Notes under the pieces: generated by a model
Seen by the model: the letters and a program-made list of their open reading frames with translations, nothing else
The model's database searches: none
Told to the model about the DNA's origin: nothing
Shown here: in pieces, positions 1-64,000 of the stretch
Layout of the letters: the number at the start of each line of letters is the position of its first letter
How positions within the stretch are numbered: position 1 is the stretch's first letter
Made by a program: the position numbers and the translations under genes
IMG/VR virus record: IMGVR_UViG_3300028394_000036
Span: 113,313-177,312 of that record
Length of the DNA stretch: 64,000 nt
Source: a virus
Strand: one strand, 5' to 3'

Positions 1-696
1 ATTGTCTATATATGGCTTCATAATTTCAATTGAAAGCCAGCACTCAAAGTATAAATCTAAATCACTTGGTAATTCATCTAAAAGTTTAACATAGAAGTAG
101 TCCGTGTTTCCGTCTGATGTTACATTTACAACACTTAATATATTATTTTGACCAAAATTAAGAATAACAGGAGAAATATATTTTGTGCCAGACATATATT
201 GTAAAACAAAAGATGCTAAATTATCTCTTGAAACTTTATCTTCTGGATTTGTCAATGTTAATCGTAATTCTTTTCTGTTTGGTGAAATGTCAGAAATAAA
301 TAATCTATTTACTTGTTCATTGGTATTATTACTAGAATACCCAATAAGATTTCTAAAAAAATTATAAACAATTTTATAAGTACCAGGAACAATTTTAGCT
401 CGTTCTAAATGTTTATGAACATCCAACAAAACATAATTTCGAGATGACCCATCTATTATTTTATTTTGAATTGAATAGTCTGCGTTATATAAAGTGTCAA
501 CATAAGCGCCATTATGTAAAAATACATGAAATTCAACATTAGTATTAGGAGTAGTTGGATCTTCTACATTAGATATACTTTCAAATTTAGGTATAATTAT
601 TTTCCCATTCAATCTATTTACATTGAATCTATTACCACGAATTGGATCGCTAGTAGATAGTATTTGACTTATGTTTTTATAGATAAAAGTTGGCAT
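1..696 (-). CDS. Tail/baseplate-associated protein, C-terminus cut by window edge
   Basis: An open minus-strand frame runs from an ATG at 694-696 to base 1 without a stop, so at least 232 residues are visible and the C-terminus lies outside the window. It begins MPTFIYKNISQI and is rich in Asn, Ser and aromatic residues with no membrane segment, like phage tail or fibre proteins. It follows the coiled-coil gene after 8 bases and lies at the end of the run of overlapping baseplate genes. I do not recognise the family. A structural role in the baseplate or tail fibres is inferred from position only. Confidence 0.6.
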   Translation of the reverse strand, partial: MPTFIYKNISQILSTSDPIRGNRFNVNRLNGKIIIPKFESISNVEDPTTPNTNVEFHVFLHNGAYVDTLYNADYSIQNKIIDGSSRNYVLLDVHKHLERAKIVPGTYKIVYNFFRNLIGYSSNNTNEQVNRLFISDISPNRKELRLTLTNPEDKVSRDNLASFVLQYMSGTKYISPVILNFGQNNILSVVNVTSDGNTDYFYVKLLDELPSDLDLYFECWLSIEIMKPYIDN

Positions 697-704
697 ACTC
701 TATA

Positions 705-1421
705 TTAACCCCCCTTTGATATTGCATCGTTTAATGATGGTAAGTTGGAAGATTTTCTTATTCTATCAGTTTCTAATGTAATTTGTTCGAGTGATGTGTT
801 AACTTCTTTTGCAAAACCAGAGAAGTTGTCTTTGAATGCGTCCGCTTGATTTGTAACATCATTACTTAATTTATCAAGAGTGTCTTCTTGTTGTTTCTGT
901 AACTCTACGTTTATATCTGAGAGTTTATCTATTCCAACGCCTAAACGTGTTAATTCCACTCCCCATTCTTTCATAGAAGCCATGTATTTAGTTTCTTCAT
1001 TATATAAACCTTCAATATGAAGACTCTTTCTTTTAATATCGTCTTGTAGGTCTGATATTTTATTTTTAAGTGCAGCAATAGAATTATCATTATCTTTTAT
1101 AAGATTAGCCAAATTAGAGAATAATTCATTCTTAGCAATATTTGTTATGTCTGCAATATCATTTCGTGTAAGATTACCTAATAATCCAGGTTGAGTATAT
1201 AAAACTTTTTCATAATCTTTAAGTAGTGTTAATGCTCTCTCTTCTGCAGTTATTGCAGATGGCATACTATCAAACTCAGATTTAATTATACGTCTAAAAT
1301 CCGTTGTTAAAAATCTTTGATCAACAACTGGAATTTCTAATTGTCCACTATTTTGTTTACCACTATTAGCAGAGTAATTTATTATTTTATTCGTTCCAAC
1401 TTCTCTAACTAATTCACTCAT
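705..1421 (-). CDS. Coiled-coil virion protein in baseplate cluster
   Basis: A 238-residue protein, mostly polar and helical. Residues from about 95 to 150 and 160 to 220 look like long coiled coil (runs such as LKNKISDLQDDIKRKSLHIE). No catalytic motif or membrane segment is visible. The start ATG overlaps the stop of the upstream gene as ATGA, which suggests translational coupling inside the baseplate operon. Family not recognised. A structural or chaperone role in tail-fibre assembly is possible but not shown. Confidence 0.6.
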   Translation of the reverse strand: MSELVREVGTNKIINYSANSGKQNSGQLEIPVVDQRFLTTDFRRIIKSEFDSMPSAITAEERALTLLKDYEKVLYTQPGLLGNLTRNDIADITNIAKNELFSNLANLIKDNDNSIAALKNKISDLQDDIKRKSLHIEGLYNEETKYMASMKEWGVELTRLGVGIDKLSDINVELQKQQEDTLDKLSNDVTNQADAFKDNFSGFAKEVNTSLEQITLETDRIRKSSNLPSLNDAISKGG

Positions 1422-2590
1422 CGTGTTACCTTAAAGTAGTAATTATTATCAAATAATTGTACTGTATTTCCACTATTCATTTCAGTTTTTACAACTACTC
1501 TATAAAATCGTTCTGGTTGAAATGAATCCATCCATAAGTTAAAGTAACTACTTGTCCCATCGCAACTTATTTTAGAACCAGATATATCAAACGGTAAAAT
1601 TATCTCATCTGTATGTGCATCTCTTACTTCATAGTATGAGGATGATGGTAAATGATAGTTTATTGTTTGATATGATTGAGTTGTATAATTTTTTTCTGGA
1701 TATTTTTTATTTGCATAAATTCTTATTTTAGCTTTTTCGGTTTGTGCATAAAATTTGTTAAGTTTAACATTTATATTTAAACCGTCATCTGAAACTGGTT
1801 TTAAACTTCCAGTAATAAATATAGAATCATCCCACACCACATTTAGACGTGGAACATATATTGTATTACTATCTGTTCCAAAAAATTTAAGTCCAACTAT
1901 ACTATCCCGTAAACTTTCAATTTCATCACTAAACTTAATAAGTATACCGTCATTTTCAAAACGTCCAGATCCAGTAATCCATTTTTTAACGATGTTTGTA
2001 ACATTCATATAAACATCAGAAGTTTGAAATGAAAACGATTGAGTACATTCTAAATTATCATAATCCCACCAAGTACCACCCCCCTCGTTTGTAAAATAAG
2101 AAGAAGTAACATCTGCTGCAAGGTTTACACCAAATAAAATATTAGCGTCAACCCAAGTCATTGAAAGATTATCCCATTCAAAATTTTTAATTGTAGGTGG
2201 AATATCCCATTCAGTACCTACTGTCTTTGATGTTCTGTATTTCCAAGAAACACCATTTGTAGTAATTGGATTATTTCCCCATCTGCCAGTTCCATTGGTC
2301 CATGATGAACTAAGTGGATATGCGTAAATAGTATATTCTTGTGGTATTTCTCGCACATCCGCTGTTACTAATGACAGGTAGTATTTAGCGTTACTTGATA
2401 TTTTACCCAAATTTACATTTGCTTCTATATTCGATACGTCAAATTTTAGTAAAGCTCTTGTATTATATATAGAAGAACCAGATGTAATAGACTCATGTGA
2501 TATTTCCAACATAGAATCTATACCCGTATTCATATCTATAGATTTTTCATATATAGTGGCGTCTCTTTGTGCAAAAATTGAATATATCAT
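1418..2590 (-). CDS. DNRLRE-like beta-sandwich tail protein
   Basis: A 390-residue protein. The first 260 residues match the pattern of DNRLRE/CBM-like modules: a start with RDATIYE, then RALLKFDVS, a YPLSSSWTNGTGRW stretch, and VTNIVKKWITGSGRFENDGILIKF. Such modules are usually adhesive or carbohydrate-binding beta-sandwiches. The last 130 residues look like a second all-beta domain. It lies directly after the gp6-like gene with an ATGA overlap. Receptor binding or baseplate-fibre attachment is a reasonable inference. The exact family is uncertain. Confidence 0.6.
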   Translation of the reverse strand: MIYSIFAQRDATIYEKSIDMNTGIDSMLEISHESITSGSSIYNTRALLKFDVSNIEANVNLGKISSNAKYYLSLVTADVREIPQEYTIYAYPLSSSWTNGTGRWGNNPITTNGVSWKYRTSKTVGTEWDIPPTIKNFEWDNLSMTWVDANILFGVNLAADVTSSYFTNEGGGTWWDYDNLECTQSFSFQTSDVYMNVTNIVKKWITGSGRFENDGILIKFSDEIESLRDSIVGLKFFGTDSNTIYVPRLNVVWDDSIFITGSLKPVSDDGLNINVKLNKFYAQTEKAKIRIYANKKYPEKNYTTQSYQTINYHLPSSSYYEVRDAHTDEIILPFDISGSKISCDGTSSYFNLWMDSFQPERFYRVVVKTEMNSGNTVQLFDNNYYFKVTR

Positions 2591-4479
2591 CCGAATGCCC
2601 TCGACCTACCAATTATATCATTATTGGGGTATTTTATTTCAAAAATAGATGGATCTAATGATGGAAAAAGTATTCCATTTTTTGTTGCTTGGTCAATATT
2701 ATAAGCATGTGGAGAATAACCCAATGTTTGATCATATAAAGTTTTAAACTTAACATTTACAACAGTTTGAACCCCTTCGACTTTATCTATCTCGGTATAT
2801 ACATTGCTTATAACAATTGGCTGATTTATTTGCCATTTTTTAACATCAAAATACTTTTTTAAAGTATCTATACAATTTAATACAACACGATTACTATTTT
2901 CATCAGGTAAAGTTATTATATCAAATTCAATACCGATATTTATTATATAAGCGTCACGTAAATTTATAGCGTCTGTTAATATTCTGTGATGATTAAGATA
3001 AGTTTTTAAGTTTTCTTTAGTTGCATCATTCACAGGAATAAGTTTATTATTACCATCATATCCCAACGTATAAAAATTCAATCCAAAATTATTTTCAATT
3101 CTATCACTATTATAAATAGATTCACGAGTTAGTTGTGTGTCTTTTGTAATATATGCTTTTGCAATAGAACCATATTTTTGCGGTAAACTATATGCTCTTA
3201 TTATATAATCTTCTTTTGTTACAGCACGATTTTGTGAAGCAAAATGGGCTAAAGCGTTTTGACGAATTTCATTTATTTCTTCAGATATTTTAGCTCCAGT
3301 TGCAGGCTTAGGATTTGTTACTGCTAAACTACCAACACATTGAAAACTAAGATTTGCGTCCAAACCAGTTTCATCTACAACAAGTGTTCTTGAAACAATA
3401 TTGGTAATAACTTCACTTGAAACATTGTCTGTTATACCAGCACCAGTTGTATAATAAATAGTCAATGTTGTATTATTGGGTGCTAATCCATAAGTCTTGG
3501 TATATAAAAAGTTTGAAGGATCAATATCTGGAGAATAGTTTGGAGCAATTCCATTTAATGAACTACCAACTAAATCTGGATTTGGTATTAATAGTTCATC
3601 ATCCAAATCAGCAACACCTGCACCGAATTGTATACTAAATTTACCTTCCGCGGTTTGTCTTGATGTAAAGCGTCTTGAGACTTTTCTTAATTTAAGTAAA
3701 TATGGAGTCTCTGTTCTGTATTGACTTAAACTCTTATCGTTTCTTGTTATGTTTGGAGTTGGTTCAAAAATAGTATCCATCGCTAAGTAAGGAACATGAT
3801 GCCATTTATTACCGTCTGAATCCATTGCATATAAAATTTCAATTAAATTTGGTTCATCCAAAACAACTTTATCATATGGTTTTGGTTCATTAAATATAAA
3901 TTCAGTTGAATTTAATTTTCCAGATACAACTTTTGTTGATTTTTTAAGTAACCAAAATAATATCTCACCTGTACCTTCATCCACCTCATATGGAGTAACT
4001 TCAGTTGGACTAAAACTACTACTAAACTTAAAATCCAAATAATCAATTGTTCTGAATTGTGTTTTTGCATTATTATTAACATCAACTAACATTCCTGGTT
4101 CGATTGCAAATGCGTAAGTATAATCTGGAACTATATTACCGTTAATTTGAATCGATGGTAATATCTGAAATACATCAAGAAGTGTATTTGAAGCAACTCG
4201 ATTCTTAGGCATATAACCTAACGATTGTGCTATGTTTAAAATATTTTCTTTTTCGGAAGCATGTAATATTAATGATTCTTGTAAAGTAACATCAGTATAA
4301 TATGACAATACATCACCAACGTATGCTGCCATTTCTAAAAAAAGCATACCAGGTGACGTTTCGTTAAAATCTTGATAACTATCTGGAAAATAATTCTTTG
4401 TAAAATCAATCAAGTTTTGTTTTAACGAACCGAAATCTCTAGATAAATATCTAATATCCTTGCGTACCAAATCACTCAT
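2587..4479 (-). CDS. Baseplate wedge protein, gp6-like (baseplate J family)
   Basis: A protein of 630 residues from an ATG at 4477-4479. A GTG 30 bases upstream is in frame, but the ATG gives a short overlap with the gp25-like gene and the usual MSDLVRKDIRYLSRDF start. N-terminal text such as FNETSPGMLFLEMAAYVGDVLSYYTD and LQESLILHASEKENILNIAQSLGY is the signature of T4 gp6-type wedge proteins, and the middle region with AVTKEDYIIRAYS fits baseplate J-like proteins. In T4, gp6 dimers form the ring that links the six baseplate wedges. The order gp25-like then gp6-like supports the call. Confidence 0.9.
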   Translation of the reverse strand: MSDLVRKDIRYLSRDFGSLKQNLIDFTKNYFPDSYQDFNETSPGMLFLEMAAYVGDVLSYYTDVTLQESLILHASEKENILNIAQSLGYMPKNRVASNTLLDVFQILPSIQINGNIVPDYTYAFAIEPGMLVDVNNNAKTQFRTIDYLDFKFSSSFSPTEVTPYEVDEGTGEILFWLLKKSTKVVSGKLNSTEFIFNEPKPYDKVVLDEPNLIEILYAMDSDGNKWHHVPYLAMDTIFEPTPNITRNDKSLSQYRTETPYLLKLRKVSRRFTSRQTAEGKFSIQFGAGVADLDDELLIPNPDLVGSSLNGIAPNYSPDIDPSNFLYTKTYGLAPNNTTLTIYYTTGAGITDNVSSEVITNIVSRTLVVDETGLDANLSFQCVGSLAVTNPKPATGAKISEEINEIRQNALAHFASQNRAVTKEDYIIRAYSLPQKYGSIAKAYITKDTQLTRESIYNSDRIENNFGLNFYTLGYDGNNKLIPVNDATKENLKTYLNHHRILTDAINLRDAYIINIGIEFDIITLPDENSNRVVLNCIDTLKKYFDVKKWQINQPIVISNVYTEIDKVEGVQTVVNVKFKTLYDQTLGYSPHAYNIDQATKNGILFPSLDPSIFEIKYPNNDIIGRSRAFG

Positions 4480-4975
4480 TATATATAGCCTCTTGTATGG
4501 ACAACCCACCAGTTTCAGATATAAATATCTTAATGGGTAAATATATTGTAGTTCCTATTATATTAACCGAAAATTTTATACTAACCGCATGGTCTGGTTC
4601 AGAAACTCTTCCATCGTCGGTTAAGTCTAACTTTATTGTTAGATTTTCAACAGTTAAAAATGGCATCCATTCTGTGAATGCCGATATTATCTCATTTTTT
4701 AAACTTGTTATGAACGTATCTTCATCTGTAATATTTTCAAAAAGTATAGCACGTAAATTTGTCCCAAACGTAGGTGACATATATCGTTCACCTTTTGCTG
4801 TTAATAAAAGATTTCTGACATTTGATAATATTTGTACACGGTTTGTTGTACTTTGAAAAAAGACACCAGCTGGATTATTAAATGGTAGTGTAACACCGAT
4901 GTATTTAGTTCCAGAATCGTTTCCAGTAAGAGATGTTGTAACAGATTCTTGCCGTTTTCTTCTATAAATTGACAA
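4472..4975 (-). CDS. Baseplate wedge protein, gp25/GPW-like
   Basis: A 167-residue protein with the gp25-like core: NVRNLLLTAKGERYMSPTFG followed by TNLRAILFENI, then an amphipathic region and a beta-rich end. Despite an old link to lysozymes, gp25 is a structural protein at the baseplate-sheath interface that nucleates sheath assembly. The gene sits immediately before the gp6-like gene, as in many contractile-tail phages. The last bases overlap the gp6-like start by 8 bases. Confidence 0.88.
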   Translation of the reverse strand: MSIYRRKRQESVTTSLTGNDSGTKYIGVTLPFNNPAGVFFQSTTNRVQILSNVRNLLLTAKGERYMSPTFGTNLRAILFENITDEDTFITSLKNEIISAFTEWMPFLTVENLTIKLDLTDDGRVSEPDHAVSIKFSVNIIGTTIYLPIKIFISETGGLSIQEAIYNE

Positions 4976-4978
4976 TTG

Positions 4979-5410
4979 TTATCTCCCTTTCTTTTCATCT
5001 ATTTTTTTCATTAAATCAGAATAATTTCTTGTTAACGCATTCATAACATCGTCTGGTACTTCATTTGGTTCAACTCCTTGTGGAATAGCACCGTGTTTAT
5101 TACTTCCAAACGATTTCGCCATGTCAGATGTGAAATGAAGTTCGTCTTCAATATCATAACTCTCTTGTAAACTCCTACGAGTTTCTTCTAATAAATCATG
5201 TATAGAGTTAAAATTAGTCTTTTTTTGTTTTTTTATATCAGAAGTTAAATTAGATTTTTGAACTGTCTGATGTAAATCCATTCCATGCTGTAATTCTTTT
5301 ATTTGACTTTTTTTACTTAACTGAGTTGAATTCATTTTTTTATCGATGGCATATTCAACCTCTTCTCTTATGATCTGCCGTATCGTATTAAAAAATTTAG
5401 ACGTTTCCAT
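4979..5410 (-). CDS. Small hydrophilic virion-cluster protein
   Basis: A 143-residue, highly charged, mostly helical protein. The N-terminus (METSKFFNTIRQIIREEVEYAIDKK) is an amphipathic helix with an I-R-E pattern near residue 14, somewhat like the packaged-protein signature discussed elsewhere but less clear. The C-terminal half has MAKSFGSNKHGAIPQGVEPNEVPDDVMNALTRNYSDLMK. It ends 3 bases before the gp25-like gene, so it belongs to the baseplate operon. Function unknown. Confidence 0.6.
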   Translation of the reverse strand: METSKFFNTIRQIIREEVEYAIDKKMNSTQLSKKSQIKELQHGMDLHQTVQKSNLTSDIKKQKKTNFNSIHDLLEETRRSLQESYDIEDELHFTSDMAKSFGSNKHGAIPQGVEPNEVPDDVMNALTRNYSDLMKKIDEKKGR

Positions 5411-5458
5411 AAAACTACCTTTTGTTTATTTAACATTTCATATAAATAGAAAAAATTA

Positions 5459-7339
5459 TTATTTCTCAACTATATCGTCATATATACTTTTCAGAGCAGA
5501 ATTTAATTTTCCTGTATTTTTTGATGTAATTTTTTTATAGTAATCGTTTACTGCAGGAGTTCTTCTAAATTTACCATTCAATTGTGATATTACTTTTTGT
5601 GGTTGTCCAGTAGGAGTACATTTTAATAGTCCAAATAGTCCATCTTCACCAAATTTCCAAATAGTAGTAACTTTAACTGTCATATCAGTTCCGTTTGCAG
5701 CAATACCACCATTTGTATTTCCACCCATGTGAACACACGTACCATCTGGATTTAAGAATATCAACATTTCCACGTGACCACCTTTACTTACAATAGCTGT
5801 TTCCCACCCACAAGTTAATAAGTGCCGTATTAAAGCAAGTCCTTCTTTAGTCATACCATTCGCAGTATAGTGATATTCTTCCCAAAAAAAGCAAACAATT
5901 GGATCTGGTAAATATTTTTCATAAACTGTTATTGGTAACTTTGGTCCAGAAAGTGTTGTTGTTTGTTTTATCTTATAATCCAATAAAATCGGATCACCTG
6001 GTCCAGTTGTACCATCTGGATTTGTAATTGTAGTTTCCTGATACTGATCAAGTAGGGTTGGGTCGGTAGATAAACCATCTTCATCTATTTGTCCTTCTAC
6101 TTTTTGTCCTCTTTTAGTTTTTTTTCCAACTTTTAAATTTTTTGTTAGAATTTTTTCTTCTGTTATAACAGATTCTTGCGCTTCTGTTTTGAAATAGAAT
6201 GCTCTAGCTCTAACAGCATCCGCACTTGATCTACCAGCAAAAGAAATTTTATCAAAACCAGGTACTAATTGTTCTTTACCATTTATTATACAAGCAGGTA
6301 CTCCTGCAAAACCACCGCCTTCTGGAAATGGTATTTTTTTTGAATGATTCCATCCCGCTCCATTACCTGCTGCAGCTCCTGTTACAGATGTACCTTTAAA
6401 TGCTTTATATTTACCGGCTCTAACATAAAAATTAGTAGAAAGTCCGCACCACCAAGGTTCATCTGCCCAAGTTGCATTTTTACCATGTTTACCACCATAC
6501 GTTCCAATTGTAAATTCACCACCCTTATTATATACAGACATAGTCATCATCATCAATTGTTCGGTATTTTCTTGTCCAACATAAGGTACTATTGGATTCC
6601 ATATACCAGTCTCTGGAAAGTTTAGAAATAACGGAACATCTATAACACCCTGTGGTCCCTGTGTAAATCCAGTTGCTCCACTATATAAAGTAGTTTCCGA
6701 AGCATTAAATTTATATGGAACAAAAAATTGAATTGGTCCAGCCCATTGTTCTAATTCCCATTTTGGAAAGCCCGAACCTTGCGGGTTCGCGTTAACGCCT
6801 CGATACGCCCAATATTTTCCACCTAATTTTCTATCGACTCCATAAACTTTTTTTACCCAAGGATTACCCGCAAGACTCACATTCTGCCATATAAAATTCC
6901 AATTAGCAACTTGGTAATTTGTAACACTTGTACCTGCTGGTGGTTGAGTATTACTTCTTGATAATTCTATACTTTTTTGGTCAGTCATTGCAGCACTTTG
7001 TTCAACATTTTCATCCGCCTTTGCAGGTGTTGTATTGGATTTTTCCTTAGCTTCATTTTTTTCATTTGGTGTAACAACAGGTGGTGTAACAACAGGTGGT
7101 GTAACAACAGGTGGCGTAACAACAGGTGGTGTAACAACAGGTGGTGTAACAACAGGTGGTGTAACAACAGGTGGTGTAACAACAGGAGTTGGTGTTGGTG
7201 TAGGTGTTACAGTAGTTCCTTGACCTACATTACTATCACCACCTCTATCTGGATCGTAATCTATTAATATAGTTTTTCTTTCAGAATTACTAACACTTGG
7301 ATTTTCATCTTCAACATCATACAATATAAGATCTGCCAT
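5459..7339 (-). CDS. Tail-associated protein with Pro-rich repeat linker and CHAP/NlpC-like hydrolase signature
   Basis: A 626-residue protein in three parts: a short acidic N-terminus, a (VVTPP)8 linker at about residues 46-91, and a large C-terminal domain. Around residue 298 the sequence DEPWWCGLSTNFYV resembles the catalytic Cys helix of CHAP/NlpC amidases. Around residue 522 GGHVEMLIF followed by HMGGNTNGG resembles the His strand and the GGNT loop. About 220 residues separate Cys and His, longer than usual, so the fold would carry a big insertion. It sits between baseplate genes, where T4 carries its cell-wall-piercing lysozyme. I infer a tail-borne peptidoglycan hydrolase. A purely structural role is the alternative. 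Confidence 0.5.
   Translation of the reverse strand: MADLILYDVEDENPSVSNSERKTILIDYDPDRGGDSNVGQGTTVTPTPTPTPVVTPPVVTPPVVTPPVVTPPVVTPPVVTPPVVTPPVVTPNEKNEAKEKSNTTPAKADENVEQSAAMTDQKSIELSRSNTQPPAGTSVTNYQVANWNFIWQNVSLAGNPWVKKVYGVDRKLGGKYWAYRGVNANPQGSGFPKWELEQWAGPIQFFVPYKFNASETTLYSGATGFTQGPQGVIDVPLFLNFPETGIWNPIVPYVGQENTEQLMMMTMSVYNKGGEFTIGTYGGKHGKNATWADEPWWCGLSTNFYVRAGKYKAFKGTSVTGAAAGNGAGWNHSKKIPFPEGGGFAGVPACIINGKEQLVPGFDKISFAGRSSADAVRARAFYFKTEAQESVITEEKILTKNLKVGKKTKRGQKVEGQIDEDGLSTDPTLLDQYQETTITNPDGTTGPGDPILLDYKIKQTTTLSGPKLPITVYEKYLPDPIVCFFWEEYHYTANGMTKEGLALIRHLLTCGWETAIVSKGGHVEMLIFLNPDGTCVHMGGNTNGGIAANGTDMTVKVTTIWKFGEDGLFGLLKCTPTGQPQKVISQLNGKFRRTPAVNDYYKKITSKNTGKLNSALKSIYDDIVEK
7066..7184. repeat. 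Coding minisatellite, 15-base unit
   Basis: About eight tandem copies of a 15-base unit (GGTGGTGTAACAACA on the plus strand) encode the VVTPP linker of the tail protein on the minus strand. Copies are nearly identical; one has GGTGGC. Near identity at DNA level suggests recent expansion or slippage, so the linker length probably varies between strains. Confidence 0.9.
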
Positions 7340-7359
7340 TAATTTCTCTGTTTTTTACA

Positions 7360-9879
7360 TTAAGGATTAACTTCAGGACATTTATCATCACCTATATAAC
7401 CCCAAGGAAATTCTACCGTATAACCCTGATCATCTGGTTTCAATGATACAAAATAATTTTTATTCTCCGTGTTCCAAATTTTTTGACGTGCATTTGCTCT
7501 TTGATTATTTTGATTTCTACCTTGGCCAGAGCAAATAACATACGTATACGTTTTATCACCAATAGTGTACGTACTAATATCTGGTTTTTTAACATCATCC
7601 TTACCGATGGAAGGATACGATGTTTGTTCATTAAATACACCACCATCGAGAATTAACTTTCCACCAATTTCAATTATTCGATAATCACCCGACTCTAAAC
7701 CACCATTTTTAACACTTCTATCAATACCAGCACTATATCTATCAAATTTTTTAATATTTCCAGTAATGTAACAATCACCATCAATTAATGTAGGTAAATA
7801 TGATAATGTTTTTAACTCTGCATTTTTACATTCAAAGTTTCTACACGAAATATTTGCAAGTGTTGTTGGAAACTGTGTTATAGGATTACTACTACAAATA
7901 AAATCACCATAATTTCCGTTTCTATCTCCAAGCATTATTGGATGACCTTCTAATGAAGTTAATTTATTATTTTGACAATTAAAACCACTAACCCCTTTTG
8001 AAAAAATCTGCGTCATTCCTGTTAATGATGTTAATAGATTTTCAGAGCAATCGAATATGCCACCACCTAATGTTTGAAGTGACTCACCACCACTAAAACT
8101 TGTCAATCTGTTACCAGAAATATCATATACAACACCGTTACTAATTGCATTTTTTGAAATATCAACACCAGTAACTTCTTTTGGTCCAAATTTTAATCCT
8201 GTTCCACTACCTAATTTATTATCATTTGCCCAAAATGCAAAACATTTTTCTGGTCCACCCGCTAAAGATTCTAGCTCATTTTTTGAACAATTAAATACAC
8301 TTCCAACTACTTTAGGCGCTCCGTCTAAAGATTTTAAACCAATACCACTACAATCAAAAACAGAATCAACAACACCAAACTTAAATGGAAGTTTACCATC
8401 CGATGTAAGTGCCGCTACTGTAAATTTTATATCACCTTTCCAATCAACCGAACCATCTGATTGTATAATACCTGTATTTGCTCCTGTTATAATAGCTTTC
8501 TTTTCTATTAAACTTTTTATTAAATCTGCAATAGATTTATCACCTTGTATCTCGTCAACTGTTGTTTTTGGTGGATCAGTCGTTTTAGTAGATGGTTCTG
8601 GTGCGGGCGCAGCACCTACTTTGTCTCTCCATTCTGGATCACTTCCACCAAGTACTTCGGGTACAGACCCCAAACTATCTTTCAATTCTGAATATGGATC
8701 TTTTGTTATAGTAGTATCTTCATGCATTGCTTGTATAGTATCCGCTCCCAACGCCAGTTCGTCATATGCTTCAGTCATTAATGCAGAATTACCAAATCCA
8801 CCTTGCCCACTTTCATCTTTTATCCTATCCCAATTTTTTGCTTTTTCTATAATTGAATTTTTTAATGAAATCGCTTGTTTCATAGAGTCTTCAAATTTTC
8901 TAGCTTTATTAATTGTCTCTGATAATTTTTTTACACCATCTTTTTTTGGATCTGAATCTGGAATAAAACCAAGTCCAACTGCAATAATTTTTTGTAATTT
9001 TGGGTCAAGTTTATCAAAATTTCTCCAGCTACTTGCACCAGGTGCAAATTCATTTAAGAAATCTTCACGAAAAGTAGATACTGCTTCATCAAAAACACTT
9101 TTGGCACTTAAATTAGATTTACCTGTAGCAACATCAGTTAATTTACCAGATACTTTAACTATGTTACCGAGATATGATTCTTTAACGCCCAAACTTCGTG
9201 CAAGTTTAGTTTTAAGTTCAGGTGGTAATGAATCATACGCTTTTGGACCGTTTTTAGTCAAATCATATAAGTTTTTAGTTACGGCAAAAACTTCCCAATA
9301 TTTTGCTATTTCAAGTGGAGTTATTCCAAATTGACCACCTGCCTGTACAATAAGTGCTTGTAACGGTTTTGGTAAAGCACCAAAATTAATAGTATCAAAA
9401 ATTTCCATAAATTGAACACGCTTGTATTTATCATATACAGATAATGCGTTTTTACTAGCTCCAAGAATACTGTTTACTGTATTTTTTGTTTTCTCTGAAT
9501 CAGTTCTTGATACATAATTAGTTGCCGTGTCTATCGTTACATCACCTGAATTGACTAAATCATTAAAAGCAGATTCTAATGTAATATCTTGTACATATTT
9601 CAACTTTCCAAAATACGAAGAAAGTGGTGGTGTATTAAAGTCAAAACCTTCAATATTTGGTAAGTCTTTTTTATTTCCAGAAAGAATAGCGAGTAATGCT
9701 TCTTTAGGCAGGGGTTTTCCCAATGTAGTACTAACAGAAATTAATTCCAACAAAGCTGCTTTTGCCGATTCTTTTGGATCAATTACCGTTTTAGTTGAAG
9801 AAGATGCTGGTGGTACTTCTGGTTCTGCATCATCATTTCGTTTTACTACATAATCTGGATCATTTGAGTCTATCGGCAT
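7360..9879 (-). CDS. Large tail-cluster protein with leucine-rich-repeat C-terminus
   Basis: An 839-residue protein. The first 450 residues are helical and low in complexity at the ends, with PPASSSTK and APAPEPSTKTTDPPK linkers. Residues about 490-740 hold repeats such as VFNCSKNELESLAGGP and FNCQNNKLTSLEGHP, a leucine-rich-repeat form with F.CS.N.L.SL.G.P. That form occurs in phage and bacterial surface proteins and usually mediates binding. The last 60 residues are a separate beta-rich end. Its location between two tail-cluster genes suggests a virion protein, possibly an adhesin or fibre. The specific role is unknown. Confidence 0.65.
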   Translation of the reverse strand: MPIDSNDPDYVVKRNDDAEPEVPPASSSTKTVIDPKESAKAALLELISVSTTLGKPLPKEALLAILSGNKKDLPNIEGFDFNTPPLSSYFGKLKYVQDITLESAFNDLVNSGDVTIDTATNYVSRTDSEKTKNTVNSILGASKNALSVYDKYKRVQFMEIFDTINFGALPKPLQALIVQAGGQFGITPLEIAKYWEVFAVTKNLYDLTKNGPKAYDSLPPELKTKLARSLGVKESYLGNIVKVSGKLTDVATGKSNLSAKSVFDEAVSTFREDFLNEFAPGASSWRNFDKLDPKLQKIIAVGLGFIPDSDPKKDGVKKLSETINKARKFEDSMKQAISLKNSIIEKAKNWDRIKDESGQGGFGNSALMTEAYDELALGADTIQAMHEDTTITKDPYSELKDSLGSVPEVLGGSDPEWRDKVGAAPAPEPSTKTTDPPKTTVDEIQGDKSIADLIKSLIEKKAIITGANTGIIQSDGSVDWKGDIKFTVAALTSDGKLPFKFGVVDSVFDCSGIGLKSLDGAPKVVGSVFNCSKNELESLAGGPEKCFAFWANDNKLGSGTGLKFGPKEVTGVDISKNAISNGVVYDISGNRLTSFSGGESLQTLGGGIFDCSENLLTSLTGMTQIFSKGVSGFNCQNNKLTSLEGHPIMLGDRNGNYGDFICSSNPITQFPTTLANISCRNFECKNAELKTLSYLPTLIDGDCYITGNIKKFDRYSAGIDRSVKNGGLESGDYRIIEIGGKLILDGGVFNEQTSYPSIGKDDVKKPDISTYTIGDKTYTYVICSGQGRNQNNQRANARQKIWNTENKNYFVSLKPDDQGYTVEFPWGYIGDDKCPEVNP

Positions 9880-9917
9880 AAATTGATTCCACGTTAAAAA
9901 ACTATATAAACACTTTC

Positions 9918-9932
9918 TAAAATAAATATAAA
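9918..9932 (-). promoter_or_regulatory. Putative late-type promoter box (ATATTTATT class)
   Basis: On the minus strand a TATATTTATTTTA box lies about 40-50 bases before the LRR protein start. The same TATATTTAT core precedes several other genes in this window. Assignment to the phage late sigma factor is inference. Confidence 0.35.
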
Positions 9933-9980
9933 AAGATTTTTAATTCAGCTAATATCGTAATAACTATAAACGTTTTATTT

Positions 9981-11450
9981 TTATCTAATAGCCTGTTTTA
10001 TTGTTGTTAGTTTTTGTTCATCAGTCTTTCCTACAAATTCTCGAAGATTTATAGTAGTTGTCCCAACGATAAATACATCATCTTCCCATGCAAATCCATT
10101 ACCGTCATCCACCGTGTACATCCTATCAATTGGATAATTTTTTGTTATGTATTGTTCGCCATTGGGTGTCATAATATACTGAATATACTCTACTACCGTA
10201 CCTTTACTTCTATTTCTTTTTTCATATATAACCCGAACCGTCTCACGAATTTGTTCGAGTGGCTTTGCTTCTGCTTTTGCTGCTGCTTCTGCTTCTGCTA
10301 CTGCTTTTGCTGCTGCTTCTGCTTTTGCTGCTGCTTCTGCTTTTGCTTTTGCTGCTATTTCTTCTGGCGTTGTTTCAGGTGTTGCCGGTGGTGTATAAAT
10401 CAGTTTGCCATCTTTATCTGTTTTATAAGAAATACTATTACCATCAATACCAGTAGTTGTAGTCAACGCACTACCATCTTCAAAAACAGTTTTTTTAGTA
10501 GTAACACCGTTTTCCTTAGTAGTTGTAGTCGTTGAACCATCTGAATTTTTAGTTATAATTGGTCCAGTTGGTGGTCCATTTCCTACTGCTTGTTTAAATA
10601 AATCACCACTAATCAACGCTTGTATATCTGGATCAAGATCTTCAATACTTCCTTTTCCATATTCACGTAACATAAATTGTGTAAGTCCGTCCCAATCTTC
10701 AGCAGCTACTAATTCTTCAACAGTTGCTAATTTTTTTATAATAACAACAATTCGTTTTATTGTTTTGGGGTTTGTTCCTAATGCAGAAGCAATAATAGCT
10801 TGAGTCGATGGTGGTAAGTCATTATAAACAGTTAAATCTTTCAATGATGATATTATTTGTGCTTTTGTTATTGCATTTTTTGCAGTAACATAAGTTCTAT
10901 ATAATCTCACAGATGTTGCTAATATGGGTAATATATCTCTTGAAGGTAAACCAATTAATTTAGCGAATACATCTTTTTCTGCATTTTTTTCTCTTTTTTG
11001 TAATGTCTCCACATCCTCTTTAGATATAGGATTTGAGCCAGATGGATTCAAATAATTTTCAACATAATTTACACCAGTACCAACTTGCCCTGCACTCCAT
11101 TCATATGCACCCGCTACAAACCCACCAAGTGTACCCATTGCGGTTTCAATATACTTTTCTACTGATTCCATGTACGGTGTTATAACACCACCGTCACCAA
11201 AAAATGAACCAGCCATGACAGTAACCACACAAGTTATAGTAGTTCCACTACCATCGGTTGCTGTTATATTTGCAGTACCATTTATTATAGATGTAATTGT
11301 AGCACTATTTCCAGTTTCACTTGCTTTAATAACAGCAACCGATAGATTATCAGATTTCCATTCTATTGTACCAGTTCCACCCGAAGTTTCTATCTTCTGA
11401 GTTTTTCCTGCTTCCATAGATATTTTATCTAAACTAAGTTTTAGTGCCAT
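9981..11450 (-). CDS. Tail-cluster protein with N-terminal Ig-like (BIG2) domain and Ala-rich helix
   Basis: A 489-residue protein. Residues 1-80 (MALKLSLDKISMEAGKTQKI, then TGTIEWKSDNLSVAVI and INGTANITATDGSG) match bacterial Ig-like group 2 domains, which decorate many phage structural proteins. The middle is helical. About residues 365-398 form an Ala/Lys/Glu helix from repeats of AEAAAKA, a rigid single-helix linker, and a compact beta C-terminal domain follows. It is flanked by the LRR and hub-like genes. Decoration or cell-surface contact is the likely role. Confidence 0.65.
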   Translation of the reverse strand: MALKLSLDKISMEAGKTQKIETSGGTGTIEWKSDNLSVAVIKASETGNSATITSIINGTANITATDGSGTTITCVVTVMAGSFFGDGGVITPYMESVEKYIETAMGTLGGFVAGAYEWSAGQVGTGVNYVENYLNPSGSNPISKEDVETLQKREKNAEKDVFAKLIGLPSRDILPILATSVRLYRTYVTAKNAITKAQIISSLKDLTVYNDLPPSTQAIIASALGTNPKTIKRIVVIIKKLATVEELVAAEDWDGLTQFMLREYGKGSIEDLDPDIQALISGDLFKQAVGNGPPTGPIITKNSDGSTTTTTKENGVTTKKTVFEDGSALTTTTGIDGNSISYKTDKDGKLIYTPPATPETTPEEIAAKAKAEAAAKAEAAAKAVAEAEAAAKAEAKPLEQIRETVRVIYEKRNRSKGTVVEYIQYIMTPNGEQYITKNYPIDRMYTVDDGNGFAWEDDVFIVGTTTINLREFVGKTDEQKLTTIKQAIR

Positions 11451-11478
11451 ATTACTTCTCTATTTAATAAATTATATA

Positions 11479-12921
11479 TTAATTATCTATTATAGAATCT
11501 AACACATCCACTTTAATAGTTTCTTGTTCTTCAATAGCCATGTTATAACCTATAATTTCGTCAACGTTATAAGAATTTTCATCCTCTTCAATACCATCTA
11601 ATAAACTAGCAGGCTTATCCCCTTCTTTCCCAAACTTACTAGGTTTTACATATTTATTAGTTTTTCTATTTTTTGCTTCTTCTTGATCCACTCCAGACGG
11701 TCCACCTGGATTTTCATTTACGAACGCTTGTTTACTTGGTAGTCTTTCTAAATCGGATAATAGAGTAGCTAACTGAGAATTAGCGACTGCAAAGTCTCCT
11801 GAATTTACTGGTGTACCAGATGGTCCAACTCCAGTTGGGTGCGTTTGAACTTGAATAGCACTAATAACATTTTGTAATACAATACATAAATCTGCCAACC
11901 ATTGTATAGTTCTATTACCCAATAGAATAGGAGAAACCGCATTTAAACCTAAACTTATTTTATTGGATTCCAATTCAACTACTTGTTTGCCATCTAATGA
12001 AATTCCTTTTTCAGAAGAAAATCCTATACCTTCCTTACTAAATCCAATTATCTCTTGTCTTTTTGCATTAAGAACAATTCTATCACTAGAAATAAGAACC
12101 TGATTTCCACCCAACTCATTTTTTTCGTATAATGAAACTTGTTTATTTTTTATAGATGGTGAATAGGTTGAACTTGGGGTAAATTTAAGATATTGACCAG
12201 ATGTTAACCATATTGATGCATCATCCACGTCTGGATTTTCTATAATAAATTCATTAAAAGGTGTAGACTTTGGATTTGTTCCATTTGAAATTATTAATAT
12301 TGGATTTCCAGTTTCACCTAATCCTTTTTTCCAATGTGGTCTTTGTGGGTAGATTCTACGTTCATCTATTGTTGAACCAAACCGTATAGATTGACCCCAC
12401 CTTCCTTCTATTATAATGTCACCAGAATAAGGTTGTATTGGATATACATCCAATCGTTCTGCAAACGCTTTATCTATTGTATTATCAACTGCTAATCTTG
12501 TTTTAACTTTATTTAAAATACCAACTCTTGATTCCTCTCTTGCCGTTGCATTATAAGGTTGTGTAGTAGTAAGATATGAAGTTGCACCAGGTAGTCCGTT
12601 ATGATGAACAGAACTTTGTATTGATATTGGATTAGTGTAATAATATTCTTGTGATGTACCGATTGCACTATTATATGCAGTTGGTCCTTTCATAAGCATT
12701 ACTATTTCCCCAATAATAGGAATGTTTTTTATATTTGCATCAAGTGCCCTTGCTTGTACAACGTCGTATTGTGTTTGAGAACCGAATGCTCCAACAAATT
12801 TACACATTATAGAATATAACTTTTCTTTATTTTTTCCAGAAAAATCTACATCTACAACTTCAGCCGGAGTAATCTCATACTCAACTCCATTCAGAACTAT
12901 TTTCTGTTGATCCAGTGCCAA
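11479..12921 (-). CDS. Baseplate hub/tail-spike-like protein
   Basis: A 480-residue protein starting at TTG. An SD-like GAGG sits 9 bases upstream, and the next ATG is about 38 codons in, after conserved-looking sequence. Residues 1-110 look like an OB-type beta barrel (NIKNIPIIGEIVMLMKGPTAY). The centre contains YPIQPYSGDIIIEGRWGQSIRFGS and LTSGQYLKFTPSS, a pattern I associate with T4 gp5-type hub/spike proteins of environmental myoviruses. No lysozyme domain is seen; the hydrolase role may have moved to the protein at 5459-7339. It overlaps the upstream gene by 41 bases. The hub identity is a moderate-confidence inference. Confidence 0.55.
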   Translation of the reverse strand: MALDQQKIVLNGVEYEITPAEVVDVDFSGKNKEKLYSIMCKFVGAFGSQTQYDVVQARALDANIKNIPIIGEIVMLMKGPTAYNSAIGTSQEYYYTNPISIQSSVHHNGLPGATSYLTTTQPYNATAREESRVGILNKVKTRLAVDNTIDKAFAERLDVYPIQPYSGDIIIEGRWGQSIRFGSTIDERRIYPQRPHWKKGLGETGNPILIISNGTNPKSTPFNEFIIENPDVDDASIWLTSGQYLKFTPSSTYSPSIKNKQVSLYEKNELGGNQVLISSDRIVLNAKRQEIIGFSKEGIGFSSEKGISLDGKQVVELESNKISLGLNAVSPILLGNRTIQWLADLCIVLQNVISAIQVQTHPTGVGPSGTPVNSGDFAVANSQLATLLSDLERLPSKQAFVNENPGGPSGVDQEEAKNRKTNKYVKPSKFGKEGDKPASLLDGIEEDENSYNVDEIIGYNMAIEEQETIKVDVLDSIIDN

Positions 12922-13264
12922 TTTTGTTTTCCTCTTGTTCTACTTGAATGTCTTGAATTCCTTTTAATAAGGCTTCTTTTTCTTCATCGGTCAAGAATGA
13001 GGAAGATTCCTCTGTTTTATTACTTGTAGCACGTTGTATAACCGCTGCCAATTTAACTAAATGTTCATCATTCTTAACTGACACTTCCATTAAGTCTTTG
13101 ATAGAAGGAACTAACATACCCGCATCACTTATATTTGTTATAAGTGGTTTTAGGTCTGCAATCAATAAATTTAATTGCCGTTCCTTTTTTTTCTGATTGT
13201 CATAAATGTCTTTCAACAAATCAGAAAACTTTTTATTTCCGAATAATTCTTGGTCAAAGCTCAT
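12881..13264 (-). CDS. Small helical virion-cluster protein
   Basis: A 127-residue protein from the ATG at 13262-13264. An in-frame start 14 codons upstream would run into the sigma-factor gene. It is rich in Lys/Glu/Leu, all helical (LLKDIYDNQKKKERQLNLLIADLKP), and ends with a Gly/Ser tail that overlaps the start of the hub-like gene by 41 bases in another frame. No known motif. The tight overlap suggests coupled expression with the hub protein. Confidence 0.6.
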   Translation of the reverse strand: MSFDQELFGNKKFSDLLKDIYDNQKKKERQLNLLIADLKPLITNISDAGMLVPSIKDLMEVSVKNDEHLVKLAAVIQRATSNKTEESSSFLTDEEKEALLKGIQDIQVEQEENKIGTGSTENSSEWS

Positions 13265-13277
13265 ATTAATAAATATG

Positions 13278-14006
13278 TTAGTTGTTAATAATGTCTTGTA
13301 TATCATACCAAGACATATTTTCTATATTGTTTCCGTCTCTATATTCTTTATATAAACAAGAATAAATTATTTTTATTTTGTTCATAACATTTGTTATATA
13401 TTGAGACTCCACACCAGTTCTTTCACGAATTAAAATATAAATTGCTTTTTTATTATAATTTTCTATAGTATCACGAGTTTTGAATAAATATAAAATCGTA
13501 TCAGCAACCTGTATATCTCTATTTTTAGAGAATAGAAGTGGTAAATATTTTTCAACCACAGAAACAAATAAATTTATAAAATCATTTTTCTCTTCTATTA
13601 AATCCGTTCTTATTTTTTCGTTTATAATATTCCGCTCAGTATCAATATTAACCATGTCCTGACTTCTTTTGAAATGATAATAATTTTTATTGTTTTCTGC
13701 AATTAAATAATTCTTAGCAACTATAGAAAAATAGGAAAAAGCTTTACCACTTTCTGCTTTATATTTATTAATTTTTTCATGTAAAAAAGTAACAACTTCG
13801 TGTTTAACATCTTCATGTGAAACATCAAAATTATAAAACTTGAATCTGTGTATCATAATCTCTGCAAGTTTATAAAATGCAGGATGAATCTTTTTGGTAT
13901 AAATTATATTACGTTGTATATTATCATCCGTAGTATTGTACTCAACAATTGCGTCTTCCGTTTCTTGAGTAAAGTACATAGTTTGTTTTACTTTTGGTAT
14001 AATCAT
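13278..14006 (-). CDS. Late-transcription sigma factor, gp55-like
   Basis: A 242-residue protein from the ATG at 14004-14006; a TTG two codons upstream is less likely. The stretch KAFSYFSIVAKNYLIAENNK with the preceding helix FDVSHEDVKHEVVTFLHEKINKY has the layout of sigma region 2, as in T4 gp55-type factors. The C-terminal third looks like a helix-turn-helix-like bundle. T4 gp55 directs host RNA polymerase to late promoters together with sliding clamp and gp33. The gene lies next to the virion genes it would switch on. The call rests on pattern and position. Confidence 0.65.
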   Translation of the reverse strand: MIIPKVKQTMYFTQETEDAIVEYNTTDDNIQRNIIYTKKIHPAFYKLAEIMIHRFKFYNFDVSHEDVKHEVVTFLHEKINKYKAESGKAFSYFSIVAKNYLIAENNKNYYHFKRSQDMVNIDTERNIINEKIRTDLIEEKNDFINLFVSVVEKYLPLLFSKNRDIQVADTILYLFKTRDTIENYNKKAIYILIRERTGVESQYITNVMNKIKIIYSCLYKEYRDGNNIENMSWYDIQDIINN

Positions 14007-14008
14007 AC

Positions 14009-14371
14009 TCAATAATCCCTTTCAAATTTTGTATTAAATTTTTGTTTTTCAAGAATACTTGTTTTGTCATCGCCCATAGGTTCTTCACCGAAATAAACTG
14101 TAATATCATTTACAATATCTTTCATTTCTTTAAAGAAATAGCCAGTTTCGTCGTCTGCTTCAAACGAACCAATTCTATCTAATTGTCTTAAATAAGATTG
14201 TTGAGATAGTATTCTAGTTTTCAATTCTATTAAAAATTTTTCATTTTTAAGTAATTCATCTACCGAATTTTCTGCCATCTCCTCCATCGTTTCAAATTTT
14301 TTTAAGAGATTCACATTTATGTAAATAGAAGCAATTAGTAATATAACGGTTATATAAAACAAAATAACCAT
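14009..14371 (-). CDS. Small membrane-anchored protein of sigma-factor operon
   Basis: A 120-residue protein with one N-terminal membrane segment (residues 2-22, VILFYITVILLIASIYINV), then a helical cytoplasmic or periplasmic part with the motif SFEADDETGYFFKEMKDIVND. It lies 2 bases upstream of the sigma gene and 3 bases after the ClpP-like gene, so all three are probably co-transcribed. I do not recognise a function. Confidence 0.6.
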   Translation of the reverse strand: MVILFYITVILLIASIYINVNLLKKFETMEEMAENSVDELLKNEKFLIELKTRILSQQSYLRQLDRIGSFEADDETGYFFKEMKDIVNDITVYFGEEPMGDDKTSILEKQKFNTKFERDY

Positions 14372-14374
14372 AAC

Positions 14375-15031
14375 TTATCTCCTCGGATGTTTTGATTGAA
14401 TAATTGTATCAATAACACCTAATTCCAATGCTTCTTTCGGTGAAATATAAAAATCTTTAATTGTAGTTGTTTTCCACCATTCAACGTCTTTTTTGGAATT
14501 TGTATGCATAATATCTAATAAAATGTCTTCTAACTTTTCCATATGCTGAACATTTGCCTTCATATCAGACGATTTACCGTAAATATCGGAGGACATTTCG
14601 TGGAACATTATTGTACTGTTTTTAGATGCTGCACGAACACCTGTACCGGCACATAAAATAAGAGCAGCGGCTGACATTGCGCATCCACGTACAATTGTAT
14701 TTACTTTAACATCTAAACTTTGAATGTAATCAATAATACCTAACGCTTCGTATACAGAACCGCCAGTTGAATTAATAACAAGGTTAATTGGTTCATCTTT
14801 TTTACTTTCTTCTCTCATATGTAAAACTGCTCTAATCCGAGTAATTAAATCATAAAGAGTACCATCCATAATTTCACCAAACAAAAGAACACTTGAAGCA
14901 TTTACGTCTATACCATAATCCATTTGAGTAGTTGCTTCTTTCCATCGTAAAGGAATATCTTCTTCTTGCTTTGCATTTTTTTCAATTTTATTATTTTCTA
15001 CACTAACTCCGTCATCATAAAAATCTTCCAT
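14375..15031 (-). CDS. ClpP-like serine protease
   Basis: A 218-residue protein with the ClpP/crotonase fold signature: INLVINSTGGSVYEALGIID, then CAMSAAALILCAGTGVR (nucleophile Ser about residue 120) and NSTIMFHEMSS (His about residue 144). The acidic N-terminal 30 residues are extra to bacterial ClpP. No ClpX is seen nearby. Phages use ClpP-like proteins either as stand-alone peptidases or as prohead proteases; no capsid genes are in view, so the substrate is unknown. It could be the protease that trims packaged proteins, but this is speculation. Confidence 0.85.
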   Translation of the reverse strand: MEDFYDDGVSVENNKIEKNAKQEEDIPLRWKEATTQMDYGIDVNASSVLLFGEIMDGTLYDLITRIRAVLHMREESKKDEPINLVINSTGGSVYEALGIIDYIQSLDVKVNTIVRGCAMSAAALILCAGTGVRAASKNSTIMFHEMSSDIYGKSSDMKANVQHMEKLEDILLDIMHTNSKKDVEWWKTTTIKDFYISPKEALELGVIDTIIQSKHPRR

Positions 15032-15063
15032 ATAACTACTCCAGTATATATAATAATAATATT

Positions 15064-16089
15064 CTATAAAGAAATTCCTCTTCTATAAGATTGAATTGGA
15101 GGTTCTCCATAGAATACATGCTGTTCATCTTTATTAACTTCAAAGATACTCATTTTTTCCTCATTTTCCAAGTCTTTTTTTTCTATAACCGTATCTATAT
15201 CAACTACTTCCGTTATTTCTTCAGTTGGAACAGTTTCTATTTTGGAAACGGTTATGGCATCTGTTATTTGGGATTCTACGTTTATCCGTTCTTTTTCTTT
15301 ATGTCTTAAATGATTTGCAGCAATTATTAAAGAAACCGCCAATGGGTCAAACACAGAAACAAGAACAAGTATAAACCAATTTGCAATTACGTCCATTGGT
15401 TTTCCTGTTAATCTACTCAAATAAAGTAATGGACCAATTTCAGAACTAAATGTTGAATTTTCCAATACTAATTTATCTTGTTCTAATAAAGCAACCGAAT
15501 CTGATAAATTAATTGATTTCTGATTTAATTGAGAAATTTCGCCATTGAGTGTTTGTGTGGATTGATCAACTGATTGAATATTTTTTTGTAAACCGCGAGT
15601 TCCTTGCTTCTGAGTTAATTGGGAATTCAATGAGTTTTCTTGTGAAAGTCTCAGTCTATCGTATGAGGAAATACGTTCAGTTTTTTGTTTAACCAATGTA
15701 TCTATTTGTGTTTTTTGTTCCGTAAATATTTTTTTCTTTTGTTCAAGAAGAGCAATTTTATTTTGTGTTTCATAAATAGATTTTGCTGTTTCTTGATACG
15801 AGTTGGTAAGATAACCATATACACCAACAGAAGTTAATATCATTAGTACCGCTGCGGATGACATTAAATAAAACTTAAATAAAAGTTTAAGTGTTTTGAA
15901 GTGTTCATGTAAAAATGTTATAACAACTAACTTGGAAAATTCAAGCATTGTAGCCATTCCTATGATTGACCATGAACCACCAGAAAATAATTTGGATATT
16001 CCGTATATAGAATAATATCCAGAAAAAGATGCTAAACCTATTGCACAAAACCAGATAAGTGTCTGTAATGACAATAATTTGGATTTCAT
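15064..16089 (-). CDS. Multi-pass membrane protein with central coiled coil
   Basis: A 341-residue protein from the ATG at 16087-16089, with an SD-like GAGAA upstream. Three membrane segments lie in the first 95 residues (LIWFCAIGLASFSGYYSI, the region around IIGMATMLEFSKLVVITFL, and SSAAVLMILTSVGVYGYL). A long coiled coil follows at about 105-215 (QNKIALLEQKKKIFTEQKTQ), and a fourth segment has WFILVLVSVFDPLAVSLIIAA. The C-terminal 80 residues are acidic. The pattern resembles a membrane-protein family found in T4-like phages of unknown role. Superinfection exclusion or membrane organisation is possible. Confidence 0.7.
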   Translation of the reverse strand: MKSKLLSLQTLIWFCAIGLASFSGYYSIYGISKLFSGGSWSIIGMATMLEFSKLVVITFLHEHFKTLKLLFKFYLMSSAAVLMILTSVGVYGYLTNSYQETAKSIYETQNKIALLEQKKKIFTEQKTQIDTLVKQKTERISSYDRLRLSQENSLNSQLTQKQGTRGLQKNIQSVDQSTQTLNGEISQLNQKSINLSDSVALLEQDKLVLENSTFSSEIGPLLYLSRLTGKPMDVIANWFILVLVSVFDPLAVSLIIAANHLRHKEKERINVESQITDAITVSKIETVPTEEITEVVDIDTVIEKKDLENEEKMSIFEVNKDEQHVFYGEPPIQSYRRGISL

Positions 16090-16099
16090 CAAATTCTCA

Positions 16100-16888
16100 C
16101 TATGGTTCTAAATTTCTCATTAAACCAATAAGTTCTTCACTTATTGATAAATTTGTAAGATACGCAACACCTTCTTTTTGCATAAGTTGTATTAATTTTT
16201 TACCAACTTGATTTTGCAATGGACTTTCCAATATACTTTTACCTTTTCTAAAAAGTTGAAGCATCAAATCAGAATATTCTTCTGAATCAGAACTGTATGA
16301 TTTGTTATTATCAACTACATGAAAGTGTTGATTTCCAAAATAGCTTTGGAAAGCACCAATGTTATGTTGAACTTCTTCCCATTTCTTTGCTACTATCATT
16401 GGTGGTACTTTTCTTGGACGCATTTGATTTCTTTGTTGAGCTATATCTAATGAAGTATTTACCATTACCATGTCAACATCATATCCCAATGAATGTAACA
16501 TACTTGAAACTCTCTGAATTTTAGGTAAATCTGCACCAGTTCCATCGATAAAAACAGGTAAACAACCGTTAACTATCTGAAAAAACTGATTTGAAGCCAT
16601 TAATTTTGCTTTTTCTCTCTGAAACATCTGTGTAGAATATATATCAGAACCAGGGTCCATTATCAATGGAAGATTGTTTTTTTTCAATAAAAACTCGTAA
16701 AAAGTGTCAGAATTAACTACTTTTACCCCAAATGGACTGATTCCACCCGCTGTTGTACCTGTTAAAACCCCCAATACGAATCCTTTACCAGATCCAGGTC
16801 CACCGCCAAGAAACACTGCTTTGAATATGTTCTTGTCATGCACACTTTCTTTTAGTATACCTTCTATTATTTTTTTTAGCTTAATCAT
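16100..16888 (-). CDS. P-loop kinase / zeta-toxin-like protein with packaging-type N-terminus
   Basis: A 262-residue protein. Residues 24-36 (AVFLGGGPGSGKG) are a Walker A motif. VVNSDTFYEFLLKKN, FIDGTGADLPKIQRV and RNQMRPRKVPP follow the zeta-toxin / polynucleotide-kinase-like layout (base Asp, substrate-lid arginines). The N-terminus MIKLKKIIEGILKES is an amphipathic helix ending in L-K-E, like eight other genes here, matching T4-type capsid-targeting peptides. Zeta toxins phosphorylate UDP-GlcNAc; other relatives act on nucleic acids, and I cannot tell which. It is probably expressed from the box at 16918-16930. Confidence 0.7.
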   Translation of the reverse strand: MIKLKKIIEGILKESVHDKNIFKAVFLGGGPGSGKGFVLGVLTGTTAGGISPFGVKVVNSDTFYEFLLKKNNLPLIMDPGSDIYSTQMFQREKAKLMASNQFFQIVNGCLPVFIDGTGADLPKIQRVSSMLHSLGYDVDMVMVNTSLDIAQQRNQMRPRKVPPMIVAKKWEEVQHNIGAFQSYFGNQHFHVVDNNKSYSSDSEEYSDLMLQLFRKGKSILESPLQNQVGKKLIQLMQKEGVAYLTNLSISEELIGLMRNLEP

Positions 16889-16917
16889 AGCTCTACCGAT
16901 TGTTTTAGAATATTACG

Positions 16918-16930
16918 AATAAATATAAAA
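16918..16930 (-). promoter_or_regulatory. Putative late-type promoter box (TATATTTATT)
   Basis: The minus strand reads TTTTTATATTTATTCG about 31 bases before the P-loop kinase start. It matches the second promoter-like class seen at 9918, 19563, 30345, 47713, 55606 and 62365. Confidence 0.4.
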
Positions 16931-16933
16931 ATT

Positions 16934-17824
16934 TTACTTTTTAATCATTTTTAGAAGTGTCAACTCTTTCTGTTTTGTCTCTAACATAACATCAATATCT
17001 AACCCATACGTGTTTGGTAATGTATGTATATAGTCTGAATGTGCTTGTGGTTTTATCTTATCGTCATTCTCATGAAGTGCTTTACTTTCTGAGTAGTGTA
17101 CAACAGGTTTTACAGTACCCCACGTCGATGTGGCGAGTCTTAATGCATCTTCCTCTGATAAGTCACCCGTACAGAATGTATGGTGGTGGTAATCGAATAC
17201 AATAGGAATACCGATGGTGTTATGAATCTGCGTTAAGTCTTTAACGGAATACATACTTGCTTTATCATCGTTCTCTACTGTTAGTCTTAATTTAACAGAA
17301 TCAGATAACATATCGAATTTACGGCAGAAGCGTTCCATAGTTGTTACTTTGTCACCGTATGTGCCGTTACAATGTATGTTAATTTTGTTGAACGGTGTTT
17401 TAGATAAATTCATTAAATCAAATATTTTACCATGTGTTTCTAAATCAATAATAGTTCTTCTAACTACATCGTCATTTGGAGAACCTAACACATTGAATGG
17501 ACCAGGATGGCAAGTGATACGTATATTGTTTTCTTGTACGAATTTACCGATACGTTGAAGTACAATACGGATTAAATGAATTTGCGGTAAAGTTTCTAAG
17601 TCATACTCAGAAGCCCAAGGAAAAATATCAGATGAAACACGAAAGAAATAAATACCGTTCTTTACGTTCCACTTGAGAATCTTTTCTAAATCAACAACAT
17701 TTTTATATGCAAGTTCAGAAGCATAACTTACACCTTTAGTTAAAAAAGTTTTTTTAATCATAGAACGATTAGTGGTAATTTTTTCTTTACCCAATGTCAT
17801 GTTAATACAAGCGTAGCCAAGCAT
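16934..17824 (-). CDS. uvsE: UV damage endonuclease (UvdE/UvsE family)
   Basis: A 296-residue TIM-barrel nuclease. MLGYACINMTL is the family start. Metal and catalytic motifs are visible in order: FFRVSSDIFPWAS, ITCHPGPFNVLGSP, INIHCNGTYGDK, RLTVENDD, IPIVFDYHHHTFC and VHYSESK. UvdE cuts 5' of UV photoproducts and other lesions, starting excision repair that does not need UvrABC. A phage copy would protect its own DNA in sunlit habitats. Family length is near 300 residues, so the gene looks complete. A hairpin terminator precedes it. Confidence 0.93.
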   Translation of the reverse strand: MLGYACINMTLGKEKITTNRSMIKKTFLTKGVSYASELAYKNVVDLEKILKWNVKNGIYFFRVSSDIFPWASEYDLETLPQIHLIRIVLQRIGKFVQENNIRITCHPGPFNVLGSPNDDVVRRTIIDLETHGKIFDLMNLSKTPFNKINIHCNGTYGDKVTTMERFCRKFDMLSDSVKLRLTVENDDKASMYSVKDLTQIHNTIGIPIVFDYHHHTFCTGDLSEEDALRLATSTWGTVKPVVHYSESKALHENDDKIKPQAHSDYIHTLPNTYGLDIDVMLETKQKELTLLKMIKK

Positions 17825-17868
17825 AAAAAATCCGTATAAAGTTTTAATACAACAAGATACGGATTTTA
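17825..17868 (-). terminator. Intrinsic terminator after the small packaged-type protein gene
   Basis: Arms AAAATCCGTAT (17827-17837) and ATACGGATTTT (17857-17867) pair perfectly. On the minus strand a run of six T follows. It lies between the genes at 17869 and 16934. Confidence 0.75.
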
Positions 17869-18237
17869 TTAGAATTTTGCTATTGCTAATATGGTTTGAA
17901 TTTGTCTATCACCACTTGAATTAAATCTTGAGTCTGGAACTTTATCAGCAGTTTTCTTACTTAATACATTTATATTACTAATCCGATCAACCCTAAGTAA
18001 TTTCCAACCAGGAATCTGTGTTGTTGTTTTTCCAGTTGTTTGCCATACTCGTAAATATTTTTTACCATTGGTTAACCCAAAACAAACAGGAATAATTCCA
18101 GTTCGCCAACCAGGTGAGTTTTCTCTATCACCCTTATAATAAAGTGCTAATATTTTTTTATCATTAACAGCATTAACCAAAACAGAATCTTGAGGAGCTG
18201 CTTCAGTAAGTAGTAATATTTCGGTTAAACTTATCAT
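17869..18237 (-). CDS. Small WYL/SH3-like protein with packaging-type N-terminus
   Basis: A 122-residue protein read from the ATG at 18235-18237; another ATG lies 6 bases upstream. Longer in-frame extension would cross the terminator at 18250-18284, so it is rejected. The N-terminus MISLTEILLLTEA fits the capsid-targeting-like pattern (L-T-E). The body (ILALYYKGDRENSPGWRTGIIPV, then GKKYLRVWQTTG and PGWKLLRVDRISNINVL) resembles a compact beta fold like WYL domains, which bind nucleic acids or nucleotides. Function unknown; delivery with the virion is inferred. Confidence 0.6.
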   Translation of the reverse strand: MISLTEILLLTEAAPQDSVLVNAVNDKKILALYYKGDRENSPGWRTGIIPVCFGLTNGKKYLRVWQTTGKTTTQIPGWKLLRVDRISNINVLSKKTADKVPDSRFNSSGDRQIQTILAIAKF

Positions 18238-18249
18238 AACCATAAATAT

Positions 18250-18284
18250 ATAAAAATAAAAAACCCCCAACCAAAGTTGGAGGT
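18250..18284 (-). terminator. Intrinsic terminator after lipoprotein gene
   Basis: CCCCCAAC (18264-18271) and GTTGGAGG (18276-18283) form an 8-bp stem with one G-U pair and a CAAA loop. The minus-strand RNA then runs into a U-rich stretch. It ends the transcript of the gene at 18326-18877. Confidence 0.8.
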
Positions 18285-18325
18285 TATTTAGGGTATCATC
18301 CCTTTTCCCATTCCGTAGGAATTTT

Positions 18326-18877
18326 TTATGATTTTTTTCGTTCACATGGTAGTTGGCCAGTTAACTTCCATTTATTAAAAATTACCAATTGTTCTTCAGT
18401 AAGTAAACCTTCAATCAAAGAAAGTGTTGTTTCATTGCATTTTTTCATATTAACTTGAAATGTAAGTTGTGTTTCTTTAGCAAGTTTACCATATTCTTTT
18501 CTAATGGATTCAACTTGCTGACGTACTAAGGAATCTTTTTCTAAACCTTTGTATTGAGCCAACTTTTCTGCTTGTTGTTTTCTCAATGATTCCATTGTTG
18601 TTTTTAATTTTAACTTACATTCTTTTTCACAAGTACGAGCTTCTGATAAAATAAATTTAATTTTATTCATTTGCTCTTGTGAAAGATTCAAGCAAGGTAA
18701 AACTGCTTCTAACGGAACTCTTTTTTGCATTCCAATCGAATCTTTTTTTATTGAATCACGTAAATCAATCGGTGTTCTTTTTTCAAATGCAGTTGTATCT
18801 TCAACTTTTGTTAATTGTTCTTGACAACCAACAACCAATAATAAACTTAAAACCAAAATCTTCATATAGTTTTTCAT
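18326..18877 (-). CDS. Secreted lipoprotein, Spy/CpxP-like
   Basis: A 183-residue protein with a lipoprotein signal: MKNYMKILVLSLLLVVGC, lipobox VVGC with Cys at 18. The mature part has LNLSQEQMNKIKFILSEAR near residue 65 and LLTEEQLVIFNKWK near the end, spacing that resembles the LTxxQ repeats of Spy/CpxP periplasmic chaperones, plus CEKEC and a C-terminal Cys. Bacteria use such proteins in envelope stress. A phage copy would act in the host periplasm or on the outer membrane. An SD-like GGAAG precedes the ATG. Homology to Spy is only pattern-based. Confidence 0.65.
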   Translation of the reverse strand: MKNYMKILVLSLLLVVGCQEQLTKVEDTTAFEKRTPIDLRDSIKKDSIGMQKRVPLEAVLPCLNLSQEQMNKIKFILSEARTCEKECKLKLKTTMESLRKQQAEKLAQYKGLEKDSLVRQQVESIRKEYGKLAKETQLTFQVNMKKCNETTLSLIEGLLTEEQLVIFNKWKLTGQLPCERKKS

Positions 18878-18900
18878 AACTACTTCCTTTAAATAAAAAA

Positions 18901-19524
18901 TTAAAAATCAATTGCTGGATTTCCACTCATACTACCTGAGTATGTACTCGTATGCACTAAACGAATTGCAAGTCCCATCCCAAATGGTGTATTTATCTTA
19001 ACAACATTATCGTTTGACCAATATAAACGAGTTGCAACTGCCGCTGCTGCTGAAGCTGTTGTTGCTGTCCAAAAATTTGCACTCCAACCAAAATCGTATT
19101 GTTCTGCATTTTCTTTCATATAACCATTTGGATTTCCACAAAAGTTACTTTCATTACTACCATTACCAGAACGTTTATTAAGAGTTGACCAATTAATATT
19201 ATTTTTTAATAAATTACCGGCTGCTTGTTGACCACCTTCTGCAGTAATCAATGTGTTCCAATCACTTTCAGTTGGAACTCTAAATCCTGTTGGAGCAATT
19301 GCTGCATGTGAACCAGATACGGCATACCAATTATACAATTTTCCGTATTCTTCTTCCATACCTTCGTCGAAATCATAGTAACACCAACCAGGTGTACCAT
19401 TTTGAGAATATGCTTCCCATTGTTCTGAACTAGAAACTTCTGCGATGGCTGTGCCATCTTGAAAAGATTCTACTGCAAGATTTTCTTTAAACCAATATTG
19501 TGAACCTATTTGAACAATAGCCAT
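18901..19524 (-). CDS. FISUMP-domain protein
   Basis: A 207-residue protein from the ATG at 19522-19524, preceded by a good AGGAGAATTTG. The sequence follows the Fibrobacter-major-paralogous (FISUMP) pattern: WFKENLAV, GKLYNWYAVSG, APTGFRVPTESDWNTLI, WSTLNKRSGNGSNESNFCGNPNGYM, FWTATTAS and AIRLVH. These C-type-lectin-like domains occur in surface proteins of Bacteroidota, Fibrobacterota and their phages. No signal peptide is present, so it may be a virion decoration or fibre tip rather than a secreted protein. Binding target unknown. Confidence 0.8.
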   Translation of the reverse strand: MAIVQIGSQYWFKENLAVESFQDGTAIAEVSSSEQWEAYSQNGTPGWCYYDFDEGMEEEYGKLYNWYAVSGSHAAIAPTGFRVPTESDWNTLITAEGGQQAAGNLLKNNINWSTLNKRSGNGSNESNFCGNPNGYMKENAEQYDFGWSANFWTATTASAAAAVATRLYWSNDNVVKINTPFGMGLAIRLVHTSTYSGSMSGNPAIDF

Positions 19525-19562
19525 CAAATTCTCCTAACAATTTTAATAATCATGTATTATCT

Positions 19563-19581
19563 ATAATAAATATAAATATAA
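19563..19581 (-). promoter_or_regulatory. Putative late-type promoter box (tandem TATATTTAT)
   Basis: The minus strand reads TTATATTTATATTTATTAT about 40-55 bases before the FISUMP gene. It shares the core of the second promoter-like class. Confidence 0.4.
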
Positions 19582-19598
19582 CCGCAATAACCAAAAAA

Positions 19599-19862
19599 CT
19601 ATTTTGTTCTTGTACTTCTTGTCTTTTTTGGTGGAGATGTAATTGTTTTTATATTATGATCTTTAGAAAGTTTTTTTACATTTTTTCTTTCTATTTCATC
19701 AGAATGATGAACTAATGCAGAAATAATTACTTTTTTATCAGTCAACTCTTCTAAAACAGAAATAAATTTACTTCTATAATATAACCAAACACCAATAACC
19801 CCAACTAAAAATGGTATTACCGAATTAACGATAATCATTAAAATTGAATTTCCATCTAACAT
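19599..19862 (-). CDS. Small single-pass membrane protein
   Basis: An 87-residue protein with a membrane segment at about residues 7-28 (ILMIIVNSVIPFLVGVIGVWLYY) and a basic C-terminal tail ending KKTRSTRTK. The layout (short N-terminus, one segment, charged tail) is seen in phage lysis accessory and membrane-anchoring proteins. It lies 5 bases after the gene at 19868. Function unknown. Confidence 0.55.
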   Translation of the reverse strand: MLDGNSILMIIVNSVIPFLVGVIGVWLYYRSKFISVLEELTDKKVIISALVHHSDEIERKNVKKLSKDHNIKTITSPPKKTRSTRTK

Positions 19863-19867
19863 AACCT

Positions 19868-20404
19868 TTACTCCGTAGTACGTATATAAAATATATAATT
19901 ATTTTCTGAAATTTTTTTCACACACACATGATTATATAGTGATGTAAAATGTTGAAATAGATAAACCATACTATATCTGTAAACAGGTGTTGGAAACTCT
20001 TTTATAGAAAAAACAACATTTTTTGAAAATTTAAAACATTCTCTTATTATAGTGTCTATAAATTGATATTGTCTTTCACTATACAATGGTTTATCAAAAA
20101 TACCAGTTATTATAGACCAATCATATTGATTATAATCATTATTATCTATAAATTCTTGTATTGATTCTTGGACATAACTCCAATTGTGAGTTTTTTCTAA
20201 TGGTTCATTATCTACAAATATATTATGAATATCATCACTAATATCAACTGCTGTGTACTCAATATCCAATCCAAATTCATCAATTTTATTTATAAAGTTT
20301 AATTCTTTATCGCATGCTCCAAAATGAACCACTCTCTCATTTTGGCCAATTCCACAATAAATAATTTCATCGGCTGTTCTAATTACGTTTGTTATTTGTT
20401 CCAT
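19868..20404 (-). CDS. Putative SAM-dependent methyltransferase-like protein
   Basis: A 178-residue protein with a Rossmann-like order of elements: VVHFGACDKELNFINKI as a degenerate motif I, then IEYTAVDIS with an acidic residue after strand 2, YDWSIITGIF as strand 4, and VVFSIKEFP. The glycine loop is atypical, so catalytic activity is uncertain. The start overlaps the end of thyX by 13 bases, suggesting co-expression. The family could also be a nucleotide-binding relative without methyl transfer. Confidence 0.45.
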   Translation of the reverse strand: MEQITNVIRTADEIIYCGIGQNERVVHFGACDKELNFINKIDEFGLDIEYTAVDISDDIHNIFVDNEPLEKTHNWSYVQESIQEFIDNNDYNQYDWSIITGIFDKPLYSERQYQFIDTIIRECFKFSKNVVFSIKEFPTPVYRYSMVYLFQHFTSLYNHVCVKKISENNYIFYIRTTE

Positions 20405-21033
20405 TTTAGCGCTTCCGAAATGTTAGGAAAATTTATAATAAATATGTCTTTAATGTCATTCGCAATAATTCTGTGTTCAAGTTGTGTATCTTCTGAACAC
20501 CGTAGATCAAGATAGTGAATCCAACTACGAATAGAACCTTTCATATACATAGTTGTTTCAGTTGCTAGTGGAAGAACATCACGAGCAGTTTCTCGTGATA
20601 CACCATCATCAATTAAGTATTGATATAGTTCTTTACTTTTTTCTAAATGGTTATCAACCATTTTACTTAAAGTAGAATCTAAAATAATTTCTTCTGAACT
20701 TTGTCTGTTTGTTTTTCCTTGTTTACGCAATTCAATTGGTTGAATGTCTGTTGCTGTTGAATATCTTTGAGAAAATTCTTGAAAAGAAAAACTACGGTGG
20801 CGTAAAATTTGAGCTGCAATACTTCTGCGAGTAACTATCGAAACTGTCATGTCTACCATTTCAAAAGGCGACCAATGCTTATGCTTAATTAAATAACTTA
20901 GGAGTTTAGACGATGAATCCATATTCATCTGATTAGACGGATTACTAACTCTTGCACAATACGAAATCAATTCTTCTGCCGTTGTTAACCCACTCATCGT
21001 TGGAAGAGTAATCGAAACTAATTTTACGGACAT
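20392..21033 (-). CDS. thyX: Flavin-dependent thymidylate synthase ThyX
   Basis: A 213-residue protein with the diagnostic ThyX motif RHRSFSFQEFSQRY at about residues 78-91 and further family features (HWSPFEMVDMTVSI, ETARDVLPLATETTMYMKGSIRSWIHYLDLR). ThyX makes dTMP from dUMP using FAD, NADPH and methylene-tetrahydrofolate, feeding phage DNA synthesis. Length is typical. It sits in a mixed operon with the methyltransferase-like gene, which it overlaps. Confidence 0.95.
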   Translation of the reverse strand: MSVKLVSITLPTMSGLTTAEELISYCARVSNPSNQMNMDSSSKLLSYLIKHKHWSPFEMVDMTVSIVTRRSIAAQILRHRSFSFQEFSQRYSTATDIQPIELRKQGKTNRQSSEEIILDSTLSKMVDNHLEKSKELYQYLIDDGVSRETARDVLPLATETTMYMKGSIRSWIHYLDLRCSEDTQLEHRIIANDIKDIFIINFPNISEALKWNK

Positions 21034-21036
21034 AAC

Positions 21037-21498
21037 TTATTTTTTACCTTTATCCTTCTTTATTTTTATCAATTTTATATAAATACCACTAGTGTCTTCG
21101 GATATAATTACCGAGTGATTTCCTGTGTATAATACAAGTGTTAACCACTTTAAAAATTTATTTATATCTGTACTAATTGGATCACTTAAATTTTTATCAT
21201 TTTCATTTTGTGTTTTTTTTTCATCAAATGAATCATAACTATCTTCTTCCGACCAATCTTCACTAAAATCTTCATCTTCATTATCATTATCATTATCAAA
21301 TGGTGATGACTTTTCATCTTTTGTTTTTTGTTTTATTTTTTCTACAATATCCTGTAGAATTAAAGAATCATATATTTGATTAAATCTATCAATAAATTTA
21401 TTTTTTTCTTTGATTGATATTTTTTCATCAGTTACACTCTTTAAATCAATCTGAAAATAATTTAGCATAGATTTAAGTTTACGTTCTTGCTTTGTCAT
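21037..21498 (-). CDS. Acidic hypothetical protein
   Basis: A 153-residue protein. The N-terminal 60 residues are helical and charged. The centre is a strongly acidic low-complexity run of Asp, Glu and Ser at about residues 68-95. The end has a short beta-like stretch (KWLTLVLYTGNHSVIISEDTSGIYIKLIKI). It overlaps the upstream membrane-protein gene by 20 bases and ends 3 bases before thyX. No motif recognised. Confidence 0.55.
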   Translation of the reverse strand: MTKQERKLKSMLNYFQIDLKSVTDEKISIKEKNKFIDRFNQIYDSLILQDIVEKIKQKTKDEKSSPFDNDNDNEDEDFSEDWSEEDSYDSFDEKKTQNENDKNLSDPISTDINKFLKWLTLVLYTGNHSVIISEDTSGIYIKLIKIKKDKGKK

Positions 21499-21733
21499 TA
21501 TTTTGCCTTTTTATAGTGTCAATAACTTCAACATATTCATAATTACCATGTTGTATTTGTACCATGGAATATCGTTTCAGTTCGTTACAAATTTTTTCGT
21601 TTGATCCATAATTACTTGCAATATTAAGCATTGTGTTTTTTAATGGACAATTTTGTTTAAATATAGTAATTGGTGTTCTGGAAATAAACCACATACTTAT
21701 AAAACCGATAATGAATGAAGTAACTAATTCCAT
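21479..21733 (-). CDS. Small N-terminally anchored membrane protein
   Basis: An 84-residue protein from the ATG at 21731-21733. GGAG lies 6-7 bases upstream of this ATG but only 1 base from the other ATG six bases earlier, which decides the start. Residues 1-18 (MELVTSFIIGFISMWFIS) form a membrane segment, and the rest is hydrophilic with two Cys. A TATTCTATTTATTG box lies about 35 bases upstream. Function unknown. Confidence 0.5.
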   Translation of the reverse strand: MELVTSFIIGFISMWFISRTPITIFKQNCPLKNTMLNIASNYGSNEKICNELKRYSMVQIQHGNYEYVEVIDTIKRQNNDKART

Positions 21734-21782
21734 TTTCATCTCCAATTTATACAAAATTTCCTTTTCAATAAATAGAATACAA

Positions 21783-21832
21783 ACAAAAAAACGAGAGAAA
21801 AATGGTCGGTATATTTAATATCTCTCGTTTAT
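21783..21832 (-). terminator. Intrinsic terminator after transglycosylase gene
   Basis: Inverted arms AAACGAGAGA (21791-21800) and TCTCTCGTTT (21823-21832) enclose a 22-base loop. The minus-strand RNA continues as a run of U after the stem. It ends the transcript of 21846-22349. Confidence 0.7.
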
Positions 21833-21845
21833 GTATAACTGAAGA

Positions 21846-22349
21846 TTATACTGAAATTCCTTTATTCTTTAATTCAGAACAAACTAATCTCGATACTTTC
21901 TTCCAATAGTGTTTGGTAGCCCCTTTTTTGTGTCCATGTGGACCACCGTTCCACTTTCTCGCTAATATCTCCATTTCGGTCATCGTAATGGTTTCCCAGT
22001 TAAGTTTGGGATTGTAGAAATTCTGATAAATCCAAAACATTTGTTCAGACTTATCAGGATTTAACCTGTCTTGTAAAGCAAATTGTTTATGTATTCCCTT
22101 TGCTTTACAGATACGATTCACTTCCTTTACCATTATTGGTAAAATTTGAACTATTCCAAGTGAACCATCCTTTGATCGTGCGGTTGCATTGCCCTTAGAC
22201 TCAACCCAAACGATAGATGAATATAACACATTCTTAACTATTGCTGACTTAATCTCAGCGTTTTTGTTTACTACAGAAGTCATAGTTACTATAGGTAAAC
22301 AAAAAATAATAAAGAACGATGTTATAACCCGTTTACATTTGTTAGTCAT
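21846..22349 (-). CDS. Secreted lytic transglycosylase (SLT-like)
   Basis: A 167-residue protein with an N-terminal signal or anchor (residues 5-27, CKRVITSFFIIFCLPIVTMTS). The catalytic Glu is in VWVESKGNATARSKDGSLGIVQILP, the ES..A.S.xG..G..Q signature of soluble lytic transglycosylases, and RKWNGG near residue 133 matches the conserved A-N/WNxG motif. It would cleave murein between MurNAc and GlcNAc. Its own host-type promoter lies at 22460-22491, suggesting use early or independently of the lysis cassette at 41 kb. Confidence 0.85.
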   Translation of the reverse strand: MTNKCKRVITSFFIIFCLPIVTMTSVVNKNAEIKSAIVKNVLYSSIVWVESKGNATARSKDGSLGIVQILPIMVKEVNRICKAKGIHKQFALQDRLNPDKSEQMFWIYQNFYNPKLNWETITMTEMEILARKWNGGPHGHKKGATKHYWKKVSRLVCSELKNKGISV

Positions 22350-22649
22350 AATTTATGTCCTCATTTATGGATAATATATTTAACTGACCATTTCGTTGAA
22401 GTCAACGTTATGGTTAAAACATATACCGACCATATTTTTCTATGTAAAAGAACGATGTACAAATATAAGCAAAAAGATAAATATTAACAAATCAAATTTT
22501 TCCTAATAATTTTATCTCTAGTAGTATATACTATATAATCTAGTATATAATATTAATATATAATAATTAACACTTTTCTCTGTGTTCACACCTTTCCCGT
22601 GTTCACTGGCAATATACAAAAAAAATGAATACAAAACAAGAACTTTTTT
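22350..22649. other. Intergenic region with promoter and AT palindromes
   Basis: No gene is evident. The stretch holds the minus-strand promoter at 22460-22491 for the transglycosylase gene. It also has one copy of the palindrome AGTATATACT (22523-22532) that recurs in the 36.8-37.7 kb island, AT-rich near-palindromes around 22535-22570, and a short direct repeat GTGTTCAC near 22581 and 22599. Confidence 0.6.
22460..22491 (-). promoter_or_regulatory. Bacteroidota-type promoter for transglycosylase gene
   Basis: On the minus strand TTTG (22488-22491), 20 bases, then TATATTTG (22460-22467): an exact match to the -33/-7 consensus of Bacteroidota housekeeping promoters. Confidence 0.75.
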
Positions 22650-23309
22650 TCACCAAGTCAAAATATTTGGATATTTTCTCATATTTTTTACTGCTGACTG
22701 AACATAAAGATATTCAGAGTTCTGATAAAGGAAGGTAGAACCACCGCCATCACAATTAATTGCATCTTTACAACCAAGTTCCAATAATCGTTTCGGCATA
22801 TCAACGATTCGTATGGAAGAGTTAATGTAGATAAAAACACTATCAGGGTGATGACTACCAAATACAGTTCTAGGACGTTTGGTGAGTGTAAACTTGTTGT
22901 TTGGTATCTTTTGTGGTATACTATCCTTAACAATCAATGGTGTCCCCGTAACGATGTATTTTGACCATATAGCTGGTACATCAGTATAGCGATTAAAGTG
23001 TAAATGTGGTTTCAAATTAGGAACGCCTAACTGATTTGAATAATCGATTGATACAAACGGCCATAGTAGTGGATTGTTTGGATTAAACCTAACAGAATCT
23101 TTATACGGAGGAACAAAAGTTTTAGTTGTAAAAAAAGATAGGTTAATCATATTTTTTACTTTATATTTGTAAACAAACCAGGAAGGATGTTTTAATCCAG
23201 CGTTAGATAATAACCTAACCTTATTCAAAGGAAGTTTAATTATCCATTCTTTTGAATAAGCGGTACTAAGTGATAATATCACTAATAATATTTTTATTAT
23301 CTCTTTCAT
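22650..23309 (-). CDS. Secreted phosphodiester glycosidase (NAGPA-like)
   Basis: A 219-residue protein with a signal peptide (MKEIIKILLVILSLSTAYSKE). The core matches NAGPA-type domains: VSIDYSNQLG early, RPRTVFG in the middle and the signature ELGCKDAINCDGGGSTFLY near residue 185. The family cleaves phosphodiester-linked sugars and is also seen in phage-associated murein or capsule hydrolases. A cell-envelope glycan target is likely given the signal peptide and neighbouring transglycosylase. The gene faces away from the plus-strand cluster that starts at 23345. Confidence 0.8.
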   Translation of the reverse strand: MKEIIKILLVILSLSTAYSKEWIIKLPLNKVRLLSNAGLKHPSWFVYKYKVKNMINLSFFTTKTFVPPYKDSVRFNPNNPLLWPFVSIDYSNQLGVPNLKPHLHFNRYTDVPAIWSKYIVTGTPLIVKDSIPQKIPNNKFTLTKRPRTVFGSHHPDSVFIYINSSIRIVDMPKRLLELGCKDAINCDGGGSTFLYQNSEYLYVQSAVKNMRKYPNILTW

Positions 23310-23344
23310 TTTTATAAGTATGATTCAAAAAAATAAAAATATTA

Positions 23345-23376
23345 TTTGGAATAGATTGAACCATTTTGTATATTTG
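23345..23376 (+). promoter_or_regulatory. Bacteroidota-type promoter opening the 23-33 kb plus-strand block
   Basis: TTTG (23345-23348), 20 bases, TATATTTG (23369-23376). The leader contains ATTAACAACAAT and then AAGGATT before the ATG at 23414, a loose version of the shared 5' leader. Confidence 0.8.
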
Positions 23377-23413
23377 TACATGATTATTAACAACAATTAT
23401 TTAAGGATTATTT

Positions 23414-23623
23414 ATGGCTTACTACCTCGCTAAAGTACAGTTTGAAATTACTAGCGATAATGGTAAAGTGAGAAGAAATTCTCGCAGTTACATGGTGAAT
23501 GCAGTATCTATTACTGATGCAGAAGTTCAACTAACCAAATACTTGTCAGCAAGTGTTGAACCGTTTGAAGTTAAAACTATTTCAGAATCAAAAATTGTGG
23601 ATTACATCAATGAACAAGAATGA
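23414..23623 (+). CDS. DUF4494-like small protein
   Basis: A 69-residue protein: MAYYLAKVQFEIT, then SRSYMVNAVSITDAEVQLTKYL and a C-terminal helix. The pattern (short strand, Y-x-V-x-A-x-S-x-T-x-A-E) resembles DUF4494-type proteins common in Bacteroidota and their phages. Function unknown. It is the first gene after a strong host-type promoter, so probably early. Confidence 0.7.
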   Translation: MAYYLAKVQFEITSDNGKVRRNSRSYMVNAVSITDAEVQLTKYLSASVEPFEVKTISESKIVDYINEQE

Positions 23624-24029
23624 TTTCAAAAAAATGTTAAATGAGTTTGAAGAAGAATTTATTAAAGTGAACAATTCAGAAAACTTACAGCAGTTGAAAG
23701 AGAATTATATTAAATTAGAATTAGTACGTGAAAACATATTTGATTCTTTATTTGAGAAAGTTCAAGACACAGAAGAACGTGGAGAATTTCTAAAAATATT
23801 TTCCAAGTTTGAATATGAAATACCATATCAGATTCCTTTGTTTAGTGATGATGATATGGATCAGGTTGACCAATTGTTTGAAGATTACAATGGTTACTTC
23901 CAAAGATTTGCATGCTTAAACGCTGAACAAATTATTTCATGGAGTGATACCGAAGTTCTTTTTGATGATGAGTTCGGCAACATTGATATAGTAACTCGAC
24001 CCGATACTCTGGTGGGAAAAGCAGAATAA
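23610..24029 (+). CDS. Hypothetical acidic protein
   Basis: A 139-residue protein from the ATG at 23610, which overlaps the previous gene by 14 bases; a longer in-frame start would lie deep inside that gene. It is helical and acidic, with SDDDMDQVDQLFEDYNGYFQRFACLN in the middle. No motif recognised. A perfect intrinsic terminator follows at 24042. Confidence 0.65.
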   Translation: MNKNDFKKMLNEFEEEFIKVNNSENLQQLKENYIKLELVRENIFDSLFEKVQDTEERGEFLKIFSKFEYEIPYQIPLFSDDDMDQVDQLFEDYNGYFQRFACLNAEQIISWSDTEVLFDDEFGNIDIVTRPDTLVGKAE

Positions 24030-24041
24030 CCTTAATAAAAT

Positions 24042-24070
24042 AAAGTCCAACAGATTGTTGGACTTTTTTG
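24042..24070 (+). terminator. Intrinsic terminator
   Basis: Perfect 11-bp stem AAAGTCCAACA / TGTTGGACTTT with a 3-base loop, followed by T residues. It ends the two-gene unit 23414-24029. The next promoter's -33 box starts at once after it. Confidence 0.9.
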
Positions 24071-24072
24071 TT

Positions 24073-24104
24073 TTTGGTTGTTATTAGAAAAAAACGTATA
24101 TTTG
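24073..24104 (+). promoter_or_regulatory. Bacteroidota-type promoter
   Basis: TTTG (24073-24076), 20 bases, TATATTTG (24097-24104). It drives the genes from 24150. The upstream part (GGTTGTTAT.AGAAAAAAACG) is nearly identical to that of the promoter at 26814. Confidence 0.8.
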
Positions 24105-24149
24105 TGTGTTAGGGATTTTCAAATGAAATAAAAAATGGAGCTTAAAAAT

Positions 24150-24551
24150 ATGAGTACGAGTATGAAAAAATTAGCGTGTGAAGGAAACAATCCATTAAGT
24201 AAATATTATCACACAGATCCATGCGATCAATACGTTAAAGTTGCTGATAACGTAGTTAAGGTTATTTGTTGGAAATGTACTTCCAAAGGAATTCCAGCAC
24301 CAACTAATGTAAACAAATCAAATGCAGCAAGTGGGTTTCTTCGTGGTTGGAAGTTTATGAAAGAATTTGTACATCAGAACGGAACTGTTTATCATAAGGG
24401 AGTAGAGCAACCAAGTCTACGTGGTACACTTGAACCAACGCCATTCAAAACTTCTAAGTCACGTAAAGTAAAACCTACGTTGGATGATAAAATTCAAGAA
24501 GAGTACAACAAGAAATTAAAAAATAAAAAATCTAAATCTAAAAAATCATAA
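24150..24551 (+). CDS. Hypothetical basic protein with Cys pair
   Basis: A 133-residue protein. The ATG at 24150 is preferred to one at 24135 because GGAG (24137-24140) sits at proper distance before it. It contains HTDPCDQYVKVADNVVKVICWKCTSKGIP, a possible small metal-binding knuckle, and a Lys/Ser-rich tail (KKLKNKKSKSKKS) that could bind nucleic acid. Family not recognised; resembles small transcription-related phage proteins only in composition. Confidence 0.6.
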   Translation: MSTSMKKLACEGNNPLSKYYHTDPCDQYVKVADNVVKVICWKCTSKGIPAPTNVNKSNAASGFLRGWKFMKEFVHQNGTVYHKGVEQPSLRGTLEPTPFKTSKSRKVKPTLDDKIQEEYNKKLKNKKSKSKKS

Positions 24552-24562
24552 GGGGTATTGTT

Positions 24563-24775
24563 ATGAACATCTGGCTAACGGTGAAAGAGTTATCCACCGA
24601 ACTCGAATGTTCCGAACAATATGTTCGGTACTTGATAGTAGGTAGAACCCGTAAATATGGTGATATAACCCGCAAGGAATCACCTAAGATAGACGAAAGA
24701 TATATGAGAGTTATAAGGAATGGCAGACGGATTAAATACTTAATACACAGTTCTATATTGGAAAAATTAAAATGA
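24563..24775 (+). CDS. Small helix-turn-helix DNA-binding protein
   Basis: A 70-residue protein: WLTVKELSTELECSEQYVRYLIV is a MerR/excisionase-like helix-turn-helix, and a basic wing (RVIRNGRRIKYLIHSSILEKL) follows. It could regulate phage promoters or act in excision; no integrase is in view, so regulation is more likely. AAGGGG lies before the ATG. It overlaps the next gene by 4 bases (ATGA). Confidence 0.75.
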   Translation: MNIWLTVKELSTELECSEQYVRYLIVGRTRKYGDITRKESPKIDERYMRVIRNGRRIKYLIHSSILEKLK

Positions 24776-25038
24776 AAAAGAAAATTCCAACAAAGCGAAA
24801 AAATACAAACGGTATATATGAATATAACGTGTTTGATAATTTATGGGGTTCAAAACATTATCCAACTAACTATGAATTTGCAGTAGTTTCGTATGAAGGC
24901 GGTTCAGATGAACCATACGTATTTGCAATGGAAAATACTATGGATGCTGCAGAAAAAAGAAAAACATATTGGACTAAACAAAGTTTCATTAACTACAACA
25001 TAGAAATCGTTCCAATAGAAGATATTACACAAATATAA
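24772..25038 (+). CDS. Hypothetical small protein
   Basis: An 88-residue protein coupled to the HTH gene by an ATGA overlap. It begins with a basic stretch (MKKKIPTKRKNTNG) and has a beta-alpha body (YEFAVVSYEGGSDEPYVFAMENTMDAAEKRKTYWTKQSF). No motif known. The coupling suggests it is made together with the DNA-binding protein. Confidence 0.6.
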   Translation: MKKKIPTKRKNTNGIYEYNVFDNLWGSKHYPTNYEFAVVSYEGGSDEPYVFAMENTMDAAEKRKTYWTKQSFINYNIEIVPIEDITQI

Positions 25039-25045
25039 TTTTTAC

Positions 25046-25076
25046 TTTGTTATATCAAATCAATTAGCTATCTTTG
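25046..25076 (+). promoter_or_regulatory. Bacteroidota-type promoter with shared leader
   Basis: TTTG (25046-25049), 19 bases, TATCTTTG (25069-25076), then GTAAGATTAACAACAACCAA ahead of the SD AAAGGAAA and the ATG at 25116. The leader recurs at many other promoters here. Confidence 0.8.
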
Positions 25077-25115
25077 TATGTAAGATTAACAACAACCAAT
25101 TAAAGGAAACAAGTT

Positions 25116-25442
25116 ATGAAAAAATACATTTCAACTAAAACAGAGTACATTAGTACAGACGGATGGAGAGGTTATGTACAACCAATAAATGCAGTAGCCG
25201 GTGCAAATGATACTGGTACATGGGATGATTCACCATGCAATTCTAATGTATGTGAAAAAGAAATCAAAGAATATCGTTCTATACTCCGCAAGAATAAAAT
25301 ACAAAGTCGTACAATGTCTTGTCAAACTTCAAACGTATTTTGTGTACATACCTATGTTTTGGTTCATCCAGATGATAGAGCTAAAGCGTTAGAACTTGCT
25401 AAGGAACATCATCCAAATACTAAATTATTCTACGCCGTATAA
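25116..25442 (+). CDS. Hypothetical early protein
   Basis: A 108-residue protein with four Cys (SPCNSNVCEKE, SCQTSNVFCVHTYVLVHPDDRAKALELAKEHHP). The Cys spacing could bind metal. It is transcribed from its own host-type promoter, so probably early. Family not recognised. Confidence 0.6.
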   Translation: MKKYISTKTEYISTDGWRGYVQPINAVAGANDTGTWDDSPCNSNVCEKEIKEYRSILRKNKIQSRTMSCQTSNVFCVHTYVLVHPDDRAKALELAKEHHPNTKLFYAV

Positions 25443-25447
25443 AAACA

Positions 25448-25479
25448 TTTGGAATTATCAGATAGTTTCACTAGCTTTG
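25448..25479 (+). promoter_or_regulatory. Bacteroidota-type promoter with shared leader
   Basis: TTTG (25448-25451), 20 bases, TAGCTTTG (25472-25479), then TAAGATTAAGAACAACCAA. It precedes the gene at 25516. Confidence 0.78.
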
Positions 25480-25515
25480 TATGTAAGATTAAGAACAACC
25501 AACAAGGATACGGAC

Positions 25516-25746
25516 ATGACGTTAGATAATTTATTGAGAGGAAAAAATTCTGGTGTTTTCAAGAATAATAATGGCGAATATTGTCAAATTATTAGATATT
25601 ATGTTGGTAATAACAAAAAGTTTCAAATAATCTTTTCTAAAAGTTTGACTGATATTGCAAAACGTAATGCTATTATCACAACTTCTGAAAAAAGGGTATT
25701 AAAGCTAATTAAAAACGAAGAGTTTATTTTGGAAGAAATAAAATAA
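25516..25746 (+). CDS. Hypothetical small early protein
   Basis: A 76-residue protein from the ATG at 25516; an upstream in-frame extension would start inside the previous gene and cross the promoter, so it is rejected. The sequence MTLDNLLRGKNSGVFKNNNGEYCQIIRYYVGNNKKFQIIF is basic and mixed alpha/beta. Function unknown. Confidence 0.6.
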   Translation: MTLDNLLRGKNSGVFKNNNGEYCQIIRYYVGNNKKFQIIFSKSLTDIAKRNAIITTSEKRVLKLIKNEEFILEEIK

Positions 25747-25749
25747 TAC

Positions 25750-25780
25750 TTTGGTATTTCTAATAAATACACTAGCTTTG
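25750..25780 (+). promoter_or_regulatory. Bacteroidota-type promoter with shared leader
   Basis: TTTG (25750-25753), 19 bases, TAGCTTTG (25773-25780), then TAAGATTAACAACAACCAA and a second partial copy AACAACCAA before the ATG at 25836. It drives the MoxR-like ATPase. Confidence 0.78.
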
Positions 25781-25835
25781 TATGTAAGATTAACAACAAC
25801 CAATTAAACAACCAACAAATTAGGAAAAAATAATT

Positions 25836-26747
25836 ATGAATACGATTCAACAAACAATTGAAAATGCTCCATCATTTCGTCCAGAAAATCTGATTATATC
25901 AGATGTTAAATGGAAATATTTAGTACGTTCCGTGTTACGTGGCAACAACCTTATGATTACGGGACCTGCTGGCTGTGGTAAAACACTTGCAGTTTCAACT
26001 GTTGCTAAAGCTATGGCAAGACCGTTCTTTTACTTCAACTTAGGTGCTACACAAGATCCGCGTTCTTCTCTTATCGGTAATACACACTTTAACAAAGATA
26101 CTGGTACTTACTTCGCTGATTCTACTTTTGTTCGTGCTATTCAAACAGAAGGTGCGGTAATTTTATTAGATGAGCTTTCAAGAGCGCATCCTGAAGCAAG
26201 TAACATTCTTATGACTGTGTTGGACGAAACACAACGTTACCTACGAGTTGATGAGTCACCGTCATCACCAGTAGTAGAAGTTGCAAAAGGTGTTTCATTC
26301 CTTGCTACCGCTAACATCGGTGTTGAATATACAGGTACGAGAGAAATGGACAGAGCATTGAAAGATAGATTTATGATTTTAGAAATGGACGTTCTTACTA
26401 AAGAACAACAAGCATTCCTTATTAAACAAGTTTGTCCAAGCCTATCGGAATCAGTTATCACTATTCTAACTGGCATCTATAATCAAATTCAAAATGAAGT
26501 TGAGTCTGGCTCTGGTAAAATTTCAACTGGCATTTCAACACGAACCATACTTGCGGCATCTTCATTGATTTGTGATGGATTTTCTATAAAAGATTCAATA
26601 GAAGTTTGTGTGTTTCCTTACTTCTCAAATGATGGCGGTTTAGATTCTGAAAGAACATATGTTCGCCAAATTGTTCAAAAGTTTATTCCAGATGAGCATT
26701 TGAAAGATGATAATATGTTCAATGAGAAGGACGCAGTAAACTTCTAA
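25836..26747 (+). CDS. MoxR/CobS-like AAA+ ATPase
   Basis: A 303-residue AAA+ protein. Walker A is TGPAGCGKT near residue 47, Walker B is AVILLDELSRAHPEA near residue 107, sensor 1 is SFLATANIGVEYTG, and an arginine region has REMDRALKDRFMILEMD. The layout is that of MoxR/CobS ATPases, which work with a VWA-domain partner to remodel or activate target proteins. The next gene encodes just such a partner. Substrate unknown. A terminator follows, so the two genes have separate promoters. Confidence 0.9.
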   Translation: MNTIQQTIENAPSFRPENLIISDVKWKYLVRSVLRGNNLMITGPAGCGKTLAVSTVAKAMARPFFYFNLGATQDPRSSLIGNTHFNKDTGTYFADSTFVRAIQTEGAVILLDELSRAHPEASNILMTVLDETQRYLRVDESPSSPVVEVAKGVSFLATANIGVEYTGTREMDRALKDRFMILEMDVLTKEQQAFLIKQVCPSLSESVITILTGIYNQIQNEVESGSGKISTGISTRTILAASSLICDGFSIKDSIEVCVFPYFSNDGGLDSERTYVRQIVQKFIPDEHLKDDNMFNEKDAVNF

Positions 26748-26757
26748 TGACTAATAC

Positions 26758-26785
26758 AAGGGGCTAACAGCCCCTTTTCTTTTTT
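26758..26785 (+). terminator. Intrinsic terminator
   Basis: AAGGGGCT / AGCCCCTT stem with a 3-base loop followed by T-rich sequence. It ends the ATPase transcript. Confidence 0.9.
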
Positions 26786-26813
26786 AATTATGGCAAATTC
26801 GCCACAATTAAAT

Positions 26814-26845
26814 TTTGGTTGTTATCAGAAAAAAACGTATATTTG
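26814..26845 (+). promoter_or_regulatory. Bacteroidota-type promoter with shared leader
   Basis: TTTG (26814-26817), 20 bases, TATATTTG (26838-26845), then TAAGATTAACACACACTCAA. It drives the VWA protein gene at 26882. Confidence 0.8.
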
Positions 26846-26881
26846 TATGTAAGATTAACACACACTCAAACGGAAATAGAT

Positions 26882-28990
26882 ATGAAGAAGAAATCAACAA
26901 AAAGTATTTTGAAATCGGCCATTGCTCGTACTTCAAAGTTTTGGGATACACAATCAACCAAAACTGACAAGTCAAACTATTGGTTACGTGGTTCTCTTTT
27001 TGATAAAAAAGAATCTATGTTTAAAGATACAACAGAAAAGGAATCAAGGTTTGACCATTTTGCTTTGGCACAATATCAACGTGCTATTACAAACTTCGTT
27101 CATATTATGACCGGTAATAAAGATATAGCAGTTAAGTATATTACAAATGGTAACAGCTATACTAATGGTAAAACTATAACTCTGTCTGCTTCTATTAAAG
27201 AGAAAGATTTTGATTCTAATGTTGGTTTAGCTTTACATGAAGCAAGTCATATTATTTATACCGATTTCAGTTTAGCAAAAGAAAGTATTTGGGGATTATA
27301 TTCATTTTTAGAGAATACCGATAAACTTACTTCTGATGAAAAAATCAAGTCAATTGCTGCAGTTGGTACAAGAGAAAATTTCAAAACTATTATTAATATA
27401 GTTGAGGATTTATTTATTGACGCAATGAGTTATGCAGCAGCACCTGGTTATCGTTCTTATTACCAAGCACTATATCATAAATTTTTCGGTGATGAAAAAA
27501 TCATCAAGGGTATGCGTAATAAAAAGTATATGGAAGTAAACTTTGAAAATTACATATTTCATTTATGTAATGTGCGTAATCCAGAAAGAAATCTTAAAGC
27601 ACTTCCAGATTTAGAAGTGATTTGGAATAAATTAGATTTGAGTAACATTCGTAGATTAACTACACAACAAGACAGAATAAATCTAAGTACCGATATTTTA
27701 ATTACTATTCTTAAAAATGTTTTGAATAGTGAAAACCAAACTAATTCAAACAATACAAATCAAGAACAGCAATCTGAAGGTAATGAATCTGAAGGTAGTG
27801 AAGGTAATGAATCTGAAGGTAGTGAAGGTAATGAATCTGAAGGTAGTGAAGGTAATGAGTCCGAAGGTAGTGGTTCAGAAAACGATAATAGTGAATATAC
27901 ATTAACTGAAAAGCAAATAACCCAACTTGAAAAAATATTTGAAAAGCAACAAAATTTTATTAACGATGATGCTCAAAAAACAAAATTAACAAAAGAAGCT
28001 TCACTTCAAGTTGAAGCACTTTCTTCATTGGACATTACAGAAGTTATGACCGCTAAACACTTGAATAATGAATCTTCTACGTTCAAGGGTGTTAAAACAC
28101 TTGTTATAAATAATGTTACTGAAAAGTTTATGAAATCAGATATTGCTCGTGGATTTGGTTTGTCTATGCATTCATGGTCTGCTCGAGGTGAAAGTTTAGA
28201 GCACGCTATTTCTCTCGGTAAAGTTCTTGCAAAAAGGCTCCAAGTTAGAAATGAAGAGCGTTCATTAGCTTCTAAAAGATTAAAATCTGGTAAGATTGAT
28301 AATCGTATGTTGCACGAAATTGGCTTTGATAATTACGATATTTTCAAGAAAGTAAATGTAAGTCAATACAAACCATCTTATATTCACATTTCAATTGACC
28401 AATCGGGTTCAATGTCAGGTGACAGATTTGAAGAGTCCGTAAAGTTTGCAACTATGTTTGCGGTTGCTTCTAAATCTATTAAAAATCTTCATGTTGTTGT
28501 AACCGCTCGTTCAACGTTTCATAGTGGTGGTAATAATAAATTAAAAGATACGCCTTATATTGTTTACTTATTCGATTCTAAAAAACATAACATTAATGAT
28601 ATTAGAAGAGTGTTTAACTATATAAAAACATCAAACTTAACACCAGAAGGACTTACATTTGAAGCGATTCAAAACGAAGTGATGAAAAGTTCAGTAAATA
28701 CAGATGCTTACTTCATTAACTTATGCGACGGAGAACCTTGTGCTGAATATAATGGTTTTAAATACAGAGGCGATGAAGCTAAAGAACACTCACGTAAACA
28801 AGTGGATAAAATGAAACAACGTGGTGTTAACATTATGAATTACTTCTTTGGTGGTCAATATGAGTATAGTAAGTTCTTAAAAACTTATCCTAAAAATTCA
28901 TATATGTTAAAGAATGCAGAAGAGGTTAATTCAATAGTTAAGATTATGAATCGTGAACTTTTGAGTGGAGCAAGTAAGCAGAATGATTAA
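26882..28990 (+). CDS. CobT-like VWA protein with HExxH metallopeptidase-like domain
   Basis: A 702-residue protein from the ATG at 26882; an earlier in-frame start would lie on the promoter. Residues 119-123 are HEASH in LALHEASHIIYTDFS, and NIVEDLFIDAMSY some 65 residues on gives a likely third ligand, the layout of CobT-like and DUF2201-like proteins. An acidic repeat region (about 299-330) links it to a C-terminal VWA domain with the MIDAS motif DQSGS (506-510). With the adjacent MoxR-like ATPase it forms a CobS/CobT-like pair. Cobalt chelation is not implied; such pairs also act as chaperone-like machines. Confidence 0.85.
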   Translation: MKKKSTKSILKSAIARTSKFWDTQSTKTDKSNYWLRGSLFDKKESMFKDTTEKESRFDHFALAQYQRAITNFVHIMTGNKDIAVKYITNGNSYTNGKTITLSASIKEKDFDSNVGLALHEASHIIYTDFSLAKESIWGLYSFLENTDKLTSDEKIKSIAAVGTRENFKTIINIVEDLFIDAMSYAAAPGYRSYYQALYHKFFGDEKIIKGMRNKKYMEVNFENYIFHLCNVRNPERNLKALPDLEVIWNKLDLSNIRRLTTQQDRINLSTDILITILKNVLNSENQTNSNNTNQEQQSEGNESEGSEGNESEGSEGNESEGSEGNESEGSGSENDNSEYTLTEKQITQLEKIFEKQQNFINDDAQKTKLTKEASLQVEALSSLDITEVMTAKHLNNESSTFKGVKTLVINNVTEKFMKSDIARGFGLSMHSWSARGESLEHAISLGKVLAKRLQVRNEERSLASKRLKSGKIDNRMLHEIGFDNYDIFKKVNVSQYKPSYIHISIDQSGSMSGDRFEESVKFATMFAVASKSIKNLHVVVTARSTFHSGGNNKLKDTPYIVYLFDSKKHNINDIRRVFNYIKTSNLTPEGLTFEAIQNEVMKSSVNTDAYFINLCDGEPCAEYNGFKYRGDEAKEHSRKQVDKMKQRGVNIMNYFFGGQYEYSKFLKTYPKNSYMLKNAEEVNSIVKIMNRELLSGASKQND
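27776..27870 (+). repeat. Coding repeat, 24-base unit
   Basis: About four tandem copies of a 24-base unit encoding EGNESEGS in the acidic linker of the VWA protein. Copies are nearly identical, with a few changes in the last one, so recent expansion is likely. Confidence 0.9.
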
Positions 28991-29468
28991 AACCAAAAGA
29001 CTTAGAAGTTTAGATAGAAAACCACCGATGCAAAAATCATCGGTGGCAACGATAAACATATCGAAAAAAAAAACTACAAATAAAGAAATTGACATAATTA
29101 TAAATCAAACATATAACTGGTGTGTAAAAAATTTAGGTATAAGTCCACACAAAGATTTACCTATGGTTTCTTGGGATTGGAAATCGTTCGGACACGCTGA
29201 CCTTGAGAAGCAGTTTATAGCAATGTATGATGCTTCGGTAAACGAAATTAGTATAAAAATAACAGGTCATCGTACATTAAAAAATCTTGTAAGAACATTT
29301 ATACATGAATATGTACATTACTTACAGCCGGAACAAGGTGGTTGGTATGATCGTTATGATAAAAAATATGGTTACGATAATAACCCATATGAAATAGAAG
29401 CGTATTACATATCAGATTTATATGTAAACGATGCCGTTAGTTTTGTTGTAAAAAAAATAAAATTATAA
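28983..29468 (+). CDS. HExxH zinc metalloprotease-like protein
   Basis: A 161-residue protein. The ATG at 28983 overlaps the VWA stop by 8 bases and is preferred to an upstream in-frame start. FIHEYVHYLQPE holds the HExxH zinc site, and NPYEIEAYYISDLYV about 30 residues later supplies a likely third Glu ligand. This looks like the small SprT/ImmA-like metallopeptidases found in phages. Coupling to the VWA gene suggests a shared process. Substrate unknown. Confidence 0.75.
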   Translation: MIKTKRLRSLDRKPPMQKSSVATINISKKKTTNKEIDIIINQTYNWCVKNLGISPHKDLPMVSWDWKSFGHADLEKQFIAMYDASVNEISIKITGHRTLKNLVRTFIHEYVHYLQPEQGGWYDRYDKKYGYDNNPYEIEAYYISDLYVNDAVSFVVKKIKL

Positions 29469-29473
29469 ATATT

Positions 29474-29545
29474 GGTCCCATCGACTAACGGTTAGGTCAC
29501 TACCCTTTCAAGGTAGCTGCACGGGTTCAAATCCCGTTGGGACTA
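29474..29545 (+). tRNA. tRNA-Glu (anticodon TTC)
   Basis: A 72-base cloverleaf. The acceptor stem GGTCCCA pairs with TGGGACT (first pair G-U), the anticodon stem is CTACC/GGTAG with loop CTTTCAA (anticodon TTC at 29507-29509), and the T-arm is CGGGTTCAAATCCCG. No CCA is encoded. It reads GAA/GAG, which are common in this AT-rich genome. It is the only tRNA found in the window. Confidence 0.95.
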
Positions 29546-29580
29546 CACAATTTTATTCACAATAATATATTAAATGTTTT

Positions 29581-30168
29581 ATGGAAAAGCTAAACTTAAA
29601 AACTGTTGAAAATTTTTTAACTATTCAAGAATGTAAAGAAGTAATTGATTATTGTATTCCATTTATGAATAATTCATCGATATTGGACTATGATAATATA
29701 GAATCTAATGATTTATTTAGAAAATCATATGACACTTGGATTAATAAAGACATCGATATTCCTATATTTAATAAAATAAGAAATGGAATAGCAAAACATT
29801 CTGGTTTGCCAGAAAGTAATCAAGAATCATTATCGGTTATACAGTATCCAGTTGGTGGTATATTCAAAGATCATTATGACTATTTACACCCAAATACTTC
29901 CTATTATGAAACTGAGTGTAATCCAAGAGGCGGTCAGCGGATTAAAACCTGTATGATTTATTTAAACGATGATTTTGTTGGTGGTAATACTGAATTCACA
30001 ACTATTGATGTTTCAATAACACCCAAAACTGGTAAATTAATATGTTGGAACAATGCGGATGAAAACCTTGATTTAATCGACGAATCTAAACACAGAGGAA
30101 ATGTAGTAGAAGCGGGTAATAAATGGATTTTAGTTGCATGGATTAGAGCAAACACATTTATATTATAA
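29581..30168 (+). CDS. 2OG-Fe(II) oxygenase, prolyl 4-hydroxylase-like
   Basis: A 195-residue protein with the double-stranded beta-helix metal triad: H98 and D100 in FKDHYDYLHP and H171 in ESKHRGNVVEAGNKWILVAWIR. Lys181 in that stretch is positioned to bind 2-oxoglutarate, and GGNTEFT is the usual strand between. Viral P4H-like enzymes hydroxylate proteins, and some relatives act on nucleic acids. It follows the tRNA directly. Target unknown. Length is typical for the family. Confidence 0.88.
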   Translation: MEKLNLKTVENFLTIQECKEVIDYCIPFMNNSSILDYDNIESNDLFRKSYDTWINKDIDIPIFNKIRNGIAKHSGLPESNQESLSVIQYPVGGIFKDHYDYLHPNTSYYETECNPRGGQRIKTCMIYLNDDFVGGNTEFTTIDVSITPKTGKLICWNNADENLDLIDESKHRGNVVEAGNKWILVAWIRANTFIL

Positions 30169-30182
30169 ACAGGAGAGTTTTG

Positions 30183-30338
30183 ATGTACTATATAACAAAA
30201 GAATATTTAGAGCGTATGATTATAGTAGCCAAGGAAGTATTGACAGAAAATCCCAATGATACATGGGTTGAAAAGGGATTGCGGGAAATGGAAAGGGAAG
30301 TTAGAAGAATGGATGAAGAGAAGATAATTATTAAATAA
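30183..30338 (+). CDS. Small hypothetical protein (51 aa)
   Basis: ATG at 30183 with AGGAGAG 5-10 bases upstream, giving 51 residues: MYYITKEYLERMIIVAKEVL and then a charged helix ending EEKIIIK. The good ribosome binding site and 14-base gap after the oxygenase gene support a real gene. Function unknown. Confidence 0.6.
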   Translation: MYYITKEYLERMIIVAKEVLTENPNDTWVEKGLREMEREVRRMDEEKIIIK

Positions 30339-30344
30339 TAATTC

Positions 30345-30360
30345 TTTTATATTTATATTG
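30345..30360 (+). promoter_or_regulatory. Putative late-type promoter box (TATATTTAT)
   Basis: The plus strand reads TTTTATATTTATATTGG about 33 bases before the ATG at 30393. It is the only clear plus-strand copy of the second promoter-like class, so its gene may be expressed with virion genes. Confidence 0.4.
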
Positions 30361-30392
30361 GATTAACTATTTTTGAAGTAATAGAGAATAAA

Positions 30393-30860
30393 ATGAAAGA
30401 TATGAAAAAAATGAAAGACCTTGTTAGTGAAGGTAGAGAAATGCAAAACAAATTAACAAAGTTGATTAATGGGAAGTTAAATGAAGGTAATACAAACCAA
30501 GTAAACGAACGTGGTCAATACGCTTGGGGTATGGTTAAACCAGACTTAGACAGAACAAGTGGTTTGGTATACGCAGCAGACATTTCGTTTACATTAGAAG
30601 ATATATTTGAATTGTATGACGCTTATACAAAAACTGTTAGAATGTTATCAGCGTTTGCTTCACATCATCAGGGTTCAATACACATTAATCCAATAATTGA
30701 AATTGATATTCCAAATGAAACAACAGCACACCAATTTACTGGTTCAGAAATTAAAGCTCTCTATCAATTTGCAATGGCAAATAAAGATGCAATAGTATCA
30801 CGTCATGGAACAAGAACCATGAGTCAACCACAATCGCAAGCACCATTTGGGATGCGTTAA
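30393..30860 (+). CDS. Hypothetical helical protein
   Basis: A 155-residue protein starting with a Lys/Met-rich helix (MKDMKKMKDLVSEGREMQNKL). The centre, YAADISFTLEDIFELYDAYTKTVRMLSAFASHHQGSIHINPIIEIDIPNE, may form a helical bundle. The tail is Gln/Pro-rich. A late-type box precedes it and a strong terminator follows, so it is a single-gene unit. Family not recognised; a minor virion protein is possible. Confidence 0.6.
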   Translation: MKDMKKMKDLVSEGREMQNKLTKLINGKLNEGNTNQVNERGQYAWGMVKPDLDRTSGLVYAADISFTLEDIFELYDAYTKTVRMLSAFASHHQGSIHINPIIEIDIPNETTAHQFTGSEIKALYQFAMANKDAIVSRHGTRTMSQPQSQAPFGMR

Positions 30861-30890
30861 TTTACTAACTAACAATTAGTGAAATACACA

Positions 30891-30923
30891 ATCACCAAAA
30901 AATTATTTTGGTGATTTTTTTTT
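30891..30923 (+). terminator. Intrinsic terminator
   Basis: ATCACCAAAA / TTTTGGTGAT 10-bp stem followed by about nine T. Confidence 0.9.
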
Positions 30924-30926
30924 ATC

Positions 30927-30957
30927 TTTGATATTATGTTATAAATCCTTATATTTG
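30927..30957 (+). promoter_or_regulatory. Bacteroidota-type promoter
   Basis: TTTG (30927-30930), 19 bases, TATATTTG (30950-30957). The ATG at 30968 follows after only about 10 bases with AGGAG overlapping the box end, so the transcript would have a very short leader. It drives the operon to the glutamine synthetase. Confidence 0.75.
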
Positions 30958-30967
30958 TAGGAGTTAA

Positions 30968-31318
30968 ATGAGAATGAGATGGTTCATAAATTCAATTAAG
31001 AATGATGACTTTGAGGAGTTACCTATTGTGTTAGATAGATTAAAAAAATGGATATTAAGACCAACCGGTTTATTTATTGGTGATATAATTCACATGCCAA
31101 TTCAAAGTGGTTTTAATAGAAGAAAAATAACTAAAAAGTTTTACAATTGGAAAGAAGGTGTTTGGTTTGTTTCATTAGATGATAATGGCACACCAATGGA
31201 CATTCCGTATGAATATGCAATAGAAATTAGACAGCTTTATTATACACGTAAGATTACTGAAACCATCGGTACGTATATCAATAATATGAATGATAAATTA
31301 AATAATTTAAAGGATTGA
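30968..31318 (+). CDS. Hypothetical protein, first gene of glutamine synthetase operon
   Basis: A 116-residue protein. A charged N-terminus is followed by IRPTGLFIGDIIHMPI, which looks like a small beta barrel, and WKEGVWFVSLDDNGTPMDIPYEYAIEIRQLYYTRKI. No motif known. It lies directly after a host-type promoter and 2 bases before the next gene. A link to glutamine metabolism rests on position only. Confidence 0.6.
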   Translation: MRMRWFINSIKNDDFEELPIVLDRLKKWILRPTGLFIGDIIHMPIQSGFNRRKITKKFYNWKEGVWFVSLDDNGTPMDIPYEYAIEIRQLYYTRKITETIGTYINNMNDKLNNLKD

Positions 31319-31320
31319 GT

Positions 31321-31611
31321 ATGAGAAAAGATTTAACTAACAAGCTCGATGAAGTAACTGATGCTATTTATTGGGATGGTTATGCGGACGGTATTGCTGA
31401 GTATAAAGAACTAGTTATAAGTTACATGGAAGAAATTGAATCTAACAGTAATCGTTCAATGTTTGACGCTTTAGAGTGGGAATTGATTGATATGTATGAT
31501 ATTCCAACGGAATTAAATGCTAAACCTGTAGAAATAGAAAAAATTGAATTTGTAGGTAGTACAAGTGTGTTTGAAAAACTATTAAATATATTCGGTAGTA
31601 AAGGAATGTAG
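31321..31611 (+). CDS. Hypothetical protein in glutamine synthetase operon
   Basis: A 96-residue helical, acidic protein from the ATG at 31321; an in-frame TTG two codons earlier overlaps the previous stop. It contains AIYWDGYADGIAEYKELVISYMEEIESN. No family recognised. The next gene starts 2 bases after its stop. Confidence 0.6.
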   Translation: MRKDLTNKLDEVTDAIYWDGYADGIAEYKELVISYMEEIESNSNRSMFDALEWELIDMYDIPTELNAKPVEIEKIEFVGSTSVFEKLLNIFGSKGM

Positions 31612-31613
31612 TT

Positions 31614-32633
31614 ATGAGTGCAACTTTAGTTGAATATGTATGGCTTGATGGTTACACGCCAGAACCTACTCTTCGTAGTAAAATCAGAGTTTCCGATGGA
31701 GGTTCATCAGAACAATGGTCATTTGATGGTAGTTCTACTAAACAAGCGGAAGGAAACTTTTCAGATTGCATTCTTAATCCAGTAAAACGCTATCATGGAA
31801 CTAATAGAAATGATAAGATATTTGTTTTATGTGAAGTTCTTAACTCAGATAGAACACCACATGAATCGAATGATAGACATAAACTGGATTTTTCCATATA
31901 TTCCTCTTTAGATAATTCTGCGGAATCACCTTGGTTTGGATTTGAACAAGAATATTTTATACGGCAGGGACATAAAAAAAACATATTAGGTTTTGAATCA
32001 AATTATTCAACAGAAAAACAAGGCAAATATTATTGTGGTGTTGGAGGACTTATATTTGGAAGACACTTATCAGATGAACACCTTGAAATGTGTTTGAAAT
32101 ATGGTATAGGTATAGAAGGAACAAACGCTGAAGTTGCTGTTGGTCAATGGGAATATCAAATTTTCGGTAAAGATATTCTTACTGCATCGGACGATTTGTG
32201 GATGTCTAGGTATTTCTTGTTCAAATTGGCAGAAAAATATGGTTATGATATAGAATTACACCCTAAACCACTACAAACTGGTGATTGGAACGGCTCTGGA
32301 CTACATACAAACTTCTCAACCCCAAGAATGCGTGATGTTGGTGGTGATGAATACTTTAATAAAATATTCAAACAATTTGATAAAGATAAAGAAATACACA
32401 TTGCTAACTACGGTTCTGACAACCATTTACGTTTAACTGGCAAGTTTGAAACACAAGATATAAACAAATTTACGTGGGGTATTGCAGATAGGGGTGCTTC
32501 AATACGTATACCAACAGGAACAGCGGAAAATTGGTGTGGATATTTAGAAGATAGAAGGCCAGCTTCAAACGCTAATCCATATAAAGTTACTAAGGTAATA
32601 TTGGATTCTATGTACGAAGTTGATAAAAAATAG
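31614..32633 (+). CDS. Glutamine synthetase, type II (GSII, eukaryote-type)
   Basis: A 339-residue enzyme with the full set of GSII motifs: VEYVWLDG, WSFDGSSTKQA, WFGFEQEYF, GVGG, GIEGTNAEVAVGQWEYQI, GDWNGSGLHTNFST, YGSDNHLRLTGKFET, WGIADRGASIRIP and GYLEDRRPASNANPY. It joins glutamate and ammonia with ATP. GSII forms a decamer in eukaryotes and occurs in some Bacteroidota. Motifs look intact, so the enzyme is probably active. In a phage it would be an auxiliary metabolic gene raising glutamine for nucleotide synthesis. Confidence 0.93.
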   Translation: MSATLVEYVWLDGYTPEPTLRSKIRVSDGGSSEQWSFDGSSTKQAEGNFSDCILNPVKRYHGTNRNDKIFVLCEVLNSDRTPHESNDRHKLDFSIYSSLDNSAESPWFGFEQEYFIRQGHKKNILGFESNYSTEKQGKYYCGVGGLIFGRHLSDEHLEMCLKYGIGIEGTNAEVAVGQWEYQIFGKDILTASDDLWMSRYFLFKLAEKYGYDIELHPKPLQTGDWNGSGLHTNFSTPRMRDVGGDEYFNKIFKQFDKDKEIHIANYGSDNHLRLTGKFETQDINKFTWGIADRGASIRIPTGTAENWCGYLEDRRPASNANPYKVTKVILDSMYEVDKK

Positions 32634-32657
32634 GGAGATAGTAATTCTCAGGGAAAC

Positions 32658-32698
32658 GGACGCTCTTTTACTTGGTTGTTGGGGCGTCCATTTTTATT
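32658..32698. terminator. Terminator between convergent genes
   Basis: GGACGC (32658-32663) and GCGTCC (32684-32689) form a stem with a long loop, followed by TTTTTATTTTAATTT. It separates the glutamine synthetase operon from the minus-strand phosphatase gene. Confidence 0.75.
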
Positions 32699-33253
32699 TT
32701 AATTTAATTCACGCATATAATCAGCTAGTTTAATATTCCATTTAACGTCGGGATATTTCATCGATAACTGTTTCACAGCCATTACATTAGGTCTTGCATC
32801 ATCAATAAAGAACACGTCATTGTACCCTTGCTGTATTTTTGATTCTATCCAATCTGCTTTAGCTTGTGGGTCGGCAGAACCTACACCTACCACTTCTATG
32901 TTATTTATACCGATTGTTTGTAAGAACTGTTTAATATCGTTTGCAGCAGCACCTTTACGAGCTGTTAATACCGTTATACGTCTCATACCAGTTGCTACGT
33001 ATAATTTTCCAAGTATATTAGTTACTGACTTAATCTCTTGTGGACTTATTACTTGATTAAACTCAGAAAAGTCCAAGTTATCACCTGGTTGCTCACGATA
33101 TATGGCAAACTCAGCCGGAGTTAATTTACTCATATTACCATGTCTATCGGTTAAAATAACCATAGATTTAGTCGTTGCAAGTGTGTCATCGAAATCAAAT
33201 ACTCTTAATTTCTTAGCTTCTTGCTCTTCTAGTAGTTCAGTTAATGTTATCAT
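32699..33253 (-). CDS. HAD-family phosphatase with packaging-type N-terminus
   Basis: A 184-residue protein from the ATG at 33251-33253, which overlaps the stop of a remnant frame as ATGA. The N-terminus MITLTELLEEQEA matches the capsid-targeting-like pattern (L-E-E). The HAD signature is LRVFDFDDTLATT, with LTARKGAAANDIKQFL as motif II and DVFFIDDARPNVMAV as motif IV. The layout resembles the phosphatase half of polynucleotide kinase/phosphatases. It could clean 3' phosphates on nucleic acids, but the substrate is unknown. Confidence 0.82.
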   Translation of the reverse strand: MITLTELLEEQEAKKLRVFDFDDTLATTKSMVILTDRHGNMSKLTPAEFAIYREQPGDNLDFSEFNQVISPQEIKSVTNILGKLYVATGMRRITVLTARKGAAANDIKQFLQTIGINNIEVVGVGSADPQAKADWIESKIQQGYNDVFFIDDARPNVMAVKQLSMKYPDVKWNIKLADYMRELN

Positions 33254-33306
33254 CTCGGTTTCTTCTCCCAACCTATTGACTTTCTATATTGTTCGTAGTT
33301 ATTCAT
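33250..33306 (-). pseudogene. Duplicated 3' tail of the ART-like gene at 33874
   Basis: An 18-codon frame encodes MNNYEQYRKSIGWEKKPR plus stop, identical in protein sequence to the last 18 residues of the gene at 33874-34818. The DNA copies (33250-33306 and 33874-33930) differ at only a few bases and continue in register on both sides. It is a relic of a tandem duplication or of cassette insertion and is not expected to be functional. Confidence 0.85.
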
Positions 33307-33877
33307 TGTCCAATCCTCCTGAAGTGCTTTTCATTGAGAGTATTTTTGTATTTAACGGATTGAATATAACAATTTCTTTTTCGCCATTTCCTATAATTCC
33401 ATTAATACCAATATCATCCATCATTTCTGATAATTGTTTATCACTTATTGGAAAAATTCTTAGAATTTTATTATATAAATCTATACCGTTTTTAGAATCT
33501 TTTATGATATTATTAATGATAAATAACTTTTGCTCATTACTCATTCTTTCGCCTTTATTATCTACAATATCATTATTAATACTAAACATATTTCTTACTT
33601 TATCTAAATTAGATTTACTTACCTTTTTATTATCAGATAAAAAATTTAAACGGTTTGGTATTTTTACGTTATATACATAACCACCTTTTGCATAATGTGT
33701 AGCAAGATTTTTAATAGTTGTTAAATATATACCATAACCATATTCATCGCCACCCGTTTTTTTACCAACATCTTTTTTTAAATTATCAAATTTATATGGT
33801 GAACCATGATAATAAATAATATCATTCATAATATTTTCGTTTAGATATTCTTTTAGTAGTTCTGATAATTTTATCAT
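33299..33877 (-). CDS. ADP-ribosyltransferase-like protein with packaging-type N-terminus
   Basis: A 192-residue protein from the ATG at 33875-33877. N-terminus: MIKLSELLKEYLNE (L-K-E). The body has ART-fold elements: IIYYHGSPYKFDN (the YHG strand that binds NAD), DEYGYGIYLTTIKNLATHYAKGG (the GYGIYLT strand with A..YA helix) and GEKEIVIFNP (candidate catalytic Glu). This is a H-Y-E-type arrangement. ART enzymes modify host proteins, as T4 Alt does to RNA polymerase. It is flanked by two copies of a short repeat. Confidence 0.68.
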   Translation of the reverse strand: MIKLSELLKEYLNENIMNDIIYYHGSPYKFDNLKKDVGKKTGGDEYGYGIYLTTIKNLATHYAKGGYVYNVKIPNRLNFLSDNKKVSKSNLDKVRNMFSINNDIVDNKGERMSNEQKLFIINNIIKDSKNGIDLYNKILRIFPISDKQLSEMMDDIGINGIIGNGEKEIVIFNPLNTKILSMKSTSGGLDNE

Positions 33878-34818
33878 CTTGGTTTCTTCTCCCATCCTAT
33901 TGACTTTCGATATTGTTCGTAGTTATTCATTACCCAATTTACTATACTATTTGGATCATTATTGTATATTGCATTTGTTTGTATCAAGGGTTTTCCATCC
34001 TTTGAATGTATAGTATAAGTTTCCATTGCCTCATCAACAAACACAATATCTCTTGCGGTTTTACCATGAAATATAACTTGAAATTCTTGATCTGAATGAT
34101 GCCAACATCTTATGCCAGACGCACGGAATATTAAGAAAGTTCCATCACCGTACTTCAGTGCTTGGCCATCAACACCATATTTAGCAAAGTCTTCTGGTGT
34201 ATAAGCAAAATTATACCCCTCACCTATCTTTTTACCTTGCAACCATGTTGTTAATCCTAATTTAGTTGGATCCGCAATACCCTTAATAAAACCTTTTCTT
34301 GCCATCATCCGTCCGTCCATACGTGTTGTTCCATGAACTAACCATTGATTCTTTACCAATGTTGGTTCATGTAAATAAAACCATGACGGTATGTCAGCTG
34401 GTTGTATACCAAAACCATCCATAAACGCCATAAACGATTGTTCTTCTGCATATATCTTGTCCATTAACCAATCAACGATTGCACCATACGATACTGGATC
34501 TTTCTGTTTAAGTACATCCCATTTACGAAGCTCCAATGCTTGAGTATACAGTTGTATTTTAGGAACAGCGTTCGGATCCGCCCGTACGGGTTTATTTTGG
34601 TTGTGAATTTGAGGAGGGGTGAACCCAGGATTCGAGCGAAATTGGAATTTTGAATATAAATTTTGTGTTTTGATAAAATATTCATCAATTATTTGTTTAT
34701 ATCCAATCATACCGACTATTTCATCCGCCATTTGTTCTGGTGTAGAATCTAAATACTTCCATAATGTAACAACATCGGTATCTACATATTCTTTTAGAAG
34801 GTCTTTTAGCTTAATCAT
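33874..34818 (-). CDS. ART-like effector with packaging-type N-terminus
   Basis: A 314-residue protein starting MIKLKDLLKEYVD (L-K-E). The N-terminal half is helical. The C-terminal part has WLVHGTTRMDGRMMARKGF, then GYNFAYTPEDFAKYG, DGTFLIFRASG, and SDQEFQVIFHGKTARDIVFVDE, resembling an ART fold with HGT, a central F/Y strand and a QEFQVIF strand carrying Glu. The same end motif appears in the gene at 42743. The last 18 residues are duplicated downstream at 33250. Enzyme activity is inferred, not certain. Confidence 0.58.
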   Translation of the reverse strand: MIKLKDLLKEYVDTDVVTLWKYLDSTPEQMADEIVGMIGYKQIIDEYFIKTQNLYSKFQFRSNPGFTPPQIHNQNKPVRADPNAVPKIQLYTQALELRKWDVLKQKDPVSYGAIVDWLMDKIYAEEQSFMAFMDGFGIQPADIPSWFYLHEPTLVKNQWLVHGTTRMDGRMMARKGFIKGIADPTKLGLTTWLQGKKIGEGYNFAYTPEDFAKYGVDGQALKYGDGTFLIFRASGIRCWHHSDQEFQVIFHGKTARDIVFVDEAMETYTIHSKDGKPLIQTNAIYNNDPNSIVNWVMNNYEQYRKSIGWEKKPR

Positions 34819-35455
34819 ATTTTTCCATATTATTTAAGTGAGAAGGTGAAGTGGCGAGTGAAGCAGCGGCACCACCCAACCCCATACTACTCTTATTAAT
34901 TGTGTCGTTGCTGTTCCCTACGATTTTCGGTTTAGAAATCACTTTATCATTAAATATCACTAAAATGTCATCATTTACGTCATTTCTTACACGTAATCCG
35001 TCTATTCCACACGAAAGCAGGAAATCAGATATTTTCTTAGGTTCTCTAACTTTAAGTATTCTACCAATAAAGTCATAGAACTCAGGAATATCGTCAATTA
35101 CCGTGTTCGGCCCCCATACTTGTACGTCCCATTTTTCTTCTAAATTAGGTGGTAATTCCACTCTATCTCGTATCATTCCATTATATATTTTACGTAATTG
35201 GTCTTTAGAAACCTTTGCCCACATAATATCAGCCATATGTGGTATGTTTACTTCCATTATAACCGCACCAAATGACTTAGCTCTTTCCCAATCTTTAATG
35301 AAATAAATACCCCATCCCCAATAAGAGTGTATTTTATCCCCACCTTTACCTACCTTATTATACGAGAATTTAGTCACAGGTTGAGCACTACCATGATACC
35401 ATATACCGTCGTTAGCCATTTCTTTTAATATGTCTTTTAATTTTATCATTTTCAT
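34811..35455 (-). CDS. ADP-ribosyltransferase-like protein with packaging-type N-terminus
   Basis: A 214-residue protein starting MKMIKLKDILKEMAND (L-K-E); a start at the third residue is equally possible. IWYHGSAQPVTKF, SYWGWGIYFIKDWERAKSFG and VIMEVNIP match the NAD-binding core of ART proteins. The end strand reads NDDILVIFNDKVI, where Asp stands where catalytic Glu would be, so activity may be changed or lost. The C-terminal 30 residues are Ser/Gly/Ala-rich. Start and stop overlap both neighbours, making one transcript with the other two ART genes. Confidence 0.65.
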   Translation of the reverse strand: MKMIKLKDILKEMANDGIWYHGSAQPVTKFSYNKVGKGGDKIHSYWGWGIYFIKDWERAKSFGAVIMEVNIPHMADIMWAKVSKDQLRKIYNGMIRDRVELPPNLEEKWDVQVWGPNTVIDDIPEFYDFIGRILKVREPKKISDFLLSCGIDGLRVRNDVNDDILVIFNDKVISKPKIVGNSNDTINKSSMGLGGAAASLATSPSHLNNMEKYD

Positions 35456-35814
35456 TTTCGCATACGAAGTAAGGACAAATCGATAGTATCCCGAACATCT
35501 CGCTTTACAGCACCACGTTTTCCACCTCTAGTATGACCAACACTCACTTCTTTTCGTGTATGTGTGTCTTCGTGATCACTAGTTATGTTTCTATTGTATA
35601 AGAACGCCATTTCATACATTTGTTCATGTAGGAGTTTAACCTCGCCATTAACGTCTTTATACGATGTAATAGTAGTATCTACTGTTTGTTGTAGAGTCTG
35701 AATTGTCATTTTAGCGTAGTAATAGAAGCCGATCAGGGTGGAAAGCACCCCAATTATCATTCCTAATTGTGGCAGGGTTATTGTGAACTTCTTATTTGTT
35801 ATATCTTCTGGCAC
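35452..35814 (-). CDS. Membrane-anchored small protein upstream of ART cluster
   Basis: A 120-residue protein from a GTG at 35812-35814. One membrane segment (about residues 14-36, TLPQLGMIIGVLSTLIGFYYYAK) is followed by a coiled-coil stretch and a basic Arg-rich tail (GGKRGAVKRDVRD). The layout resembles small phage lysis or anchoring proteins. Its stop overlaps the start of the first ART gene as ATGA. Function unknown. Confidence 0.6.
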   Translation of the reverse strand: MPEDITNKKFTITLPQLGMIIGVLSTLIGFYYYAKMTIQTLQQTVDTTITSYKDVNGEVKLLHEQMYEMAFLYNRNITSDHEDTHTRKEVSVGHTRGGKRGAVKRDVRDTIDLSLLRMRK

Positions 35815-35926
35815 TTTATTTCTCTCTTTACACTATAGTTTTACACTACTATTAACATATATATAAATATATAAATACTATAATATTTATACCTATATAC
35901 ATTTTAATGATTATCGAGAATGAGTT

Positions 35927-36082
35927 ATGAGATTGAATGAAGACATTACAGTAAATGGCAATTTAAGTCAGATAGATAATTCACCCCTATACATGATAAA
36001 CGACCTTATCTTCACGAGTGCTGGAGAATGGGAGAAATTAGTCCTTGTGGTGAATAAGCCCGCAACAGAAATAGATGAGTAA
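35927..36082 (+). CDS. Small hypothetical protein (51 aa)
   Basis: A 51-codon frame from the ATG at 35927: MRLNEDITVNGNLSQIDNSP and then LYMINDLIFTSAGEWEKLVLVV. The composition looks like a real protein and resembles short regions of phage fibre proteins. No clear ribosome binding site or promoter is seen, and it stands alone on the plus strand, so it may be a relic. Confidence 0.35.
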   Translation: MRLNEDITVNGNLSQIDNSPLYMINDLIFTSAGEWEKLVLVVNKPATEIDE

Positions 36083-36127
36083 TATTTACCCTTATATGTT
36101 GAACAAGAGTAAATATTTGGTATTTTT

Positions 36128-36160
36128 ACTTGGACACTATGTCCAAGTTATTGTCCAAGT
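36128..36160. repeat. Hairpin with extra half-site
   Basis: ACTTGGACA (36128-36136) and TGTCCAAGT (36140-36148) form a perfect 9-bp stem with a 3-base loop. A further TTGTCCAAGT follows at 36151-36160, allowing two alternative pairings. It could be a protein-binding site or a weak terminator. Confidence 0.75.
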
Positions 36161-36182
36161 CACACAAACCAATGCGGATTTT

Positions 36183-36206
36183 AAAGTGGTCGAATTCCAC
36201 CACTTT
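36183..36206. repeat. Perfect 8-bp inverted repeat
   Basis: AAAGTGGT (36183-36190) and ACCACTTT (36199-36206) around CGAATTCC. No T-run follows on either strand, so a binding site is more likely than a terminator. Confidence 0.7.
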
Positions 36207-36216
36207 ACTTTACCAT

Positions 36217-36285
36217 TTAATGCGGGATATATCATTCATTAAGTCTGTTTTATGGTGTTAATGCGTGATATAACATTCATTAAGT
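36217..36285. repeat. Two 28-base iteron-like direct repeats
   Basis: Copies at 36217-36244 and 36258-36285 differ at two positions and are offset by 41 bases, about four helical turns. Each begins TTAATGCG and ends CATTCATTAAGT, so the ends are inverted (TTAATG/CATTAA). This is the form of a binding site for a dimeric initiator or regulator. Confidence 0.8.
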
Positions 36286-36365
36286 GGGTGTATGCCGAAG
36301 GGTATAAATTCATTTAAGTTTTTCTATAGTAAAAAAATTGACCTCGATAAAAAAACGGATGAGCG

Positions 36366-36492
36366 CGCCACCCCTCACCCCTACTCCCCCTGGCCATTTA
36401 CGTTAAATTGGCCCACCCCCACCCCAGTGATGATTATTGTATAAGCCCGTTTATTTACAATAACTTAGCTTCCCCCACCTACCCCTATATCC
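36366..36492. other. C-rich tract (G-rich on minus strand)
   Basis: Clusters of C-runs (CCCC, CCCC, CCCCC near 36371-36391; CCC-A-CCCCC-A-CCCC near 36411-36425; CCCCC-A-CC-TA-CCCC near 36474-36486) stand out in an AT-rich genome. The minus strand could form G-quadruplexes. No coding frame explains it. Confidence 0.7.
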
Positions 36493-36606
36493 CTATTATT
36501 ATTTCATTTGGTTATTAAATTATCTTTCGTATTTTTGCTGTCAGATTAAACCTGATATAGTTACTATGAAAGATAAATTTATTATATGTACCGATGAAAT
36601 AAATGA

Positions 36607-36638
36607 TTTGGTTAGTATCTAATAATTCCGTATATTTG
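36607..36638 (+). promoter_or_regulatory. Bacteroidota-type promoter in the island
   Basis: TTTG (36607-36610), 20 bases, TATATTTG (36631-36638). It would start an RNA near 36645, just before the nested hairpin. A 47-codon frame from 36650 exists but has no ribosome binding site and runs through the next promoter. Confidence 0.75.
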
Positions 36639-36658
36639 TAGTATAAGAAATGGGGAAG

Positions 36659-36712
36659 GAGATAACGGGTATATATAGAAACCGATTGAAACAATCGTTT
36701 GGAAGTTATCTC
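36659..36712 (+). ncRNA. Candidate structured RNA element (nested hairpin)
   Basis: Outer stem GAGATAAC (36659-36666) with GTTATCTC (36705-36712), and inner stem CGATTG (36683-36688) with CAATCG (36692-36697), loop AAA. It starts about 15 bases after the expected start of the RNA from the promoter at 36607. It could be an RNA leader, decoy or processing site. Its identity is inferred from pairing alone. Confidence 0.45.
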
Positions 36713-36729
36713 AAAATTTCTTATATTTG
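36698..36729 (+). promoter_or_regulatory. Bacteroidota-type promoter in the island (second)
   Basis: TTTG (36698-36701), 20 bases, TATATTTG (36722-36729). The RNA would run from about 36736 to the terminator at 37069 with no good reading frame, so a non-coding RNA of about 330 bases is possible. Confidence 0.75.
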
Positions 36730-36801
36730 TATTATAAATGATTGGTTGATATTTGAACACAGTAGAATGGAAGTAGACAGTAAGTCTCGTTAGTATACTA
36801 T

Positions 36802-36990
36802 AGTATATACTATATAGAAGCAGTAAGTTCTGAAGAGTTCTATTTCATTTCCCAATTTAAACGAGGGTAACTATATAGTAGTTATATAGTATCCATATAG
36901 TATATACTTAACGGTAATACCAAGGGTAAATAAATCAAGGGTAATTACTTAGGGCAACCCTAATGATGTACAGTTAGTATAGTATATACT
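36802..36990. repeat. Three copies of palindrome AGTATATACT
   Basis: Exact copies at 36802-36811, 36899-36908 and 36981-36990. Two extend to TAGTATATACTATA. Further copies lie at 37731-37740 and 22523-22532. The perfect 10-bp symmetry suggests a dimeric binding site, though AT-rich sequence makes some palindromes likely by chance. Confidence 0.65.
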
Positions 36991-37000
36991 ATATACCAAT

Positions 37001-37069
37001 AGAGAATAATGTGCGATGAAGTTACGGTTATAATCCGTCTAGTAGTCAATATCATTATTCTCTTTTTTT
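37001..37069 (+). terminator. Long-stem terminator / end of a possible non-coding RNA
   Basis: AGAGAATAATG (37001-37011) pairs perfectly with CATTATTCTCT (37053-37063), followed by TTTTTTT. The 41-base loop itself contains a small hairpin ACGG/CCGT (37024-37037). This fits the 3' end of an RNA started at 36607 or 36698. Confidence 0.65.
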
Positions 37070-37594
37070 ATTTCAACTCTATGCATGCGTACACTTTTGG
37101 ATACCCTAACACCTCATACATGGAAAACTAGTAATATAAGGCGTGCTGTTCAATGAGACAAGTGCGGCTTCCCACATTACAAATATAACGTATATACATC
37201 CCATAATGAAATTAAATAAATAATTTGTTTAAAATGATAAATAAATTATATCGGAATAACCAAAGGATTTATTTAATTAATAATTTTTATATTACAAAAA
37301 TGCATATTTCATTAGGAAATTACAATGCGCGTAAGCCGTTGAGCTATATAGAGTTACAGAGATGGCAAATGGAAATGAGCGGGCTCACTCAGATTCACCA
37401 CATCTTCCCACTTCAACCCACACCACACTATATATTACCCACAGTATAGATATACATTAACTGGACATTAACTATACACATACTATGTAATAATATTTTA
37501 TTATATGGTAACATGAATGGAGTGAAATTGTACAATAATAGTTATAGGAGTATATTGTGGGTAACATTATCATCACTTATATAGTATATAAACA

Positions 37595-37626
37595 TTTGGA
37601 GTATTAGAATGGAATCATTATATTTG
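37595..37626 (+). promoter_or_regulatory. Bacteroidota-type promoter upstream of TonB receptor block
   Basis: TTTG (37595-37598), 20 bases, TATATTTG (37619-37626). It is the only clear promoter before the genes at 37807 and 38148. It overlaps the start of the small frame at 37609, which weakens that gene call. Confidence 0.7.
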
Positions 37627-37785
37627 CATTGGGAACGTATAGTATTCCTTATACTTACTATTGTATTCTCTATAGTATTCAATATTAGTTATAAGAAAGA
37701 TTGTTTAAGTTGTATTGAAGTAGTAGTAATAGTATATACTATAGTACTGATATTATTTAGTGTACCGTTCGTTTTTTTGAAATGA
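37609..37785 (+). CDS. Possible small membrane protein (58 aa)
   Basis: ATG at 37609 with GGAG 7 bases upstream. The 58 residues contain two hydrophobic segments (IVFLILTIVFSIVFNI and VVVIVYTIVLILFSVPFVFL) split by KKDCLSC. A promoter -7 box lies inside the first codons, so transcription from it would miss the start codon. Either an upstream promoter is used or the frame is not a gene. Confidence 0.35.
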   Translation: MESLYLHWERIVFLILTIVFSIVFNISYKKDCLSCIEVVVIVYTIVLILFSVPFVFLK

Positions 37786-37806
37786 TTTTAGTTTGAGGAA
37801 TTTGAT

Positions 37807-38118
37807 ATGAGTAATACAAGAGTAGTACTTACACAATGGAAGTCAACACATTGGGATGTACTTTGGAGCTATAACTTTACTAAGTTACAATTGGATGAGT
37901 TAGATTCATATACTACTTCATTGGGAAGTAAGTTTAGCGAACCAACTCTATGGGGTTACGCATTCGGTAAAGATTATATTGAATCATTACTCTTGTTCTT
38001 AAAAGAGTATACTAATGATATAACTAACAAGGATGTGGAACTACTTAATAGTATAGTACACTTATTAGTACAATGTTACTACTATCCTACCGCGACTGTT
38101 ATGAATGATGGCAAATGA
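37807..38118 (+). CDS. Hypothetical protein upstream of TonB-dependent receptor
   Basis: A 103-residue soluble protein: MSNTRVVLTQWKSTHWDVLW, then KLQLDELDSYTTSLGSKF and a helical end. No motif known. TTTGAGGAATTTGAT precedes the ATG. It ends 29 bases before the receptor start, so the two are probably co-transcribed. Confidence 0.55.
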   Translation: MSNTRVVLTQWKSTHWDVLWSYNFTKLQLDELDSYTTSLGSKFSEPTLWGYAFGKDYIESLLLFLKEYTNDITNKDVELLNSIVHLLVQCYYYPTATVMNDGK

Positions 38119-38147
38119 ATAATTTAATTTATATTGGGATTAATGTA

Positions 38148-40916
38148 ATGAAAAAAAGTATGGTGTTCTTATTCATACTATTGAGTTTATTGAATAGTGT
38201 GATTGGAAAAGGTGTTGGTGTTCTTAGTGGTATGGTAAAGAATAAAGAAACAGGCGAACTTATTCGTTCTGCTACTATTCGTATTAAAGGAACTAAGTGG
38301 GGAAGCCAATCTGATGTTAAAGGTAAATTTATTATTAAAGGAATTCCGTCTGATTCTTTGTTTACTGTTAGATGTTCTTTCGTTGGCTATAGAACTATTG
38401 AGATTGATTCTATTTTAGTTACCGATGGAGAAATGAAAACATTGGATCTTTTACTTGAAGAACAAGTAAGTAAAACAGATGAAGTAATAGTTGAAGTAAG
38501 ACGTTCTACGGAAAGCCAATCTACTGTATTAGCCCAACGTAGAAATGCTGCTAATGTTTCGGATGGTATTTCTAAAGAAGAAATAACGAAGTCAAGTGAT
38601 GGTGATGCAGGACAAGCTCTAAAGCGTGTTTCGGGTGTTACATTAGTAGGTGATAAGTTTATTTATGTACGTGGTGTAAGTGATCGTTACAACACTACGA
38701 CATTAAACGGAGCTACACTTGCGACGACTGAGTCTGACAAACGTTCCTTCGCCTTCGATATGTTTCCATCCGAGTTCCTACAATCCGCAACCGTTACTAA
38801 ATCGTTTACACCAGACTTGCCAGGTAATTTTGTTGGTGGTTTAGTTCAATTAAATACTATTGATTTTCCCGATGGGTTTTCATTAAAGGTAAACATTTCA
38901 TCTGCCTTTAATACTAATACTACATTGCAAGATAACTCATTCTCTATTGGTGGTATACCGACTCGACTTCCAAGTAGTACACCGTCTTCTCGTAAAGAAA
39001 TGGATAAGTTAATACGGGATGCTTATGCAGGTGTTGAAGACGCACAGGATAAATTACAAGGATTTGGTAGAGACTTGAAATCAACTTCTTGGAAACAAGA
39101 TAGTATAACAGCCAATCCAAATACAAGCACTAACATTTCATACACAAACATATTCGATGTGTTCGATAATGAGTTGGGTATTATTGGTTCGGTATTCTAT
39201 AACAATACATTCTCTATTAAAACCGCAGGTGATAGAAACACAACATTGGGTGATGGTTCTTATGAGCGTATAAGTTCTGGCAAGGTTTCAAATGAATCTA
39301 TCAATTCCGGTGGTATGGTAAACGTAGCATATAAAATAGGTTCAAATCATTCTTTATCTATTAAGAACATTATCAATAAATCATTTGACTTGGAAGTTCT
39401 TAATCTAAGTGGTACAGACTCTACACAAGGTATTGACTTCAAACAATATTCTTCTCAATACTTAGAGAAGAGTTTGGTTTCTTCACAAATTGGTGGTGAA
39501 CATACATTACCGATTCAAAACATATTATTGGATTGGAGAATTGGTTATTCACATTCAGATAGAAATGAGCCAGACTTCCGTAGACTTAGATATTCAAGAC
39601 AATCGACTTCACCTGATTTACCGTTCATTGCGGATATACAACCGATGGGTGATGGTACACTTGCTGGTAGATTCTTTTCAGAACTTACCGATGAAGTTAT
39701 AAACGGTGGATTGAACATAACGATACCGATGAGTACAACGTTCAAAATCAAAGTAGGTGGTATAACTGAAATGCGGGATAGAGGATTTTTAGCACGTTCA
39801 TTCGCCATTGCTTCAAATGATGCTGCGGGATTACTTGGTACTGATTTCTATGCAGGTTCACCTGATGTTATATTTGATTCAAAGAACTTTGATAGAGTAG
39901 GTGATACGTTATACATACGTGAGGATTCAAAACCAAGTGATGGGTATTCTGGAACAGAAACACTTTATGCTGGTTACAGTATGGTTGACTTTGGGATTGG
40001 AGATTTCCGTATAATAACTGGAGTTAGATTAGAAGATAATAAAATTCAATTGAATGGCTTCTATTCAAACGGTATTGTAGCAAATATAGATTACCATACA
40101 TTTGATATTTTACCAGCACTTAACTTGATATACAAACTTGGTGACAATACAAACATTCGTAGTTCCGCTTCTCAAACACTTACACGCCCTACGTTCCGTG
40201 AGTTAGCACCCTTTGAGTTTTATAACTTCAATGACTTGGTTGTGGTACGTGGAAACACAGGACTACAACGAACACTCGTTCAAAACTATGATTTGAGATT
40301 TGAAACATTTATGAGCAGTAACGAGGTTTTTTCGATAGGTGGTTTTTTTAAATCGTTTGTTAATCCGATAGAAGAAACTCTAAGTGGCGAGACAGGTGGT
40401 AAGCCAGATAGAACTTGGCAGAACTCAAACGGTGTTGCTACTAATTGGGGAGCTGAAATAGAACTGCGTAAAACCATTGGTGATTTTCTGTTCAGTACAA
40501 ATGTATCGCTTGTTAATTCACAGATAACAATAAGTCAAGGTAACAATACCGAAACAAGAACTATGTGGGGTCAGTCACCATATTCTATAAACTGTGGTTT
40601 ATATTATACGAATGTAGATTTAGGAACTTCGGTGAATGTATCGTATAACCGAGTTGGTAGAAGAATAGTATCGGTTACACAGTTAGGTCGCTTCCCTACA
40701 TTAGAAGTTGATGGTAGTTCACCACACTGGTATGAAGAACCAAGAGACTTAGTAGATATTACAATAACAAAAAACATACTAAAAGGATTCGATTGTAAGG
40801 TTACGGTAAAAGATATTCTTAACCAAACTCTATATTGGAAGCAAGGTGATAGAATTGTTCAATCGAATGTATTTGGAACAACAGCGAGTATTTCTTTAAG
40901 CTATAAATTGTTTTAA
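38148..40916 (+). CDS. TonB-dependent outer-membrane receptor
   Basis: A 922-residue protein from the ATG at 38148. Signal peptide MKKSMVFLFILLSLLNSVIG; CarboxypepD_reg-like domain at about 24-110 (VLSGMVKNKETGELIRSATIRIKG, then GTKWGSQSDVKGKFIIKGIP); plug domain with DGISKEEITKSSDGDAGQAL, KRVSGVTLVGDKFIYVRG and DRYNTTTLNGATL; then a beta barrel ending in YKLF, an outer-membrane sorting signal with terminal Phe. The frame is intact and codon use looks like its neighbours. Such receptors import siderophores, vitamins or glycans with TonB energy. A complete copy in a phage is very unusual. Ligand unknown. Confidence 0.93.
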   Translation: MKKSMVFLFILLSLLNSVIGKGVGVLSGMVKNKETGELIRSATIRIKGTKWGSQSDVKGKFIIKGIPSDSLFTVRCSFVGYRTIEIDSILVTDGEMKTLDLLLEEQVSKTDEVIVEVRRSTESQSTVLAQRRNAANVSDGISKEEITKSSDGDAGQALKRVSGVTLVGDKFIYVRGVSDRYNTTTLNGATLATTESDKRSFAFDMFPSEFLQSATVTKSFTPDLPGNFVGGLVQLNTIDFPDGFSLKVNISSAFNTNTTLQDNSFSIGGIPTRLPSSTPSSRKEMDKLIRDAYAGVEDAQDKLQGFGRDLKSTSWKQDSITANPNTSTNISYTNIFDVFDNELGIIGSVFYNNTFSIKTAGDRNTTLGDGSYERISSGKVSNESINSGGMVNVAYKIGSNHSLSIKNIINKSFDLEVLNLSGTDSTQGIDFKQYSSQYLEKSLVSSQIGGEHTLPIQNILLDWRIGYSHSDRNEPDFRRLRYSRQSTSPDLPFIADIQPMGDGTLAGRFFSELTDEVINGGLNITIPMSTTFKIKVGGITEMRDRGFLARSFAIASNDAAGLLGTDFYAGSPDVIFDSKNFDRVGDTLYIREDSKPSDGYSGTETLYAGYSMVDFGIGDFRIITGVRLEDNKIQLNGFYSNGIVANIDYHTFDILPALNLIYKLGDNTNIRSSASQTLTRPTFRELAPFEFYNFNDLVVVRGNTGLQRTLVQNYDLRFETFMSSNEVFSIGGFFKSFVNPIEETLSGETGGKPDRTWQNSNGVATNWGAEIELRKTIGDFLFSTNVSLVNSQITISQGNNTETRTMWGQSPYSINCGLYYTNVDLGTSVNVSYNRVGRRIVSVTQLGRFPTLEVDGSSPHWYEEPRDLVDITITKNILKGFDCKVTVKDILNQTLYWKQGDRIVQSNVFGTTASISLSYKLF

Positions 40917-40940
40917 GTTGTTCGTACATACCAGACAACT

Positions 40941-40977
40941 AAAAAGAAAAGGTGAGTAGAAATACTCACCTTTTTTA
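40941..40977. terminator. Bidirectional terminator between receptor and endolysin genes
   Basis: AAAAGGTGAGTA (40947-40958) and TACTCACCTTTT (40963-40974) form a perfect 12-bp stem with a GAAA loop, T-runs on both strands. It serves convergent genes. Confidence 0.92.
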
Positions 40978-41610
40978 TTATCGTTGATCGAGAAGTGCAA
41001 AGTCTGTTATACGGAAATAATCGTATGGGTTTATGGTTCTTTTACGAGACCAGACGCCACCACCACTCCATTGACTTCCACTCTTTCCAGATGATGTATT
41101 TCCTTCAATAGTTGTTCCGCTGTTACCCTGCCATTTGTCAGTAAATCCAACATGGCCGAATAAGGTTGCACCACGTCTCCAAACTAAAACTGTACCAACC
41201 GGTATCTTCATATTCTCAAACGATACTTTTGTTGCTTTAATAGTTTTGTTTTTGGTTATGAAATGTCTAGCTAATCCAGAACGAGTTTTCATTGTAGTAA
41301 CCTTTGCAGAATCAAGAACGAATGAAACAAATGCTGCACACCATTGGTTGCCTTTTGTTAATCCTACTGATTTTAAAAAACGCTCAACCCAATATCCACC
41401 ATTGTCTCCGACTTCTTTTGTACCAACTAATCCATAAGCAATACTTCGTACACGCTCATCATCAGTTTGTTTAACTACCGATAGTTTCTTCTCACAGCTT
41501 GAACATAAACTATCAGTTTTTTTAACTGTTTGAGAAGCAGAGTGCAGCGGTAAGGATGTTAGCAAACATCCAAATAGCGTAAGCAACAGGATTTGATGCA
41601 AGTATCTCAC
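40978..41610 (-). CDS. Secreted CHAP-like endolysin/amidase
   Basis: A 210-residue protein from a GTG at 41608-41610 with AGGAGGT 8 bases upstream, the strongest SD in the window, which decides this start. It has a signal peptide (MRYLHQILLLTLFGCLLTSLPLHS). The catalytic Cys lies in GNQWCAAFVSFVLD, His in LFGHVGFTD and the supporting Asn in TIEGNTSSG: CHAP/NlpC-type. The substrate would be peptidoglycan peptide cross-links. Its start lies inside the holin gene (89-base overlap), forming a lysis cassette. Confidence 0.85.
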   Translation of the reverse strand: MRYLHQILLLTLFGCLLTSLPLHSASQTVKKTDSLCSSCEKKLSVVKQTDDERVRSIAYGLVGTKEVGDNGGYWVERFLKSVGLTKGNQWCAAFVSFVLDSAKVTTMKTRSGLARHFITKNKTIKATKVSFENMKIPVGTVLVWRRGATLFGHVGFTDKWQGNSGTTIEGNTSSGKSGSQWSGGGVWSRKRTINPYDYFRITDFALLDQR

Positions 41611-41785
41611 GGGTCTTTACCTCCTGAATTAAGTATGAATCAACAAACCACGCAGCCCCAACGGCAAGTGCGTACTTACTCAAACCAACAGCGAATGTGC
41701 TGAAATTACCATCCCCAAATGTTGCACCGATCGCTATCACGGATAAAACAAGTAGCGGTATGAATGTTTTTAAGTTTTCCAACAT
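41522..41785 (-). CDS. Putative holin
   Basis: An 87-residue protein from the ATG at 41783-41785 with GGGAGGT just upstream. It has three hydrophobic segments (FIPLLVLSVIAIGATFG, FAVGLSKYALAVGAAWFVD and PVAYAIWMFANILTAALCF), the class I holin layout. It overlaps the endolysin start by 89 bases in another frame, typical of lysis cassettes. It would form the inner-membrane lesion that sets lysis time. Confidence 0.7.
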   Translation of the reverse strand: MLENLKTFIPLLVLSVIAIGATFGDGNFSTFAVGLSKYALAVGAAWFVDSYLIQEVKTREILASNPVAYAIWMFANILTAALCFSNS

Positions 41786-41841
41786 TTCAAAAACCTCCCA
41801 TTTATTATAAAACACCTATGTAACAATAACTATAATACATA

Positions 41842-41872
41842 CAAAAAAACCGTTAGTGTTTACTAACGGTTA
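41842..41872 (-). terminator. Intrinsic terminator after gene at 41882
   Basis: AACCGTTAGT (41848-41857) and ACTAACGGTT (41862-41871), 4-base loop; the minus-strand RNA then has seven U. Confidence 0.9.
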
Positions 41873-41881
41873 TTTGTTAAT

Positions 41882-42121
41882 TTAATCTTCTTGATTTTGT
41901 TGGAGTATTGTGTAGTACCCGCTTTCAACTTGACTGTGGAATTGATCCTGATTTATTTTACCAACAGAACCATCTGAGTTATCTCGGAAGTAATAGAACA
42001 TATCTGATATGTGAACTAGCTTCCAAGTTTTACGGAAGTTCTTATTAGTCTCCCAAATACATTGAACGTAATCATGTATTTTTACTATCAAGCCATTGTA
42101 TGCTTCAACTTCAGTTAACAT
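41882..42121 (-). CDS. Hypothetical small protein
   Basis: A 79-residue protein, soluble, aromatic-rich (NFRKTWKLVHISDMFYYFRDNSDGSVGKINQDQFHSQVESGYY). It follows the ArdA-like gene by 13 bases and shares its promoter at 42658. Probably an early protein. Function unknown. Confidence 0.6.
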   Translation of the reverse strand: MLTEVEAYNGLIVKIHDYVQCIWETNKNFRKTWKLVHISDMFYYFRDNSDGSVGKINQDQFHSQVESGYYTILQQNQED

Positions 42122-42134
42122 GAAAATCTATTCC

Positions 42135-42614
42135 TTACATCATTCTAAAATAGTGACCGTTTGATTCGGAATAATCATACATAAGTTCTTTAGCAGTGCT
42201 TTCCCAATCAATATGAATATAACCTGGTAAGTCGTTCGGTATCTCTCCAAGTTGTTCACATAAGTCTCGTGCAAACTCTGCATCACTAGCAAATTGACCA
42301 GAGTATGCTTCATCTACATTGCAATATTGAACATCACAATTACGTGCCGCTTCCCAAATATCCATGTCATCATAGTGACTATTAGGATAATTCTCAATGA
42401 AATCTTCCAAGTCATCAGGACTTAAAAAGTATGGTAAATCAGAGTAATCAATTTGAATATCATTCTTATCAATCAATTCATAATCCTCAATACTATTGTT
42501 TTCTGCAATTTCTAAGAATGCATCTTTAATATCATCTGAGGTGAAACAGCTATCGTCAATAGTAATCGATGCTGTAAATAATGATGGTTTGTGACTTACT
42601 GATACTTCAAACAT
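42135..42614 (-). CDS. ArdA-like antirestriction protein
   Basis: A 159-residue, very acidic protein. The C-terminal half matches the ArdA signature: DEAYSGQFASDAEFARDLCEQLGEIPNDLP, followed by GYIHIDWESTAKELMYDY and GHYFR. ArdA mimics B-form DNA with its acidic surface and blocks type I restriction enzymes. The N-terminal domain is divergent and shorter than in plasmid ArdA. A host-type promoter with the shared leader directly upstream fits early expression, when defence against restriction matters most. Confidence 0.72.
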   Translation of the reverse strand: MFEVSVSHKPSLFTASITIDDSCFTSDDIKDAFLEIAENNSIEDYELIDKNDIQIDYSDLPYFLSPDDLEDFIENYPNSHYDDMDIWEAARNCDVQYCNVDEAYSGQFASDAEFARDLCEQLGEIPNDLPGYIHIDWESTAKELMYDYSESNGHYFRMM

Positions 42615-42657
42615 AACTTTAATCCTTATTTTATTGGTTGTTCTTAATCTTACATTA

Positions 42658-42688
42658 CAAATATAAGGAATTTCGCATTAAGATCAAA
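42658..42688 (-). promoter_or_regulatory. Bacteroidota-type promoter with shared leader
   Basis: Minus strand: TTTG (42685-42688), 19 bases, TATATTTG (42658-42665), then the TAAGATTAAGAACAACCAA leader up to the ArdA-like gene. Confidence 0.82.
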
Positions 42689-42742
42689 GCACTATTCCAA
42701 CGGTAACTAAAATAAAAATTGTAATTGTATATTGACGAAGTT

Positions 42743-43390
42743 TTATATTTTCCCCACGCTTTTTAAAAATGTTGATAATTTTACATCAGTTTCAATTAAA
42801 TTCATATTTTTATCATAAACATCCCAAATCCATTCCTTCGTGTTTTTGCTATCAATTTTCACATTTACAATACAAACCACATCAATACCATGTGTCACAT
42901 CAAAAACTATTTGAAATTGTTTATCACCAGTATTGTAAACTTTACAAAAATCATTAGATTTAAAAACAATACCCCATCCACCATATAAAAAATCTTTTTG
43001 GTATCTACTATCAATCTTTTTGTTAGTTAAATCAAATGCAAAACCGAAATTACCATCAATAATTTGTTCCTTACTTTTTCTTGTTTTAGTAAATGAAGAA
43101 TAATATGCACCAACCCCACGAAAACCATTTTGTAAAATAGATGTTATATTTTCTTTGGTTGTTGAATGAAATAACAATGTGTTTGTTGATAATTTTATTG
43201 CTGAATTTGGTTTGTATGAAAATCCTCTCTGTGGAGTTTTTTCCAAATTATTAACAACATTAACAAACTCATCAATTGTGTTTATTTTCGTAACATCTTT
43301 TTTTGAAACACTTTCTTTTAAAATTTGTTGTTCATTCAAAACCTCTCGTATTGATAACATGTCTTTGAGTTTAATTCTTTTGTTTTTCAT
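42743..43390 (-). CDS. ART-like effector with packaging-type N-terminus
   Basis: A 215-residue protein starting MKNKRIKLKDMLSIREVLNE and QQILKES, with two L-x-E sites. The body has LLFHSTTKENITSILQNGFRG, FGFAFDL, WGIVFKSNDFCKVYN and DKQFQIVFDVTHGIDVVCIV. This order matches the gene at 33874 (HGT, GYNFAY, EFQVIF, HGKTARDIVFV). Gln replaces Glu at the putative catalytic position, so activity is uncertain. It stands alone, away from the ART cluster, but looks related. Confidence 0.55.
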   Translation of the reverse strand: MKNKRIKLKDMLSIREVLNEQQILKESVSKKDVTKINTIDEFVNVVNNLEKTPQRGFSYKPNSAIKLSTNTLLFHSTTKENITSILQNGFRGVGAYYSSFTKTRKSKEQIIDGNFGFAFDLTNKKIDSRYQKDFLYGGWGIVFKSNDFCKVYNTGDKQFQIVFDVTHGIDVVCIVNVKIDSKNTKEWIWDVYDKNMNLIETDVKLSTFLKSVGKI

Positions 43391-43464
43391 AACAAAACTC
43401 CAACGGTAAATAAAATAATAATACTGTATATGCTAATATAAGGAATAAGGATATAAACAAAACA

Positions 43465-43785
43465 TTATTGGAAATCTTTATATGAAGCAACTATCACATC
43501 TGGATGTTCATCCATGAAGTTAAGTATATGTAACATATCATCGTAACACATTTCAATTTTTTCCGATTCATTATCATCTATAACTTCTTGCAATGTAATA
43601 ACATTACGTTCTGAGTCATACCACCAATCCCATTTCGATTGTTGTAATCGCATTACGTTTAATGAAGTGTTTTTACCTAATACCGAAAACATCTGTTCAA
43701 TGTCTTCACGAACGAACTCATGTCCTTTGTAAATAAGTAGACCAGTGTAATCACTAATATTTACATAATCATCATATACTTTCAT
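43465..43785 (-). CDS. Hypothetical acidic early protein
   Basis: A 106-residue acidic protein with several Trp and Tyr (KWDWWYDSERNVITLQEVIDD). Its acidic character and host-type promoter at 43825 are like the ArdA-like gene, so an anti-defence role is possible but unproven. No family recognised. Confidence 0.6.
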   Translation of the reverse strand: MKVYDDYVNISDYTGLLIYKGHEFVREDIEQMFSVLGKNTSLNVMRLQQSKWDWWYDSERNVITLQEVIDDNESEKIEMCYDDMLHILNFMDEHPDVIVASYKDFQ

Positions 43786-43824
43786 AACTTATTTCCTTAA
43801 TTGGCTGTTATTAATCTAACAGAA

Positions 43825-43855
43825 CAAATATAAGGATTTTTTCAATACAATCAAA
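43825..43855 (-). promoter_or_regulatory. Bacteroidota-type promoter
   Basis: Minus strand: TTTG (43852-43855), 19 bases, TATATTTG (43825-43832), with a variant leader containing TTAGATTAATAACAGCCAA. Confidence 0.75.
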
Positions 43856-43892
43856 GTGCTATTATTTACCCATCCAATAGAATTCCACTAAC

Positions 43893-44672
43893 TTAATCAT
43901 AGTCTATTTCCATCGGTATTCCCAAATCCAAATGAAATTGTTTATCAGACATTTTATATGATTCTTGAGTTTCATCATTCATATCTGTTGTATATTGCCA
44001 ATTCCAAAACAGATTATCAGGTGTATCAAATCCAAAGAAGTTCAATACATTTTTCTGTACACCGACTACGTTTGCCCCATTCCAATTTTGCCCTATGCAA
44101 ATAAACCCTGCTTGTTTTCCCATAAGTAAATTATCTTCACCCAATGTACTATGGCGATTCTCTAACCAAGTTAGGCGTTCAATGAGCTTTTGATATTGTG
44201 CATTTGTTTGCCCCCAACGAATAGAGCCAAAGAATAATATAATATCTGCATTGAATATTTCATCAGATACTTTCCAAAGTTGGTCTGATTTATCGTTAAC
44301 ACTTGCCCAACATCTGTGGTTTCCACTTGGATTTTTCTTTTTATCTTTAAGGGCTGAATCCATTACACCACATGAGTTACCAGTTTTATGTGATACATTC
44401 CCTTCACATGATACAATATTCAGCTGAGGAATATCAATCCAACTTGATTTGTTCGGTATATTATCTTTAATAAATAAAGCAAGTTCAGTTGACTTAGGAA
44501 GTTCATCTTCTACACCACCTTTATCATACCCGGTGTTAAATGGATAACGTGTTGATGTAGTTAGAAATAAAACTTTCTTTTGTTGGTAAGAAGCCAAATA
44601 TGAAACAGTATCAGATACTACTCCACTTAAATCTCTTCTTTTTATTAACGATGCTAATGATGGTATTGACAT
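43893..44672 (-). CDS. Flavodoxin-like NAD(P)H-dependent reductase
   Basis: A 259-residue protein. VLFLTTSTRYPFNTGYDKGG begins like a flavodoxin-fold FMN site, and ADIILFFGSIRWGQTNAQYQKLIERLTWLE with KQAGFICIGQNWNGANVVG complete the usual FMN-binding loops of NADPH-dependent FMN reductases. An inserted segment with several Cys (SCEGNVSHKTGNSC, RCW) is unusual. Its role in the phage is unknown; redox balance or activation of nucleotide metabolism is possible. Confidence 0.75.
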   Translation of the reverse strand: MSIPSLASLIKRRDLSGVVSDTVSYLASYQQKKVLFLTTSTRYPFNTGYDKGGVEDELPKSTELALFIKDNIPNKSSWIDIPQLNIVSCEGNVSHKTGNSCGVMDSALKDKKKNPSGNHRCWASVNDKSDQLWKVSDEIFNADIILFFGSIRWGQTNAQYQKLIERLTWLENRHSTLGEDNLLMGKQAGFICIGQNWNGANVVGVQKNVLNFFGFDTPDNLFWNWQYTTDMNDETQESYKMSDKQFHLDLGIPMEIDYD

Positions 44673-44676
44673 GGCG

Positions 44677-44907
44677 TTACTTATATATTGTTATTAGTGA
44701 AGTTAAAAGGTTTCCCCTGCCAACTATCGTGCCTATATGATCAAATGTTTTATCTGTTTTCGGATTGTATATACCCAATTTTCTACCTTGTCTATCTCTT
44801 AGTATATGCATACCAGTTGACAAAATTTCTAACGTACCAAGTGGAACACCACGTCTGTCACGTATGTAATCTCGTCTTTCAAACAATATGTCCATTAGTT
44901 TAATCAT
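44677..44907 (-). CDS. Small packaged-type protein
   Basis: A 76-residue protein starting MIKLMDILFERRD (L-F-E), matching the capsid-targeting-like pattern. The rest contains two short related blocks (RDRRGVPLGTLE and RDRQGRKLGIYNP) and VGRGNLLTSLITIY. A CATATTTATATG box sits only a few bases before the ATG. Function unknown. It may be an internal head protein. Confidence 0.6.
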   Translation of the reverse strand: MIKLMDILFERRDYIRDRRGVPLGTLEILSTGMHILRDRQGRKLGIYNPKTDKTFDHIGTIVGRGNLLTSLITIYK

Positions 44908-44922
44908 ACATATAAATATGAT

Positions 44923-44956
44923 AAAATAAAAAACCCCTTGAATTCAAGGGGTTTAT
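44923..44956 (-). terminator. Terminator of the groEL transcript
   Basis: A perfect 24-base palindrome (44931-44954, arms AAACCCCTTGAA) followed on the minus strand by TTTTTATTTTA. It lies 10 bases after the groEL stop. Confidence 0.92.
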
Positions 44957-44963
44957 AATATAA

Positions 44964-46936
<1,973 letters not shown>

Positions 46937-46961
46937 ATAACATCTCCTTAAATAATACTTA

Positions 46962-46969
46962 CAAATATA
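46962..46969 (-). promoter_or_regulatory. Host-type promoter -7 box for groES-groEL
   Basis: Minus strand TATATTTG (46962-46969) about 26 bases before the groES start. A clear TTTG -33 box is not present at 19-20 bases, so this promoter is less certain. Confidence 0.5.
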
Positions 46970-46981
46970 CTAATTTTATAC

Positions 46982-47680
46982 TTAAACATCCGATTTATTT
47001 TCTTTGTTCCAATCAAAAAATTTCTCTTGTTCTTGTTTCTTTTTTTCAGCTTGTTGCTTGATTCTTTCTTCTAGCCTACGTCTATATCTACCATCGTGTT
47101 TTCTGCTTTCACCATACCATGGTATTTTAGTAGCAGTTCCATAAGTCCAACCCTGATAAGAAGTTGACGGTGTTCTAACTAAGTTAAAATAACAATTAAA
47201 GCAAAGTAACCTTAGATTTTCTAACGTGGTATTTATCCAGTTATTATCTATGAAGTCTATCAATAGTGGATAATTACCATCAGTCATCCTTGGCTCGTCC
47301 CATCCACAAGCAGCGCAAACACACGGGACCCAACCTGATAGTAATAATCTTTTTCGTAGTTTCTTTGAATCATAACCTGGATGTTTTCCATCCAATATAT
47401 CCTCTAATCTTTCTGTGTAACCTTTGTTACAATCAAAATTTTTACCGTTCCACTTTTCATCCTTTTGTATTTTCTTAATTCCTACACCAACTTTGGAGTG
47501 AATTTCAAATAAGGTTTTATCTGTTTCTGAATCAATAAATGTTTTAGCATACTTTTTGTATGTACGATAATCTATATTGAGAAATCTTGCAGCGTCTTTA
47601 TTACCGAATGAGTTTTCCATTGCATAACGCAATTGAGATTCGGTTAGACTAATAGGCGGTCTTCCATGCCTTTCATTCAT
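46982..47680 (-). CDS. HNH-like zinc-finger protein with N-terminal helix-turn-helix
   Basis: A 232-residue protein. Residues about 12-48 (LTESQLRYAMENSFGNKDAARFLNIDYRTYKKYAK) look like a helix-turn-helix. The C-terminal half has CVCAACGWDEPRM, LLIDFIDNN, TTLENLRLLCFNCYFNLV, the Cys pairs and N-L-R-L-L-C layout of HNH nucleases. The catalytic His positions are replaced (LIDFIDNN, CYFN), so nuclease activity may be lost. The tail is a charged helix. A DNA-binding or nuclease-derived regulator is likely. Confidence 0.72.
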   Translation of the reverse strand: MNERHGRPPISLTESQLRYAMENSFGNKDAARFLNIDYRTYKKYAKTFIDSETDKTLFEIHSKVGVGIKKIQKDEKWNGKNFDCNKGYTERLEDILDGKHPGYDSKKLRKRLLLSGWVPCVCAACGWDEPRMTDGNYPLLIDFIDNNWINTTLENLRLLCFNCYFNLVRTPSTSYQGWTYGTATKIPWYGESRKHDGRYRRRLEERIKQQAEKKKQEQEKFFDWNKENKSDV

Positions 47681-47712
47681 AACACTATATCCTAAGAATA
47701 TATAACATAACG

Positions 47713-47728
47713 TATATAAATATAAGGG
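47713..47728 (-). promoter_or_regulatory. Putative late-type promoter box (TATATTTATATA)
   Basis: Minus strand CCTTATATTTATATACG about 35 bases before the HNH-like gene; second promoter-like class. Confidence 0.35.
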
Positions 47729-47863
47729 TAGTATAAAATGTTTATTTTTCTTTCAAACTCTTGAGTAAAGCAATCATTTTAGGAAAGTAAAAACAATAAT
47801 TTTTATGAAGCAACAATAAAACGCTTTCATGCTGTATATGAATATTTTTTATAGACTAATAAA

Positions 47864-48397
47864 TTAGTGTTCTTTAACTGGTTGTCCTGCAACAACTTGT
47901 TTAATAACTTCGTATAATTTATCTTCATCGCCAGGTGCATAAGAATTATGCTGCCATACTACTTTTCCATTTCCATCTATCAAGAATGCGTGTGGAACAT
48001 TATTTACATTCATTGCTCTTTTTAAGTCACCATTTTCATCAAGATATACTTCATATTCCCAACGTTTTCCATTGATAAATGGTGCAACTTTAGCAGAATT
48101 ACGAACATCATCAACTGAAATTGCAACAACTTTAACTCCAGTAGCATCTCTCCACTCATCATATACATTACTTATATTTGTTAATTCTTGAATACAAGGT
48201 TTGCACCATGAAGCCCAGAAGTTTAACAAAATGGGTTTTCCATTATTAGTGATTGAACTAGCATTAATTTTTTCTCCCTTAATATTTTTTATCGAGGCAG
48301 ACGGAATTACTGCTTTTGTAGAATCAGATACTTGAGCGTGAATTGATGACAAAGAAATAATCATCAATAATGAAATGAAGAATAAGAAGACTTTCAT
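47864..48397 (-). CDS. Exported TlpA-like thioredoxin
   Basis: A 177-residue protein from the ATG at 48395-48397, with a signal peptide (MKVFLFFISLLMIISLSSIHAQ). The thioredoxin-fold active site is NFWASWCKPCIQEL. KVVAISVDDVRNSAKVAPF and NVNNVPHAFLIDGNGKVVWQ complete the TlpA/ResA pattern, with cis-Pro in VPHAF. It would reduce disulfides outside the cytoplasm. A second TlpA-like protein is at 57551. Such proteins are abundant in Bacteroidota and rare in phages. Confidence 0.88.
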   Translation of the reverse strand: MKVFLFFISLLMIISLSSIHAQVSDSTKAVIPSASIKNIKGEKINASSITNNGKPILLNFWASWCKPCIQELTNISNVYDEWRDATGVKVVAISVDDVRNSAKVAPFINGKRWEYEVYLDENGDLKRAMNVNNVPHAFLIDGNGKVVWQHNSYAPGDEDKLYEVIKQVVAGQPVKEH

Positions 48398-48451
48398 GGT
48401 GATTTCCAATATTTACAAATATTTACAAGGCAATCTAGTGTTTAATTTATT

Positions 48452-48781
48452 TTATTCCTTTATTAAACTTTCTGTATCTAATATGGAATTAATTTCCGTT
48501 TGTATATCTTCGTTTATTCTTGAGTGAGTAACTGAAAGTGTACCAATCGGTGTATGTTTAAAACCATCAATCACATCAATCGCATTCATAATAAAGTCTG
48601 TTATTATCATTCGCTTTTCAATTTCAAAATCTACCTTATCATCCAAATCTTCATGTAAATCTGAAGTTATTTTGTCTTCTAAGTAATAAAGTTTTTTTAT
48701 ATAATTAGAAACATGCCCAAGACGAATGATTTCTTCATTTAATTCATCAGCCCAATACATAAAACTTTCTTTTGTAATCAT
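48452..48781 (-). CDS. Hypothetical acidic helical protein
   Basis: A 109-residue protein, helical and acidic (KLYYLEDKITSDLHEDLDDKVDFEIEKRMIITDFIMNAIDVIDGF). An ATATTTATG-type box lies about 22 bases upstream. No motif known. Confidence 0.55.
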   Translation of the reverse strand: MITKESFMYWADELNEEIIRLGHVSNYIKKLYYLEDKITSDLHEDLDDKVDFEIEKRMIITDFIMNAIDVIDGFKHTPIGTLSVTHSRINEDIQTEINSILDTESLIKE

Positions 48782-48790
48782 AACTAAATC

Positions 48791-48853
48791 CTAAATAAGC
48801 ATAAATATAATAGCGTTAATAATACCTACGCCAATAATAAAGTCTTCTATCAT
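48791..48853 (-). CDS. Micro membrane peptide (20 aa)
   Basis: A 20-codon frame, MIEDFIIGVGIINAIIFMLI, whose ATG overlaps the stop of the HAD gene (ATGA). It is entirely hydrophobic after residue 5, so it could be a one-segment membrane peptide. The coupling is the main support; it is too short to be sure. Confidence 0.35.
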   Translation of the reverse strand: MIEDFIIGVGIINAIIFMLI

Positions 48854-49206
48854 ATAGAAATCTCCGATATACCTTCGTTTCTATCTGGATTAAAACATAA
48901 TGCGGTTGGAGTTCCATCTACTTTCTTATCATTAATTAAAACTCTTGCACCACCACCAACGCCCATTATTAGTTGGTCATAAATAATACCAACCTCATCC
49001 AACTGTCTTTCGGTTTGCCTACGTAAACTTTCTCGTCTACCCGTGAGTAAAATAATATTGTACCCCCGTTTGTCCCACTCAAGAAGTTTTTCTATAGTGC
49101 CAGGTAACAATTTCATGGTGTGTCTAAATGTTTGAGCATCAGTTGGAATGGCATGCTCAACTAATGTTCCGTCAATATCAAGTATTATTGTTTTAGGTCT
49201 GTTCAT
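48850..49206 (-). CDS. HAD-family phosphatase
   Basis: A 118-residue protein with the HAD nucleophile motif TIILDIDGTLVE, motif II NIILLTGRRESLRRQT and an abbreviated C-terminal part (VLINDKKVDGTP). It is short for a HAD enzyme, like phage polynucleotide or nucleotidase-type HADs. It lacks the packaging-type N-terminus of the HAD at 32699. Substrate unknown. Start and stop overlap both neighbours. Confidence 0.8.
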   Translation of the reverse strand: MNRPKTIILDIDGTLVEHAIPTDAQTFRHTMKLLPGTIEKLLEWDKRGYNIILLTGRRESLRRQTERQLDEVGIIYDQLIMGVGGGARVLINDKKVDGTPTALCFNPDRNEGISEISI

Positions 49207-49397
49207 AAATCTGTGTCCGGGTAAAAATTATAATCATCCACTTCATGTTCTTGCATGATTTCTGCTTCTTGTTTTATATATTCATCAGCTATCCTATCAA
49301 GAATCATACTTAGTAATTCTTTACATTCTTCGCTCGTTGCTTTTGAATCATGCAATCCTAACAAATACCATTGTAAATTTTTCATTGCACTACGCAT
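49203..49397 (-). CDS. Hypothetical small protein
   Basis: A 64-residue acidic helical protein: MRSAMKNLQWYLLGLHDSKA, then TSEECKELLSMILDRIADEYIK. It overlaps the HAD gene by 4 bases. Part of the tiny-gene operon started by the promoter at 49669. Confidence 0.5.
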   Translation of the reverse strand: MRSAMKNLQWYLLGLHDSKATSEECKELLSMILDRIADEYIKQEAEIMQEHEVDDYNFYPDTDL

Positions 49398-49398
49398 A

Positions 49399-49629
49399 TT
49401 AAACTCCTACCAAACTACGTTGAATTCTAATTTTTGTTTTTCTAATGCTTTTCACTTCTTCTATAATCTGAGAATATATTTGAAAATTATTAATCGATTC
49501 TTCAAGAATTCGTTTATAATCATTTAACTGTTCTTCTGATACTCCACCAAGTCTAACAAGTCTACTATATGAAATAAAATCTTCTTTTGCTTGATTAAGT
49601 TTTTCATCGATATATAAATTGTTTTTCAT
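49399..49629 (-). CDS. Hypothetical small early protein
   Basis: A 76-residue protein from the ATG at 49627-49629; a longer in-frame reading would include the promoter leader and is rejected. Helical: KLNQAKEDFISYSRLVRLGGVSEEQLNDYKRILEESI. Directly behind a host-type promoter. Function unknown. Confidence 0.6.
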   Translation of the reverse strand: MKNNLYIDEKLNQAKEDFISYSRLVRLGGVSEEQLNDYKRILEESINNFQIYSQIIEEVKSIRKTKIRIQRSLVGV

Positions 49630-49668
49630 AACTAAGTTCCTAAATTGGTTGTTTATTAATCTCACATA

Positions 49669-49700
49669 CAAATATACGAACTTTATTTATAACAACCAAC
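49669..49700 (-). promoter_or_regulatory. Bacteroidota-type promoter with shared leader
   Basis: Minus strand: GTTG (near-match to TTTG, 49697-49700), 20 bases, TATATTTG (49669-49676), then a leader with GAGATTAATAAACAACCAA. Confidence 0.68.
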
Positions 49701-49702
49701 TG

Positions 49703-49822
49703 TTAATTTTGTTTGTTTTTCATAGTTGTGTATAAATCATATAACGCCTTTACGAGCGTCCATATATTCGATGCCATTGCTGCAACAAATAGAAAAGCAA
49801 TCAAGTATAAACCTATCTCCAT
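49703..49822 (-). CDS. Small membrane protein (39 aa)
   Basis: A 39-codon frame starting inside the end of the previous gene: MEIGLYLIAFLFVAAMASNI and then WTLVKALYDLYTTMKNKQN. One membrane segment with a short basic tail. The overlap and clean composition support a real coupled gene, but the size leaves doubt. Confidence 0.45.
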   Translation of the reverse strand: MEIGLYLIAFLFVAAMASNIWTLVKALYDLYTTMKNKQN

Positions 49823-50151
49823 ACTTCTACCGTATGATTCATGTAATTTGTATTTTTCGATTCGTACTTCTCAGTATGCTCTATGTTCATATCAAATCTT
49901 TTTCTTCGTTCCGTTTTAACCAATGGTCTTAGTTCAATGAAAACATCATTGTCCTTGTAGTTCCATGTCTGCCACATTAAGTGTCCACTCAAACCATTAA
50001 CTACTTGAATTAGCGGTATTCCATCTTGTTTCATTTCCTTTACTTTTCTAAACACTTCTTGCATAGCACGTGATTTGTTTTTAAATAACGTCTGATTTTT
50101 TAGAACTTCACCATCAGCAAGCCACTTGCCCGTTTTTAATTGCCATATCAT
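49813..50151 (-). CDS. Hypothetical protein
   Basis: A 112-residue protein, mixed alpha/beta and basic: MIWQLKTGKWLADGEVLKNQ, IPLIQVVNGLSGHLMWQTWNYKDND and a charged tail. No family recognised. It precedes the small membrane frame that overlaps its end. Confidence 0.55.
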   Translation of the reverse strand: MIWQLKTGKWLADGEVLKNQTLFKNKSRAMQEVFRKVKEMKQDGIPLIQVVNGLSGHLMWQTWNYKDNDVFIELRPLVKTERRKRFDMNIEHTEKYESKNTNYMNHTVEVWR

Positions 50152-50190
50152 ATTATATTCCTTTATATTTCATCTACTAATATACTAAAT

Positions 50191-50225
50191 AATAGAGTAA
50201 TAACCAAATAAATTATTACTCTATT
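50191..50225 (-). terminator. Inverted repeat, likely terminator after gene at 50232
   Basis: A perfect 13-bp stem: AATAGAGTAATAA (50191-50203) with TTATTACTCTATT (50213-50225). The U-run after it is weak. Confidence 0.6.
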
Positions 50226-50231
50226 CTCATA

Positions 50232-50618
50232 TTATCCGTTTACAGATTTTAAAGATTTCACGTAGTCTGGGCCGTATACATTGAAAGAAGCAGGCGCACC
50301 TTTCTTCTCACCAATCGTTACACATATTGAACCACGGGAGATAGCAGTGGGTCTACTGAATGAAGCGGGTTTAAGTAAGTCACCTGCACAATGTTTATGG
50401 CCATTGATAGAACCATCCTCAAGAGCTATGAATCCCCAAGCAGAGGCAACATTACCACTCTTATTAACACACACAAGTTTAGCATATTTTTTACCAAATT
50501 TAACTTCTATGTGTTCACGTAAATGTTCGGGAAATGGTTGTAAGCCAAACGCAGTATCATAGTGTTCCTTACGTAGTTGCTCTAATATTTCAACGAATTT
50601 TTTAATTTCTCTTAACAT
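50232..50618 (-). CDS. Hypothetical early protein
   Basis: A 128-residue protein: LREHIEVKFGKKYAKLVCVNKSGNVASAWGFIAL, DGSINGHKHCAGDLLKPAS and SRGSICVTIG. A compact beta fold is likely, with a HKHC stretch that might bind metal. Host-type promoter with shared leader upstream. I do not know its function; similar proteins seem common in tailed phages. Confidence 0.6.
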   Translation of the reverse strand: MLREIKKFVEILEQLRKEHYDTAFGLQPFPEHLREHIEVKFGKKYAKLVCVNKSGNVASAWGFIALEDGSINGHKHCAGDLLKPASFSRPTAISRGSICVTIGEKKGAPASFNVYGPDYVKSLKSVNG

Positions 50619-50656
50619 AACTTTTGTTCCTTTTGGTTGTTCTTAATCTTACATTA

Positions 50657-50687
50657 CAAATATACGGAATTATCTTCTAATATCAAA
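50657..50687 (-). promoter_or_regulatory. Bacteroidota-type promoter with shared leader
   Basis: Minus strand: TTTG (50684-50687), 19 bases, TATATTTG (50657-50664), then TAAGATTAAGAACAACCAA. Confidence 0.82.
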
Positions 50688-50690
50688 TCA

Positions 50691-50903
50691 TTATTTTTCA
50701 AGAATAACATAATCTCCAAAATATCTATCAAAGACTTGAAGAAGATTTTCATAATTACCAGCCTTCATTTCATTTGTGATTTCATTCGGATTAAGGCCTA
50801 ATTGTTTTGCGATATTGTTTGCTGTTCCAAGTAGAAAATAAGCATTTCCTTGAGGACCTGTTAAATCAATAACTAATGGACCATTCGTTTTCTTTCTTAT
50901 CAT
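50691..50903 (-). CDS. Hypothetical small early protein
   Basis: A 70-residue protein from the ATG at 50901-50903; a longer in-frame start would include the leader and promoter. MIRKKTNGPLVIDLTGPQGN, then AYFLLGTANNIAKQLGLN and a helical end. Function unknown. Confidence 0.62.
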   Translation of the reverse strand: MIRKKTNGPLVIDLTGPQGNAYFLLGTANNIAKQLGLNPNEITNEMKAGNYENLLQVFDRYFGDYVILEK

Positions 50904-50939
50904 AACATTTTCCTTTTTGGTTGTTTTTAATCTTACATA

Positions 50940-50970
50940 CAAATATACGAAATTTTTTGGATATAACAAA
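50940..50970 (-). promoter_or_regulatory. Bacteroidota-type promoter with shared leader
   Basis: Minus strand: TTTG (50967-50970), 19 bases, TATATTTG (50940-50947), then TAAGATTAAAAACAACCAA. Confidence 0.82.
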
Positions 50971-50971
50971 A

Positions 50972-51142
50972 TTATCTGGTACACAAACCTGCATCAATCA
51001 GGTCAGTTGCAGTTCTACCATAGAAGCCCTGTAATCCCCAAATATGTCCACTATCTATTAGTGTTTGAAATGATTGAATATAAAGTTCTTCTGTACATTC
51101 ATTATTACATTCAATGTTCATAATTGCATCAATTATTTCCAT
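50972..51142 (-). CDS. Small hypothetical early protein (56 aa)
   Basis: A 56-codon frame from the ATG at 51140-51142: MEIIDAIMNIECNNECTEEL, then IDSGHIWGLQGFYGRTATDLI and a Cys near the end. It sits behind its own host-type promoter, with GGAAAAAATATC before the ATG, so it is probably expressed. Function unknown. Confidence 0.6.
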   Translation of the reverse strand: MEIIDAIMNIECNNECTEELYIQSFQTLIDSGHIWGLQGFYGRTATDLIDAGLCTR

Positions 51143-51195
51143 GATATTTTTTCCTTATTGGTTGTTCTTAATTGGTTGTTCTTAATCTTACATTA

Positions 51196-51203
51196 CAAAT
51201 ATA
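51196..51203 (-). promoter_or_regulatory. Host-type promoter -7 box with duplicated leader
   Basis: Minus strand TATATTTG (51196-51203), weak -33 box. The leader carries TAAGATTAAGAACAACCAA followed by a second partial copy TTAAGAACAACCAA. Confidence 0.65.
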
Positions 51204-51229
51204 CGGAATTATTCGTTAATATCCTAAAA

Positions 51230-51325
51230 TTATCCGATAACATCAAACATCATAAAAAAGTAAAGTACACAATAAAATAATATTGCCATACCAATACCCA
51301 TTGCTAAATCCTTAATCTTGCTCAT
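51230..51325 (-). CDS. Small membrane protein (31 aa)
   Basis: A 31-codon frame, with residues 7-28 (LAMGIGMAILFYCVLYFFMMF) as one membrane segment. It starts about 20 bases after the gene at 51347, with AAGGATTTGGGT upstream, so translation is plausible. Confidence 0.4.
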   Translation of the reverse strand: MSKIKDLAMGIGMAILFYCVLYFFMMFDVIG

Positions 51326-51346
51326 ACCCAAATCCTTATATATAAA

Positions 51347-51565
51347 TTACTTAGAAATATATTCTGAATTATAAACACGAGGAGCAGATTGAACTACTTC
51401 CTCTACCAACGACTTACGTGAAGCTGCTTGAAGAACTCTCAACTTTTTATTTAAGTCATTAGTGTTAATCAAGTTACCTAACACATGGTTCTGATAACAG
51501 ATAACCAAAGTTATTACAACTCCAAGAGTTAAACCAAGTGTAAAGATATTAAATGCGTTTTTCAT
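51347..51565 (-). CDS. Small membrane-anchored protein
   Basis: A 72-residue protein with one N-terminal segment (residues 5-24, FNIFTLGLTLGVVITLVICY) and a soluble tail. It lies behind the promoter box at 51598. Function unknown. Confidence 0.6.
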   Translation of the reverse strand: MKNAFNIFTLGLTLGVVITLVICYQNHVLGNLINTNDLNKKLRVLQAASRKSLVEEVVQSAPRVYNSEYISK

Positions 51566-51597
51566 CGTTTCCTAATAGTGTTAAACATCAACACACA

Positions 51598-51629
51598 AAT
51601 ATACGATTTTTTCCGTTCACAACCAACTA
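51598..51629 (-). promoter_or_regulatory. Host-type promoter
   Basis: Minus strand: GTTG (51626-51629) near-match, 20 bases, TATATTTG (51598-51605). It faces away from the plus-strand promoter at 51640, so the two are back to back. Confidence 0.65.
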
Positions 51630-51639
51630 AAAAAATAAC

Positions 51640-51670
51640 TTTGGTATTTCAAATAAATTGATTATATTTG
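51640..51670 (+). promoter_or_regulatory. Bacteroidota-type promoter with shared leader
   Basis: TTTG (51640-51643), 19 bases, TATATTTG (51663-51670), then TAAGATTAAGAACAACCAA and AAAGGAAAA before the ATG at 51709. Confidence 0.85.
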
Positions 51671-51708
51671 TAATGTAAGATTAAGAACAACCAAAAGGAA
51701 AATAAATT

Positions 51709-51900
51709 ATGAAAAGAGTTGGAGAAAAGGAATTTGACGTAGTTGTTAGCGGTATTGAAGAAGGTGAATTTGGTCCAGAAAAAGCAACAGAAATTGTTAC
51801 GGTAGTTGCTAACTCTCCCAAGAATGCGATAAAAAGAGCAGTTGGTGTTTCAAACTTAATAAACCCAGAGTTTGTTTCTTTTATTTCAAATTTCCAATAA
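51709..51900 (+). CDS. Hypothetical small early protein
   Basis: A 63-residue protein: MKRVGEKEFDVVVSGIEEGE, then PEKATEIVTVVANSPKNAIKRAVGV. It is the only plus-strand gene in the 41-64 kb stretch and forms a complete unit with its own promoter and a bidirectional terminator, which supports a real gene. The shape (strand, then helix with KNAIKRA) resembles the small protein at 23414. Confidence 0.7.
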   Translation: MKRVGEKEFDVVVSGIEEGEFGPEKATEIVTVVANSPKNAIKRAVGVSNLINPEFVSFISNFQ

Positions 51901-51905
51901 TAGAT

Positions 51906-51946
51906 AAAAAAAGAAAGCCTCACTAATTGTGAGGCTTTCTTTATAT
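51906..51946. terminator. Bidirectional terminator
   Basis: A perfect 14-bp stem: AAAGAAAGCCTCAC (51910-51923) with GTGAGGCTTTCTTT (51929-51942), between convergent genes. Confidence 0.92.
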
Positions 51947-51957
51947 GTTTTAATTTC

Positions 51958-53385
51958 TTATTGTAATCGAGCGTCTGCCAACGCTTCCGCTAACTCACCC
52001 ATCAATTGTTTGAGGAATGGTATGTAATCTGCTCCTCTACCTGAACCAATGAAATTTAATCCAGATATGTTTGTAATATCACGATGCCCACCTGAGCCTT
52101 TTACTATAACATCATATACTGTTGTTGTTATACCATTGAGTATTGATTTTTGCTTTGATGAAAGTAATTGATATTGTTTACCTGCAATATCTTTTACCAT
52201 ATTTTGAAATCCTGGACTCTTCGGTAAATTCATAGCAACCTCACCAAACAAAGCCATGAAGTCATCCATAGTGAAACCAATGGATTCTGTACTTCCTTTT
52301 TTTATATCCATTTCCATCTTTCTCTTAACATCACCCATTGTAAGTTGCATTGCTTGAAGTTCTGATTTGTGCTTATTCAATATACCCATCGCTAACTCAC
52401 CCAAGTTAATTGGATTTGCACCTTTCTTGAATGGATTCTTAGATGCTTGTACCAATCCCATTGGCCAACCAATTACAAGGTACTCAGCAGTTGGGTTCAT
52501 CTTGAATGGCGTGTATCTATCGTATCCACCTTTAGTCATTGTACCACCACCGTATTGAACTAAGCAAGTTCCAAACATTGCATATTGACCGTTCCCGAGT
52601 GTTTGTATTTCTCGTGGGCTTGTTATTTGTTTCATCTTTAGAGCGGGTGCTTGTGAAGCAAGGTATGATGCTGTTTTAGCAGGTAAATCTGCCCATGATA
52701 AACCACGTGCTGTAACTTCTTGTTTAATTACATTGTAGATAGAAACAAGTGAAGGACGTGCTTTCATTACTAACGCTTCTAAGAAGCCAGGTTTGTTCTT
52801 GAATGCAAGAAGAACTTTATTAACTACCAATCCCATTGCTAATCTATTTGGTACAGCAGACATAGTTGGATCGAACTCAAATACTGAACGCATTACTTGG
52901 TCTGGATTAATACCTTGTGAAGCAAAGTCAGCGGAATCAACTGTTGATATAATTTGAATATCTTGTGCAGGAAACAAATCAGTTGGTGAAATTTCCTGAG
53001 ACATCGCTGCAACATTTGAAGGTGCGTGTTTGAATGCAGCAGATGTAGTTGGAGCAACACCTGCTTGTGATTGATGGTGATCGGTATGAATGTGTACCAT
53101 TGGTTTACCATGAGCAAAGTCAACGATAACAACTAATAAACCAGGTTCTGGTTTTTGAACTGCAAATTCCATACCACCATACTGAATTTTTTCACATTTT
53201 ACTAACTTAACACCATATTTTTCTAAGTATGCTTTCATACCGATTGCAGTTGTTACACCGTCTAAATCCATGTGAAAGTATATCAAAGCCTTTTTTCTCG
53301 TTGCTGTTAATGCGTTAATGTTTCGGATTCCTGTTTCTGTAAGCGTCTGCTTTGCATCTGTCAACAGGTCTTTTAATTTTATCAT
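51958..53385 (-). CDS. DHH-family phosphoesterase with packaging-type N-terminus
   Basis: A 475-residue protein. N-terminus MIKLKDLLTDAKQTLTET fits the capsid-targeting-like pattern (L-T-E). Metal motifs: ALIYFHMDLDGVTTA (H38, D40, D42), VIVDFAHG (D89) and HIHTDHHQS (DHH at 102-104). A C-terminal GSGGHRDITNISGLNFIGSG resembles the DHHA1 GG-H substrate loop. DHH enzymes include RecJ, oligoribonucleases and cyclic-dinucleotide phosphodiesterases; which activity applies is unknown. If it is packaged, degrading cyclic signal nucleotides or host RNA fragments early in infection is conceivable. Confidence 0.85.
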   Translation of the reverse strand: MIKLKDLLTDAKQTLTETGIRNINALTATRKKALIYFHMDLDGVTTAIGMKAYLEKYGVKLVKCEKIQYGGMEFAVQKPEPGLLVVIVDFAHGKPMVHIHTDHHQSQAGVAPTTSAAFKHAPSNVAAMSQEISPTDLFPAQDIQIISTVDSADFASQGINPDQVMRSVFEFDPTMSAVPNRLAMGLVVNKVLLAFKNKPGFLEALVMKARPSLVSIYNVIKQEVTARGLSWADLPAKTASYLASQAPALKMKQITSPREIQTLGNGQYAMFGTCLVQYGGGTMTKGGYDRYTPFKMNPTAEYLVIGWPMGLVQASKNPFKKGANPINLGELAMGILNKHKSELQAMQLTMGDVKRKMEMDIKKGSTESIGFTMDDFMALFGEVAMNLPKSPGFQNMVKDIAGKQYQLLSSKQKSILNGITTTVYDVIVKGSGGHRDITNISGLNFIGSGRGADYIPFLKQLMGELAEALADARLQ

Positions 53386-53395
53386 TTTATTTTCC

Positions 53396-53677
53396 TCAAA
53401 ATGTATCTTGTTTCAAATCTACCGTTATTAAATTCAAATATTCTACACCTTTTAAAGTGAGAGAACTATCGCCATATTTAATTTTATCTTTCATCCTACT
53501 AACAATATCAAAGTCATACTTTCTAATATCTTTAATCTTATGTAATTTAAGTATTACCCAATCTATTTTTTCCAATACTTCTTCTTTTTGTTCCGACGTT
53601 TTATACTGAACATAGTCTGTATATTTCAAATCGGAAACATCATCTATTTCTAAACTTGCCCAAAACGAATTTAACAT
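53396..53677 (-). CDS. Hypothetical small protein
   Basis: A 93-residue charged protein (YVQYKTSEQKEEVLEKIDWVILKLHKIKDIRKYDFDIVSRMKDKIK). It lies 10 bases before the DHH gene and 2 bases after the large gene upstream, so it is part of the same transcript. No motif recognised. Confidence 0.6.
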   Translation of the reverse strand: MLNSFWASLEIDDVSDLKYTDYVQYKTSEQKEEVLEKIDWVILKLHKIKDIRKYDFDIVSRMKDKIKYGDSSLTLKGVEYLNLITVDLKQDTF

Positions 53678-53679
53678 AA

Positions 53680-55572
53680 TTAATTCTCTGCAAGCTTCTT
53701 AGAAACTAACTCTCCATTTAAAGTCTCATTAATCTCAACAGCAAAAGTAAATGATTTACCACTAATACAGGAGAAAGAAATAAAATTGTAAACAAAGTCT
53801 TTATCCATAGGAGTAGAATCGGTCGAACCTTTATAGTCAGAAAGACTAAAAACGGATATACTATAATATGTAGAGACGTCAATACTTTTACTTTTAACTG
53901 GCAGTATTTTTAGAGCAATTATTGGCAATGTCTTTATAGAACTAAAATACTCTACCATTTTACTGTTATGTTTAACTTCATACTTATTACGAGAGTCATA
54001 TTTTATTATGTTTATACCATCGTATTTTATTAACGGAACATCTACTGCACCACCAAATATTGCCTCAGCGTTTATTTCAGTTGCAAACTTTACCAAACTA
54101 GCAACCGCAGCTTTTGTATCAGACGTGTTAACGGTTTTTAGATAACTATTTATCATATTATTTAACACCGCTATGGCAATGAAATTTGCATTTGACATTA
54201 GAATATTCTTTAACTCTTTACGAGTAAATGTGAATGGGATAGTTCCATTCAATAATTCAGAACACTTTGCTACTTTGCCACCCGAAGTCAGTTTTCCGGA
54301 TCCTGTTGTTGCTGTTTTAACTGAATCTATCATACCTGTTATTCTTTTCAATTCATCAATAAATTCACGATTATCATCTGATAAACTCTCAAACTTAACT
54401 CTAAAAAAATTCTTAGTTGAATACTCTTTAACAGTATTCTGAAACTGATTGAATATCGTGTTATATTGTTTTGTATCGTTATCGAATTTGGCATACCAAT
54501 CTAATAGTTGATCTCTGAAACACGATGTTATAGGAATGGGTGCATTTTCCGCTTCATCTTCTGTTATTGGTTTACCAGAACGATTCATGTGTTCTACTAT
54601 TTCCTTATCGAACTCTTTTAATACGGCTTCGGCATCCTCAGACATCTTCTTTATTTTAACCTGTGCATCCACCACACTTTTACTCGTTGGTGAAAATATA
54701 TCAATTATATGTGACTTTATTTCTTTTGCCCAATCGGTAAATTTAGTCATAAGTGCCGTTACTTTTTTTACAAAGTTTGAGCCTACATCTTTCATCTTTG
54801 AAATTGTGTCTTTTACCATATCAGCAACACCTTCGTTTGTAGGTGAAGGTAAAACATTTTTTCCAAATTTTGATTGGAATAAAGTAGTTACTTTTCCAAC
54901 ACGACCATTTAACGCTTTCAAACTAACACATGCCATCACGGTACTATCGTCTTTTAATTTTACCAAAGACTCGCCTGCTGGTTTCATACTTTTCAACAAA
55001 TCACCTTGAAATGCATCTTGAACTCTACCAGGGCCCCAAAATAAAACAACATCTGCAGTAAATGTTTTACTCTGTTCATTGTGTTTTGATACTGATTTTA
55101 ATTTTGCATAAAAGTTAGTTATATTGGCATGAATAAATCCATCGACTTTATTACCACCATATATTGCTTTTAATGTTGGAGCATTCGGATTAACAGTTCC
55201 TGCAATAACAACATCATTAAATGTTTGGAATGCTTTTTCATCATCCTTTATTTTATTCAACAGAGTAAGCATCCAGTCTTTGCCAGCAGGATCCCAATCG
55301 TAATTTTTATTGAGTATGCTAATCATATCATTTGAAGTTAGATTTTCCTTATCTGTTACTGCAAACATCAATGGTATGGTTTCAAAAACCTTTGTTTTAT
55401 TTTTTAGACTTTTCCAAGAATCCCTGATTATCTTTTCGTTGGGACTCATGTTTTCATCGGCATTTTTTTTCTCGTTCATATGTCTTTTCTTACCATTTAC
55501 TTCACGTATTAATTTTTTAATACAAGTAAGTATCTTTCTTTCATTTTCTAATAGTACTTTGTACCGATTCAT
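53680..55572 (-). CDS. Large hypothetical protein
   Basis: A 630-residue soluble protein. N-terminus MNRYKVLLENERKILTCIKK then LIREVNGKK is an amphipathic helix with an I-R-E site. Features include VVLFWGPGRVQDAFQGDLLKSMKP (residues about 180-205) and a long helical centre (VKIKKMSEDAEAVLKEFDKEIVEHM). No known catalytic motif is visible. The size, the helix-rich make-up and the TTATATTTATTGG box upstream suggest a virion, possibly internal, protein. Family not recognised. Confidence 0.6.
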   Translation of the reverse strand: MNRYKVLLENERKILTCIKKLIREVNGKKRHMNEKKNADENMSPNEKIIRDSWKSLKNKTKVFETIPLMFAVTDKENLTSNDMISILNKNYDWDPAGKDWMLTLLNKIKDDEKAFQTFNDVVIAGTVNPNAPTLKAIYGGNKVDGFIHANITNFYAKLKSVSKHNEQSKTFTADVVLFWGPGRVQDAFQGDLLKSMKPAGESLVKLKDDSTVMACVSLKALNGRVGKVTTLFQSKFGKNVLPSPTNEGVADMVKDTISKMKDVGSNFVKKVTALMTKFTDWAKEIKSHIIDIFSPTSKSVVDAQVKIKKMSEDAEAVLKEFDKEIVEHMNRSGKPITEDEAENAPIPITSCFRDQLLDWYAKFDNDTKQYNTIFNQFQNTVKEYSTKNFFRVKFESLSDDNREFIDELKRITGMIDSVKTATTGSGKLTSGGKVAKCSELLNGTIPFTFTRKELKNILMSNANFIAIAVLNNMINSYLKTVNTSDTKAAVASLVKFATEINAEAIFGGAVDVPLIKYDGINIIKYDSRNKYEVKHNSKMVEYFSSIKTLPIIALKILPVKSKSIDVSTYYSISVFSLSDYKGSTDSTPMDKDFVYNFISFSCISGKSFTFAVEINETLNGELVSKKLAEN

Positions 55573-55605
55573 TTAAAATATCTCCAATGTAAACGAGGAA
55601 CATAC

Positions 55606-55620
55606 CAATAAATATAATAA
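55606..55620 (-). promoter_or_regulatory. Putative late-type promoter box (TATATTTATT)
   Basis: Minus strand TTATTATATTTATTGG, 34-48 bases before the large gene at 53680-55572. Confidence 0.4.
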
Positions 55621-55633
55621 AAATTAAAATAAA

Positions 55634-55665
55634 CAGAAATCGCCAGACATAATATCTAGCGATTC
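55634..55665 (-). terminator. Intrinsic terminator after secreted repeat protein gene
   Basis: AATCGC (55638-55643) and GCGATT (55659-55664) plus partial inner pairing, followed on the minus strand by T-rich sequence. It separates 55692-56867 from the next gene. Confidence 0.6.
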
Positions 55666-55691
55666 TATAATTTAATTAATACACTACTTGA

Positions 55692-56867
55692 TTATTGTAC
55701 TACAATCCAAAAAGCGCCATTGAACCAAAGTGTTCTAGATTGATTTGGTAAAATTACACAACTAATTGCTGTATCGATTATCCATGTATTATTATTTAGT
55801 GTAACTGTATTTGCAGTTGAACCATTGTAGATTGTAACGAGTTGACCGATAACTGGGTTTGATACCGTGACCAAGTTATAATCCACAGCAACGCGGGAAA
55901 CAATCCATCTTGAACTCGAAGGTAGACTCGCTGGAGCGGATGTATAAATGGAAACACTACTTGTTCTGTGGTGTTGATTAACTTCCCACGAAATTCCATT
56001 AGTTCCACGTGTGAGAGTTGAACCGACTTGAGCGGTTTCTGCACCATCAAGTGAAAGAATGGTAACTGAACCACGTGTGAAATTTCTTGGAAAAAGAAGT
56101 GAATCTCTAAGAAACCTAGCCGTATCTGTAACAGAAGCATGTTTTGCGTTCATTGCAAAAGCACTTGTTTCTGAATATAATGAAATACCAGATTGTAATG
56201 AATATAAAGTGGTATCTGAGTATGCAGATTGTTTTGATTTCAATGCAAACTTTGCTGTATCTGATTTCAAGGAATGGGTAGAATTTGCCGAATACCCAGC
56301 CAAATCAGAGTATGCAGACGAGATAGAAGAATCTGATGTATTAGCGTGCCTGGCATGGTTCGCTGTATCTGAAACTAATGATGTATCTGAATATACTGCT
56401 CTGATTGAACTACGTGAGAATGTTGCTGTATCAGATAGGGTTGCTCTCTTTGCAAGGTTAGCTCTTTCTGCAAAGTTAGCAGTTCTTGCTTCTGCTGCTT
56501 CTAAAGAATATTTAGACAGTAAAGAATACGGTACAGATTGAATTCTTAATCTACCGAGTGTTACACCGTTCACGTATGCGTATACAAATAATGGTTTACC
56601 ATAATTGTTGATGAATACACTATCGGGTACACTTTCAAGTAAATAATTTAATATACCGTTTTGAATTTCTACTTCTCTATTTTCACGATACCAGAAAGCA
56701 GATGAATTCAAATGTGAGTTTTCATCGAATGTTTCATTCGCAATATAAACTGAAAACTTAGATGCAGTTGATGTACCAGCAGGAACGTGTGCTTGATACT
56801 GAAGATTTGTTTGTGCCGATAATGTAACCGAGAATAAAGCAAATATTGCTAAAAAAACTTGTTTCAT
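55692..56867 (-). CDS. Secreted repeat protein with SDTA-type heptads
   Basis: A 391-residue protein. Signal peptide MKQVFLAIFALFSVTLSAQ; then an N-terminal domain (NLQYQAHVPAG, then GRLRIQSVPYSLLSKYSLEAAEA) of the type seen in Bacteroidota surface proteins. Residues about 130-265 are short repeats built on A..SDTA..A (RATLSDTATFSRSS, KSDTAKFALKSKQSAYSDTTLYS), likely a triple-stranded coiled coil. The C-terminal 110 residues form a beta domain ending WFNGAFWIVVQ. It looks like a fibre secreted to the cell surface. Host origin is likely. Confidence 0.75.
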   Translation of the reverse strand: MKQVFLAIFALFSVTLSAQTNLQYQAHVPAGTSTASKFSVYIANETFDENSHLNSSAFWYRENREVEIQNGILNYLLESVPDSVFINNYGKPLFVYAYVNGVTLGRLRIQSVPYSLLSKYSLEAAEARTANFAERANLAKRATLSDTATFSRSSIRAVYSDTSLVSDTANHARHANTSDSSISSAYSDLAGYSANSTHSLKSDTAKFALKSKQSAYSDTTLYSLQSGISLYSETSAFAMNAKHASVTDTARFLRDSLLFPRNFTRGSVTILSLDGAETAQVGSTLTRGTNGISWEVNQHHRTSSVSIYTSAPASLPSSSRWIVSRVAVDYNLVTVSNPVIGQLVTIYNGSTANTVTLNNNTWIIDTAISCVILPNQSRTLWFNGAFWIVVQ

Positions 56868-56881
56868 CTTTCCCTCATTGA

Positions 56882-57310
56882 TTAATTAAAAATAACTATT
56901 GTTTTGTAAACTTGATTGTCTGTTGTAATAACTCTTACAAAGAATGAGCCCCTATATGGAAGTTGAATTTGTTTTGATAATAAATCAATTCCATCACCGA
57001 TTGTAAATCCTTTCAAATCAGACACTTCAATTCGCATTGGGTTTGGCACATCTATTCTTACTATTCCATCTGATGTTGGATTAGGAAACGCTAATCCTGA
57101 TAATTCCATTGGAATCGGTTCGTTCACAGAAGTTGTAAGTACCCTTGGTGTGCGTATTCCAACATGATAGCCATTCTTATAACCAGCAACTACTTGACCG
57201 AGAGTTGCATTACCGTTTCCACCACTAACTATTTTTTTCAATAGATATGGTTGTGTGTCTCCTGCAGTCATTGACATAACTGCGAGAAACACTACAATGA
57301 TATACTTCAT
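56882..57310 (-). CDS. Small secreted protein with T9SS-like sorting domain
   Basis: A 142-residue protein: signal peptide MKYIIVVFLAVMSMTAGDTQ, a short middle part (NGNATLGQVVAGYKNGYHVG), and a C-terminal domain with LAFPNPTSDGIVRIDV, RIEVSDLKGFTIG and PYRGSFFVRVITTDNQVYKTIVIFN. The C-terminal pattern is that of Por/type IX secretion sorting domains. If so, the host must have a T9SS and the protein would be displayed on or released from the cell surface. It ends 14 bases before the SDTA-repeat gene. Confidence 0.82.
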   Translation of the reverse strand: MKYIIVVFLAVMSMTAGDTQPYLLKKIVSGGNGNATLGQVVAGYKNGYHVGIRTPRVLTTSVNEPIPMELSGLAFPNPTSDGIVRIDVPNPMRIEVSDLKGFTIGDGIDLLSKQIQLPYRGSFFVRVITTDNQVYKTIVIFN

Positions 57311-57333
57311 TGTGTTTTACTCCTTCTAAATGT

Positions 57334-57495
57334 TTATTGAAACTTTGGTATATCTTGTTTATTTGATTTATTATTTGTTGTATCTTTTTTACAACACGAA
57401 TGATCTTTTTTATGTTGTTTAGACTTAATTGGATTTTCGTTTGAATGTGCCGTAATACAGCATAATAATACTATTAGAAATAGAATACTTTTCAC
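57334..57495 (-). CDS. Short exported Cys/His/Lys-rich peptide (53 aa)
   Basis: A GTG-started frame: signal peptide MKSILFLIVLLCCITAHSNE, then a Lys-rich tail containing KQHKKDHSCCKKD. The signal region and 5' flank are a duplicate of those of the TlpA-like gene at 58090. The CC/H cluster could bind metal. The gene may be a degraded copy or a small secreted peptide in its own right. Confidence 0.5.
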   Translation of the reverse strand: MKSILFLIVLLCCITAHSNENPIKSKQHKKDHSCCKKDTTNNKSNKQDIPKFQ

Positions 57496-57520
57496 AATTG
57501 GCTCCTTTTTTAATTAATAT
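57433..57520. repeat. 88-base direct repeat, copy A
   Basis: Matches 58030-58117 with only a few differences. It covers the 5' flank, GTG start and signal-peptide codons of the genes at 57334 and 57551. Confidence 0.85.
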
Positions 57521-57550
57521 AATTCTCAAAATTCGATATGAGTACGTTTT

Positions 57551-58090
57551 TTATTTTATTACCATTGCACGCATAATTGCAGACTTAAAATCTTCTTTGC
57601 TTCTTGCACCAACTATTTTTTCTGAAATACTTCCATCTGCTTTGATAATAAATGTAGTAGGAATAGCTCCAATTCCATCAAAAGCGTCTGCAACTTCATC
57701 ATTCCCAATTAACACTATATAAGGCATATTTTTTAAGCGGACAAATTTGCTTACAGTTTTTAAAGCGTCATCATCTCTATCCATCGAAACACCTAAAACT
57801 AAAACTTCATTTTCAGAAAACTCTTTATAAAGTTCAATTATATCTGGAATTTCTTTTCTGCAAGGAGGGCACCATGTTGCCCAAAAGTTCAAGAATATTA
57901 CCTTTCCAGCACCATACTGAATTAAATTACTAAAATTGGTTCCATCTTTCCATGTAAAAGTTGATGCCTTGTCAGGAACCATTGATCTACTAACTATTTC
58001 AATAGGAAAAACCTTGACTTTTACTATATTTTCGTTTGAATGTGCGGTAATATAGCATAATAATAGTATTAGAAATATAATACTTTTCAC
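57551..58090 (-). CDS. Exported TlpA-like thioredoxin
   Basis: A 179-residue protein from a GTG at 58088-58090. Signal peptide MKSIIFLILLLCYITAHSNE; thioredoxin-like core with FLNFWATWCPPCRKEIPDI (CPPC active site), EVLVLGVSMDRDDDALKTV and IGAIPTTFIIKADGSI (cis-Pro). It would act on disulfides in the periplasm. It is the second TlpA-type protein here and has CPPC where the one at 47864 has CKPC. The 5' end is duplicated at 57433. Confidence 0.88.
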   Translation of the reverse strand: MKSIIFLILLLCYITAHSNENIVKVKVFPIEIVSRSMVPDKASTFTWKDGTNFSNLIQYGAGKVIFLNFWATWCPPCRKEIPDIIELYKEFSENEVLVLGVSMDRDDDALKTVSKFVRLKNMPYIVLIGNDEVADAFDGIGAIPTTFIIKADGSISEKIVGARSKEDFKSAIMRAMVIK

Positions 58091-58117
58091 AATTGACTCC
58101 GTTTTTAATTAATATTG
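58030..58117. repeat. 88-base direct repeat, copy B
   Basis: Partner of the copy at 57433-57520. The copies are about 600 bases apart, so the TlpA body lies between them. Confidence 0.85.
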
Positions 58118-58118
58118 T

Positions 58119-58451
58119 TTATGCATTTGGATTAGAGTCTCGGATTATTTGTTTAATCCATTCATAAATTGTTTCATCATGTGCATTTACTTTCCATTTT
58201 CTTATGTTTCTATAATCCGTCTCTTGTGTTCCAAAAGGACGGACATCGGAAACTTTAACAACATGACCTGTTTGAAATTGGATATGCCATGCAACTTTTT
58301 CCACACCATCAAATTCATCACCATATTCAGTAGAGAGATTTGGATTACCAAACGCTTTCACCAAATGTTTATATGCACATTCCATAACACCAACTTGTGG
58401 TGTCATTTTAACCACAATATCTTTACCCATTCTAAACTTGGGGTAATTCAT
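58119..58451 (-). CDS. Conserved-type hypothetical phage protein
   Basis: A 110-residue protein: ECAYKHLVKAFGNPNLSTEYGDEFDGVEKVAWHIQFQTGHVVKVSD, then ETDYRNIRKWKVNAHDETIYEWIKQII. The layout (helix, F-G-x-P, W-H-I-Q, V-x-V-x-D) is one I associate with small proteins in many tailed phages with unknown role. No catalytic motif. Confidence 0.62.
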   Translation of the reverse strand: MNYPKFRMGKDIVVKMTPQVGVMECAYKHLVKAFGNPNLSTEYGDEFDGVEKVAWHIQFQTGHVVKVSDVRPFGTQETDYRNIRKWKVNAHDETIYEWIKQIIRDSNPNA

Positions 58452-58466
58452 AGTAACCTCTCTTAA

Positions 58467-58655
58467 TTATTTTTTATAATCCGTTTCGTAAAATCCGTTA
58501 CCCTTTAGTATGGGTTTACTTGAACTAAAACTTTCTATTTTAGTTAATTCACTATTTTTGCCACATTTACATTTTGGTATTGGAGAAGAAGATAATGGAA
58601 CATAATGTTCATCTACCTTATTGCAAGTGTTACAATTGAAATCATATATTGGCAT
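58467..58655 (-). CDS. FmdB-type zinc-ribbon protein
   Basis: A 62-residue protein: MPIYDFNCNTCNKVDEHYV, PIPKCKCGKNSELTKIESFSSSKPI and LKGNGFYETDYKK. The two Cys pairs (CNTC, CKC) and the GNGFYETDYK ending match FmdB-like zinc ribbons, putative regulators or nucleic-acid binders. Complete length. Confidence 0.82.
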   Translation of the reverse strand: MPIYDFNCNTCNKVDEHYVPLSSSPIPKCKCGKNSELTKIESFSSSKPILKGNGFYETDYKK

Positions 58656-58657
58656 AT

Positions 58658-58825
58658 TTAATGAACTCCAAAGATTTGTTTCACAGTTAACTGTATAAGA
58701 TAAAAGGCAATACCAATCGGTACTCCTAATAAAAATACACTTATTATTGCTGCAATTGTGTATATCGCGTAGAATATTGGTGTAAGAATACCAATGATAA
58801 AAAATTCAAATATTTTATTTAACAT
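58658..58825 (-). CDS. Small two-segment membrane protein (55 aa)
   Basis: A 55-codon frame from the ATG at 58823-58825. It has two hydrophobic segments (FEFFIIGILTPIFYAIYTIA and AIISVFLLGVPIGIAFYLI) and a short polar end. It ends 2 bases before the FmdB-like start and begins 5 bases after the stop of the gene at 58831. Holin-like in layout but function unknown. Confidence 0.5.
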   Translation of the reverse strand: MLNKIFEFFIIGILTPIFYAIYTIAAIISVFLLGVPIGIAFYLIQLTVKQIFGVH

Positions 58826-58830
58826 AACAA

Positions 58831-59118
58831 TTAAGCCTGTGTAATACTTTCAAAAACCATTTTGTAATCAACCGCATTCAGATTGATCATTCCATTTAAA
58901 AAACTCAAATCTGTACCTCTTAAATCTATTTTTACATAGCGTTTAAGAGTATCATGTATTATTGGGGATATAGTAATTATAAAATCTGTTGCATCAAGAG
59001 AAGTATCATTCATACTGAGTAGAAATAACCGCTCATCATCAATAATTCTATTCAATTTATTTTTCAAATCTGTATCAAAATTAATTAAATCTACAATAGT
59101 TCTTGTATTAAAATTCAT
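58831..59118 (-). CDS. Hypothetical protein
   Basis: A 95-residue protein from the ATG at 59116-59118 (11-base overlap with the previous gene); an in-frame ATG 30 bases earlier would give a 41-base overlap and is less likely. MNFNTRTIVDLINFDTDLKN, then RLFLLSMNDTSLDATDFIITISPIIHDTL. Resembles small structural or assembly proteins only in size. No motif. Confidence 0.55.
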   Translation of the reverse strand: MNFNTRTIVDLINFDTDLKNKLNRIIDDERLFLLSMNDTSLDATDFIITISPIIHDTLKRYVKIDLRGTDLSFLNGMINLNAVDYKMVFESITQA

Positions 59119-59311
59119 AAGTTTGATAAATAATATTTGAAAAATCATTAAATGGAACGCCAGCCAAATATGAATAAGCCATTGATTTTATATCTTCGTC
59201 AGTTAATCCATTCTCACGATAATCAAGTAAATCTTTTTCCCTGATTTTTATATAGTTACCGTCACTTGAAAATAAACGCCATCCATCTACAAAAACAAAA
59301 TCGTTAACCAT
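59108..59311 (-). CDS. Hypothetical small protein
   Basis: A 67-residue acidic, aromatic-rich protein (FVFVDGWRLFSSDGNYIKIREKDLLDYRENGLTDEDIKSMAYSYL). It overlaps the next gene. Function unknown. Confidence 0.5.
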   Translation of the reverse strand: MVNDFVFVDGWRLFSSDGNYIKIREKDLLDYRENGLTDEDIKSMAYSYLAGVPFNDFSNIIYQTYEF

Positions 59312-59333
59312 AGAATATAACCACTAATATAAA

Positions 59334-59915
59334 TTATACAGGAGAACTAAACTCATCCTCGTCATCTTCATCTTCATCTTCTATGAAGTAATCAAACGGT
59401 TCATCACCATCATCATCATCCCATTCATCTTCACCATATACTATGTCTTCCATATCTTCGTCTGACTCCATTTCTGTGTCATCAACGTGTGGTAATGACA
59501 TTTCGTCTTTTTCGTCTTCCATATCCTCTACTCCATTGTAGTATTTCATAAAACCGTGAACTGATGTTATATAATCTTCTGCTACTGTTATTTTCGATTG
59601 TACCCAATCTTCAAGTTGTTCATGCTCATCTATCATGTGATAAAGTTTTTCAGCGTTTTCCATAATGGAAAGTAGTTGGGCTTTTAGCATTCTACCTTCA
59701 CCCTCATCGTGATGAATTTCTTTTAGTAATTTACTTTCCGTAATTGCAATAATTTTATTTGCAACTTTACTTTTCTTTGGATTTGACTTAACTAATTCAG
59801 CTACTTTTACTGCTTCAACCAAGTCATTAGATAATAATCTGACATTACGTTTATGTTTTTCTTCACGTAATACTTCTACTATTTCTTTTACAACAAATTT
59901 CTTAATGCTATTCAT
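59334..59915 (-). CDS. Acidic-tailed hypothetical phage protein
   Basis: A 193-residue protein. The first 130 residues are helical and contain QLEDWVQSKITVAEDYITSVHGFMKYY, a motif like those I recall from structural or core proteins of T4-type environmental phages. The last 55 residues are an extreme acidic tail. The N-terminus MNSIKKFVVKEIVEVLREE has L-R-E in an amphipathic helix, weaker than in the nine packaged-type genes. It has its own host-type promoter at 59950. Confidence 0.62.
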   Translation of the reverse strand: MNSIKKFVVKEIVEVLREEKHKRNVRLLSNDLVEAVKVAELVKSNPKKSKVANKIIAITESKLLKEIHHDEGEGRMLKAQLLSIMENAEKLYHMIDEHEQLEDWVQSKITVAEDYITSVHGFMKYYNGVEDMEDEKDEMSLPHVDDTEMESDEDMEDIVYGEDEWDDDDGDEPFDYFIEDEDEDDEDEFSSPV

Positions 59916-59949
59916 TTAAGTCTCCAAAATACTTCTTATGTAGAAGTTA

Positions 59950-59981
59950 CAAATATAAACAATTTATTTTTAAGAATCAAA
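59950..59981 (-). promoter_or_regulatory. Bacteroidota-type promoter
   Basis: Minus strand: TTTG (59978-59981), 20 bases, TATATTTG (59950-59957), driving 59334-59915. Confidence 0.78.
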
Positions 59982-59990
59982 CATTTTTTT

Positions 59991-60344
59991 TTATTCTTCA
60001 CCTATAATGTCATCCATACCACCCAACAAATAATCCAAATCATCATCTTGATATTCTGGTTCTTCAAAATCAGACTGGCTTATTCTCGTATCTATATCTA
60101 TAAACGAATCTAAGTTTGGATCTCTCTCTTTTGAAATATAAGATTTTTTATTCATAATAGGTTCTACTATAGCAACAAAATCTTCTTTCTCTTTATCATT
60201 AATCGGTTGATATAGTTTATTTTTTAATTTACTAGTATCTTTGGCAGTTACCATAGTTACTCTATGACCGAATACATCTTCGTGCATTAAATCTAAAAGA
60301 TAATTTGCATCGTTTATTTCTTTATATGGTAATTTCTTTTTCAT
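59991..60344 (-). CDS. Hypothetical acidic protein
   Basis: A 117-residue protein from the ATG at 60342-60344; an in-frame TTG five codons upstream overlaps the Nudix stop but is less likely. MKKKLPYKEINDANYLLDLM at the start and a strongly acidic end (YQDDDLDYLLGGMDDIIGEE). No motif recognised. Confidence 0.55.
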   Translation of the reverse strand: MKKKLPYKEINDANYLLDLMHEDVFGHRVTMVTAKDTSKLKNKLYQPINDKEKEDFVAIVEPIMNKKSYISKERDPNLDSFIDIDTRISQSDFEEPEYQDDDLDYLLGGMDDIIGEE

Positions 60345-60355
60345 AGTTATAAATA

Positions 60356-60787
60356 TCAAAATATTTTAATTGCTTCTAAAATTTGTGGAGCAATAGGTTG
60401 TGGTAAATTATCTTTCGTGAACCAACCAAGGTCTTCATGTTCCCAATCTATTTTAACAAAAAATCTTTTTTTAACTTTATATAAAAATAAAAAGTATATT
60501 CTATTATCAGTATAATATCTATCTATTGCTATTAATTTACTGCTAGATGGAATTTCATGTGTTGTTTCTTCAAAAAATTCTCTACGAGCACAATCCTCAA
60601 TTGATTCAAAGTTATTAACATCAGATTCACCCGATGGTACTGACCAATAACCACCGAGATATTGTGCCTTAGAAGTTCTTTTTGTTAAAAGAAATTCACC
60701 GTCGGCAGTCATAACTAATACACCAGCAGCTCCTGGCTTTGTAACCTGAGATAATTCTTCTGGTGATATATTACTAATTGTGCTCAT
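60356..60787 (-). CDS. Nudix hydrolase
   Basis: A 143-residue protein with a Nudix box: GGYWSVPSGESDVNNFESIEDCARREFFEET, where the REFFEET core binds the metal. It also has AAGVLVMTADGEFLLTKRTS at the start. Nudix enzymes hydrolyse X-diphosphate nucleotides; in phages targets include NTP damage products, RNA caps or NAD-like compounds. It overlaps the end of the next gene upstream by 14 bases. Confidence 0.9.
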   Translation of the reverse strand: MSTISNISPEELSQVTKPGAAGVLVMTADGEFLLTKRTSKAQYLGGYWSVPSGESDVNNFESIEDCARREFFEETTHEIPSSSKLIAIDRYYTDNRIYFLFLYKVKKRFFVKIDWEHEDLGWFTKDNLPQPIAPQILEAIKIF

Positions 60788-61787
60788 ATTCCACGTTCAC
60801 TTTTATTTTAGATTTATAATTTTGTGGAAATCTACGCTCTATTCCAATAAATTCTGTGTCTTTATCTATTACAAGTGTAAGTTCTAACTGAGTTAAATTC
60901 ATCATTATTTGAGTTGAAGTCCAAAGTTTATAATTGTGTCTACGTGGGTTTGCCCAACCAGGAACTTCATATTTTTTATTCAATGTAGGTAAAACTTCAT
61001 TTGGAGAATGAACCTTTTTCATTAATCTATAAGTTATAAGCTGTCTCATAACCGATGACTTTCTATCTATTCCTTTTTGATAACCAGCTCTTGAATATAC
61101 TTCACCGTGGTTTGTTCTAACTATTAGACGATTTTGTTTTAGCTTTTTTACTATCGGTGGTCTGTCTGATATATTTTCTATAAAGAATATATTCTTTTTA
61201 GTACCGACTATTGTATGGCCATTTAGTGCAGTTGGTTTTCCACTTAAAGTTTTAGAACCATCGGAATAACCAGTGAACGTAACAACAGATTCTATAACAT
61301 CTGCTACGTTATTGAATCCAAGTGCGTGCCTTATCTTAAATCCATCCTTAGATTGAACTTTAGTTTTAACTGCTTTCTTCTTATCCTTTTCATCCGTCTC
61401 ACCTTGAAGAGTTGCATTTATTATACCAATTCCATATTCATTCATACCCTCTGAATAATCGGTATCTAGATCTAACATGAAAACAACTTCAACATTATTA
61501 ATAAGTTCGTGAACTACTTTTATCGTTGGGTAATAATTTCTATCACGATTTTTTACTAACACTATATCGTTTTCTATTTTAGCCCCAACAATCGTACATT
61601 CTTGCAAATTAGATTCTGGATATTTTCCGTTTTTAATTCGGTTGTATATCATAGTAAGTTCCACTTCTGACATATCGTCAAGGTGTTCTTTACCAACTGT
61701 TTGTTTGCACCATATCATGAAGTTTTTATCTCCATCCCATTTGATGCCCATTTTATCTGCTATGTCATGTACGTTTTGTTGTGTCAT
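60774..61787 (-). CDS. Ntn-hydrolase-like protein (acyltransferase/amidase fold)
   Basis: A 337-residue protein. After a 60-residue helical N-terminus the text CTIVGAKIENDIVLVKNRDRNYYPTIKVVHE has the Cys followed by a strand and a N-R-D motif typical of Ntn hydrolases of the C45/C59/NRDE type, and SEGMNEYGIGIINATL matches the following G-M-N-E-x-G strand. In such enzymes Cys becomes the N-terminal nucleophile after self-cleavage. That would cut between Glu and Cys near residue 62. The substrate might be an amide, peptide or lactone signal. The assignment is by pattern. Confidence 0.55.
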   Translation of the reverse strand: MTQQNVHDIADKMGIKWDGDKNFMIWCKQTVGKEHLDDMSEVELTMIYNRIKNGKYPESNLQECTIVGAKIENDIVLVKNRDRNYYPTIKVVHELINNVEVVFMLDLDTDYSEGMNEYGIGIINATLQGETDEKDKKKAVKTKVQSKDGFKIRHALGFNNVADVIESVVTFTGYSDGSKTLSGKPTALNGHTIVGTKKNIFFIENISDRPPIVKKLKQNRLIVRTNHGEVYSRAGYQKGIDRKSSVMRQLITYRLMKKVHSPNEVLPTLNKKYEVPGWANPRRHNYKLWTSTQIMMNLTQLELTLVIDKDTEFIGIERRFPQNYKSKIKVNVEYEHN

Positions 61788-61966
61788 TTATTATACGGGA
61801 ATAAATCATTTAATTTTTGTTTTCTTTTATTGCAACCACAATCTTCTTTACCAACCGCATGTGCTACTGTTTCAGCAACTTTATCTAAACCTAATGCGTT
61901 TGTAACTTTAGCAATAGTATCACCGAATCCTTTTGATTCTTTATTTCTAATTTCCTCATTCATCAT
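61784..61966 (-). CDS. Small Cys-containing phage protein
   Basis: A 60-residue protein: MMNEEIRNKESKGFGDTIAK, then VAHAVGKEDCGCNKRKQKLNDLFPYNK. The CGCNKRKQKLN-LFP ending looks like a small protein that I recall from several Bacteroidota phages, next to structural genes. AAAGAGGTGTT precedes the start. Function unknown. Confidence 0.6.
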   Translation of the reverse strand: MMNEEIRNKESKGFGDTIAKVTNALGLDKVAETVAHAVGKEDCGCNKRKQKLNDLFPYNK

Positions 61967-61977
61967 AACACCTCTTT

Positions 61978-62334
61978 TTATTTTAATGTAATTAAGTATT
62001 TAAGTTTATTAAATTCTGCTAACATTTCATCACGAATATTTAATAAGTCTGTATCCGTCTTTGGATTTAACATTGAAGATAAACCAATTAAAAGCTGAAT
62101 AGTTTCTTCTATAAACGAATTTATATCTTTTGCGTTACTATTTACTATTTCAAATGGTATCGCAGGAACGCGTCCGTATTTACCCATGAGAACCTCTACA
62201 AAAGTATCAATTAAATCATCCATTGCATCATATGTACCACCGTACGCTTGATGGCGCGCATATGATTTAGTTTGCCAGTGATAGAATCTGATTTGTGTTT
62301 GAACTTGAACTAATTTACTTGCTATCTCATGCAT
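61978..62334 (-). CDS. Dps/ferritin-like helical protein (DUF5856-like)
   Basis: A 118-residue helical protein: SKLVQVQTQIRFYHWQTKSYARHQAYGGTYDAMDDLIDTFVEVLMGKYG. The Q-x-x-x-F-H-W-Q-T...H-x-A pattern with D-x-x-D-x-F-V-E recalls Dps/ferritin-like four-helix bundles and DUF5856-type viral proteins. If the His/Asp/Glu residues bind iron it could protect DNA from oxidation. Family assignment is moderate. Confidence 0.65.
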   Translation of the reverse strand: MHEIASKLVQVQTQIRFYHWQTKSYARHQAYGGTYDAMDDLIDTFVEVLMGKYGRVPAIPFEIVNSNAKDINSFIEETIQLLIGLSSMLNPKTDTDLLNIRDEMLAEFNKLKYLITLK

Positions 62335-62364
62335 AAACGTCTCCTAATTGTTCTGTTTAATTTG

Positions 62365-62392
62365 TATATATAAATATAAATATAAATGTGAT
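62365..62392 (-). promoter_or_regulatory. Putative late-type promoter box (tandem TATATTTAT)
   Basis: The minus strand reads ATTTATATTTATATTTATAT about 34-55 bases before the gene at 61978-62334. Confidence 0.4.
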
Positions 62393-62414
62393 TTATTATG
62401 TATTATTTATCTTT

Positions 62415-63203
62415 TTACAGATTTTTGTATTTTTCTAACATTTTTGAATTAGTAATTGGATTATGTTGAGCCGGTTGTTCCCATTTATAATTAAAATACT
62501 CATGACAAATATGTTCTTCCATTTTAGATGTATCTATCTGTTCTACTGATTTGGCAGAGACAGAAACAAAATGATAAAAGTGTGCAGAGTAATCTCTTGA
62601 CATTTTCATCCCACTCAACTCACATTTCAAAAAGAAATCCCAATCTGCAACATATCCTGCCTGTGATGGATAACTTTCATCAAATCCACCAACTTTTAAA
62701 AAATCTTTCTTTGAAATAAAAATTGGAAACGTTGAACCAGAATCATCCTTAACTGATTTTGAAATCATTTCAGAAAATTCCCAAAACTTTTCCAAATCAA
62801 AACTATCAGGAATTCTACCTAAATCATTTATTACAAACTGTCTGAACATACTTGGCGATGGTTCAATTTGATTTGGTGTAATTACGGAATTTTCTTCAAA
62901 AGATTTTTCTAATTTATCATCCCAATTCTTAGGAAAAACATTATCATCATTTGCTATTAGAATTTTATTATGTGTAGAATTATATACACCAAGATTTGTA
63001 GCACGGCAAGTACCAACATTTGTTTCTAAATTCAAAATGAGAATGTCATCACCGTGCTTTTCTAAAACATATTGATTAATATAGTATGTACCATCAACAA
63101 CTACGATTATCTGGTTCTTCTCGGATTGACCTTGTATTATGGAAGTTAAACATAAGTCCAAAGATCCAGGTGCTTTGTATGTAGGTATTATTACCGAAAT
63201 CAT
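62415..63203 (-). CDS. Family 2 glycosyltransferase
   Basis: A 262-residue protein from the ATG at 63201-63203; a longer in-frame start overlaps the upstream gene more. MISVIIPTYKAPGSLDLCLTS is the GT2 start, ILIANDDNVFPKNWDDKL holds the metal-binding DD motif, and FLKVGGFDESYPSQAGYVADWDFFLKC the acceptor region. It would add a sugar to a glycan or protein. Neighbour genes (second GT, epimerase) point to a small glycan pathway. Confidence 0.88.
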   Translation of the reverse strand: MISVIIPTYKAPGSLDLCLTSIIQGQSEKNQIIVVVDGTYYINQYVLEKHGDDILILNLETNVGTCRATNLGVYNSTHNKILIANDDNVFPKNWDDKLEKSFEENSVITPNQIEPSPSMFRQFVINDLGRIPDSFDLEKFWEFSEMISKSVKDDSGSTFPIFISKKDFLKVGGFDESYPSQAGYVADWDFFLKCELSGMKMSRDYSAHFYHFVSVSAKSVEQIDTSKMEEHICHEYFNYKWEQPAQHNPITNSKMLEKYKNL

Positions 63204-63898
63204 AAGTTGCCCCAATCAGTAAGTGGTGATAACCAAGCAGTTTCACCGTGAGTTGAATAACCAGGAATTGAAGTCATTAATGATTTGCCGTTCTCTCTTA
63301 GTTCCATAAACATATCAAAGTCTCTTGGATAATTACCCATGTTTGTCCATTTACGAAGAACTACTTCATCTTCTTTTAGTGTACTAACTTTGGATGCAAA
63401 TGTCATTGTAGTACTGTTTGTTAGTTTCCAATGACATGATTTTGACAAATAAACTTTTGTTACTTCACCACCATCATCTTCTATATATGGATTACCACCA
63501 CGACTTGCTGGAATATACTTATCTGGATGATCATATAAACTAACATAGTTACCACCCAAATTTATTCCTTCAACCAATATTTTTTCCGATTCTGATTTAT
63601 GCGAATAGTCATTTTCTAAGAAGTAAATAATTTCACTATCATTCTGTTTCAATGCCCAATTCAATGCCAAATTAAAAGTTCCTGCACCATGGCCAACGGA
63701 AACATAATCAATTTGTTTATCTTCAATTTCACACTCTAAAATAATACGCTTTGTTTCTTCAGACACATTATCTGCAATTATATGGAAGTTTTCTTTGCCA
63801 AAAACTCTTACTGCATTCTTCAAACAATTCTCATTGTTAATGTATGGTGGTTTTACTTTGTTGTAACCGGCATCCGATATTCTATAGATAATTTTCAT
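63200..63898 (-). CDS. Glycosyltransferase-like protein
   Basis: A 232-residue protein: MKIIYRISDAGYNKVKPPYI at the start, FNLALNWALKQNDSEIIYFLENDYSHKSESEKIL as a probable nucleotide-sugar region (END like a DxD motif), and WTNMGNYPRDFDMFMELRENG near the end. GT-A-like order of strands. It overlaps the GT2 gene by 4 bases. Sugar specificity unknown. Confidence 0.65.
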   Translation of the reverse strand: MKIIYRISDAGYNKVKPPYINNENCLKNAVRVFGKENFHIIADNVSEETKRIILECEIEDKQIDYVSVGHGAGTFNLALNWALKQNDSEIIYFLENDYSHKSESEKILVEGINLGGNYVSLYDHPDKYIPASRGGNPYIEDDGGEVTKVYLSKSCHWKLTNSTTMTFASKVSTLKEDEVVLRKWTNMGNYPRDFDMFMELRENGKSLMTSIPGYSTHGETAWLSPLTDWGNL

Positions 63899-63899
63899 A

Positions 63900-64000
63900 T
63901 TAAACTGATTTCATCCAATCAATAGTTTTGTGAACACCGTCTTTCAAAAAGAACGTAGAAGTATAACCTAATTCATTTACCGATAAAGTAATATCTGGCG
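63900..64000 (-). CDS. C-terminus of NAD-dependent sugar epimerase/dehydratase-like protein (partial)
   Basis: Only the last 33 codons are visible: they include PDITLSVNELGYTSTFFLKD and then GVHKTIDWMKSV before TAA. This is how extended-SDR sugar-nucleotide epimerases usually end (G-Y-x-P-x-x-x-L-x-x-G-x-x-x-T-I-x-W). The N-terminus with the NAD-binding site lies beyond the window. It fits the glycosyltransferase neighbours. Confidence 0.6.
   Translation of the reverse strand, partial: PDITLSVNELGYTSTFFLKDGVHKTIDWMKSV

Follow-up and report, generated by a model that had tools for sequence, protein, structure and literature searches.

A T4-like phage with a TonB-dependent receptor, probably of a phosphate-linked bacterial type, and its possible role in phosphorus acquisition

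TonB-dependent receptors (TBDTs) commonly serve as receptors for phages, and a phage genome that encodes one of its own raises the question of where the gene came from and what it might do during infection. Such a gene lies in IMG/VR record IMGVR_UViG_3300028394_000036, within a stretch of 64,000 nucleotides (positions 113,313 to 177,312 of the record) that is called the window below and to which coordinates refer unless another contig or locus is named. A previous sequence-only reading had offered three roles for the gene, namely the replacement of a receptor lost at infection, the feeding of the infected cell and the blocking of superinfection. Here, these roles are weighed against the ancestry of the receptor and the surroundings of its bacterial relatives. 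The features of the locus are as follows.

37457..37472, + strand: TTAACTGGACATTAAC, an exact TTAACN6TTAAC, possible degenerate Pho box
37595..37626, + strand: host-type (Bacteroidota) promoter TTTG-N20-TATATTTG, ahead of the 103-aa ORF and the receptor
37807..38118, + strand: 103-aa ORF, family unassigned, directly upstream of the receptor (ORF list)
38148..40916, + strand: TBDT of 922 aa (ORF, Pfam, AlphaFold, PDB fold matches)
38148..38216, + strand: N-terminal signal peptide (MKKSMVFLFILLSLLNSVIGKG...), from the sequence and a model helix at residues 2-18; boundary approximate
38223..38492, + strand: CarboxypepD_reg-like domain, residues 26-115 (Pfam)
38547..38810, + strand: Plug domain, residues 134-221 (Pfam)
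38883..40913, + strand: beta-barrel, residues 246-922 (Pfam, AlphaFold, PDB fold matches)
40945..40976, + strand: strong intrinsic terminator with a 14-bp stem (-18.4 kcal/mol, z -7.1)

The receptor gene and the phage that carries it

The reading frame is uninterrupted from the ATG at 38148 (an alternative in-frame start is the ATG at 38115) to the stop at 40914-40916, and the protein begins with a hydrophobic signal and ends in ...SYKLF. Its Pfam matches, CarbopepD_reg_2 (2.2e-15), Plug (1.6e-9) and TonB_dep_Rec_b-barrel (9.2e-18), each exceed the curated cut-off, and AlphaFold, given an alignment of the receptor with bacterial homologues, models a beta-barrel with a mean pLDDT of 69.9 and with the plug at low confidence. 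The best PDB fold matches listed for this model are TonB-dependent transporters throughout; among solved structures, those nearest to it transport iron, haem, PQQ and copper and resemble it in fold only, and a phmmer search of the receptor against the PDB gave no match. The best NCBIfam model is TIGR01782 (TonB-Xanth-Caul), with 217.5 bits and an E value of 3.4e-64, below its cut-off of 310. Additionally, a DEVIVEV-like stretch stands where the TonB box is expected, and the region flanking it is conserved. The protein thus shows the signal peptide, plug domain, large beta-barrel and C-terminal aromatic residue that characterise TBDTs, and the frame, the Pfam domains and the modelled barrel bear out its description as an intact receptor from signal peptide to terminal Phe.

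The host-type promoter and strong terminator that had been noticed around the gene are likewise found, as TTTG-N20-TATATTTG at 37595-37626 and as a hairpin of -18.4 kcal/mol at 40945-40976, the pattern of which matches the opposite strand too. As the stop of the 103-aa ORF overlaps the in-frame ATG at 38115 (ATGA), this ORF and the receptor probably form one operon, and they are likely to be on the same transcript. The ~2 kb before the operon (35815-37806) contain no long ORFs, many TATAGTATATACTA-like repeats and four consensus host-type promoters on the + strand, and may possibly be a non-coding RNA or control region. On the other side, an endolysin-like and an anti-restriction (ArdA-like) protein adjoin the receptor (40978-41610 and 42135-42614); the endolysin gene of relatives occupies a different place in the gene order.

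The record of this large freshwater phage has 177,312 bp, and a terminal overlap of ~136 bp at 98.5% points to a genome that is closed and close to complete. Its products include a T4-type portal (gp20), a gp23 capsid protein, a sheath, a terminase and a DNA polymerase B (PolB), and from this T4-like gene set we infer a lytic lifestyle. The contig derives from a metagenome, where an assembly chimera or cellular contamination could place a bacterial gene in a phage. A second IMG/VR contig (3300027963_000106, 48,179 bp), however, spans window positions 5453-53631 and matches the phage without a mismatch over the >45 kb compared, including at least 10 kb on either side of the receptor gene, though both may come from one sample. 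The codon usage of the receptor lies at a distance of 0.094 from that of the phage, within the range of other long phage genes, vs 0.139-0.161 from the host, and its promoter type is common to the rest of the window, where 30 TTG-N18-21-TANNTTTG sites were observed and 9.1 expected. Because of the mismatch-free second contig and the phage-like codon usage, a chimera or contamination is very unlikely indeed and was rejected; the same two observations largely answer the sequence-only reading's own concern that the region might be a chimeric assembly. It is near certain that the receptor is an intact phage gene.

Other features of the genome were also observed. An N-terminus like M(I)KLKDLLKE recurs in several phage proteins (32699-33271, 33299-33895, 33874-34818, 34811-35455, 42743-43390 and 51958-53385, and L002:11367-11873), in some of which an ADP-ribosyltransferase-like YHGS motif (ART-PolyVal, weak) comes after it; these are possibly internal proteins akin to T4 Alt that carry a capsid-targeting leader and are packaged. 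There are also further host-like genes, coding for glutamine synthetase (widespread among viral contigs), GroEL/GroES, a TlpA-like thioredoxin and S-adenosylmethionine synthetase (31614-32633, 44964-46936 and 47864-48409, and L002:11855-13024).

Bacterial relatives of the receptor

A scan of genome contigs with the receptor gave 18 loci, mostly labelled as Kapaibacterium, Ignavibacteria or Chlorobiota MAGs, seven of them 62-69% identical to the phage receptor, and the closest cellular homologues match it over the full length. In a tree with host receptors, a check that had been suggested from the sequence, the phage copy nests inside a freshwater Kapabacteriales clade of seven rows with an SH-aLRT of 100 (50 receptors in total); several members are labelled as lake-derived, and the exact branch position of the phage copy within the clade is poorly supported. 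Within the order, an orthologue (E<=1e-100) is present in 89 of 123 genomes, as exactly one copy in 86 of those 89. Judged by these relationships, the gene came to a T4-like phage from a freshwater host of Kapabacteriales type and is a host-derived gene maintained in a virus genome, as expected of viral auxiliary metabolic genes. The phage tRNA-Glu reaches 94% identity with tRNAs of Kapabacteriales, which is compatible with such a host but weak evidence; together with the donor of the receptor, it would point to Kapabacteriales as the group that the phage infects.

Of 229 residues that do not vary among 14 bacterial homologues, the phage copy retains 206. Relative to the hosts, conservation is highest in the TonB-box/plug region (0.88) and lowest in the CarboxypepD_reg-like domain (0.54), and in the barrel it amounts to 0.819 for loops vs 0.823 for strands. 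A few host-invariant segments have been lost, including short deletions in the barrel region (19 near-host-invariant columns). When compared with the single-copy TBDTs that Kapabacteriales encode beside a T9SS beta-helix protein (e.g., L009, L010, L019 and L142), the phage receptor has the same domains, falls in the same clade and is 63-69% identical, but it is ~20-55 residues shorter, has no partner gene and is not preceded by a clear Pho-type box.

The sequence-only reading had called such receptors rare in phages, and this rarity is borne out, although the case is not unprecedented, as TBDTs have been described in two megaphages (PMC9723777). By tblastn, 7 of 50,697 phage records contain the receptor family, and LR745206 alone among these seven is clearly a phage; the human-gut "Bacteriophage sp." matches (MT838075, MT837092 and others) are unannotated records of 5-17 kb that may be bacterial, and they were not counted. 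Pattern scans of IMG/VR, for which the receptor or its alignment served as query and which are insensitive to distant relatives, returned only the twin contig, and none of 40 related or large phage records has a Plug domain. No sister phage with the receptor was found among the records searched, where the close sister G001 is uninformative, its contig ending before the receptor locus. What is new here is the identity of the receptor as a phosphate-linked type, phage TBDTs as such having been reported already (PMC9723777).

This identity derives from the bacterial loci. All 20 Kapabacteriales loci examined have, immediately downstream of the receptor, a gene for a secreted beta-helix partner, which has one to four copies of a beta-helix-like domain and, in those tested, a T9SS tail; the beta-helix reading is based on its repeat pattern and on the fact that the F. 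johnsoniae FI/FII proteins are annotated as pectin-lyase-like. The number of copies differs among close relatives, from a single one in L009 and L011 to tandems of up to four similar domains of ~550 aa (L019:10899-17846 and L010:10914-17867). No SusD-type lipoprotein was seen next to the receptor when neighbouring ORFs at the bacterial loci were inspected by eye and partly with Pfam, the constant neighbour being the beta-helix protein. A homologue of this partner is present in 194 of 297 Bacteroidota genomes, and none was detected in the phage at E<=1.

Twenty partner loci were taken outside the order's best-matching set, and 18 of them gave a full-length receptor for the tree. Genes of the pst/phoU/phoBR/pit/ACR3 group lie within 18 kb of the pair in 9 of these 20 Bacteroidota loci vs 0 of 20 control regions drawn from the same genomes, a count that is biased upwards because the reference proteins came partly from those loci; without the donor loci, it is 3 of 14 (L123, L125 and L134). 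The neighbours of the pair are the following.

pst/phoU operons: L123, L126, L129
phoBR: L134, L137, L139
PstS-type proteins: L122, L125
ACR3: L136

PstS, PstB, PhoU and ACR3 at these loci are above the NCBIfam equivalog cut-offs, while PhoB and PhoR have their own NCBIfam models among the best matches, yet below cut-off. Additionally, among the four loci most closely related to the phage copy, two (L142 and L143) have arsC and/or ACR3 next to the pair.

A further link is found upstream of the bacterial receptor genes (L120-L159), in the form of a tandem repeat with an 11-bp period, ~[CG][GT]TAACATTnn, which is often followed by a TAnTTTTG-type -7 element. With a score of >12, this box is present in 43 of 47 receptor upstreams vs 1 of 279 control upstreams. 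The matrix was trained without the nearest clade of the phage, and six of the eight near relatives held out in this way score 15-22, the remaining two (L011 and L141) only ~7. The box also scores 19.4 at the porin/pst operon of L129 and at PstS of L123. An 11-bp period is typical of PhoB-type sites, and PhoB would be the protein expected to bind here. The repeat unit is similar to PyTTAAPyPyT/A, the cyanobacterial Pho box given in PMC10976474, and the tandem box, common to receptors and pst operons, is a candidate Pho box for Bacteroidota. Taken together, the phage receptor very probably belongs to this phosphate-linked TBDT/beta-helix group.

The phage's own upstream region seems to differ. 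The TTAACN6TTAAC at 37457, which prompted the discovery of the host box, is the only exact copy in the phage genome (simulation P 0.003-0.018), and under the host matrix it scores 7.0 and ranks 107 of 363,706 positions; the best-scoring site upstream of the receptor reaches 9.6. Since the held-out host matrix scores the site at 37457 like chance sites, a phage Pho box is not claimed there. Host-grade Pho control of the phage receptor is not evident, and the consensus host-type promoter is the likelier driver of its transcription.

Possible roles during infection

We consider it probable (about 0.6) that the receptor gene is an auxiliary one, whose product serves phosphorus acquisition at the outer membrane during infection. 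Of the three roles offered previously, the feeding of the infected cell is thus favoured, and in the direction of phosphorus, because orthologous receptors have an ElpS/FI-like beta-helix protein as partner, show linkage to pst/pho/ars genes and stand behind a Pho-type box; the observations neither support nor refute receptor replacement or the blocking of superinfection. In the proposed mechanism, the phage would transcribe its own receptor copy from the host-type promoter, outside tight Pho control, and the signal peptide would direct the product to the outer membrane, where host TonB-ExbBD would energise it. The receptor might then import, with the host's beta-helix partner, the phosphorus source handled by the host's own pair and in this way sustain the nucleotide supply for DNA replication as host expression drops. 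Expression timing, transport activity, substrate and benefit to the phage are all inferred in this scheme, and the phosphorus specificity of the bacterial pair is suggested by genomic linkage and by analogy with two published systems.

Other readings have been weighed against the same evidence. Uptake of a different nutrient, such as a carbohydrate or an iron chelate, would agree with the published interpretation of the related genes of Mar_Mega_1 and LR745206 as SusC (PMC9723777), and TBDT substrates are hard to predict from sequence, the nearest structures being diverse transporters that share only the fold. Nevertheless, the constant partner in bacterial loci is a beta-helix protein and not SusD, and the pst/pho/ars linkage and Pho-type box of the bacterial members speak for phosphorus, which makes another nutrient rather unlikely. 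Superinfection exclusion or receptor interference, where the phage protein would compete with or mask the host TBDTs that other phages use or alter surface receptors after infection, would suit a protein class that phages commonly use for entry, and the few host-invariant segments lost, including the barrel-region deletions, might be read in its favour. The barrel loops of the phage protein, by contrast, have changed no more than its strands, and conservation peaks in the TonB-box/plug region, on which energised transport depends. These conserved transport parts therefore count against a decoy, which could do without them, and such a role is, on balance, unlikely. The restriction of the receptor to this phage and its identical twin contig, with no Plug domain in the 40 related or large phage records, would also be expected of a neutral or transient passenger that brings the phage no benefit. 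However, full length at ~65% identity to hosts, retention of 90% of the invariant residues and phage codon usage indicate long residence without decay, and so a passenger is decidedly improbable.

If phosphorus acquisition is the role of the receptor, viral control of phosphorus supply would move to the outer membrane, the site of phage adsorption and bacteriocin entry, whereas known viral phosphorus genes (e.g., cyanophage PstS) act in the periplasm or cytoplasm. It would also offer an alternative reading, phosphorus instead of sugars, for the published megaphage "SusC", and the receptor would name the likely host group of an uncultured phage. Moreover, the Pho-type box and the widespread Bacteroidota TBDT/beta-helix pair are now described and open to tests in laboratory strains.

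Comparison with known systems

Two cellular systems resemble the bacterial pair by their published descriptions. The F. johnsoniae PUSIII consists of the pectin-lyase-like FI lipoprotein Fjoh_3856 and the TBDT Fjoh_3857; both are strongly induced under phosphate depletion, FI being the most induced gene (PMC8115612). It thus shares a TBDT with a beta-helix/pectin-lyase-like surface protein and a link to phosphate but, unlike the phage gene, it is cellular, retains the partner and rises in expression when phosphate is depleted. Caulobacter secretes ElpS (CC0170) under phosphate starvation, and the TBDT CC0171, which is constitutive and whose role is undecided, adjoins it (PMC2996285). The adjacency of a secreted protein and a TBDT is as in the bacterial orthologue loci, and TIGR01782 TonB-Xanth-Caul is the best model of the phage receptor; however, the match is below cut-off, and ElpS/CC0171 is proteobacterial, with ElpS released by type II secretion.

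Among phages, the TBDTs of the megaphages Mar_Mega_1 and LR745206 were published as SusC, with a suggested role in carbohydrate uptake (PMC9723777). LR745206 (LR745206.1, 634.8 kb) encodes at L051:6704-10544 a beta-helix lipoprotein and TBDT pair, the lipoprotein standing just before the receptor and being 39% identical to the Kapabacteriales partner. Like our phage it has its own TBDT, a 24% relative of the receptor studied here, but it is an unrelated phage, its receptor forms a separate, long branch that points to an independent capture, and it has the whole pair and not the receptor alone. A broader and more tentative proposal, to which we give somewhat less than even odds, is that unrelated large Bacteroidota phages independently captured the phosphate-starvation outer-membrane arm, the TBDT alone or together with its beta-helix partner, with this phage freeing the TBDT from host Pho control for phosphorus import into infected cells. 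A functional parallel may be cyanophage PstS, a host-derived phosphorus-uptake gene of T4-like phages (PMC10976474). Both genes are host-derived and carried by T4-like phages, and the role of PstS in phosphorus uptake is the one proposed for the receptor, but PstS is periplasmic and controlled by host PhoBR, whereas the phage receptor is a TBDT of the outer membrane and has no clear Pho box.
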